A model generated the notes under the pieces. It was not told the DNA's origin. It saw only the letters and a list, made by a program, of their open reading frames with translations, and searched no databases. From NCBI GenBank assembly GCA_026418415.1, contig JAOABK010000020.1:1-34531 (forward strand): DNA of 34,531 nt. The letters run 5' to 3'. This document shows, piece by piece, positions 1 through 34,531 of this stretch; within the stretch, counting starts at the first letter, position 1, and each line of letters starts with the position of its first letter. The translations under genes and the position numbers were made by a program. The DNA comes from Pseudomonadota bacterium (lineage in GTDB: Bacteria > CALINM01).

Positions 1-1
1 C

Positions 2-643
2 CTTTGCGAGAAGCTCTCGATATTTAAAGTCCTTAATCCAGTCATTCCCTACTATGGTTTTTCGGGATTCAAAAAAGTAAGACAATGGTTTGAAAAAATT
101 GGAATACCTAAGGATTTCAGCGAACTAAAAATTCCTTTAATAGTATGTGCTACCAATTTATCCGATAGAAAACCAGAATACTTTAATAATGGTGATTTGT
201 GGGAAGCCCTTTGTGCAAGTATTGCAATGCCCGGTTTATTCTATCCAGTGAAGATGGGAAATAAACTTTATGTTGACGGTGGGATCACAATGAACCTACC
301 AGTTTCAGTTTTAAAAGAAGATTGTGAGTTTATTGTCGCAGTGGATGTTAATTTTTCTGGTAGAAAATATCCGTCATTAGAAAATACCTATCATGTAATC
401 TATGAATCTTTAACTCTGATGGTTTCACGAAATACTTTATCGGAAAGAGAAAAAGCGGATTTTATTATAGATATTGGTTTTGAGGGGATAGGTTTTTTAG
501 ATTTTAAGAGGATAAAAGAAGTAATTGTTTCAGGTTATAAAGATAGTTATGCTAAAATAGGACAACTTAGAAAAGTTTTGGAGGAGAGAAATTATGTACA
601 GGATAGGGGTCTGGGACCACTTTTCGTCAGCCCATTATCTTAG
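2..643 (+). CDS. Patatin-like phospholipase, C-terminal part (gene enters from left edge)
   Basis: The frame is open from base 2, so the gene starts outside the window. The visible part holds the second half of a patatin-type acyl hydrolase: a segment ending VCATNLSDRKPEYF, then ALCASIAMPGLF, then VDGG at about 272-283, followed by MNLPV. In the patatin/RssA-like family the Asp of DGG is the catalytic partner of a Ser in GxSxG; that Ser motif must lie upstream and is not visible. The family hydrolyses ester bonds of phospholipids or other lipids. The frame runs 50 bases into queD, so the last 16 or so residues probably have no function. Family assignment is good; substrate is unknown. Confidence 0.85.
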   Translation, partial: LCEKLSIFKVLNPVIPYYGFSGFKKVRQWFEKIGIPKDFSELKIPLIVCATNLSDRKPEYFNNGDLWEALCASIAMPGLFYPVKMGNKLYVDGGITMNLPVSVLKEDCEFIVAVDVNFSGRKYPSLENTYHVIYESLTLMVSRNTLSEREKADFIIDIGFEGIGFLDFKRIKEVIVSGYKDSYAKIGQLRKVLEERNYVQDRGLGPLFVSPLS

Positions 644-965
644 AAATTATCAAGGAAAGTGTGAACATATACATGGTCATAACTGGAAGGTAGAGGTAGT
701 ACTTGAAGGAAATACCCTGGATAAATCTGGTATGCTTCTTGATTTTGGAATTTTAAAAAAACATCTCAAGGAGATAATGAATATACTTGACCATAAGTGT
801 TTGAATGATGATGTAGAATTCTTTAAAGAGGTAAGTCCTTCTTCAGAAAACATAGCAAGGTTTATTTATCAGGAGCTTTCTAATAGAATGGAGAATAAAG
901 ATGTTAAAGTGTATGAAGTAAGAGTTTTTGAATCTGAAAATTCTTATGCTATATATCAAGAGTAG
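594..965 (+). CDS. queD: 6-carboxy-5,6,7,8-tetrahydropterin synthase QueD
   Basis: This 123-residue protein belongs to the 6-pyruvoyl-tetrahydropterin synthase family. QueD converts dihydroneopterin triphosphate to 6-carboxytetrahydropterin, the second step towards preQ0 and queuosine. Zinc ligands H14, H27 and H29 are visible in SSAHYL and HIHGH, with the catalytic Cys23 just before them (GKCEHIHGH). LDHKCLN near residue 66 supplies the conserved Asp-His. Length is normal for the family. The ATG is supported by GGAGGAG a few bases upstream, and the gene begins 50 bases inside the patatin frame. folE2 and queE follow directly, which supports QueD rather than a eukaryote-type biopterin enzyme. 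Confidence 0.93.
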   Translation: MYRIGVWDHFSSAHYLRNYQGKCEHIHGHNWKVEVVLEGNTLDKSGMLLDFGILKKHLKEIMNILDHKCLNDDVEFFKEVSPSSENIARFIYQELSNRMENKDVKVYEVRVFESENSYAIYQE

Positions 966-977
966 AAGGGAATAAAT

Positions 978-1778
978 ATGAAAGAGCATTTAAAAGATGT
1001 TCAAAGCGAATATGACGAGAGAAAGTTAGAAATCCAGAAGGTAGGCATAAAAGGGATAAGGTATCCTATATACGTACTTGATAAGCTTAATCAATATCAA
1101 CATACAATTGCGACTATTGATATGTATGTAGACTTGCCACATCATTTCAAAGGCACTCACATGAGTAGATTCATTGAGATAATAAATTCCTATAGAAAGG
1201 GCATTGCAGTAAAAAATTTTAAGGAAATTCTAACAGCAATAAAAAATAAACTTCATGCCAAATCTTCTCATCTCAGGATCTCTTTTCCCTATTTTATTGA
1301 GAAAAAAGCACCTATCACAAAAGCAAAGAGTCTAATGGCTTATAACTGTGTGTTTTCTGGGGATCTTGCTGATACTTTTGATTTCTATCTTGAAGTTTCA
1401 GTTCCAATTACAACGGTTTGTCCCTGTTCCAAGAGTATAAGTGAAGATGGCGCTCATAACCAGAGGGGAAGGGTTGATGTAAAAATTCGCTTTGATGGAC
1501 TTGTCTGGATTGAGGATGTTGTTACGCTTGTCGAGGAATCAGCAAGTTGTGATATTTATGCATTATTAAAAAGAGCAGATGAAAAGTATGTCACAGAAAG
1601 GGCTTTTAATCGTCCTATGTTTGTAGAGGATGTGGTAAGAGAAGTGGCTTTGAGGATTATGAAGGATGATAAGATAAAATGGTTTTCAGTGGAAGCAATA
1701 AATTATGAAAGCATACACAATCATAATGCCTATGCTTACTTAGAAAGAACTAGAGATGCAACAGGCAAATTTGTCTGA
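978..1778 (+). CDS. folE2: GTP cyclohydrolase FolE2 (type IB)
   Basis: This 266-residue protein matches the FolE2 family, which opens GTP to dihydroneopterin triphosphate, the shared precursor of folate and 7-deazaguanines. The family motif is VCPCSKSISEDGAHNQRG at about residues 147-164, with Cys148 (metal-binding/catalytic Cys in the family) and His160. Early conserved features include KVGIKGIRYP (21-30) and HMSRFIEII (61-69). FolE2 accepts metals other than zinc and replaces FolE in many bacteria. Here it sits between queD and queE, so its main role is probably to feed the queuosine branch. It starts 12 bases after queD and ends overlapping queE by 23 bases. Confidence 0.94.
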   Translation: MKEHLKDVQSEYDERKLEIQKVGIKGIRYPIYVLDKLNQYQHTIATIDMYVDLPHHFKGTHMSRFIEIINSYRKGIAVKNFKEILTAIKNKLHAKSSHLRISFPYFIEKKAPITKAKSLMAYNCVFSGDLADTFDFYLEVSVPITTVCPCSKSISEDGAHNQRGRVDVKIRFDGLVWIEDVVTLVEESASCDIYALLKRADEKYVTERAFNRPMFVEDVVREVALRIMKDDKIKWFSVEAINYESIHNHNAYAYLERTRDATGKFV

Positions 1779-2487
1779 AGTTTTTACCTCTGTTCAGGGA
1801 GAGGGGATATATTCTGGAAGGGTTCAGCTTTTTATAAGATTTACTGATTGTAATCTTAGGTGCTATTATTGTGATACAGTTAGTTCTCTAAGAGAAAATG
1901 AATATGCCTTTTTTGAGAAAACACCATTATCTTTTAAATATGTAAGAATAAAAAATCCAATAGAAATGGATTTTTTAGTTGCTCATATTCAAAAAATAGT
2001 AAAAGAAGAGTTTATTCACGGCATCTCTATCACAGGAGGCGAGCCACTTTTACAAGTTGAGTTCCTCGAAATTTTTTTAAGTAAGCTTGGTAATACTAAG
2101 CCAATACATCTGGAGACTAATGGGACTTTACCTGAAGATTTGAAAAGGATTATCAAATATATAGACTTTGTGTCGATGGATTTAAAGACCGATTATTTCA
2201 AAGAACAAGCTTTTATTGATACACAAAAGTCCTTTTTAAAAATTTCAAAGGAAAAGGATTGTCAAGTCAAGATTATTGTTTCTAAAAAATTAAAAGAAGA
2301 TTCTTTTAAGCAAGCAGTTGATTTAGTTTCAGAGATTGATAAAAAAATTCCTTTCATTCTACAGCCAAATACAAAAGAAATAGCACAAGTACAAAAAAAA
2401 TTAATCAAGTTTTACAAATTAGCATCAAAGAAGATAGAAAACATATTGATACTACCTCAAATTCACGCACTAATAGGTTTGAAATAG
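1756..2487 (+). CDS. queE: 7-carboxy-7-deazaguanine synthase QueE (radical SAM)
   Basis: This 243-residue radical SAM enzyme converts 6-carboxytetrahydropterin to 7-carboxy-7-deazaguanine. The N-terminal VFTSVQGEG motif is typical of QueE. The iron-sulfur cluster motif is CNLRCYYC with Cys32, Cys36 and Cys39, and the SAM-binding segment is SITGGEPLLQ. The spacing CX3CX2C is the standard one. The start codon lies inside the folE2 coding sequence (23-base overlap), which suggests translational coupling. No queC (preQ0 synthase) is present in this window; it may be upstream or elsewhere. Confidence 0.92.
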   Translation: MQQANLSEVFTSVQGEGIYSGRVQLFIRFTDCNLRCYYCDTVSSLRENEYAFFEKTPLSFKYVRIKNPIEMDFLVAHIQKIVKEEFIHGISITGGEPLLQVEFLEIFLSKLGNTKPIHLETNGTLPEDLKRIIKYIDFVSMDLKTDYFKEQAFIDTQKSFLKISKEKDCQVKIIVSKKLKEDSFKQAVDLVSEIDKKIPFILQPNTKEIAQVQKKLIKFYKLASKKIENILILPQIHALIGLK

Positions 2488-2506
2488 GAATATAATTAAT
2501 GATAAT
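2479..2506 (+). promoter_or_regulatory. Candidate promoter for the glycosyltransferase genes
   Basis: TTGAAA at 2479-2484 and GATAAT at 2501-2506 are separated by 16 bases. The -10 hexamer ends 8 bases before the ATG at 2515, so transcription would start at or just before the start codon. A second TATAAT at 2491-2496 is an alternative -10. No Shine-Dalgarno sequence is visible between it and the ATG. The sequence is AT-rich, so chance matches are possible. Confidence 0.45.
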
Positions 2507-2514
2507 ATAACCAC

Positions 2515-3435
2515 ATGGAAAAACCTTTAGTTTCTGTATTGATTCCTACTTATAACAAAGGCGAGTTTATACAGGAAGCCATAGAGAGCGTTCTAAACCA
2601 GACTTATCAAAATTTAGAGCTAATAATTGTAGATGATTGTTCCTCTGACAATACACTGGAAATTGTAAAAAAATTTCTTAATGATAAAAGGGTTAGATTT
2701 TACCAGAATGAGAAAAATTTAGGAATAGGAGGAAACTGGAATAAGACATTATCCTATGCTAAGGGGAAATATATTAAATATCTCATGGCGGATGATAAAT
2801 TTGAGCCCCATTTGCTTGAAAAATATGTAGAAATAATGGAAAAATATCCAGAAGTGTCTCTTGTAACTTCCTATAGAGGAATTTTTGGAGAAAGAGAAGA
2901 AGTAATAAAACAGCCAGAAATAGGGTTTATAGATAGGAAGAGGGCTATAGAACTAACACTTAAGCACTTAAATTGGATTGGAGAGCCAACAACTGTTATG
3001 TTCCGAAAAGAAAATCTTTGGGTTGGAACTTTTAAAACAGAATTCAGATTTCTCCTTGATATAGATATGTGGATAAGACAGCTTTCCTGTGGAGCTTTAT
3101 ATGTAATTCCAGAAGTACTTTCATGGTTTAGACAATACAGTGAACAGACTACAAAGCTTGTAAAAAAAAGCTTTGATGATGTTTTTGAAGAATACCTCCT
3201 TTTTGAGATGGTCTTTCATAGTAAACAAAGGTATTTAATAGATGATATTCATGATGCCTATGAATTAAAAAAGAAGAGATTCTTAAAAAATTACAAATTA
3301 ATTCCCAAAATGATAAAACAAGGGCGTTTTGATTTAGCTTTAAAGTGCTATAAAATTTCTTTTAAAGAAGGGATTTTTCTTCCCTTTTTTCTTAAAACAT
3401 GTCTAAATTTTTACAGGTTTTTTATGGAGGGATGA
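2515..3435 (+). CDS. Glycosyltransferase family 2
   Basis: This 306-residue GT-A glycosyltransferase opens with VSVLIPTYNKGEFIQEAIES and VNQTY-like SVLNQTYQNLE, followed by IIVDDCSSDNT; these are the nucleotide-sugar binding elements of family 2. The metal-binding region is MADDKF around residue 91. The C-terminal half has no membrane segment, apart from a hydrophobic/aromatic patch at the end. It begins a three-gene glycosyltransferase run and overlaps the next gene through TGATG. The likely role is addition of one sugar to a surface polysaccharide; donor and acceptor cannot be read from sequence. No Shine-Dalgarno sequence precedes the ATG. Confidence 0.88.
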   Translation: MEKPLVSVLIPTYNKGEFIQEAIESVLNQTYQNLELIIVDDCSSDNTLEIVKKFLNDKRVRFYQNEKNLGIGGNWNKTLSYAKGKYIKYLMADDKFEPHLLEKYVEIMEKYPEVSLVTSYRGIFGEREEVIKQPEIGFIDRKRAIELTLKHLNWIGEPTTVMFRKENLWVGTFKTEFRFLLDIDMWIRQLSCGALYVIPEVLSWFRQYSEQTTKLVKKSFDDVFEEYLLFEMVFHSKQRYLIDDIHDAYELKKKRFLKNYKLIPKMIKQGRFDLALKCYKISFKEGIFLPFFLKTCLNFYRFFMEG

Positions 3436-4589
3436 TGGGATTGAATGATTTAATAAGAGCATATAGATATAGAAGGAAAATTGATAAGTTTTCCAGAGAG
3501 ATTGGAAACATATATGAAAATGAGTCAAATATTGTATGTGAGAATCAGGTTTATCCTGGAAAAACAAATTGTTCCATAGCCTTTATAGTTCCAGAGATTT
3601 CAAAATACAGCGGAGGGCATACAGGGATTTTGAGGTTAGGGACCTATTTATTTCATATGGGGCATAGCGTTGATTATATTGCTATAAATGATGTTCCGGT
3701 AAGTAAGATGGAAGAAAATGCAAAAACAAATTTTCCCAACTGGAAAGGGAGAATTTTATCTAAAGAGGCTCTGAAAAATAATCATTATGATGTGGGCATA
3801 GCAACAAAATGGAATACCTGCTACCACCTAATTGCATATCAAAGCAGTTTTGGGCTAAAAGCCTATTTTATTCAGGATTTTGAGCCCTTCTTTTATCCCA
3901 TGAGCGATCATTACATTCTTTCATTAAATACCTATAAAATGGGACTAAAGATGATAAGTCTTGGCCCTTGGAATGCGATGATGATAAAAAAGTTTTTACC
4001 AGACAGGGATGTTAAGTATATAGAATTTCCCGTTGAATTGGGGTTATATGAAATTGAGCGAAGAGAATTAAACTTAGAACGGCCTATTAGACTTGCAGTA
4101 TACATAAAAAGAGACCCCAAAAGAGCTCCATTTTTGTTGATAGAACAACTAAAGTTTTTTAAAAGACAGATGGACAAAAGGGGTATCGATGTAGAAATCA
4201 ATTTTTTTGGTATTGAAAAGGATATAAAGCTTCCTTTAGGAAATAATTTAGGTAAGCTAAACACAGAAGGTTTAAAAAATCTATATAGAAAATCCCATTT
4301 TGGGATTGTTGCATCCCTCACAAATATATCCTATGTAAACTATGAGATGATTGCTTTAGGTCTTCCAGTAATTGATTTTGTTGATGGTAGTGCTCCAAGT
4401 TTCTTCAGTGATGATGAAATGATATTCATAGAAGCCCATCCCCAGGCTTTATTTAATAAAATTAAAAATTATCTTGAGACACCCGAGCAATTAAACATAT
4501 TAATTTCAAAGGCACAGCAAAAACTAAAAACTATAACTTGGGAAAGTCAGGCAAAGAGATTTGCAGAACTTTTATTTGAAAGGAATTAG
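3435..4589 (+). CDS. WsaF-like glycosyltransferase (GT-B, GT4-like)
   Basis: This roughly 384-residue protein resembles the WsaF-type rhamnosyltransferases: an N-terminal SIAFIVPEISKYSGGHTGI segment, then AYFIQDFEPFFYP, and a C-terminal nucleotide-binding half with GIVASLTNISYVNYEMIALG followed by PVIDF. I chose ATG 3435 because GGAGG precedes it and it overlaps the previous stop as TGATG. In-frame ATGs at 3399 and 3432 are alternatives, and 3399 would lie well inside the upstream gene. It probably extends a rhamnose-containing or similar surface glycan. WsaF resemblance is from memory of family motifs; sugar specificity is inference. Confidence 0.78.
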   Translation: MGLNDLIRAYRYRRKIDKFSREIGNIYENESNIVCENQVYPGKTNCSIAFIVPEISKYSGGHTGILRLGTYLFHMGHSVDYIAINDVPVSKMEENAKTNFPNWKGRILSKEALKNNHYDVGIATKWNTCYHLIAYQSSFGLKAYFIQDFEPFFYPMSDHYILSLNTYKMGLKMISLGPWNAMMIKKFLPDRDVKYIEFPVELGLYEIERRELNLERPIRLAVYIKRDPKRAPFLLIEQLKFFKRQMDKRGIDVEINFFGIEKDIKLPLGNNLGKLNTEGLKNLYRKSHFGIVASLTNISYVNYEMIALGLPVIDFVDGSAPSFFSDDEMIFIEAHPQALFNKIKNYLETPEQLNILISKAQQKLKTITWESQAKRFAELLFERN

Positions 4590-4592
4590 TAT

Positions 4593-5348
4593 ATGAAACT
4601 ACCCCTATCTGTTTCCATTATCTCATTTAATGAAGAGGATAACATTGGAAGATGTCTCGAGAGTATTAAAGATATTGCAGACGAAATAATAGTAGTGGAT
4701 TCACATTCTACTGATAGGACATGTGAAATTGCAGAAAGATATGGCGCAAAGGTGTACACAGAAGACTGGAAAGGTCACGTAGCACAAAAAAACAGTGCTT
4801 TAGAGAAGTGTAATAATCCTTGGGTTTTGGCTCTTGATTGCGATGAGGTAGTATCTGAGGAGCTAAAAAAATCAATAATTGATGCTATAAATAATCCTAT
4901 AGCGGAAGGTTATGAAGTTAATAGAAGAACATACTATGCGGGAAGATGGATAAATCATGCTTGGTATCCAGACTGGAAGTTGAGGCTTGTCCGAAGGGAG
5001 AAGGCTAAATGGGTAGGCACAGATCCACACGATAGATTACAAATAGATGGTAAAATTCAAAGATTGTCTGGAGATCTTTATCATTATTCATATAGAAATG
5101 TTACTGATCATTTTAAAAGGGTGGTTACCTATGCAGTTATCAGTGCCGAAGCCTATATGAAGGAAGAAAGAAAGGCAGGGCTTCTTGAAATAGTTTTTAA
5201 TCCCCTCTATGGGTTTTTTAAACATTATGTTCTTAAATTAGGTTTTTTAGATGGCATGCAGGGATTTATAATCTCTATGAGCAACTTCTTTTATACCTTT
5301 CTAAAATATGCCCTTATCTGGGAAAAGAAACAGAGACAAAATAAATAG
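4593..5348 (+). CDS. WaaE/KdtX-like family 2 glycosyltransferase
   Basis: This 251-residue GT2 enzyme has the compact layout of LPS core glycosyltransferases of the WaaE/KdtX group: VSIISFNEEDNIGRCLESI at the N-terminus, EIIVVDSHSTDRT, AQKNSALE and LALDCDEVVS, where the DxD-like metal site lies. The middle contains RRTYYAGRWI and WYPDWKLRLVRR, which are characteristic of this subgroup. The C-terminal 50 residues are aromatic and hydrophobic and may attach to the inner membrane. It starts 3 bases after the previous gene. A role in outer core or related glycolipid assembly is likely; the exact linkage is not known. Confidence 0.85.
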   Translation: MKLPLSVSIISFNEEDNIGRCLESIKDIADEIIVVDSHSTDRTCEIAERYGAKVYTEDWKGHVAQKNSALEKCNNPWVLALDCDEVVSEELKKSIIDAINNPIAEGYEVNRRTYYAGRWINHAWYPDWKLRLVRREKAKWVGTDPHDRLQIDGKIQRLSGDLYHYSYRNVTDHFKRVVTYAVISAEAYMKEERKAGLLEIVFNPLYGFFKHYVLKLGFLDGMQGFIISMSNFFYTFLKYALIWEKKQRQNK

Positions 5349-5400
5349 TGAACCAATTAGGTTATGTTATATGTCTTTTGTATTACTATTTGAAAATATT

Positions 5401-7743
5401 CTAAAATATGTGAGGGATTGCCTCTTCTATATTACTTACAGTGATGAAGGTTACATCTTTTTTAATGAATTTAGGTAAATCCTGAAGATCTGCTTCATTA
5501 TCCTTTGGTATTATTACCTTTTTAATACCCGATCGTCTTGCAGCAAGTGCTTTTTCTTTAATACCACCTATAGGTAGAATTCTACCTGTAAGAGTAATCT
5601 CTCCAGTCATTGCTACATCATTTCTAACCGGTTTATTTGAAAAGAGAGAAATAAGTGCAGCGACAATGGTAATTCCCGCAGATGGTCCATCTTTAGGGAT
5701 TGCTCCCTGTGGAACGTGTATATGAATATCATGTTTTGAAAAAACATCGGGGTCGATATTATATTTTTCAGCATTACTGCGAATATAGCTAACTGCTGCC
5801 TGCGCGGATTCCTTCATTACATCACCTAAGTATCCAGTAAGAATAAGCCCTTTATCACCTTTCATCTTTGTGGCTTCCACAAATATAATATCTCCTCCAC
5901 TTTCTGTCCAAGCAAGTCCAATTGCCACACCTGGTGTCTGGTTGTAAAAGGCTCTTTCATAATAAAACTTTCTCGGACCTAAGTACTTTAAGACCGCTCT
6001 TTCATTTATGACAAATTTTTTTTCACCAAATTGGGTTATCTCCCTTGCTATCTTTCTACAAATATTTGCTATGTTTCTCTCTAAATTTCTAAGACCAGCT
6101 TCTCTTGTATACTCACGAATAATTTTAACGATTGCCTGTTGAGTAAATTTAATATCGAATTTTTCCAGTCCATTTTCTTTAATCTGTTTAGGTATTAAAT
6201 GTTTTTCAGCAATCTTTACCTTTTCTTCTTCTGTGTAGCCAGATATGTTTATAACTTCCATTCTATCTCTAAGTGGTGCGGGTATAGGGTCTAAAAGATT
6301 TGCTGTTGTTATAAAGAGTACCTTACTTAAATCAAAGGGGACATCTAAATAATGGTCTAAAAAAGCGTTATTTTGTTCTGGATCTAAAACTTCAAGTAGA
6401 GCTGATGAAGGATCGCCCCTAAAATCTCTTCCAATCTTATCTACTTCATCAAGAATGAATACTGGATTATTTGAGCCACACCTCTTTATTTCCTGAATAA
6501 TCCTACCGGGCATTGCACCAACATAAGTTCTTCTATGTCCTCGTATTTCTGCTTCATCCTTCATTCCACCGAGGGATAGTCTTATAAATTTTCTGCCTAA
6601 AGACCTTGCTATGGATTTACCAAGAGAAGTTTTACCGACACCTGGTGGCCCCACAAAGCATAGAATTGGTCCCTTTTGATCTCCACCCTTTAGTTTTCTT
6701 ACCGCTAAGAACTCTAAGATCCTTTCCTTTACCTTTTCTAAATTGTAATGGTCCTCATCGAGAATTTCTTTAGCTTTGTTTATATCAAGTTTATCTTCAG
6801 TAGATTTAGACCAGGGCATTGCTATAAGGTAATCGAGATATGTCCTTGTAACGGTAAATTCAGCAGAAGCTGGATTCATTTTCGATAGTCGTGAAAGCTC
6901 TTTCAGGGCTATTTCTTCAACCTTTTTAGGCATCTTTGCCTCTTTAATACTTTTGGTTAGCTCTTCTATTTCTTGACTTAAAGATTCCTCTTCTCCAAGC
7001 TCTTTTTGAATTATTTTCAATTGCTGTCTTAATAGATAATCTCTCTGAGTCTTTCCAATGAGTTTTGTTGCTTCAGCCTGCAATTTGCCTTTGACTTGAA
7101 GTAAATCCACTTCGGTGCTTAAAAAAAGAAAAATTTTCTTCAATCTTTCAGCAGGATCTATTGTGTTAAGTATTTCAATTAATTGAGGTGTATCAAGTCC
7201 TAATATCATCCCAACAAAATCTGATAATTTTCCTGCATCCTGGAGTCTCTCAGCAATATTCATGGCATCTACTGGAAAACTCTTTCCAAGGGATGTACAA
7301 ATTTTTAGAAGTGATAAAACACTCTGTATAAGGGTCTCAATTACAATATTTTTATCATATATTTCAATGACTTCTTCTACCTTAGCAATTGGATAGGGAT
7401 GAATCTCATAAAGCTTAGTAATCCTGACCCTAAACTGACATTCCGTAAGGATTTTCAGTCCACCTTCTGGTAAATGAACGAGCTGAAGTATTTTAACAGC
7501 ACTACCAATCTGATTTAAGTCAGATTCTGTAAAAAACTCTTCCTTATACGTGCTCATAGGAGGAACAAATACAACAATTTTGTGGGATAAGAATGCCTTT
7601 TCAATAGCTTCAATATGTTTTTTATCAATAAAAAAGCTTGATTGAATAGCACCGGGCAGAGCAATATTTTCCTTTGTTATTACCAAAGGGACTTCTTCCG
7701 GTAAAAGTATCCTTTCAGGATAGGGTTCAAATCTAATTAACAT
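5401..7743 (-). CDS. lon: ATP-dependent Lon protease
   Basis: This 780-residue protein is a full-length LonA. It has the N-terminal substrate-binding LAN domain (about 1-200), a coiled region rich in Lys/Glu (about 225-290), an AAA+ module with Walker A GPPGVGKT at 365-372 and Walker B VFILDEVDKI, and a C-terminal Ser-Lys protease domain. The catalytic Ser is about residue 688 (KDGPSAG) and Lys about 731 (GGIKEKAL), 43 residues apart as in E. coli Lon. It degrades misfolded and regulatory proteins in the cytoplasm. AGGAG sits 5 bases before the ATG. No CIRCE-type heat-shock operator is seen upstream. It converges with the glycosyltransferase run across a 52-base gap. Confidence 0.97.
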   Translation of the reverse strand: MLIRFEPYPERILLPEEVPLVITKENIALPGAIQSSFFIDKKHIEAIEKAFLSHKIVVFVPPMSTYKEEFFTESDLNQIGSAVKILQLVHLPEGGLKILTECQFRVRITKLYEIHPYPIAKVEEVIEIYDKNIVIETLIQSVLSLLKICTSLGKSFPVDAMNIAERLQDAGKLSDFVGMILGLDTPQLIEILNTIDPAERLKKIFLFLSTEVDLLQVKGKLQAEATKLIGKTQRDYLLRQQLKIIQKELGEEESLSQEIEELTKSIKEAKMPKKVEEIALKELSRLSKMNPASAEFTVTRTYLDYLIAMPWSKSTEDKLDINKAKEILDEDHYNLEKVKERILEFLAVRKLKGGDQKGPILCFVGPPGVGKTSLGKSIARSLGRKFIRLSLGGMKDEAEIRGHRRTYVGAMPGRIIQEIKRCGSNNPVFILDEVDKIGRDFRGDPSSALLEVLDPEQNNAFLDHYLDVPFDLSKVLFITTANLLDPIPAPLRDRMEVINISGYTEEEKVKIAEKHLIPKQIKENGLEKFDIKFTQQAIVKIIREYTREAGLRNLERNIANICRKIAREITQFGEKKFVINERAVLKYLGPRKFYYERAFYNQTPGVAIGLAWTESGGDIIFVEATKMKGDKGLILTGYLGDVMKESAQAAVSYIRSNAEKYNIDPDVFSKHDIHIHVPQGAIPKDGPSAGITIVAALISLFSNKPVRNDVAMTGEITLTGRILPIGGIKEKALAARRSGIKKVIIPKDNEADLQDLPKFIKKDVTFITVSNIEEAIPHIF

Positions 7744-7878
7744 AAATTCTCCTTTTTATAAATTACTAAATAACAGATTATTTTTCAAGTTTTCTAAAAA
7801 TCAAAAACTTTACGCTCACAGAGTGGATGCAAGCAAAATCTTCATAATACATACTTTTTATACACGTGGTAAGTGTAA

Positions 7879-8793
7879 TTATGGAGCGTTGAGTATGTAT
7901 TCTGAACTTTTTTGTCCTGTTGGTGATTCAATCTGAATTTTTAAAGTTTTTAAATCGGAAGTTACAGGGTACCTTGTTAGGATTAAGGTATTACAATTTT
8001 CGATGAAAAAAGAGTCATGAAGCATCGTAGTAGACATAGGTTTTGTTATGTATTGTTGTCCAAAGATATAAATTCCTTCAAATAGTTTTGAGTATCTTTG
8101 ATTAATTTCTATACCATTGATAAAGAGTTTTGAATCTTTAATAAAGTTTTTCCCTTTGATGACAACTTCATAGTAATTTAGAAAATTACTTACTATTTGT
8201 GCACTTTCAATTTCTGGTCTTGTATTTATAGATATATTTATCAACTCCAATAGATTTCTGTTTTCATTGTAAAATGTTAATGTTATGTAATTCTGATTAA
8301 GGGGTATAAAAAAGCCATCGGGTAATTTAATTTTTATAAAATTATTCGATCTTTCTACATTTTCTATCTCAACCCCATTAACATAGACATACTTTATAAT
8401 GCCCAGATTTTCTCCATTTATCTCAATATCTTTATTATAATCACAGAAATCCAAAAATTTTGGTTCAAAATTGCTTATTTTGAGAGAGGCTTTGCTAATT
8501 TTTATCGGCAAACCAATAATTAATCTATCATTTTTTTTATCGAAGAAATTTAGCATATAAATTGATGGCTCAATGTTAGAAGGTATTGTAAGTGATATGT
8601 TTTCTTTATTTAGAAGCTGGTAACTTAATTCTTGCTTTCCAAGAAATATTGTTAAGTTTTCAATATCAAACTTGCCCTTAATTTGAACACTGCTGTTAGG
8701 TCGAATCTCTTCAGGGGAGATTGAATGTATTTCGAAGGCATAACTAATTTCAAATATGAGTAATATAAAAATGACTCTAAGTAGGGTTTTCAT
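7879..8793 (-). CDS. Secreted protein with IPT/TIG-like repeats
   Basis: This 304-residue protein has a clear signal peptide (MKTLLRVIFILLIFEISYA, then F) and no later membrane segment, so it is probably periplasmic or outer-surface. The mature part is built from about three immunoglobulin-like units of IPT/TIG type: ISPEEIRPNSSVQIKG, FEPKFLDFCDYNKDIEINGEN and YYEVVIKGKNFIKDSKLFING. The pattern 'hydrophobic-x-hydrophobic-x-G-x-N/F' followed by '-V-V-NG' is typical of that fold. No catalytic motif is visible. It starts 1 base after its upstream partner and is surely co-transcribed with it. TIG-like fold is a pattern-based call; function is unknown. Confidence 0.7.
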   Translation of the reverse strand: MKTLLRVIFILLIFEISYAFEIHSISPEEIRPNSSVQIKGKFDIENLTIFLGKQELSYQLLNKENISLTIPSNIEPSIYMLNFFDKKNDRLIIGLPIKISKASLKISNFEPKFLDFCDYNKDIEINGENLGIIKYVYVNGVEIENVERSNNFIKIKLPDGFFIPLNQNYITLTFYNENRNLLELINISINTRPEIESAQIVSNFLNYYEVVIKGKNFIKDSKLFINGIEINQRYSKLFEGIYIFGQQYITKPMSTTMLHDSFFIENCNTLILTRYPVTSDLKTLKIQIESPTGQKSSEYILNAP

Positions 8794-8794
8794 A

Positions 8795-9406
8795 TCATCT
8801 TATTTTTGCAGGGTATTTGAGAAAAAACATAAAATCTTCAATATCATTTCCCATTTTAAAGTAGGTAAATTCGAAGCCTTCTTTTAAGTATCTAAAGGTG
8901 ATTCTTCCAGTTGGTGCTTTGATTTTGTCGTCTTCTACGCCAAGAAGGAAAAACCTCAGTTCCTCATCGGTGGCAATTTGATGATTAAGTAATTTCTTAG
9001 TATTTCCAATTACGTACTTTGCAAATTGGGGGAATAAAACAATTCTTCTTACAGTATTTTCACTATCAAATACTATTGCAAAAAGAGGTACTGAAGATTC
9101 CTTATAAAAATATATCCCCATCTCATTTATCTCATCTGGATGTCCAAGGAGTTTCATTACCTGTTCTTTTTTATCCCCTAATTTTACTCCCTTAACCGAT
9201 ATTTTTAGTGAGTTAATATTTGGGATTGTTGTTATATCAATCTTTGTGATTTCATATTCTTCACCTGATTTGAAAATAAGGGGAGAAGTAAAATGAGGCT
9301 CCTGAGAGGGATTTTTTTTCTGAACAATCTGTGTATCCGATGAGGCGTTTACTTCAAGTACAATAAAAAAAAGAAATAAAAGAATTTTAATAAACCGCAT
9401 ACTCAT
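8795..9406 (-). CDS. Exported hypothetical protein
   Basis: This 203-residue protein begins with a hydrophobic signal sequence (FIKILLFLFFIVLEVNA) and has a soluble remainder. The segment VKGVKLGDKKEQVMKLLGHPDE resembles the short 'G-x-x-x-x-v-x-x-lG-x-P' helix-turn of SmpA/BamE-like and related small periplasmic modules, followed by YFYKESSVPLFAIVFD, a strand pattern compatible with that fold; this is a weak resemblance only. It is the first gene of a two-gene unit with the TIG-repeat protein. The ATG at 9406 lies 7 bases after a perfect TATAAT on the same strand and has no Shine-Dalgarno sequence. A second in-frame ATG is at 9400. Confidence 0.65.
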   Translation of the reverse strand: MSMRFIKILLFLFFIVLEVNASSDTQIVQKKNPSQEPHFTSPLIFKSGEEYEITKIDITTIPNINSLKISVKGVKLGDKKEQVMKLLGHPDEINEMGIYFYKESSVPLFAIVFDSENTVRRIVLFPQFAKYVIGNTKKLLNHQIATDEELRFFLLGVEDDKIKAPTGRITFRYLKEGFEFTYFKMGNDIEDFMFFLKYPAKIR

Positions 9407-9413
9407 GTGAATA

Positions 9414-9441
9414 ATTATAACATAATCATTGTCCTTTAACA
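9414..9441 (-). promoter_or_regulatory. Candidate leaderless promoter for the exported-protein pair
   Basis: On the minus strand TATAAT occupies 9419-9414 and the ATG begins at 9406, leaving 7 bases between them. A weak -35 (TGTTAA, 9441-9436) is 16 bases upstream; TTGACT at 9446-9441 is a better hexamer but 21 bases away. Transcription would start within about one base of the start codon. Confidence 0.45.
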
Positions 9442-9464
9442 GTCAAAAATCTAATTAGTTAATA

Positions 9465-9498
9465 GAAATGTTTTGGAAAGGTTGTTTTTCTTTTAGAA
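9465..9498 (+). promoter_or_regulatory. Upstream element shared with the 16284-16314 site
   Basis: This stretch reads GAAATG, TTTTGGAAAGGTTG, TTTTTCTTTTAGAA. The copy at 16284-16314 reads GAAA, TTTTGGAAACGTTG, TTTTTTTTCTGAA. The 19-base core TTTTGGAAAsGTTGTTTTT differs at only one position. Each copy lies upstream of an accessory operon on the same strand, about 75-130 bases before the first start codon. The shared segment may be a regulator-binding site or part of a promoter. Confidence 0.45.
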
Positions 9499-9519
9499 AT
9501 GTTTCTTTTTTTGTAACTT

Positions 9520-9542
9520 GCAAAATTTTGTAGCAAAATTTT
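9520..9542 (+). repeat. Direct repeat GCAAAATTTT, 13-base period
   Basis: GCAAAATTTT occurs at 9520-9529 and again at 9533-9542, with start points 13 bases apart, about 30 bases before the ATG at 9573. Each unit contains the palindrome AAAATTTT. TTGCAA at 9518-9523 with TTAATT 17 bases later could be a promoter overlapping the repeats. The position suits an operator, but A/T-rich repeats arise easily here. Confidence 0.35.
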
Positions 9543-9572
9543 AATTAAAGATTTATTAAGAGGTTTTTTAGT

Positions 9573-9929
9573 ATGGAAGAAAACAAGAAATGGTATGTTT
9601 TAATTGGTATCTTAAATAAGGTCTTTACCAACGAGGAAGTAAAAGAGCTATATTGGGATGGTAAGGTTAAGATTTATGGTCCCTACAGTGATGATGAAAT
9701 AGAAAATTTTTACAAAACTAAAAAACTTCTGAACGATAATATCATACAGAAAACAGGTGACTCTATTTGGAAACCAATGCATTCTCAAAACGATTTATTT
9801 ATTAGAAAGTTACTCTCACAAGAAATTTTTGTAGAGGGAAAAACGAAGGATAATCAAAATAATAATGAAATCAAAGAGGTTAGTATTGAGAATACAAGAA
9901 AGGTGATAGGGTACTTGCCTTATTTTTAG
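9573..9929 (+). CDS. GYF_2-domain N-terminal part of a frameshifted membrane protease
   Basis: This 118-residue frame encodes a GYF_2-like module: WYVLIGIL at the start, IYGPYSDDEIENFYKTKKL in the middle and SIWKPM at the end of the domain, the usual pattern W-Y, GP-S-x-x-E-h, W-P. Such domains are thought to mediate protein interactions in bacteria. The frame stops at TAG 9927-9929, just inside what looks like a membrane segment (VIGYLPYF). The next frame (-1) continues LVFFSVISYFYY and then a trypsin-like domain without any start codon of its own. One extra T in the T5 run 9923-9927 would join both into about 470 residues. AGAGG before the ATG is a plausible ribosome site. Confidence 0.7.
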   Translation: MEENKKWYVLIGILNKVFTNEEVKELYWDGKVKIYGPYSDDEIENFYKTKKLLNDNIIQKTGDSIWKPMHSQNDLFIRKLLSQEIFVEGKTKDNQNNNEIKEVSIENTRKVIGYLPYF

Positions 9930-10987
9930 TATTTTTTTCAGTAATTTCTTACTTTTATTATGATGTTTATTATTGTAATCCAAAGGAGTTTTATAAAAGG
10001 CTGAAAAAAAATGTAGTTGTAATCTATACACTGATTAATGATGAAATAAAAGGTTTAGGAACTGGTTTTTTTCTAAAAGAAAGTGGACTTATATTAACTA
10101 ATTTACATGTCATTTCAAAGGCGACTGATATAAACATCAAGGGGGGAGATGGAAGGATATACACTCCCGAGAGTGTTAATTTTGTGGATTCTACCAATGA
10201 TTTAGCCTTAATTAAAGTGAAAGAAAAAAATCTTCCCGGGGGGCTTAAATTAGGAGATCCAAACAATGTGGAAGAAGGAGATAGGGTCTTTGTAATTGGT
10301 AATCCCGCTGGTTTTGAGTTATCTCTTTCTGAGGGTATTGTGAGTGGAAAGAGAAATATTGATCCTCTAACAAAGGAGTCGAGAGAGACCATTCAGATAA
10401 CTGCTCCAATCTCACCGGGTAGTAGTGGAAGCCCCGTCTTTAATAAGAGGGGAAAGGTAATAGGAGTTGCCTCTTTAGGTTCTAAGGGAGAAATTCAAAA
10501 TATCAATTTTGCATCTACTATAAAACCAGTTATGAATTATATGGCCTATGTAGATAGGTGCTATTTTAAATTTTTAGATAGAGATTCTGAATGGAGATAT
10601 ATTGATTCTATTTATACTTCCAATACTACTTATAGTAATTACTATTTTACCAATAGAGATTATTATTCATTTAGCTTTTATTATTCTCCAGAAACTTTTA
10701 CTCACGTAAATGAGGACGTTGTAACAGTATGGTTAAATATTAAGGGAAATATTACTACAAGGATAGAGAGTAATTTTTTCGAATATTTATATAAAGATAC
10801 GATTACTAAGGGAGACTTTTATTTATTAGTTGAAGTTAACTGTAAGGACAAGGTTTATAAAAATAGAATATCCTTTACTTACTTTGATAATCAATTAACA
10901 AAGGTTGTTGATGATTTTAGCGATGAAGGCTGGAGTGATTTAAATCAAACTATCATTAATAAAATCTGCAGTTTAAGGGAGAACTAA
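9926..10987 (+). CDS. Trypsin-like serine protease part of the frameshifted gene
   Basis: Read in this frame the sequence gives a hydrophobic membrane segment (LVFFSVISYFYYDVYY), then an S1C/HtrA-like protease: His in LTNLHVIS (codon 10106-10108), Asp in STNDLALIKV (10199-10201) and Ser in SPGSSGSPV (10424-10426), so the catalytic triad is intact. No ATG, GTG or TTG occurs between the upstream stop (9887) and GTG 10184, and starting at 10184 would lose the catalytic His. There is no PDZ domain. The last 140 residues (YFKFLDRDSEWRYID to KICSL) resemble surface-adhesin E-like domains: Trp near the start, a mid-strand VEVNC and a terminal Cys. That last call is weak. The protein is predicted to be membrane-anchored with an extracytoplasmic protease. 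Confidence 0.75.
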   Translation, partial: LVFFSVISYFYYDVYYCNPKEFYKRLKKNVVVIYTLINDEIKGLGTGFFLKESGLILTNLHVISKATDINIKGGDGRIYTPESVNFVDSTNDLALIKVKEKNLPGGLKLGDPNNVEEGDRVFVIGNPAGFELSLSEGIVSGKRNIDPLTKESRETIQITAPISPGSSGSPVFNKRGKVIGVASLGSKGEIQNINFASTIKPVMNYMAYVDRCYFKFLDRDSEWRYIDSIYTSNTTYSNYYFTNRDYYSFSFYYSPETFTHVNEDVVTVWLNIKGNITTRIESNFFEYLYKDTITKGDFYLLVEVNCKDKVYKNRISFTYFDNQLTKVVDDFSDEGWSDLNQTIINKICSLREN

Positions 10988-10988
10988 A

Positions 10989-11615
10989 ATGAACAAAAAA
11001 TTTGATTACAAGACCGCCATAGAGTATGGATGGGACATCACAAAGAATAACGCTGGTATTCTTATCGGGACCTCAGCATTTTCTGGAGTTATTGTATTTA
11101 TTAGTTATATAATTGCTAATCTGTCAAAAGACAACATATTTCTTAACTTCACTTTTGGTATAGGAGCAAAGTTAATCGAGGTCTTTCTGATAATGGGGTT
11201 TATGAAAATAACCCTTAAAATAATTGACTGGGAAAAGCCAGTTTTTACAGATCTCTTTTCTTGCATTCCCCTAATTTTCAAATATTTTATAGCAAACTTG
11301 CTTTATTTTGCGATTGTTTGTGTAGGATTAATTTTTTTTATAATACCAGGATTTTACCTTGCTGTGAAATACCAGTTTTATGATTACTTTATAGTTGATG
11401 AAGAAAATGGTCCTATAGAAGCACTGCAGAATAGTGCAAAAATTACAAAGGGTGTAAAATGGGAGTTAATAAAACTTAGTACTGCTAACTTATCAATTAA
11501 TCTCATTGGTTTTGTACTGTTTTTTATTGGCTTGATAGTAACTTTTCCAATCACTATAGTTGCCCGTTCATATGTGTATAAAAGATTATTGCAGAGCAAA
11601 AATAATATGTTTTAA
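10989..11615 (+). CDS. Polytopic membrane protein (DUF975-like)
   Basis: This 208-residue protein has four to six hydrophobic helices, including GTSAFSGVIVFISYIIANL, LLYFAIVCVGLIFFIIPGFY and LIGFVLFFIGLIVTFPITIV. The signature IIPGFYLAVKYQFYDYFIVDEENG followed by EALQNSAKITKG matches the core of DUF975-type and related integral membrane families ('PG-x-x-x-x-x-x-y-x-x-y-x-x-h-D-E-x-x-x-x-x-x-A-h-x-x-S'). Function is unknown. The gene starts 1 base after the protease stop, with GGGAG upstream, so it is co-transcribed. GYF_2 proteins and such membrane proteins are often neighbours, which suggests one membrane complex; that is inference. Confidence 0.72.
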   Translation: MNKKFDYKTAIEYGWDITKNNAGILIGTSAFSGVIVFISYIIANLSKDNIFLNFTFGIGAKLIEVFLIMGFMKITLKIIDWEKPVFTDLFSCIPLIFKYFIANLLYFAIVCVGLIFFIIPGFYLAVKYQFYDYFIVDEENGPIEALQNSAKITKGVKWELIKLSTANLSINLIGFVLFFIGLIVTFPITIVARSYVYKRLLQSKNNMF

Positions 11616-11638
11616 TTGTAAAATAGGAGGACAAAAGT

Positions 11639-12367
11639 ATGTGTCAGATTTTAGGGGTTTCTTCAAACAAACCGGTGGATATTCAATTATCCTTAAGAGA
11701 GTTCCAACAGAGGGGAAAGAAAAACCATCATGGTTTTGGGTTTGTTTTCTATGATGAAAATCTATCAACTCCATCTTTAATAAAAAAACCCCATTCTTTG
11801 GTAAAAGAAAATATTTATGAAAAGACCTACTCATTTAAAAGCAAAACAATTATAGGGCATGTAAGGCTCGCAAGTTGTGGTAATCAGGAACATAAAAATA
11901 CCCATCCCTTTGTTATGGGTAGATGGAGCTTTGCTCATAATGGTACAGTAAGGGAAATAAAAAAATGGGAATTAAGAAGGTTTATACCCTCAGGGGATAC
12001 AGATTCAGAACACGCTTTTTTATATCTATTAGAAAAGTTGCAAGGAGTTGATTACATTTCAACACTAAAACTAATAATAGAAGAGGAGTCGAAAAGGATA
12101 GTTAAGTTGGGAGCCTTTAATTTTTTACTCTCCAACGGTGAATTTCTTTTTGCCCATGGGCATACATCCTTATTTTATACTAAAAGAACCTCACCATTTT
12201 TTGAAGTAACATTAAAGGATGAGAGATATACAGTTAATTTAAATGAAATAAAAGATCCAGATGAAAAAGCGGTAATCATTGCAACAGAGCCTCTAACAGA
12301 GGAGGAGAGATGGGAAAGAATAGAGGGACTTAAAATTTTTAAAAGTGGAGAACTGGTTTATGGATGA
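11639..12367 (+). CDS. Class II glutamine amidotransferase (EgtC/YafJ-like)
   Basis: This 242-residue protein has the Ntn-hydrolase glutaminase fold of the YafJ/EgtC group. Cys2 (MCQILGVSS) becomes the N-terminal nucleophile after Met removal. Other family motifs are HHGFGFVFYD, GHVRLASCGNQ with THPF, the FAHNGTV segment and SGDTDSEHAF. It is stand-alone with no synthetase domain, so ammonia or a gamma-glutamyl group is used by an unknown partner, or it hydrolyses gamma-glutamyl compounds. A strong TAGGAGG precedes the ATG. It overlaps the metallopeptidase gene by 8 bases, implying coupled translation. No ergothioneine genes are present, so an EgtC role is unlikely. Confidence 0.87.
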   Translation: MCQILGVSSNKPVDIQLSLREFQQRGKKNHHGFGFVFYDENLSTPSLIKKPHSLVKENIYEKTYSFKSKTIIGHVRLASCGNQEHKNTHPFVMGRWSFAHNGTVREIKKWELRRFIPSGDTDSEHAFLYLLEKLQGVDYISTLKLIIEEESKRIVKLGAFNFLLSNGEFLFAHGHTSLFYTKRTSPFFEVTLKDERYTVNLNEIKDPDEKAVIIATEPLTEEERWERIEGLKIFKSGELVYG

Positions 12368-13196
12368 GAAAGAAAAGCCACAAAGAAATTATGATTCAAT
12401 AATTGATTCTCTTCTTAGACGAAGCCTTGAATTTAAAAGTTCTGATAAGTTTTTGAAGTTTGTTAATTTTCTTGTTACGTTTAGAAAATATTCCTGCTTT
12501 AACAATATGCTTGTTTATATCCAAAACCCTAACATAATTTTTTTTGGAAGTCGTAAGTTTTGGGAGAAACATAAAAGATATGTAAAACTGGAAGCAAAGC
12601 CATATATTATTCTTGTTCCCCATGGGCCTGTAAATTTTGTCTATGACCTCTTTGATACCTATGGCAAAGAGACACCACAAGAATTTATTGAGAAAGGGAT
12701 TGGTTTTAAACCCTTTGAAGTCAAAGGACAGATAGAGAGAGAAAAATTAGAAAGTATAATAAATAATATTACTGAATGGAGGATAGATGTATATTACGAT
12801 GATATGAATTATTTTCAAGCGGGATATGTGGTAGATTTATCAATTTCTAAATCATTTAAAATATGTCTGAATAAATCTTTAACTCACACAGAGAATTTTG
12901 GTACACTCACACACGAATTAGCCCATATATTTTTAGGTCATGTTGGTAATAATAAGGTCTATCATAGGAAAGAAAAAGATAAATTTATAACTTTGCCCGT
13001 TAGAAAAAAATTAGATAAAAAAATAAAAGAATTGGAAGCAGAAACAGTAAGTTATCTTTTATGTGCAAGAATGGGCTTGCAAACAAGTTCTTTAGAATAT
13101 CTCGCAGGTTACATTTCAAGTGAAGAGGATTTAAAAATAGTTAGTTATGAAATGATTGCTCGGGCAACCGACAAAATTGAAAAACTCTTCTTCTAA
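12360..13196 (+). CDS. ArdC-like protein with zinc metallopeptidase domain
   Basis: I chose ATG 12360 (278 residues) because GGAG at 12347-12350 is well placed; GTG 12345 is an alternative. The N-terminal third contains FRKYSCFNNMLVYIQNPN, SRKFWEKHKRYV and KPYIILVP, which match the ArdC N-terminal (ssDNA-binding) pattern 'ySxxNxlLIxxQnPxAtxxxgxxxWxxxgRxVkkGekgixIlaP', though the Gly-rich part is changed. The C-terminal part has HELAH at about 185-189 and ELEAETVSYLL, the zinc site of IrrE/ImmA or ArdC-type zincins. ArdC proteins are usually plasmid-borne and protect incoming DNA from restriction; no conjugation genes are visible here. A chromosomal housekeeping or regulatory use is possible. 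Confidence 0.75.
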   Translation: MDEKEKPQRNYDSIIDSLLRRSLEFKSSDKFLKFVNFLVTFRKYSCFNNMLVYIQNPNIIFFGSRKFWEKHKRYVKLEAKPYIILVPHGPVNFVYDLFDTYGKETPQEFIEKGIGFKPFEVKGQIEREKLESIINNITEWRIDVYYDDMNYFQAGYVVDLSISKSFKICLNKSLTHTENFGTLTHELAHIFLGHVGNNKVYHRKEKDKFITLPVRKKLDKKIKELEAETVSYLLCARMGLQTSSLEYLAGYISSEEDLKIVSYEMIARATDKIEKLFF

Positions 13197-13283
13197 GCTC
13201 AAAATTCACTTACAAATTGGAATAAAGTCAATGCTATCAATACTTCTGTGATTTTTAAATCTGATATTTTTAAAGAGTAAGAG

Positions 13284-13311
13284 TTGATGAATCAGAAAAA
13301 GTTGGTATAAT
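13284..13311 (+). promoter_or_regulatory. Candidate leaderless promoter of the DUF748 gene
   Basis: TTGATG at 13284-13289 and TATAAT at 13306-13311 are 16 bases apart. The GTG start at 13318 begins 6 bases after the -10, exactly where transcription should start, and no Shine-Dalgarno sequence exists. This is the clearest leaderless-type arrangement in the window. Confidence 0.6.
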
Positions 13312-13317
13312 TCTTTT

Positions 13318-16224
13318 GTGCAAAAAGCAGTTTTTAAAAAGCGAAAAATAATTAAAAGATTAATATTTATACTTTTTGTTTCTTTTGTTTTCTCTATTCT
13401 TGTGGGTTTTTTTATAGTCCCGCCAGTCTTAAAAAAATTACTTGTAGATAAGTTATCGGAAAACCTCAACCGCAAAGTACAGATAGAGAAAATCAGCTTC
13501 AATCCCTTTAATTTTAAACTGGAAATAAAGAACTTTAAAATCAATGAATTAAATAGTAATGATCTATTTATCTCCTTTGATAGGCTTTTTATTGACTTAG
13601 AATTGACCTCGATTTTTAAGAAAGGTTTGGTAATTAAAGAAGTTAATCTTGATGCACCCTATGTACATGTTATAAGAACATCAGAAAATACCTTTAACTT
13701 TTCAGATTTGTTACAGAAAAAATCAAATGACAAACCAACTGAAAAAAAGAAAGAATTTAATTTTTCAATAAATAACATAAAGATTAGTAATGGCAACATC
13801 ATTTTTGATGACAAGCCTAAAAACACAAAACATGAAATAGGGGAATTGAAAATTTTAATCCCCTTTGTGTCCAATCTTCCTAATTATATTGAGAATTATG
13901 TCAATCCAGAGTTTTTTGCCAAGATAAATGGTAAAGAATTCTCACTTAAGGGAGCAACAAAGCCATTCAAAAAATCTTTAGAAACCACTTTAAATATTGA
14001 TATCAAAAATTTTGATATACCCTATTATCTTGGCTATCTTCCTTTTAAACCTAATTTTACTTTAGAGTCATGTCTATTTAGCTCGAACCTAATTTTGAAA
14101 TATACCCAACATGAAGATAAGAAACCAACTCTAATAATTAATGGTGGCATTAATATATCTAATACAGTTCTTAAAACAAAGGATAAGTTGCCTCTTTTGA
14201 AATTGTCGAGGTTAGACTTAGTGATAGCAGACAGCGATTTAATTGCTAAGAAAATTAATATAGATGAAATTAATCTTGTACAACCAGAAATACATTTAAA
14301 AAGGGATGAGAAAGGAGAATTAAATATTAAAAAGATTATACCCGAAATGGAGAAAGCTGAAAAAAAACCAGAAAATGAAGGAGAAGAGGCTCAAATCTAT
14401 GTCAAAAACATAAATCTTAATAGTGGCATTGTGAATCTGATTGATAACTATAACGATTCAGATTTTAGTTCAAAAATTGAAAATATAGATGTGAATATAA
14501 AAGATTACAAATCAAAGGGTGATGAAGCCTTTAACATAACAACCAAGATGAACATAAACAAAACTGGGATAATTTCCTTCAAGGGGGATATTAAACTAAA
14601 ACCAATAGATATAAAAATGAGCTTAGACCTAAGAAACATAGCCATCAATCCTTTCCAAACCTATTTTGAAGACAAAGTAAATTTGATTATTACAGATGGA
14701 TATTTTAATACACAGGGTAATTTAAATTTAAAAATCCAGAAGAATAATAAACCAAATGTAAGCTTTTCTGGCAAGGCTTCAATAACAAATCTAAAAACCA
14801 TTGATAATGAAAATGCAGTAGATCTATTAAATTGGAAATCTCTTTATCTTGATGGGGTTGTTTTAAGAACAGATCCTCTGTATATAGGTGTAGAAAATAT
14901 CTCCTTAACTGACTTTTATTCTAAAATTGTTATTTTTCAGGATGGTACATTAAATTTACAGAAAATACTTGTAAAAAATAATGGTGAGGAGAAGAAGGAA
15001 GACCTACAATCTCAGAAGTCTCAAGACAAACCGAAGATAAAAATTTCAAAAGTAACCCTTCAAAATGGTCATATAAATTTCACAGATTTATACATAAAGC
15101 CAAACTATATAGCAAACATGGTTGAATTAACAGGGCGAGTATCAGGGCTAACTTCTCAGGAGAATATTTTTGCTGATGTTGATGTGAAGGGAAAGTTTGA
15201 AAACTATGCTCCCTTAGAAATAACAGGTAAGATAAATCCCTTAAGAGATGATCTTTTCATTGATTTAAAGGTAGATTTTAAAGATATGGATTTAAGCCCC
15301 TTAACCCCCTACTCAGGAAAATATTTAGGATACAAGATTGAGAAGGGTAAACTATTTTTAGCATTGAAGTATTATATAGAAAAGAGAAAGCTTGATGCAC
15401 AGAACAAAATATTTTTTGATCAATTCGATTTAGGAGATAGAGTAGAAAGTCCAACTGCTACCAAATTACCTGTGAGACTGGCAATAGCACTTTTAAAGAA
15501 TAGAAAGGGTGAAATAGATCTTGATATTCCAGTTACTGGTTATATAGATGATCCAGAGTTTAGCGTCTGGAGAATTGTTATTAAAGTTCTTATAAATTTG
15601 TTAGAAAAAGCTGCAACCGCACCTTTTGCATTGCTCGGAGCATTGTTTGGAGGGGGCGAAGAGTTAAGTTATGTGGAGTTTGATTATGGTCTTGCAAAGT
15701 TAAATGATCTGTCAATAAAGAAACTTGAAACACTGATAAAGGCGCTTTATGAAAGACCAGCCCTAAAATTAGAAATAAGGGGTTTTGTGGACATTGAAAA
15801 AGATAGAGAAGCTTTGAGAAATATAGTTTTTGAGAATAAGTTAAAGGCTCAGAAATTAAAAGAATTATTAAAAAAGGGGCAACAGAACTTAAAATTAGAA
15901 GATATAAAAATTGAACAAGAGGAGTATTTAAAATACCTTAAACTTGCTTATAAAGAGGAAAAGTTTCCTAAACCAAGAACAGCCCTTGGATTTGAAAAAG
16001 AGCTGCCTAAAGAAGAGATGGAAAAACTTATGTTAACAAATATCATTATCAAAGATGATGATTTAAGGATATTGGCACAGGAAAGGACTAAAATGGTGAA
16101 AGATTATATAATTAAATCTCAAAAAGTAGAGCCAGAAAGGATATTTCTCATAGATTCAAATACTCTTGAACCCGAGAGAAAGGAAAATCAGAAATCAAGC
16201 AGAGTGGAATTTACACTTAAGTAA
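13318..16224 (+). CDS. DUF748/AsmA-like envelope protein
   Basis: This 968-residue protein has a short basic N-terminus, one membrane anchor at about residues 14-35 (RLIFILFVSFVFSILVGFFI), then a long periplasmic beta-rich body. The opening SENLNRKVQIEKISFNPF and SIFKKGLVIKEVNLDAPYV, and the repeated FNFSINNIKISNGNIIFDD / IYVKNINLNSGIVNLIDN / KISKVTLQNGHINFTDL units, are typical of DUF748 within the AsmA/TamB/YhdP superfamily, which bridges inner and outer membranes for lipid transport. The C-terminal part (DLSIKKLETLIKALYERP, LKLEIRGFVD, then RVEFTL) resembles the OmpA-like tail often seen in DUF748 proteins. It starts with GTG. A role in outer-membrane lipid homeostasis is inferred. Confidence 0.85.
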   Translation: MQKAVFKKRKIIKRLIFILFVSFVFSILVGFFIVPPVLKKLLVDKLSENLNRKVQIEKISFNPFNFKLEIKNFKINELNSNDLFISFDRLFIDLELTSIFKKGLVIKEVNLDAPYVHVIRTSENTFNFSDLLQKKSNDKPTEKKKEFNFSINNIKISNGNIIFDDKPKNTKHEIGELKILIPFVSNLPNYIENYVNPEFFAKINGKEFSLKGATKPFKKSLETTLNIDIKNFDIPYYLGYLPFKPNFTLESCLFSSNLILKYTQHEDKKPTLIINGGINISNTVLKTKDKLPLLKLSRLDLVIADSDLIAKKINIDEINLVQPEIHLKRDEKGELNIKKIIPEMEKAEKKPENEGEEAQIYVKNINLNSGIVNLIDNYNDSDFSSKIENIDVNIKDYKSKGDEAFNITTKMNINKTGIISFKGDIKLKPIDIKMSLDLRNIAINPFQTYFEDKVNLIITDGYFNTQGNLNLKIQKNNKPNVSFSGKASITNLKTIDNENAVDLLNWKSLYLDGVVLRTDPLYIGVENISLTDFYSKIVIFQDGTLNLQKILVKNNGEEKKEDLQSQKSQDKPKIKISKVTLQNGHINFTDLYIKPNYIANMVELTGRVSGLTSQENIFADVDVKGKFENYAPLEITGKINPLRDDLFIDLKVDFKDMDLSPLTPYSGKYLGYKIEKGKLFLALKYYIEKRKLDAQNKIFFDQFDLGDRVESPTATKLPVRLAIALLKNRKGEIDLDIPVTGYIDDPEFSVWRIVIKVLINLLEKAATAPFALLGALFGGGEELSYVEFDYGLAKLNDLSIKKLETLIKALYERPALKLEIRGFVDIEKDREALRNIVFENKLKAQKLKELLKKGQQNLKLEDIKIEQEEYLKYLKLAYKEEKFPKPRTALGFEKELPKEEMEKLMLTNIIIKDDDLRILAQERTKMVKDYIIKSQKVEPERIFLIDSNTLEPERKENQKSSRVEFTLK

Positions 16225-16283
16225 TTTGAGCTTTCTTAGCGAAAAAATCCAATTATTCTAACTTATTTAATTATTCCGATACT

Positions 16284-16314
16284 GAAATTTTGGAAACGTT
16301 GTTTTTTTTCTGAA
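16284..16314 (+). promoter_or_regulatory. Upstream element shared with the 9465-9498 site
   Basis: This is the second copy of the element described at 9465-9498, here about 130 bases before the first small gene of the operon. Downstream lies TTTTGGTAAAATATTAT (about 16324-16341), where TAAAAT or TATTAT could serve as a -10. The gene-free stretch 16225-16442 holds nothing else recognisable. Confidence 0.45.
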
Positions 16315-16442
16315 CGAAAAAGGATTTTGGTAAAATATTATAAAAATATCAGATGGCAGAAATCTAATTCTCCCAAAGAGACTATTCTAATTTTCTATCG
16401 GTTCCTAAAGAAAAGAAAAAAATAAAAAAGGAGGTGATTGAT

Positions 16443-16577
16443 TTGGTTTTCTTTATTATCTCAAACATTTTATCTTTTATTTTAGGTTTTATTGGGTATC
16501 TTATATTCAGCATACACCACAATAAAGTTTATTTTGATAAGGAAGGTAAAAAAATAAACAAAGAGTCAAAGGAATAA
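16443..16577 (+). CDS. Tiny membrane protein 1 (44 aa)
   Basis: A TTG start is preceded by AAGGAGGT ending 8 bases upstream, one of the best ribosome sites in the window. The 44 residues form one membrane helix, VFFIISNILSFILGFIGYLI, followed by a charged tail ending INKESKE. GTG at 16434 is in frame but too close to the Shine-Dalgarno sequence. The core IISNILSFILGFI is nearly repeated in the next small gene (IISNIISFYLGFI). I do not recognise the family. A strong ribosome site, similarity to its neighbour and operon position support a real gene. Confidence 0.65.
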   Translation: MVFFIISNILSFILGFIGYLIFSIHHNKVYFDKEGKKINKESKE

Positions 16578-16611
16578 ATAAAATTATCTAAATGAATAGA
16601 TGGAGGAAAAA

Positions 16612-16734
16612 ATGAATCTTAAACAGATTATAATTCTTATTATCAGCAATATAATCTCCTTCTATCTAGGATTTATATTCTTCTGCCACTTTTTAATGAA
16701 ATTAATCGAATCCATAGAAGAAAAAAATAAATAG
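16612..16734 (+). CDS. Tiny membrane protein 2 (40 aa)
   Basis: The ATG follows TGGAGG by 6-7 bases. The 40 residues begin MNLKQ, form one hydrophobic helix IIILIISNIISFYLGFIFFC and end in a charged tail IESIEEKNK. The helix core aligns with tiny membrane protein 1 over ISNI-SF-LGFI, so the two probably arose by tandem duplication. The stop is 8 bases before the peptidase ATG, with AGGAGG in between. Single-span proteins of this size can be toxins, regulators of a membrane partner or structural subunits; nothing here decides. Confidence 0.65.
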   Translation: MNLKQIIILIISNIISFYLGFIFFCHFLMKLIESIEEKNK

Positions 16735-16742
16735 GAGGTTTT

Positions 16743-17471
16743 ATGGTCCAAGAAATCCTTAAGAAATTTCTAAAAATGCCGATAAACAAAACAAGAGAAG
16801 TATTTGAAGAATTTATGAGCTTAGATGGGGCAATAAAAAGAGGCGAGGGACTAAAAAGCTTTATTTATGTACCAGGCAGAAGGGAAAATAGAGTTCTCTT
16901 GGTGGCTCATGCTGATACGTTTTGGGATGATGAGTATAACAGACCGAATAAACCATCAGGACTTGAAATAATATTTGAAAAGGGAGTTTACAAAAACAGA
17001 TTTGGAGGCTTTGGTGCCGATGATAGAGCAGGATGTGCAATGCTTTGGCTGTTAAAGGATCTTGGCCATTCTTTGCTTATTACTTCAGGAGAGGAGAGAA
17101 GTCAGATTGGGGCTAATTTTCTAATGGAAGATAACTTAGACATTGCAGAGGAGATAAATAAAACTCATCAGTTTGTAGTTCAACTTGACAGGAGGGGAAG
17201 TTGCGATTACGTATGTTATGAAGTAGGGACTGATGAGTTTGAAAGATATATTGAATCAGAAACGGGATACAAAAAGCCAGAGAAATTTACTGCAACAGAT
17301 ATTGTAGTTCTTTGCAGAGATATTTGCGGGGTTAACTTAAGCATAGGGTATTATGAGGAGCATAAAAACGATGCCTATCTTGTTTTTGATGAGTGGTTAA
17401 AAACATTAAATATAGTACAAAAGTGGTTAAGTAAAAATAATTTGCCTAAATTTAGACGGCAACAAGACTAA
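16743..17471 (+). CDS. Compact M20/M28-type zinc metallopeptidase-like protein
   Basis: This 242-residue protein shows the complete ligand set of a two-zinc exopeptidase: H56 and D58 in LLVAHADTF, D93/D94 in GFGADDRAGCAM, E117-E118 in ITSGEERS, D149 in VVQLDRRG and H207 in YYEEHKND. It is about 150 residues shorter than typical M20 enzymes and lacks a lid domain, so it resembles M28/M42 catalytic domains standing alone. There is no signal peptide, which suggests a cytoplasmic enzyme. AGGAGG precedes the ATG by a few bases. It lies in an operon between the two tiny membrane proteins and a secreted Cys-rich protein. Substrate unknown; hydrolysis of a peptide or amide bond is expected. Confidence 0.82.
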   Translation: MVQEILKKFLKMPINKTREVFEEFMSLDGAIKRGEGLKSFIYVPGRRENRVLLVAHADTFWDDEYNRPNKPSGLEIIFEKGVYKNRFGGFGADDRAGCAMLWLLKDLGHSLLITSGEERSQIGANFLMEDNLDIAEEINKTHQFVVQLDRRGSCDYVCYEVGTDEFERYIESETGYKKPEKFTATDIVVLCRDICGVNLSIGYYEEHKNDAYLVFDEWLKTLNIVQKWLSKNNLPKFRRQQD

Positions 17472-17483
17472 AGGAGGCTTAAG

Positions 17484-17780
17484 ATGCTAAAAAAAGTAAT
17501 ATTTATTTTGTTTTTTGGATTAATTTTATCAATCCCTGTTTATTGTCAAAGTGGATGTTTTTCTGACATTGATTGTGGTATTGGGTTTAGATGCGTTAAA
17601 GCACCTTATAATTCAACAGGAACATGCATGAAAAATGTGAATGAATTTAGTATACAGCAGTATGAGGTGCCAAGATTAGAGAGCTTATATCCTAAGTATA
17701 GTGGAGATTGTTCATTCGATACAGACTGTCCTATCGGTTTTTATTGTCATCCCTATTATAAAGCCTGTATTAAAAGATAA
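17484..17780 (+). CDS. Secreted Cys-rich protein with two C-x5-C-x5-C repeats
   Basis: This 98-residue protein has a signal peptide (KKVIFILFFGLILSIPVYC) and two similar Cys modules: Cys25, Cys31, Cys37, Cys48 and Cys76, Cys82, Cys88, Cys95. Both contain C-x5-C-x5-C with the shared text D-C-x-IGF-x-C (DIDCGIGFRC and DTDCPIGFYC). Such small disulfide modules resemble Dickkopf-like or similar cysteine-rich repeats found in exported proteins of many bacteria. The signal end PVYC does not fit a lipobox well because of Tyr at -1. AGGAGG precedes the ATG; the gene is 12 bases after the peptidase. Confidence 0.7.
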   Translation: MLKKVIFILFFGLILSIPVYCQSGCFSDIDCGIGFRCVKAPYNSTGTCMKNVNEFSIQQYEVPRLESLYPKYSGDCSFDTDCPIGFYCHPYYKACIKR

Positions 17781-17916
17781 TTCAATTTAACATCCCAAGA
17801 GTAAAAGAGAATGTATTAACAATTATTCAAAGGCTTACACGCAGAAAGTGGAAAAGGTAAAGTTGAGCAAAAATTAAATTTTAAAAAAGAATGTTTTGTG
17901 TTAAAAGTATTTTATT

Positions 17917-20900
17917 ATGCTGAACAAATTAGCTAAATACTACTTAGATATTTTAAATTCAATGTCTTCAAATCTTGGGAATCAGTTTATTGATATTACC
18001 AAGAAAATAAGGTATGGGTTGACAGCTGACTTGGGTATTTTTTCCTTGAATTTTAATCAATTGATAACGAATGATGAACTGACCTTCAAAATACAAAAGG
18101 TTAGAAGTAATTTTTTCGAGGAAGCCGATTCATTAGAAGTTGATATAGATGAAGAAAAACCTCAAAATGAGAATTCGAATAGAGAAATAGATCTTGCCAA
18201 CAAGGAGTTGGCGTCTAACATAATAGTTAACATATATAGAAAACAGGAATTTGATCAATACAATCGAGAAATAATTGTCGGATTTCCAATGGTTTCTGGA
18301 AAGGTGAACAGAAAAAGGTTTTGTGCTCCGATTTTTTATTATAAAGCGAAGTTGAATTATGACCCTGTTAAAAATGTTGTGACTCTTATAAAAGATTTTG
18401 AGATACCCGCTTTGAATTTTCAATTAATTAAATATATTGTTGAGGAGGATGAAGAGGTTGAGGTAATAAGAAAACAGATCTTGCCAGATCTGCTCGAAGA
18501 TTTTGAACCAGATAAATTAGAAAACATCATTAAAAAGTTATTTAATCTTGTAGATATATTCGAAGAAGTTGAGATAACAAATGCCAGTGATTTAAAAACT
18601 GCTATTGATTTAACTAAAATAGAAGGGGTCTATTTAGTCAATGCTTTAGTAATATTCAGCACTACAAGAACCAATCCCTATTTACTTGATGATTTATCTG
18701 AATTAATCAGTATGGAATCTATAAATTCAAATTCCATTGCCAATATTTTCATCTCAGAGGAGATTGAGCAATCAAATGATGCTTCTGAAAACAATAATAA
18801 CTTAAATGATTTTATACCACTCTTTCCATTATTAAGTAATAGAGCGCAGAGATTAACAGCTCTAAAAGCAGAAAATTCAAAACTCCTTGTGATACAAGGA
18901 CCACCTGGGACAGGTAAGTCTCAGACAATTGTCAATTTAATTTGCCATTTAACAGCAAATGGAAAATCAGTTTTAGTAGTTAGCCATCAGAATAAGGCTT
19001 TGGAAGTTATTACAAAGTTTATGCCCAATATCGAATATTTTGGTATGTCTATGCTAAAGAATGATAAGGAATCTATTAATGAATTGCGAAACAAACTTGA
19101 AAGTTTTCATGCCTATGTAAGTGGCATAGATGTTCATGCTTATCAAAAATATTTATCAAATAAATGGGAAGTTTTAAGAAATACTTATAGAAACATTGCA
19201 AGTTTAGAAGTTAGATTTAAACAATTAAAGGACATTGAAAAAAATAGTTTTTCAACCTATAAAAGGTATAACGATGTAAAAAGTTTTTACATAATCCATA
19301 ATAACGATAGGATTAATGATTTAAATGATGAATCTTGTATAAAATTAAAAGATTACTATGAAAATATTATAAAGATTAAAGAGTTTTATCAAAAATATGA
19401 TGGTAATATCCCTCTTCAGAATAAGCATCTTGATAAAATAATTGCCGAACTAAAATTTTTATCTGACTGTTTTAAAGATATCACATTAAATATTTTAAGT
19501 GATGAAAAGAAAGTCAATTTAAGTAAAAGCATATCTTCTGTTAATTTAGATTTAGATGTAGTTTTACAACAGGTTGATGAGTTAATAAGCTGGAATAACA
19601 AAAACTCAGATAAACTCATTAATGCAAAAAATTTCATTAAACTGGAAAATTTTAAAATTCTAAAAGCGAAATTTGAAAATTTTATGAAAGATAAAACTGA
19701 AATTGAAAGAAATTTTCTACAATTAGAAAAAACATTCGAAAGTATAAAAAAGATAAGTTCTTTAAATAAATTACCGCAAAGATTAAATAGAGAGGAATGT
19801 AAACTGGCAATAAATAATTCAAAAATACTAAACAGTTCATATAAATCTTTTTTTAAGTGGTATTTTTCAAAGAATGTAAGAAATGCAAGAAAATTCTTTC
19901 AACAATTAGGTTTTAATAAAATTAAAAGAGATGGCAAGGAAGTTAATAAAATTCTTGCTTGGAGTTATTTTTGGAATTGGAAATATGAATTAATTGAGAG
20001 AATTGGTATATTTGCAAAATTTGGTATACCTGTAAAAGAAGGAGCAATTGAAGATAGTATTGATGAGATAGCCTATAAAGTAAATTTTATAAAAAAATCA
20101 ATAGATGTATTAAATTCACTTTCTGAAGTTTTTAATAATGAAATTTATAGGCAAGTTGTTTTAATAAGAAGTTTTATTGATGATATAGCTTGTGAATCAC
20201 ATAAAATATTGTTGAACGAATACCTGATAAAAGCAAGAGATTACTTAGTTTACAAAAAGAGGCTTAAAGTATTAAAAGATAGTGGGCTTTTGAATGTTTT
20301 CAGAAATGAGATATTTATCAAGGAAATTATAGGTAATATTGAATCTTTGATTTTTGATGAAAGATTCAAAGAAAAGGAAAAGACATTATCAAAACTTATT
20401 AAAGAAATTGAAATATATGACAAAATAAAGAAATATGAGATGGAAGAATTAAGTAATTTCGAAAACACCTTTAGGTGGATTAGAGAACAAGTCTTTAAAA
20501 ATGAGCAAATTCCAGCCTTTGAAAATCTATCTAATATGGTTGAGGCATTCAAACTTGTTAACTTTATAAAAAAGGATCTTTTAGAAAACCCAGATGACAC
20601 ATATGAAATCTCGAAAAAAATTAAAGAGTTAAAAACACAATGTGAAGAAAAAATATTAGATATTATCAATACACAAAGAAAAATTGCCCTTAAAAATGCT
20701 GAAAGTGATGTTGAAAGTTTATTTGAGATAAACCAACTTATTAAGCTTTTAAAAAGAAAGAAAAAGACCCAATCCTTTGTTCAATTGAGAAATAAAATAA
20801 ATTACAGAAAAATTTTAAACCTATTTCCCTGCTGGATAATGAGTATAGATGATGTTGCAAGAATCTTTCCTTTAGAAGATGGGCTTTTTGATTATCTAAT

Positions 20901-22422
20901 AGTAGATGAAGCTTCACAATGTAATCAAGCAACAGTTCTACATCTTGCATATCGAGCAAAAAGGATGATAGTTGTTGGTGATAGTAAACAGATGAAAAAT
21001 CCCAACACCCAGTTTTTAAGTGAGACGATAGTTAATTTATGTCTGACAAATAATGAGTTAGATAAGCATATTAAATCCGTTTTTTTAAATTGCAGAAATT
21101 CACTTTTAGATCTAGCAATAGGCTGTCAGGATACAAGCCCGGTTTTTTTAAATGAACATTTTAGATGCGAACCACCTATAATAGAATTTTCAAATAGAAA
21201 TTTCTATAATAACCAGTTAAAGATACTAACACCATTAAGAAATAGAAGGTTTAATCCTTGCATGGAAATTAAGTTTGTTAATGGTGCGTATGATACCCCT
21301 GAGGATAAAAAAGTTAATGAATTAGAGGCAAAAGCGGTAGTTGAAGAGCTAAAAAGAATGGTTGAGGCTGGTGAATTAGATGATGAAAGAGGAAAGAAGC
21401 TTACTGTTGGTATTTTATCGCTATTCAGAAAACAGGCTTTATTTATACAAAATTTGGTATATGAAACCTTTGAAAAAAACCCCAGTATATTAAAAGATCA
21501 TGAAATAATAGTTTCTACTGTAGATGGGTTCCAAGGCGATGAAAAAGACGTGATTCTTTATTCCTTTAGATATGCTCCAAACTCAAAGCCGGGTATGATA
21601 ACAGTTCTGCAAAGAGATGATGAACACTCTTTGGGTAGGTTAAACGTTGCTTTTAGTAGGGCGAAAAGGAAGGTTGTGTGTTTTATATCTACACCCATAG
21701 ATAATTTCCCTAAAGGCATAATAAGAAATTATTTAGAACACGTAAGCAATGTCCAGAATTCCTCCTATAATAGATTAGGGATACCAGGGCAAAGAGAAAA
21801 ATGTCAAAGTAATTTTGAAAGGGATGTTTATGATGCGCTTGTAAGTAAAGGGGTTGAAGTATATGCACAATTTCCCTGTTCAGGATTTTTCATTGATTTC
21901 GTTGTTTTTGATAAAGAGGGGCGTAGAATAGCAATAGAGTGCGATGGCGATTTTCATTATGATGAATATGGGATTTTGCTTGAAGAAGATTTGCAAAGAC
22001 AGGATATAATTGAAAGATGTGGTTGGTATGTGCACCGTATACCATGCAGAAAGTTTTATGCTAATCCTGAGAAGGAAATAGAGAAAGTTTTAAAAACCCT
22101 TCAAAGTCAAGAAATAGATAATGAGATTTTAGGTGCTTTAAAAAGGGCATCACAACATAATGAGGTTACTGCAGAAGAAGTTAATACTAATAGTCAAGAT
22201 TTAACAAAGGAAGAAAAGAATATTTTAAAGCTAATATTTGAGGAAGGTTCAATGTTAGTTTGGCAAATATCAGAAAGAACTCATTTGAATAGAGATAATA
22301 TTATTGTTGTTTTACAAAATTTAGAAAAAAAGGGTTTACTAATTAATATTGAAAATAGCGAAGGTATTAGAAGTTGGGAGTTGAGTACAGAAGGGATGAG
22401 GATAATAGAAAAATTTATCTGA
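17917..22422 (+). CDS. SF1 helicase fused to PD-(D/E)XK nuclease and winged helix
   Basis: This 1501-residue protein has an N-terminal region of about 310 residues, an SF1 helicase core split by a long helical insert, and two C-terminal modules. Motifs: Walker A GPPGTGKS (328-335), Walker B with VDEASQ (996-1001), the late motif VDGFQGDEKDV (about 1202-1212) and RLNVAFSRAKRKV. The insert (about 380-960) is rich in Lys, Glu and Asn and probably coiled coil. The nuclease (about 1295-1400) is MTES_1575/DUF559-like with FERDVYDAL, D1327 in FIDFVVF and E1341-C-D-G, then RCGWYVHRIP. Residues about 1430-1501 form a winged helix (VWQISERTHLNR, LEKKGLL). Such helicase-nucleases are often in phage-defence loci; here no partner gene is obvious. 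No Shine-Dalgarno sequence. Confidence 0.85.
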   Translation: MLNKLAKYYLDILNSMSSNLGNQFIDITKKIRYGLTADLGIFSLNFNQLITNDELTFKIQKVRSNFFEEADSLEVDIDEEKPQNENSNREIDLANKELASNIIVNIYRKQEFDQYNREIIVGFPMVSGKVNRKRFCAPIFYYKAKLNYDPVKNVVTLIKDFEIPALNFQLIKYIVEEDEEVEVIRKQILPDLLEDFEPDKLENIIKKLFNLVDIFEEVEITNASDLKTAIDLTKIEGVYLVNALVIFSTTRTNPYLLDDLSELISMESINSNSIANIFISEEIEQSNDASENNNNLNDFIPLFPLLSNRAQRLTALKAENSKLLVIQGPPGTGKSQTIVNLICHLTANGKSVLVVSHQNKALEVITKFMPNIEYFGMSMLKNDKESINELRNKLESFHAYVSGIDVHAYQKYLSNKWEVLRNTYRNIASLEVRFKQLKDIEKNSFSTYKRYNDVKSFYIIHNNDRINDLNDESCIKLKDYYENIIKIKEFYQKYDGNIPLQNKHLDKIIAELKFLSDCFKDITLNILSDEKKVNLSKSISSVNLDLDVVLQQVDELISWNNKNSDKLINAKNFIKLENFKILKAKFENFMKDKTEIERNFLQLEKTFESIKKISSLNKLPQRLNREECKLAINNSKILNSSYKSFFKWYFSKNVRNARKFFQQLGFNKIKRDGKEVNKILAWSYFWNWKYELIERIGIFAKFGIPVKEGAIEDSIDEIAYKVNFIKKSIDVLNSLSEVFNNEIYRQVVLIRSFIDDIACESHKILLNEYLIKARDYLVYKKRLKVLKDSGLLNVFRNEIFIKEIIGNIESLIFDERFKEKEKTLSKLIKEIEIYDKIKKYEMEELSNFENTFRWIREQVFKNEQIPAFENLSNMVEAFKLVNFIKKDLLENPDDTYEISKKIKELKTQCEEKILDIINTQRKIALKNAESDVESLFEINQLIKLLKRKKKTQSFVQLRNKINYRKILNLFPCWIMSIDDVARIFPLEDGLFDYLIVDEASQCNQATVLHLAYRAKRMIVVGDSKQMKNPNTQFLSETIVNLCLTNNELDKHIKSVFLNCRNSLLDLAIGCQDTSPVFLNEHFRCEPPIIEFSNRNFYNNQLKILTPLRNRRFNPCMEIKFVNGAYDTPEDKKVNELEAKAVVEELKRMVEAGELDDERGKKLTVGILSLFRKQALFIQNLVYETFEKNPSILKDHEIIVSTVDGFQGDEKDVILYSFRYAPNSKPGMITVLQRDDEHSLGRLNVAFSRAKRKVVCFISTPIDNFPKGIIRNYLEHVSNVQNSSYNRLGIPGQREKCQSNFERDVYDALVSKGVEVYAQFPCSGFFIDFVVFDKEGRRIAIECDGDFHYDEYGILLEEDLQRQDIIERCGWYVHRIPCRKFYANPEKEIEKVLKTLQSQEIDNEILGALKRASQHNEVTAEEVNTNSQDLTKEEKNILKLIFEEGSMLVWQISERTHLNRDNIIVVLQNLEKKGLLINIENSEGIRSWELSTEGMRIIEKFI

Positions 22423-22544
22423 TTCTTTTCAAGCAATTAGGACTTCCTTTAGAAAATAAAAAAGAATATTTTTCTTTTATAGATCTAAAAAAAATTGTAA
22501 TACGTTTGGCAATTTTTTTAAAAAATTACTTGTTACTTTTCATT

Positions 22545-22576
22545 ATAGTTGTTTACAAAAATTTATTGACAACTAT
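22545..22576 (+). promoter_or_regulatory. Inverted repeat ATAGTTGT / ACAACTAT over the rplM -35
   Basis: Perfect 8-base arms lie at 22545-22552 and 22569-22576, separated by 16 bases. The right arm overlaps the -35 TTGACA. A related GTTGTC occurs at 22597-22602 near the predicted transcription start, so GTTGT-type half-sites occur three times in 60 bases. The layout suits a repressor or activator site for the rplM-rpsI operon. Confidence 0.45.
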
Positions 22577-22594
22577 GAAAAATTAAAATAGAAT
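22566..22594 (+). promoter_or_regulatory. Sigma-70-type promoter for rplM-rpsI
   Basis: A perfect -35 TTGACA (22566-22571) is 17 bases from TAGAAT (22589-22594), five of six matches to the -10 consensus. Transcription would start near 22601, giving a leader of about 29 bases with AGAGGAG before the rplM ATG. The gene-free stretch 22423-22629 otherwise shows only A/T-rich sequence. Confidence 0.7.
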
Positions 22595-22629
22595 TTGTTG
22601 TCTAAACATTTTTAGAGGAGTGTTTTTAA

Positions 22630-23058
22630 ATGAAAACCTATTGGCCTAAAAAAGATGATATCAAAAGAAACTGGTATTTAATTGATGCTAAAGGAAAAGT
22701 ATTGGGACGTATAGCAACAAAGATAGCTGAATTGCTTATTGGAAAGGGTAAAACTATATTTACTCCAGCAGTGGATACAGGGGATTTTGTTGTAGTTATC
22801 AATGCAAAGGAAGTTGTTTTAACTGGTAAGAAGTGGAAACAAAAGACCTATAACTGGCATACAGGATATCCAGGAGGTTTTCGTAGTATTACAGCTGAAA
22901 AGCTAAGAAATGAAAAGCCTGAAGAGATTTTATGGCAGGCTGTTTATGGAATGTTGCCAAAGAACAAGCTTCGTGACCACAGGATTAATAGGTTGAAAAT
23001 ATATACTGCTGATAACCATCCTCATATTGCTCAGAATCCTGTTCAGTTAAGTTTATAA
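22630..23058 (+). CDS. rplM: 50S ribosomal protein L13
   Basis: This 142-residue protein is L13, an early-assembly protein of the large ribosomal subunit. The family signatures are visible: RNWYLIDAKGKVLGRIATKI at the N-terminus, DFVVVINAKEVVLTGKKW, YNWHTGYPGG and the signature VYGMLPKNKLRDHRINRLKIY. Length is normal. AGAGGAG precedes the ATG by 9 bases. rpsI follows 26 bases later, the conserved bacterial L13-S9 operon. Confidence 0.98.
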   Translation: MKTYWPKKDDIKRNWYLIDAKGKVLGRIATKIAELLIGKGKTIFTPAVDTGDFVVVINAKEVVLTGKKWKQKTYNWHTGYPGGFRSITAEKLRNEKPEEILWQAVYGMLPKNKLRDHRINRLKIYTADNHPHIAQNPVQLSL

Positions 23059-23084
23059 CTTTAAGATAAGGAGCATTGATAGAT

Positions 23085-23477
23085 ATGGTTGAGAAAAAAA
23101 TATATGCAACAGGAAGGAGAAAAAGGGCAATTTCTCGAGTATGGATTAAGCCTGGAACTGGTAAAATAATTGTAAATGGTATTAGCGCAGAGAAATATTT
23201 TAAGCTTCCAACCGCTATGAAGATAGTTAAGGATCCACTTGTGGTTACTAATACCTTAAACAGTGTTGATGTTCAGGCTACATTAATAGGTGGAGGGATG
23301 TCGGGACAGGCAGGAGCATTAAGGCATGGTATTGCAAGAGCTCTTGTTAATTTTAATAGCGAATATAGAGAAGCATTGAAAAAGGCTGGTTTCTTGACAA
23401 GGGATCCCAGAGAGGTAGAACGTAAGAAATACGGCAAGCCAAAAGCAAGAAAGAGATTCCAGTATTCAAAGCGTTAA
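23085..23477 (+). CDS. rpsI: 30S ribosomal protein S9
   Basis: This 130-residue protein is S9, part of the small-subunit head with a basic tail reaching the P-site tRNA. It shows [58 protein letters not shown] and the terminal QYSKR. I chose ATG 23085, with AAGGAG ending 11 bases upstream; a TTG at 23076 is in frame but only 2 bases from the ribosome site. Confidence 0.98.
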
Positions 23478-23482
23478 TCTCA

Positions 23483-24520
23483 ATGAAAAAAATCAAAGTT
23501 GCTATTTTAGGTGCAACAGGATATACAGGTGCCGAACTGGTAAGAATGCTGGTTCGGCATTCTTATATAGAATTATCAACTTTAACTACAAGACAGTATG
23601 TAGGAAAGAAGTTTTCCCAAGTCTTTCCATCTTTTACTGGTATCTGTGATATTGTTTGCACAGAAAATAACGATCCTGACTCTATAGATGCTGATTTAGT
23701 TTTTTCTGCGCTACCCCATCATGAATCTGCTCCTATTGTCGGTGAACTTGTAAAATCTGGTAAGAAAGTAATAGATCTAAGTGCTGATTTTAGAATTAAA
23801 TCTGAAAATACTTATAAAAAGTGGTATGGCGATCATCCATGTTTTGATCTTGTGGGTGAGGCGGTATATGGGCTACCAGAGATTTACAGAGAGGAAATAG
23901 TAAAAGCTAATTTAATTGCCAATCCTGGATGCTATCCCACTTCTGTTTTATTACCCCTATATCCTCTAATCAAGGAAGGGATTATAGATTTGAATAGGAT
24001 TATTGTTGATAGTAAGTCTGGAGTTAGTGGCGCTGGAAGGGGGCTTAGTCTTAAAACTCACTTTTGTGAGGTCTATGGTGGATTTAAGGCTTATAATGTT
24101 ACAGTTCATAGACATCAACCTGAGATAGCTGAACAGGCAAGTTTTTTTGCAAAATCACCTGTGGATATTATTTTTACTCCCCATCTTCTACCTATAAAAA
24201 GGGGAATTTTAAGCACAATTTATGTTAATATGAAAGGTAATTTTGAAGAGAAAGAGATTTACAATATTTATAAACAATACTACTCAAAAGAGAGATTTAT
24301 AAGGATTTTTGAGGAAGATTTACCAACGATTGAAAGTGTAGTTGGTAGCAATTTCTGCGACATAGGATTTAAGGTTGAAAAAAATACAAAGACTATTATC
24401 ATTATTTCAACTATTGATAATCTTATAAAGGGTGCTTCAGGACAGGCAATTCAAAATATGAATATTATGTTTGGGTTTCCAGAAGAGTCTTCTCTTGAAA
24501 ATATCCCTCTTTTCCCTTGA
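23483..24520 (+). CDS. argC: N-acetyl-gamma-glutamyl-phosphate reductase
   Basis: This 345-residue protein is ArgC, which reduces N-acetylglutamyl phosphate to the semialdehyde with NADPH in arginine synthesis. The nucleotide-binding start is VAILGATGYTGAELVRML, and the catalytic Cys150 is in IANPGCYPTS. SKSGVSGAGRG and AYNVTVHRHQPEI are further family segments. It begins 5 bases after rpsI without a clear Shine-Dalgarno sequence, so it is probably read with the ribosomal operon and may be translationally coupled. Its stop directly abuts the stop of the convergent tatD-fusion gene. Confidence 0.96.
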   Translation: MKKIKVAILGATGYTGAELVRMLVRHSYIELSTLTTRQYVGKKFSQVFPSFTGICDIVCTENNDPDSIDADLVFSALPHHESAPIVGELVKSGKKVIDLSADFRIKSENTYKKWYGDHPCFDLVGEAVYGLPEIYREEIVKANLIANPGCYPTSVLLPLYPLIKEGIIDLNRIIVDSKSGVSGAGRGLSLKTHFCEVYGGFKAYNVTVHRHQPEIAEQASFFAKSPVDIIFTPHLLPIKRGILSTIYVNMKGNFEEKEIYNIYKQYYSKERFIRIFEEDLPTIESVVGSNFCDIGFKVEKNTKTIIIISTIDNLIKGASGQAIQNMNIMFGFPEESSLENIPLFP

Positions 24521-25891
24521 TTAACCTAATTCATCATAGGGTCTTTCCCTAAATTTAACCCCTAACTCTCTTTCAGCGAATTTTTTTATTTTTTCCATAT
24601 CTAAGTCTGGAATGGCTACAGCGGATACTGTTACTTCCTTAATATGTTTTTTTGATTCTTTTATGAAATCTATTAGTGATTGAAAAGCACCATTTAATGA
24701 GGGGTGACAAATCCTATTGTAGGTTTCTTCGTCACAAGCATTAAGGCTAATTGAGATGGAATCGATGTAATTAGATAACTCTGGAACAATATTTCTTTTT
24801 TCTCTAATATTTGCTAAACCATCGGTATTTAATCTTATCTTTTTTGCTTTTCTATTTCTTAGTTCTTTAGAGAGTTCGTAGATTAATTTTAGTCTCAGAG
24901 TTGGTTCTCCATAGCCACAAAAAACTATTTCATCATAGGTAGAAAGGTCTTGGGGAAGCTCTTCTATGATTTCATCAATTGAGGGTTCATGTTCAAGTTT
25001 TAAATAGTGTCCCTTTACGAAAAAATCTTTTTGTTTGCCACAAAAAACGCATTTATTTGTGCATCTATTTGTTAAATTCAGGTAAAGGGCGTTACGAATT
25101 TTATATACATATTTTGAATTGTACTCAAAGGGTAGGTTAAAAACCTTCATTGTATTCACATAAATAGTTCTTGCGGTGTCTTCAATCGAGAGACCTTTAA
25201 TTTTTGCAATAAACTCCGTTGTATATTTTACAAAGGCTGGTTCATTTCTTTTACCTCTAAGGGGATTAGGTGTTAAAAAAGGGGCATCCGTTTCAGTTAG
25301 AATAAAATCAAGAGGAATGTTTTTTACTACTTCTTTAAGTGTTTCTGCATTTTTATAAGTAATTGTGCCTGGTATTGATATATAAAAACCCATTTTTATA
25401 TAGTCCTTTGCATCTTGAAGATCTCCTGAGAAGCAATGTATAATACCCCCAAGACTTTTGTTTTTGAGGATTTCTTTTGCTTCTTTATGGGCATCTCTTA
25501 TATGAATAATGACATCCTTTTGTAGCTTTTCAGCAAGTTCTAATTGTTTTATAAATACCTCTATTTGCTTTTCCCTTGGGGAGTAGTTCTTATAAAAATC
25601 AAGCCCGATTTCTCCTAACATGAGACATTTCTGATGTTTAAGATAGGAAATTAGCTCTTCTTCTATTTTTTTATTGTATATTTTAGCTTCGTGGGGATGG
25701 AGCCCGACAGAAAAATAAATTTTTTCATACCTTTCAGCAATTTCTTTTGCAATTTTCCAAAATTTTGGTTCTATTCCAACAGTACAGAGGAAAGAGATGT
25801 TTGAATCAAAAGCTCTTTTAATTACCGCTTCTCTATCGTGATCGAATTCTGGCAATTCTAAATGGGTATGTACATCCACAAAATTGTACAT
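24521..25891 (-). CDS. TatD-family hydrolase fused to a radical SAM domain
   Basis: Residues 1-255 are a TatD metal-dependent hydrolase/DNase: DVHTHLELPEF (His8, His10), GEIGLDFY (Glu94), IIHIRDAH (His130), IIHCFSG (His152) and TETDAPFLTP (Asp202), so all metal ligands are present. Residues about 265-456 are a radical SAM domain with CTNKCVFC (Cys277, Cys281, Cys284) and FCGYGEPTLR. A TatD-linked radical SAM protein is a known family, also as a fusion, but its reaction is not established as far as I know. The gene is last in the usp-to-tatD unit and its ATG overlaps the metG stop by one base (TAATG). Confidence 0.9.
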   Translation of the reverse strand: MYNFVDVHTHLELPEFDHDREAVIKRAFDSNISFLCTVGIEPKFWKIAKEIAERYEKIYFSVGLHPHEAKIYNKKIEEELISYLKHQKCLMLGEIGLDFYKNYSPREKQIEVFIKQLELAEKLQKDVIIHIRDAHKEAKEILKNKSLGGIIHCFSGDLQDAKDYIKMGFYISIPGTITYKNAETLKEVVKNIPLDFILTETDAPFLTPNPLRGKRNEPAFVKYTTEFIAKIKGLSIEDTARTIYVNTMKVFNLPFEYNSKYVYKIRNALYLNLTNRCTNKCVFCGKQKDFFVKGHYLKLEHEPSIDEIIEELPQDLSTYDEIVFCGYGEPTLRLKLIYELSKELRNRKAKKIRLNTDGLANIREKRNIVPELSNYIDSISISLNACDEETYNRICHPSLNGAFQSLIDFIKESKKHIKEVTVSAVAIPDLDMEKIKKFAERELGVKFRERPYDELG

Positions 25892-27786
25892 TATCTGACC
25901 TGACTACCAGCCTTAACATCTTTTTCTGGTATAACAAGTGATAAGCCCTTTTCATCAGATGCAGCTAGTATCATGCCTTCGGATTCGATTCCCATTAGTT
26001 TTGCTGGTTTGAGATTTGAAACAAAGGTTATTTTTTTACCAATCATTTCTTCGGGTGTATAAAATTTTCCAATCCCCGCAACAATAGTTCTTTTTCTCTC
26101 ACCATCATCTACAGTAAGTTTTAGTAATTTATCTGATTTTTCAACCTTTTCTGCAGAGATGACATGCCCGATTTTTAATTCTACTTTAGCAAAGTCTTCA
26201 ATGGATATTAGATTTTTTTCTTCTCTTTTCATCTCTGAAGGGGTGACTTTTTTTCTCTCTTCCTCCAAACGGGAGAAAAGATCGGGTATCTGGACTACCT
26301 GGAATGTTCCACCAATTTTACCAAATTCTCTTGCCATTGGGTTGTTTTTAATATAAGACTCGAGGTCTTCATTGATTCCAAGTGTTCGAAAAATTTTATT
26401 AGCTGTTTCTGGCATAAAGGGATATATCAAGATTGCTGTAGTCCTTATACCTTCCATTAGATTTGACATAACTAATTTTAAGTCCTCTTCTCTTTTATTT
26501 TTATGAAGAGCCCATGGCTCTGTCCCAACTATGAACTTATTTAAAATGTTAATAAAGTTCCAGACCTGTTCTAAAGCCCTACTAAAAGATGAGTCTAACA
26601 TAGCATTATCATATTCTTTGATAGTCTCTTCAAAATGTGCTGCTAAAGATGGGTGTATGCCAATATTTAAGGGTAATTCATATCTACTATTAAGAAACTT
26701 TTCTACCATTGAAACGCTTCTTTTTACAAGATTGCCTAAGTCGTTCGCAAGGTCACTGTTTATCCTTTTAATCATTGCCTCATGTGAAAAATCTCCATCA
26801 TTTCCAAAGGGAACTTCTCGAAGTAAAAAGTACCTGAAGGGATCAACTCCGTATTTTTCCGTTAATGCAAAGGGATCTATAGCATTTCCTAATGATTTAC
26901 TCATCTTTTGACCCTCCACAGTCCACCAGCCGTGGGCTACCACCCTTTTGGGTAGTGGGAGTCCTGCTGATAAAAGAAAACAGGGCCAGTAAACTGCATG
27001 AAATTTTAAAATATCTTTACCAATGAAGTGTTCCGCAGGCCAAAAGGTATTAAACTTGTCCATGTCATGGGGATAACCTGCAGCGGTTATATAGTTTGTT
27101 AATGCATCAAACCAAACATAAATCACGTGTTTTTCATCACCAGGGACTGGTATTCCCCATTTGATAGATGTCCTTGATATGCTAAGATCTCTTAATCCCT
27201 GTTTAACAAAATTTATTATTTCATTTCTTCTTGATGGGGGATAAATAAATTCTGGGTTTTCCATAATATAATTAAGAAGTGGCTCCGTATACTTAGACAT
27301 TCTAAAAAAGTAACTTTCTTCCTTCAGTTTTTCAACAGCTCTGCTACATTCTGGGCATTTTCCATCAACAAGTTGGCTATCGGTTAAAAAGGTCTCACAG
27401 GGAATACAATACCAGTCTTCATATTCTCCTTTATAAATATCACCATTTTCCATTATCTTTTTAAAAAGATAAGTAACCGTTTCGTAATGCCTTTTTTCTG
27501 TTGTTCTTATGAAATCGTCATTTGAAATATTTAAGACTTTCCATAATTTTTTAAAGTTCTCTACTACTCTATCTGCTAATTGTTTTGGCTCTATTCCTTG
27601 AGATTTAGCGGTTTTTTCGATCTTCTGTCCGTGTTCATCTGTGCCTGTAAGAAAGAAAACTTTTTCACCCTTTAGTCTATGGTATCTTGCAGATGCATCT
27701 GCTGCAATAGTTGTATAGGCATGACCTATATGGGGAACGTCATTTACGTAATAGATGGGGGTGGTAACATAAAAGGTATTTTTCAT
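25891..27786 (-). CDS. metG: Methionyl-tRNA synthetase
   Basis: This 631-residue class I synthetase charges tRNA-Met. It has the HIGH motif at 19-22 (PHIGHAY), a zinc knuckle with Cys127, Cys130, Cys144 and Cys147, and KMSKS at 294-298. The C-terminal 100 residues (ISIEDFAKVELKIGHVISAE, then AGIGKFY, then KITFVSNLKPAKLMGIESEGM) form the EMAP/Trbp111-type tRNA-binding domain fused to the enzyme. Its ATG overlaps the ricT stop by 4 bases (ATGA). Confidence 0.97.
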   Translation of the reverse strand: MKNTFYVTTPIYYVNDVPHIGHAYTTIAADASARYHRLKGEKVFFLTGTDEHGQKIEKTAKSQGIEPKQLADRVVENFKKLWKVLNISNDDFIRTTEKRHYETVTYLFKKIMENGDIYKGEYEDWYCIPCETFLTDSQLVDGKCPECSRAVEKLKEESYFFRMSKYTEPLLNYIMENPEFIYPPSRRNEIINFVKQGLRDLSISRTSIKWGIPVPGDEKHVIYVWFDALTNYITAAGYPHDMDKFNTFWPAEHFIGKDILKFHAVYWPCFLLSAGLPLPKRVVAHGWWTVEGQKMSKSLGNAIDPFALTEKYGVDPFRYFLLREVPFGNDGDFSHEAMIKRINSDLANDLGNLVKRSVSMVEKFLNSRYELPLNIGIHPSLAAHFEETIKEYDNAMLDSSFSRALEQVWNFINILNKFIVGTEPWALHKNKREEDLKLVMSNLMEGIRTTAILIYPFMPETANKIFRTLGINEDLESYIKNNPMAREFGKIGGTFQVVQIPDLFSRLEEERKKVTPSEMKREEKNLISIEDFAKVELKIGHVISAEKVEKSDKLLKLTVDDGERKRTIVAGIGKFYTPEEMIGKKITFVSNLKPAKLMGIESEGMILAASDEKGLSLVIPEKDVKAGSQVR

Positions 27787-28523
27787 TTATCGTTCTCCTT
27801 TTCATCTAATTTGCTTAATGTTTCAGCATCAACAGCTTCATCGAGGGATGATAAATATTCAAGGGCGGTTGGTTGTAAATCACCACCTTCTAAATAGTTT
27901 CTCATTTCATAAGAGAGACAACATAGTAGTCTCCCACACATACCAGATAGCTTTGAAGGGTTTAGAGGCAGACCCTGAAGTCTTATCATTTTTATTGAAA
28001 TTGGAGCAAAACCAGAAAGAAAGGACGAACAGCATAGCTCCCTACCACAAACCGCCATGCCACTGCATTGTTTTGCAGCGTCTCTAACACCAATTTGTCT
28101 CATTTCTATTCTTGTTTTAAAGGTTCGTGCAAGATCCTTTACTAACTCTCTGAAATCTATTCTGCCATCTGCTGTAAAGTAAAAGACAAGCTTACTTCTG
28201 TCAAGGGTATATTCAGTTGATATTAGTTTCATTGGTAAGTTGTGCTTTTCAATTAGTTCAAGGCAAATTTTGAAAGCAGATTTTTCGTCAATCTCATTTT
28301 TTTTATACTGTTCTAAATCTTCTTCAGTTGCAATGCGAATAATCTTTTTAATTTCTGTTGAAGGTGGTTCCATATCCCTTGGTGTTACAACGACCTTTCC
28401 AATTGTTATACCCCTTTCTGTCTCTGCTACAATTTTTGTACCCACTTCTAAATTTTCTATTTCTCCAGGGTCAAAAAAATAAACCTTTACTGAAGAACGA
28501 AATCTAACTCCTGTTAAAATCAT
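27783..28523 (-). CDS. ricT: PSP1-domain protein RicT/YaaT
   Basis: This 246-residue protein has the PSP1 C-terminal domain (MILTGVRFRSS, VYFFDPGEIENLEVGTKIVAE, ARTFKTRIEMRQIGVRDAAK) and the conserved Cys cluster CSGMAVCGRELCC and GMCGRLLCCLSYE. In Bacillus subtilis RicT (YaaT) forms an iron-sulfur complex with RicA and RicF that affects RNase Y and development; the role outside Firmicutes is less clear. The order tmk-holB-ricT-metG-tatD is conserved. The 10-base gap to holB fits one operon. Confidence 0.92.
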   Translation of the reverse strand: MILTGVRFRSSVKVYFFDPGEIENLEVGTKIVAETERGITIGKVVVTPRDMEPPSTEIKKIIRIATEEDLEQYKKNEIDEKSAFKICLELIEKHNLPMKLISTEYTLDRSKLVFYFTADGRIDFRELVKDLARTFKTRIEMRQIGVRDAAKQCSGMAVCGRELCCSSFLSGFAPISIKMIRLQGLPLNPSKLSGMCGRLLCCLSYEMRNYLEGGDLQPTALEYLSSLDEAVDAETLSKLDEKENDK

Positions 28524-28532
28524 AAAACCCCA

Positions 28533-29432
28533 CTATTTTTGTAAAGTCAAAAGCAACGTCTCTAATAGAAAAGCTTTGTTTATATTATAACGTAAGTTTC
28601 TATGAAAATTAATAGTTTTTTGATATTTATTTAGAGTATCAAAGTTTGGGTTATTAGCATTTTTATGAATTTTATTATAAAAATTTTTTATTATTAAGGA
28701 AAAAAATAGTTCTTCTCTATTCTTTTTTGATATTTCTTCACAAAAATTATTAATATCTATAAAGTTTTTTGTTTTAAGATGGGTCAAAAAATCCTTCATA
28801 TTTGTTATATCATTGAACACATCCTCTTTAAGTAAGTTCTTTGCCTGCAGAACAGAACCATCTGTGAATTCAATTATTTCTTCTATTTTTTCAATATCAT
28901 ATCCCTCTTGCAGGAGTATCTCTTTAATCTTTTCATTATCCAGTGGTGAAAAGCTAATTTTTATACAACGGGATTGTATTGTAGGCAATACTCTATTAAG
29001 AGAGTGAGTAATAAGTATAAAGATTGTAGAACTATAAGGCTCTTCTATAGTCTTGAGTAAGGCATTGGATGCAAACTGGTTTAGTTTATGGGCATCATTT
29101 ATTATAGCAACTTTATATTTACCCTCAAAGGGATTTGTCTGGGCGAAGGTTATTATTTCTCTAATCATCTCTATGGTTATTTGTTTTTTTTCTGTATCTA
29201 ATATTAAGATGTCGGGATGGATGTTTTTATCAATTTTTTTACAACTGTAACAGGAATTACAGGGGATTGATTCTTTTTCTTCACAGTTTAATATTTTACC
29301 AAAATAAAGGGCAGCTAACTTTTTTCCTATGCCTTCAATGCCCGAAAATATGTAACTGTGAGGGATCTTTTTGCTTATAGCAATTTTTTCCAGTGTTTTT
29401 AAAGTGTTATCATGTCCTATTGGTTTAATCAT
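28533..29432 (-). CDS. holB: DNA polymerase III subunit delta prime
   Basis: This 299-residue clamp-loader subunit has the N-terminal IGHDNTLKTLEK and HSYIFSGIEGIGKK (P-loop-like, about 25-38), a zinc module with Cys50, Cys58, Cys61 and Cys64, NDAHKLNQFASNALLKTIEEP, and LPTIQSRC with the SRC motif for inter-subunit contact. It works with delta and tau/gamma to load the beta clamp. It overlaps tmk by 4 bases and precedes ricT. Confidence 0.93.
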   Translation of the reverse strand: MIKPIGHDNTLKTLEKIAISKKIPHSYIFSGIEGIGKKLAALYFGKILNCEEKESIPCNSCYSCKKIDKNIHPDILILDTEKKQITIEMIREIITFAQTNPFEGKYKVAIINDAHKLNQFASNALLKTIEEPYSSTIFILITHSLNRVLPTIQSRCIKISFSPLDNEKIKEILLQEGYDIEKIEEIIEFTDGSVLQAKNLLKEDVFNDITNMKDFLTHLKTKNFIDINNFCEEISKKNREELFFSLIIKNFYNKIHKNANNPNFDTLNKYQKTINFHRNLRYNINKAFLLETLLLTLQK

Positions 29433-30031
29433 ATAAAGTTTGTTAAGTCTTCTATTATTTTTTTATGAATTATTTCAATTGGTTCTAAAGCATTTATAAC
29501 CAAAAATCTTCTTTTATTTTTTTTTGCTATTTTAAGAAAACCTTCTCTAACTCTCTTATGAAAATCAATATTATTGTTTTCAATTCTATCCATCGTCCTG
29601 TCCTTTATTCTTATACCAAAAGCTTCAGGTGCATAGTCAAGCAGGTAAGTTCTTTGTATTTTTATATCTTTAACTATATAGGAGTTTAAAAGAGAAATAA
29701 AACTTTTTGATATTCCTCTACCATATCCTTGATATGCCATTGTTGAATCAATAAATCTATCGCAAATTACTATTTTATTTTTCTTTAATGCTGGTTTTAT
29801 TACCTTTTTTACAAGCTCAGCCCTGCTTGCCAAAAAAAGAAAAAGCTCTGTCTCATTTTCTAAGTTGTGGTCGGGATTAAGTAGAATCTCTCTTATCTTT
29901 TCAGAGATTGGCGTACCACCAGGCTCTCTTATTACTAAAAAATCTCGTTTTATTTTTTTAAAATATTTTTCGAGCAGTTTAATCTGGGTTGATTTCCCTG
30001 CACCTTCAATTCCTTCAAATGTGATTAGCAT
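29429..30031 (-). CDS. tmk: Thymidylate kinase
   Basis: This 200-residue kinase phosphorylates dTMP to dTDP. P-loop FEGIEGAGKST (5-15), REPGGTPISE, VICDRFIDSTMAYQGYGRG and the lid region near DRTMDRIE are visible. Length is normal. There is no clear ribosome site before the ATG; translation may be coupled to the ATPase 26 bases upstream. Confidence 0.96.
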   Translation of the reverse strand: MLITFEGIEGAGKSTQIKLLEKYFKKIKRDFLVIREPGGTPISEKIREILLNPDHNLENETELFLFLASRAELVKKVIKPALKKNKIVICDRFIDSTMAYQGYGRGISKSFISLLNSYIVKDIKIQRTYLLDYAPEAFGIRIKDRTMDRIENNNIDFHKRVREGFLKIAKKNKRRFLVINALEPIEIIHKKIIEDLTNFI

Positions 30032-30057
30032 AAAATAAGTTTAACAATAATTTGTCA

Positions 30058-32667
30058 TTATGGTAAAGATAATTTCTTTTTTCTAATCAGCAACTTTCTC
30101 ATTTCATCAGCCATAACTAATATTAAACAGAAAGGAATTAGATATAACCATACTTCAAAAGATAAAGGCTTTGTTTGAAATAAAATGTTTCCTATGGGTG
30201 TATAAATTATAAATAGGGTGAGAAGTATTTCTGTCATTATTCCAATGAGTATTAGTCTATTTGTTGTAAAACCCATTGAAAAGACTGATGTGTCATAGCT
30301 TCGACATACAAAGACGTTTCCAATCTGTGTTATTACAATCCCTAAAAAACATGCAGATGTTGCCGAAAAATAAACTTCCTTAGCAACACTAAATATATTA
30401 AAATTTGTAAACCCCTGAGAAATTACATAAAAATAACCAAAAAGCCCTGCAATTGCTTCAATGGGACCTAAAAAAAGATATGCCCGAAGAAGTGTTTTAA
30501 TATCAAGTAGCTTTTCATTTTTCTTTCTTGGAGGCTTGTTCATAATATTTACATCAGGTTTTTCTGCACCTAAGGCAAGAGCAGGTAGCATGTCTGTACC
30601 AAGGTCAATGGCTAAAATCTGCATAATTGTTAGAGGTAGTGGGATTCCGGTCAAAACATATAATATGTAAGGAACTATTTCTGGGATATTAGATGAGAAT
30701 ATATAGGTAATAAAATTTTTAATATTTAGAAAGATATTTCGACCTTCTTCTATTGCACTTACTATTGATGCAAAGTTGTCATCTAAAAGAATCATATCCG
30801 ATACCTCTTTAGCAACGTCAGTTCCCATTATCCCCATAGATATTCCACAGTCAGCTTTCTTAAGTGCTGGAGCATCGTTAACACCGTCACCAGTTACTGC
30901 AACAATCTCATCTAACTCTTTTAATAAATTAACAATTCTAAGTTTATCTAATGGGTTCATTCTATAAAATATGATATCACCTTCTTTTAAAATTTCTTTT
31001 AATGTTCTATCATTTTGTTTTGCTATATCCATGTTGCTGAAAAGTTTGGTTGTTTCTATGCCGATTTCTTTTGCTAAGGCGTTTGCGGTGTTTCCTGCAT
31101 CGCCAGTTATCATAATAATGCGTATACCAGCTTTTTTGCATTTTCTAATTGCCTCGGGTACTTCTGGATGGGGTGGATCATATAAACCTACCAATCCTAC
31201 AAAAATCAGGTCATCTTCAATGATTTCCCCTATTTCTTTGACAGGTTTATAAGCAAAAGCTAGTACTCTCAAACCCTTTTTCGTAAGCTCTTCATAGGCT
31301 TTATTAATTTCTTTGATTGAATCTTCTTTTATAATTTCATGGGTGTCTTCTTTTAGTACGTATTTACACAGGGGGAGTAAGGTCTCGAGAGCCCCTTTTG
31401 TATAAACAAATAGCTTGCCATCAAATCTGTACAAGACCGACATTCGTTTTCTGTCAGAATCAAAGGGTAATTCTTTAATTTTAATACCTCTTTTGTTTAT
31501 TTCTTTATTAGCATAACTAAACAAAGCAGTTTCAGTAGGATCTCCTTGTATATTTCCTTCAGCATCTATATATGCATTATTACAGAAGAGAGCAATTTCT
31601 AATATCTTTTGTCTGTTATTTTTTTCAAAGGTAAATATTTCTTTTACTTCCATTTTATTTTGGGTCAGAGTCCCAGTTTTATCTGTGCAAATCACGGTTA
31701 TTGAGCCTAAAGTTTCAATAGCATTAAGCGATTTAACGAGAGCGTTCTTTTTGGCCATTCTTTGGGCGGACATAGCAAGAGAAATTGTGACCGTGGGCAA
31801 TAAGCCCTCTGGTACATTAGCTATTATAATACCTATTGCAAAAAGAAAGTTTTCCCAAAAAGTTCTACCTATTAAGAATCCGGTTAGAAAAAAGATGATA
31901 CCGGTCAATGTTGCAAAGATCCCCACAAACTTTGTCACACTTGAGATTTCTTTTTTTAGAGTACCTGGTGTGTCCTTTATGCCTGTAGTTATATGGGCGA
32001 TTTTTCCAAATTCAGTCGCCATCCCTGTTGCGTAAGCGACTATTTTGCAATAGCCATTTACTACAAGAGTCCCTGCAAAAACAAGATTTGGACTATCAAG
32101 GTATTCTCCATAATAGGGTTTCTCATTCCTGTTTTTTGGTTCTGACTCTCCTGTTAAAGGTGCCATATTTACAAAAAAGTTATCTGATTCAACAATTCTT
32201 CCATCAGCAGGGACCTTATCACCACTTTCAAGTATTATTAAATCTCCAGGTACAACATAACTGGCGGGTATTTCTCTAATTTTACCATTCCTTACTACTT
32301 TTGCTTTAAAGGGGAGTAATTTTTTTAACTCCTCTAATGCCTTTTCAGCTTTTCTCTCTTGAATAAATGAAAAGAAACCATTAACAATAATTACAACAAT
32401 AATAGCGATCCCAAGATTTAGAATCCCTTCACCGGGATGTTTATATTCTGAATAAAAACAGAGAATTGACGCTATCCAAAGTAGGATAGCCAAAGTATGG
32501 AAAAAGTGTTTAAGAAATTTTAAAAATCTATTTTCTTTTGCTACTTCTTTTATTATGTTTTCACCATATTCTTTGAGTCTTCTTTCTGCTTCTTTATCGG
32601 AAAGACCATTTTCAGTAGTGTTTAAATTTTCAAATACCTGTTCTATTTTTAAAGTATGTATTAACAT
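30058..32667 (-). CDS. P2C-type (Na+/K+-ATPase-like) cation-transporting ATPase
   Basis: This 869-residue P-type ATPase has TGES (172-175), the phosphorylated Asp329 in CTDKTGTLTQN, the hinge GDGVNDAPALKKAD and about ten membrane helices. The M4 segment IANVPEGLLPTVT (283-294) and the M5-M6 segments SSNIPEIVPYILYV and AIDLGTDMLPAL are closer to eukaryotic Na+/K+- and H+/K+-ATPases (ANVPEGLLATVT, SNIPEI, DLGTDM) than to SERCA or MgtA. The K+/Na+ ligands of animal pumps (E327, E779, D804, D808) therefore have equivalents. The protein may export Na+ or exchange it for another ion; ion specificity is inferred. It is 24 bases after usp and 26 before tmk. Confidence 0.9.
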   Translation of the reverse strand: MLIHTLKIEQVFENLNTTENGLSDKEAERRLKEYGENIIKEVAKENRFLKFLKHFFHTLAILLWIASILCFYSEYKHPGEGILNLGIAIIVVIIVNGFFSFIQERKAEKALEELKKLLPFKAKVVRNGKIREIPASYVVPGDLIILESGDKVPADGRIVESDNFFVNMAPLTGESEPKNRNEKPYYGEYLDSPNLVFAGTLVVNGYCKIVAYATGMATEFGKIAHITTGIKDTPGTLKKEISSVTKFVGIFATLTGIIFFLTGFLIGRTFWENFLFAIGIIIANVPEGLLPTVTISLAMSAQRMAKKNALVKSLNAIETLGSITVICTDKTGTLTQNKMEVKEIFTFEKNNRQKILEIALFCNNAYIDAEGNIQGDPTETALFSYANKEINKRGIKIKELPFDSDRKRMSVLYRFDGKLFVYTKGALETLLPLCKYVLKEDTHEIIKEDSIKEINKAYEELTKKGLRVLAFAYKPVKEIGEIIEDDLIFVGLVGLYDPPHPEVPEAIRKCKKAGIRIIMITGDAGNTANALAKEIGIETTKLFSNMDIAKQNDRTLKEILKEGDIIFYRMNPLDKLRIVNLLKELDEIVAVTGDGVNDAPALKKADCGISMGIMGTDVAKEVSDMILLDDNFASIVSAIEEGRNIFLNIKNFITYIFSSNIPEIVPYILYVLTGIPLPLTIMQILAIDLGTDMLPALALGAEKPDVNIMNKPPRKKNEKLLDIKTLLRAYLFLGPIEAIAGLFGYFYVISQGFTNFNIFSVAKEVYFSATSACFLGIVITQIGNVFVCRSYDTSVFSMGFTTNRLILIGIMTEILLTLFIIYTPIGNILFQTKPLSFEVWLYLIPFCLILVMADEMRKLLIRKKKLSLP

Positions 32668-32690
32668 AAGTTTTTCTTTTTTTAAATTGA

Positions 32691-33464
32691 TTAGGTTTTA
32701 TATATTAAGATATTACAGGGAGCTTCCTTTAATATTTCAAACATGATGTTTCCCTTCATCAAAGTTTTTAGCAAACTTCTCTTACTAAATCCCATAATAA
32801 TAAGGTCATATCTTTTTAATGCTGCTTCTAAGTTTACCTTTTTACCTGTAATTCCTTGCTCTATTGACCAGTCAACATTAATATTAAGTTCAGATAATAT
32901 TTCAAATAACTTCTCTAAATTTTTTGGCAGTTTATGGGGAGCGTTATTCTGTGTTAAATAAAGAAGAACAACCTTTGAATCTGAATAACTACTAATTAAA
33001 TATACAAGTTCACTCCATTGGTTTAAATTTGTTGTTTTTTCATTTAATAAAAGTAATATTTTAGAATGATGAAGCTTGGCAAGATGTATTGGCTTTATTA
33101 ATGCTACCTGTTTGTTTATTTTATTTTTTATTTCTTCTATAAAATGAATTAATTTTTTTGTATTGTTAATTACTTCTAAACTAATAGGTAGAAAAAGTAT
33201 ATTGATGTTAAGACTATTAATTTTTTTATTGATACTGTGTAAATCTAAACTATCTTCTTCAATTATATGAGCATTTATGCTGGAATTTTTGCATTCCTTT
33301 ATAAATCTATTTAATTGTTTATAGTATTGTTCTGATTTTAAAACATTTCTATCTATGAAAATAAATAATTCTGATTTAGAGCTTTTTGCAAAAACAAAGG
33401 CGTAATGAAAGGCTATCTCAGAATGAATGACTTCATTAAATAAGAAACCAACTCTTTTATTCAT
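32691..33464 (-). CDS. Universal stress protein family (tandem-like)
   Basis: I chose ATG 33464 (257 residues); a TTG at 33485 is in frame but would place the promoter -10 inside the gene. The C-terminal half ends in YDLIIMGFSKRSLLKTLMKG and ILKEAPCNILIYK, the classical Usp end (DLIVMG, G-x2-R/K-x9-G, APCPVLVV), though the loop lacks the second Gly of the ATP-binding motif. The N-terminal half (VGFLFNEVIHSEIAFHYAFVFA) looks like a diverged Usp copy. As first gene before a cation pump it may sense energy or ion status; that is inference. Confidence 0.75.
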   Translation of the reverse strand: MNKRVGFLFNEVIHSEIAFHYAFVFAKSSKSELFIFIDRNVLKSEQYYKQLNRFIKECKNSSINAHIIEEDSLDLHSINKKINSLNINILFLPISLEVINNTKKLIHFIEEIKNKINKQVALIKPIHLAKLHHSKILLLLNEKTTNLNQWSELVYLISSYSDSKVVLLYLTQNNAPHKLPKNLEKLFEILSELNINVDWSIEQGITGKKVNLEAALKRYDLIIMGFSKRSLLKTLMKGNIMFEILKEAPCNILIYKT

Positions 33465-33471
33465 AATATAA

Positions 33472-33477
33472 AGTATA
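33472..33477 (-). promoter_or_regulatory. Candidate leaderless -10 for the usp-to-tatD operon
   Basis: On the minus strand TATACT (33477-33472) ends 7 bases before ATG 33464, with no Shine-Dalgarno sequence. The -35 is weak. It would drive the seven-gene unit usp, ATPase, tmk, holB, ricT, metG, tatD-fusion. Confidence 0.4.
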
Positions 33478-33552
33478 TCATTCAATTAGTCAGTTTCCAT
33501 TAGCTATAAAAAATTATGCAAGTTTTATTTACTGTTTTTTTTTAAATTTTGA

Positions 33553-33558
33553 TATATT
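33553..33558 (+). promoter_or_regulatory. Candidate leaderless -10 for the cytochrome c gene
   Basis: TATATT at 33553-33558 ends 8 bases before ATG 33567 and no Shine-Dalgarno sequence is present. The -35 region is a T tract without a clear hexamer. It lies divergent to the usp promoter within a 102-base intergenic region. Confidence 0.35.
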
Positions 33559-33566
33559 AATAAAAT

Positions 33567-33830
33567 ATGAAGATGATTTTATTTATTTTTATTTGTTTTT
33601 ATACATCACTAACATTTGCAAACACTTTTAACGAAAATTCAGCAAAGGCAATCTTTGAGAGTAGATGTTCTATCTGTCATCCCCTCGAATGGTCTTTAGA
33701 AAGGAGAAAAACCAAGAAGGGCTGGAAGGAAACCGTTGAAAGGATGAGAAAAAAGACTGCAGGTAATGTCATAAGTGATGAGGATGTTGTAATCATTACG
33801 GAGTATTTATATAAAATTCGGGGGAAATAA
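33567..33830 (+). CDS. Small exported mono-haem cytochrome c
   Basis: This 87-residue protein has a signal peptide (MKMILFIFICFYTSLTFA) and one haem c site CSICH (Cys34, Cys37, His38). Met60 in WKETVERMRKK is a likely distal ligand, and ISDEDVVIITEYLYKI is the final helix of a class I-like small cytochrome. It is expected to carry single electrons in the periplasm. The stop is immediately followed by the start codon of the UbiD-family gene, so both are one unit. Confidence 0.85.
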   Translation: MKMILFIFICFYTSLTFANTFNENSAKAIFESRCSICHPLEWSLERRKTKKGWKETVERMRKKTAGNVISDEDVVIITEYLYKIRGK

Positions 33831-34531
33831 TTGGCTTACAGGGATCTCAGGGAGTTTATATCCTTTCTTGAAAAAAAAAATGAGATTGTGCGGATCAAGG
33901 AAAAGGTCTCCTATCATTTAGAGATAGCTGAGATCACTGATAGGGTTTCTAAAGCTGGTGGACCTGCACTTTTTTTTGAAAATGTTGATAATTCTGACTT
34001 TCCGGTTGTAACAAATCTTTTTGGTTCCTTTAAAAGAATGGCATGGGCATTAGGGGTTGAGGATATTGAAGATATTCCCAAAAGAATTACTAAATTATTA
34101 AATCAGAAGCCCCCTGAAGGGTTTATTGATAAGATTAAGATGCTTCCCCAGTTGTTTGAATTTGCCAAGTATTTCCCCAAAATTGTGAAAAATGCGCCCT
34201 GTCAGGAGATAGTTGAAGAAAATCCCGATGTGACAAAACTTCCTGCACTTTTTTGCTGGCCCAAAGATGGTGGACGCTTTATTACCCTTCCCCTTGTTTT
34301 TACTAAAGATCCGGAAACTGGTATCAGAAACTGCGGAATGTATAGAATGCATATCTATGATGCTAAAACTACCGGTATGCATTGGCATCTTCACAAGGAT
34401 GGTTCCCACCATTATATAAAGGCAGAAAAGATGGGAAAAAGGCTGGAAGTGGCAGTTGCCATAGGAGGGGATCCCGCAGTAATTTATTCTGCTACTGCAC
34501 CCCTTCCTGCAAATATTGATGAGATGCTTTT
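33831..34531 (+). CDS. UbiD-family prenyl-FMN decarboxylase, N-terminal part (runs off right edge)
   Basis: The frame starts with TTG at 33831, directly after the cytochrome stop, and gives LAYRDLREFISFLEKKNEIV, which aligns with the usual MAYRDLREFI start of the UbiD family. It remains open to the window end (233 codons). Visible family segments are TNLFGSFKRMAWALG, WPKDGGRFITLP and GMYRMHIYDAKTTGMHWH, then AVAIGGDPAVIYSATAPLP. UbiD/MqnL-type enzymes use prenylated FMN to decarboxylate an aromatic acid in ubiquinone or menaquinone synthesis. The neighbouring cytochrome fits a respiratory-quinone context. The catalytic Glu-Arg-Glu part lies beyond the window. Confidence 0.9.
   Translation, partial: MAYRDLREFISFLEKKNEIVRIKEKVSYHLEIAEITDRVSKAGGPALFFENVDNSDFPVVTNLFGSFKRMAWALGVEDIEDIPKRITKLLNQKPPEGFIDKIKMLPQLFEFAKYFPKIVKNAPCQEIVEENPDVTKLPALFCWPKDGGRFITLPLVFTKDPETGIRNCGMYRMHIYDAKTTGMHWHLHKDGSHHYIKAEKMGKRLEVAVAIGGDPAVIYSATAPLPANIDEML

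Follow-up and report, generated by a model that had tools for sequence, protein, structure and literature searches.

A predicted single-gene anti-mobile-element enzyme with a UPF1-like SF1 helicase, a Vsr-type nuclease and a hypervariable helical insert

The window analyzed here is a stretch of 34,531 nucleotides from a Pseudomonadota bacterium (contig JAOABK010000020.1). It encodes a helicase-nuclease of 1501 residues (Table 1), whose gene stands alone, as originally predicted, with small genes on one side and rplM and rpsI on the other. The ATG start is supported by the co-linear N termini of the relatives. No Shine-Dalgarno-like motif is seen by eye before this ATG, in agreement with the prediction, and the genes just upstream differ in this respect; there is no plus-strand promoter-like site immediately upstream of the gene. 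The predicted lack of a methylase also holds for the 24 window proteins scanned against Pfam, a set that excludes the ORFs at 23483-24520, 24521-25891 and 25891-27786 together with a handful of small ones. No defense neighbor of the gene is found, the window contains no RNA families or tRNAs, and the flanking repeats examined as insertion marks are just chance-like A+T-rich pairs. Bin contamination as the source of the contig is not favored, because its rplM is 89% identical to that of a same-genus genome, which ties the contig to the genome. An empty site was sought and is not visible, the contig of genome G001 starting 235 bases before rplM. A DUF748 protein has no match in G001 or in G002, and the 8.4 kb of DNA upstream of the gene likewise has none in a search run without a positive control.

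Table 1. Coordinates of the helicase-nuclease gene, its parts and the downstream flank
Feature	Position	Strand	Basis
Whole gene, 1501-aa SF1 helicase-nuclease	17917..22422	+	ATG ORF; relatives co-linear over full length
N-terminal domain, aa 1-300, family-specific	17917..18816	+	No Pfam match in window protein
N-terminal part of first RecA-like domain, aa 301-441, with Walker A and motif Ia	18817..19239	+	AAA_11; motif alignment
Walker A GPPGTGKS, aa 328-335	18898..18921	+	Motif alignment
Hypervariable helical insert, aa 442-882 (441 aa)	19240..20562	+	Alignment; model
Remaining helicase core, aa 883-1275, motifs II-VI	20563..21741	+	AAA_12; motifs
Walker B D997-E998 (motif II from D997)	20905..20910	+	Alignment
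MTES_1575/Vsr-type PD-(D/E)XK nuclease, aa 1300-1395	21814..22101	+	PF18741, 85.4 bits
D1327 codon	21895..21897	+	Aspartate in 11/11 aligned rows
E1341 codon	21937..21939	+	Glutamate in 11/11 aligned rows
Putative C-terminal winged helix, ~aa 1428-1490	22198..22386	+	Sub-threshold TrmB/MarR matches; model; Foldseek
rplM (L13), downstream flank	22630..23058	+	PF00572; 89% identical in same-genus genome

The Pfam domains AAA_11 (aa 308 to 386) and AAA_12 (aa 1061 to 1255) are both matched above their cut-offs, and the helicase motifs align in all 11 rows. The Walker A motif is identical in 7 of 7 clade relatives and in two of the three distant rows, the third having GPPGTGKT. With its Walker A and Walker B motifs, motifs Ia to VI and the arrangement of AAA_11 and AAA_12, the protein belongs to the UPF1-like SF1 helicases; its solved relatives by sequence are the UPF1-clade motors SEN1, SMUBP-2, DNA2 and UPF1. 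The nuclease is of the MTES_1575/Vsr type, scoring well over the curated cut-off of PF18741 (38.2 bits) with the aspartate and the glutamate conserved, and it also matches DUF559 in Pfam (31.2 bits versus a cut-off of 20.6). The combination of an SF1 core and a DUF559-type PD-(D/E)XK nuclease (D1327, E1341) in one protein, which had been read from the sequence, is thus borne out.

The N-terminal domain shares 31 to 44% identity with its relatives, and aa 102 to 177 give a weak profile match to PDC-S37-type N termini. The long insert, described at the outset as helical, is all-helical in the predicted model. It shares 18 to 26% identity (about 20%) with its counterparts, compared to 51 to 69% and 56 to 74% on its two sides in the alignment, and its length among the relatives ranges from 112 to 636 aa. 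In two relatives it contains tandem module duplications, with local alignment scores of 140 to 176 against shuffled maxima of 47 to 51 (300 shuffles each, segments chosen by eye from the alignment); a self-BLAST of the insert showed no duplications, whereas the direct local alignment did. The predicted C-terminal winged helix is seen in the model as a pattern of three helices and two strands (pLDDT of ~54 to 70) and has winged-helix matches in Foldseek, but the TrmB score of 22.5 bits falls below the cut-off of 25.6 and none of the Foldseek matches reaches an E value of 0.001. Both AlphaFold models, built from 6 sequences per alignment, are of low confidence (mean pLDDT of 47.7 and 55.4), and Foldseek searches with them return no match at E <= 0.001. 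Among the 10 tails scanned, three (L007, L044 and L045) contain DUF3320 after the nuclease, and the tails of the window protein, L008, L009 and L011 have no match to it; the tail is swappable among relatives. The view that a terminal winged helix is unusual is not supported, given these three tails and the description of the DUF3320 region as a wHTH in 2013 (PMC3710099).

The window protein and seven relatives, including those from Nitrospirota, Myxococcota and Bacillota, form a small clade in a tree in which 8 of the 22 inner branches are open, rows L004, L009 and L044 were entered with longer stretches than the others, and rows that are fragments of a gene already represented, or repeat it (L001, L013, L015-L024, L026, L030, L036 and L042), were excluded beforehand. 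This clade shows a patchy, horizontal spread. Within its own phylum, the gene is found in one of three genomes. The class of G063 has 3 whole-length copies and 1 deleted copy among 230 genomes, and the class of G062 has 2 whole-length copies among 113; the latter class is in part contained in the set of G062 relatives, and the genome counts overlap between searches, so that no overall frequency can be given. The locus differs from relative to relative. The original prediction held that vertical inheritance at one locus would favor a housekeeping role; such inheritance is unsupported, since the two further genomes of the phylum that were searched lack the gene and the relatives lie at different loci. 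In one relative, the motor and the nuclease are deleted in frame, and the deletion product in G171 retains the N-terminal domain and the winged helix alone; L026 is the deletion variant and has no core. A viral origin was considered and set aside, as two scans of viral contigs contain no relative; among 50,697 phage records, 3 have matches, which are distant and limited to the core.

Defense or toxin-antitoxin genes are found in 5 of 8 neighborhoods, a raw count taken without a background control, and toxin-antitoxin genes are common. These neighborhoods contain HsdS/HsdR (L010), a PDC-S09 nucleotidyltransferase, HepT and a DarG-like protein (L009), a Mokosh/PD-T4-6-like kinase gene next door (L008), a WYL protein (L012), and PIN and DUF1016/PDC-S02 (L038). 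The other three neighborhoods, those of the window gene, L011 and L043, have no defense or toxin-antitoxin gene close by. L011 has a HigB/HigA-like pair, identified by eye, ~7 kb away, whose member at 21987-22259 has no PADLOC match, and L043 is surrounded by transposase- and recombinase-like genes. Of the more distant relatives, L039 adjoins cas1, cas2, cas6, csm5 and a CRISPR array, and others are plasmid-borne and annotated as hhe.

Profile searches show homology to several defense families, of which PDC-S37, ProA and Hhe are the closest named ones. The best PADLOC profile is the candidate system PDC-S37 (264 bits, 6.4e-79, aa 269 to 1427), matched at positions 252 to 1367 of 1550 with no curated cut-off shown; the N-terminal 268 residues and the winged helix of the window protein lie outside this match, and the protein falls into a separate tree clade from the PDC-S37-like row L028. 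The best NCBIfam match is ProA (NF058533; 283.2 bits, 3.9e-84, aa 259 to 1425), a model of 1903 positions with an equivalog cut-off of 1500 bits, and Hhe (NF042953) scores 206.7 bits against an equivalog cut-off of 2000. As in Hhe, a UPF1-clade helicase is followed by a nuclease, and identity to an annotated plasmid Hhe is ~29% over aa 944 to 1398; however, DUF4011, the N-terminal domain of Hhe, is absent among the matches listed (25 of 27 from Pfam) and from the N termini in 6 of 6 aligned rows. The PADLOC profile MkoC scores 152 bits, and the helicase of Mokosh (MkoA, MkoC) is of the UPF1 clade, as stated in PMC10925250, but neither a kinase nor a PLD domain is matched in the window protein, which places it outside Mokosh. 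No literature was found under the names PDC-S37, ProA or MTES_1575 nuclease.

Two published architectures come close. The 2013 paper (PMC3710099) describes giant methylase-free SF-I helicase-Vsr (MTES_1575)-wHTH (DUF3320) proteins and proposes the wHTH as a recognizer of invading DNA. The window protein shares with them an SF1 helicase, a nuclease of this family, a putative C-terminal wHTH and the lack of a methylase; the giants also carry HEPN and transglutaminase domains, whereas the window protein differs in its N-terminal domain and its tail gives no DUF3320 match. CnuH of CoCoNuT Type III-B (PMC11090510) is likewise a UPF1-like helicase with a large helical insertion following Walker A and a directly fused Vsr-like nuclease. 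Its wHTH, however, is N-terminal, and its partners are McrB/McrC homologs, none of which is found among the 24 window proteins scanned.

Taken together, the protein is probably a solo enzyme directed against mobile elements, of the type that combines a UPF1-like SF1 helicase with a Vsr nuclease. A defense-like gene, as initially suggested, remains the best reading given the best-scoring profiles (PDC-S37, Hhe, MkoC and ProA), the patchiness and the uncontrolled neighborhood count. Against it stand the lack of a defense neighbor in the window, profile scores far below the equivalog cut-offs and the absence of relatives from viral contigs. We infer defense, DNA rather than RNA as the substrate, roles for the arm and the winged helix, and an order of steps as follows. 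The accessory parts (the N-terminal domain, the fast-evolving helical arm and the winged helix) would find foreign or abnormal nucleic acid, the ATP-driven SF1 motor would next travel along a single strand, and the C-terminal nuclease would cut last. Such an enzyme would respond to a structure or a feature of the invader and not to an unmethylated site, and would therefore do without a methylase. The same mode of action is proposed for the SF-I helicase-Vsr-wHTH proteins in PMC3710099.

A defense directed at RNA, with the UPF1-like motor and the Vsr-type nuclease acting as proposed for CoCoNuT, is unlikely though worth considering: the solved relatives include the RNA helicases UPF1, SEN1 and SMUBP-2, and CoCoNuT Type III-B, with its own helical insertion and fused nuclease, is predicted to target RNA in PMC11090510. 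However, DNA2 of the same clade also matches and acts on DNA, the 24 window proteins scanned include no McrB/McrC partner, and the MarR/TrmB-like winged helix suggests, without proving, double-stranded DNA. The match to DNA2 could also point to a housekeeping helicase-nuclease of repair or replication, of which a bacterial DNA2-like example, Bad, is known (PMC7430649), and the gene does adjoin housekeeping genes. This role is nevertheless very unlikely, being weakened by the patchy distribution, with the gene missing from two genomes of its phylum and found at differing loci elsewhere, as well as by the in-frame loss of helicase and nuclease in one relative and the hypervariable insert. That same loss, the lack of a Shine-Dalgarno motif and a promoter-like site, and the unmatched 8.4 kb upstream would also fit an acquired gene that is expressed weakly or does not function, carried along in a variable block without providing working defense; 1501 open codons with all motifs intact argue for recent selection, and this reading is very unlikely.

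New here are the N-terminal domain absent from Pfam, the insert, which spans 112 to 636 aa and is about 20% identical among relatives whose core reaches 56 to 74%, its duplications, the swappable tail and the relative with the in-frame deletion. The clade might represent an unnamed single-gene defense family, a decidedly speculative proposal in which recognition or triggering would take place on the helical arm, the rapidly rebuilt stretch between Walker A and Walker B. The N-terminal domain would then combine with the winged helix into a separable nucleic-acid-binding or regulatory unit, and the G171 product would be a natural regulator or decoy rather than debris.

If the gene does serve in defense, it would represent a compact, modification-free helicase-nuclease in which variability may reveal where the sensing part lies: the arm varies nearly sixfold in length among the relatives, and the motor and nuclease are conserved. 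In that case, the question of what UPF1-like defense helicases recognize would become directly testable, using the arm, the tail and the natural deletion product.

The helicase-nuclease is encoded in a single frame whose SF1 motor (AAA_11 and AAA_12) scores far over the Pfam cut-off, and the alignment shows the full set of helicase motifs to be undamaged. The original prediction placed the gene correctly, and the residues that it singled out, D1327 and E1341, are kept in all 11 aligned rows. The winged helix that it proposed for the C terminus is consistent with the fold pattern and sub-threshold profiles, although no profile passes its cut-off. A Pfam scan of the N-terminal domain of the window protein returned no match.

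Coordinates of the helicase-nuclease gene and of other features in the window and at loci of relatives (L numbers)
Feature	Location	Strand	Description
Helicase-nuclease gene	window 17917-22422	+	single open frame, 1501 codons
MTES_1575/Vsr-type nuclease	aa 1300-1395		far over Pfam cut-off
Trypsin_2 peptidase gene	window 10184-10987		adjoins DUF975 gene
Tiny membrane-like frames	window 16440-16735		two, consecutive; Shine-Dalgarno-like motif before each (by eye)
Cys-rich protein	window 17484-17780		98 aa; signal-like N terminus, weak Myxo_Cys_RPT repeats
456-aa frame	window 24521-25891		TatD-type nuclease and radical-SAM-like part fused (by eye only)
Ser/Thr kinase gene and overlapping gene	L008:5497-7607		kinase Mokosh/PD-T4-6-like; directly after helicase-nuclease, kinase gene first, then 391-aa gene
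587-aa protein	L043:5518-7281		immediately downstream of short-insert relative; no Pfam or PADLOC match
Deletion variant	L038:10104-11369 (genome G171)		421-aa in-frame fusion
PDC-S37-like helicase-nuclease locus	L039:1-14702 (genome G180)		more distant; flanked by cas1/cas2 and cas6/csm5

In the alignment of relatives, identity to the window protein is 51 to 69% and 56 to 74% in the two helicase parts, 56 to 70% in the nuclease, 31 to 44% in the N-terminal domain, and only 18 to 26% in the insert. The insert comprises 441 residues in the window protein, 448 to 495 in four relatives, 601 in L011, 636 in L009, and 112 in L043. Those of L009 and L011 contain two tandem module duplications apiece (scores of 140 to 176 versus a maximum of 47 to 51 in 300 shuffles, for segments picked by eye), and a zinc-ribbon-like CxxC-CxxC stretch is found inside the insert of L008 and L009. 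The tail after the nuclease is a slot with differing content: a winged helix in the window protein, L008, L009, and L011, another domain common to L010, L012, and L043, and no domain in L037. In relatives further away, the slot is occupied by DUF3320, by TPR repeats (by eye), or by nothing.

The variant in G171 consists of the N-terminal domain and the winged-helix tail in one preserved reading frame, the entire motor and nuclease being gone; it matches residues 1 to 320 of L009 at 93% and residues 1607 to 1705 at 75%. Polarised changes in its N-terminal part comprise 5 replacements and 9 silent ones, and the branch of L009 has 8 and 7, respectively, numbers that, with 9 ambiguous sites excluded, are too small to separate decay from constraint. 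By eye, this gene lies between frames reading as gatA and gatB.

Relatives co-linear over the whole protein are L008 to L012, L037 (genome G188), and L043 (genome G612), from lineages that, by database labels, include Nitrospirota, Myxococcota, and Bacillota. Within its own phylum, the gene is found in one of three genomes examined, the window's only. Matches are seen in 12 of 230 genomes of the class of G063 at E <= 1e-60 (3 whole-length, 1 deletion variant, and 8 with the helicase-nuclease part only), in 3 of 113 genomes of the class of G062 (whole-length in 2 of these), in 1 of 5 of the class of G060, and in 3 of 398 relatives of G062 at E <= 1e-100. In the tree, the window protein and its seven relatives form one clade (support 95/99), separate from the rows similar to the PADLOC candidate PDC-S37 and from the Hhe/DUF3320 rows; most branching inside the clade is without resolution.

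At least one nearby defence or toxin-antitoxin gene is present in 5 of the 8 neighbourhoods compared (the window, L008 to L012, L038, and L043; L037, on a 6.4-kb contig, is not among them), a raw count over neighbours picked by eye. L010 has type I HsdS and HsdR some 5 to 9 kb upstream, L009 has a DarG-like protein upstream and a PDC-S09 nucleotidyltransferase with HepT downstream, and L038 has two such genes, one PIN toxin-like and one of the DUF1016/PDC-S02 type. In L008, a kinase gene lies 0.4 kb downstream (nearest profiles, mad6, PD-T4-6, and MkoA); the overlapping gene after it has no Pfam match, and the arrangement is possibly an operon. The weakest of the five cases is L012, with a WYL protein directly upstream. 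Among the neighbours scanned in the window, L011, and L043, likewise chosen by eye, there is no close gene of either kind; by eye, the genes around L043 include some that resemble transposases and recombinases. In L039, the helicase-nuclease is accompanied by a CRISPR array with about 34 repeats.

In the window, the helicase-nuclease is preceded by a weak M28-peptidase-like gene, the gene of the 98-aa Cys-rich protein, and tiny reading frames, and has rplM and rpsI downstream. No methylase was detected among the 24 window proteins scanned. The contig is part of the source genome, since its rplM shares 89% identity with the counterpart in a same-genus genome.

The helicase-Vsr-wHTH combination itself is not new, given the published precedents. 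PMC3710099 describes giant proteins that unite an SF-I helicase, Vsr, and wHTH and come without modification genes, and it proposes invading DNA as the target recognised by the C-terminal wHTH. PMC11090510 describes UPF1-like helicases carrying a helical insertion, with a fused Vsr-like nuclease as well in CoCoNuT III-B; the UPF1 group of PMC10925250 includes Hhe, MkoA, and MkoC; and PMC12458937 has Vsr nucleases fused to a different helicase family. By its predicted domains, the window clade is a variant of this combination, distinguished by its N-terminal domain, hypervariable arm, and non-DUF3320 winged helix. The window protein falls below the cut-offs of both ProA (NF058533) and Hhe (NF042953) and is assigned to neither.

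The domain architecture and motifs, the relatedness to defence families, the patchy distribution, and the conserved engine with variable accessory parts best support reading the window protein as a putative solo anti-mobile-element helicase-nuclease; its substrate might be RNA rather than DNA. Such an anti-mobile-element protein would recognise its target through the accessory parts, move along single-stranded nucleic acid by means of its motor, and cut with the C-terminal nuclease, and its action would be independent of methylation.
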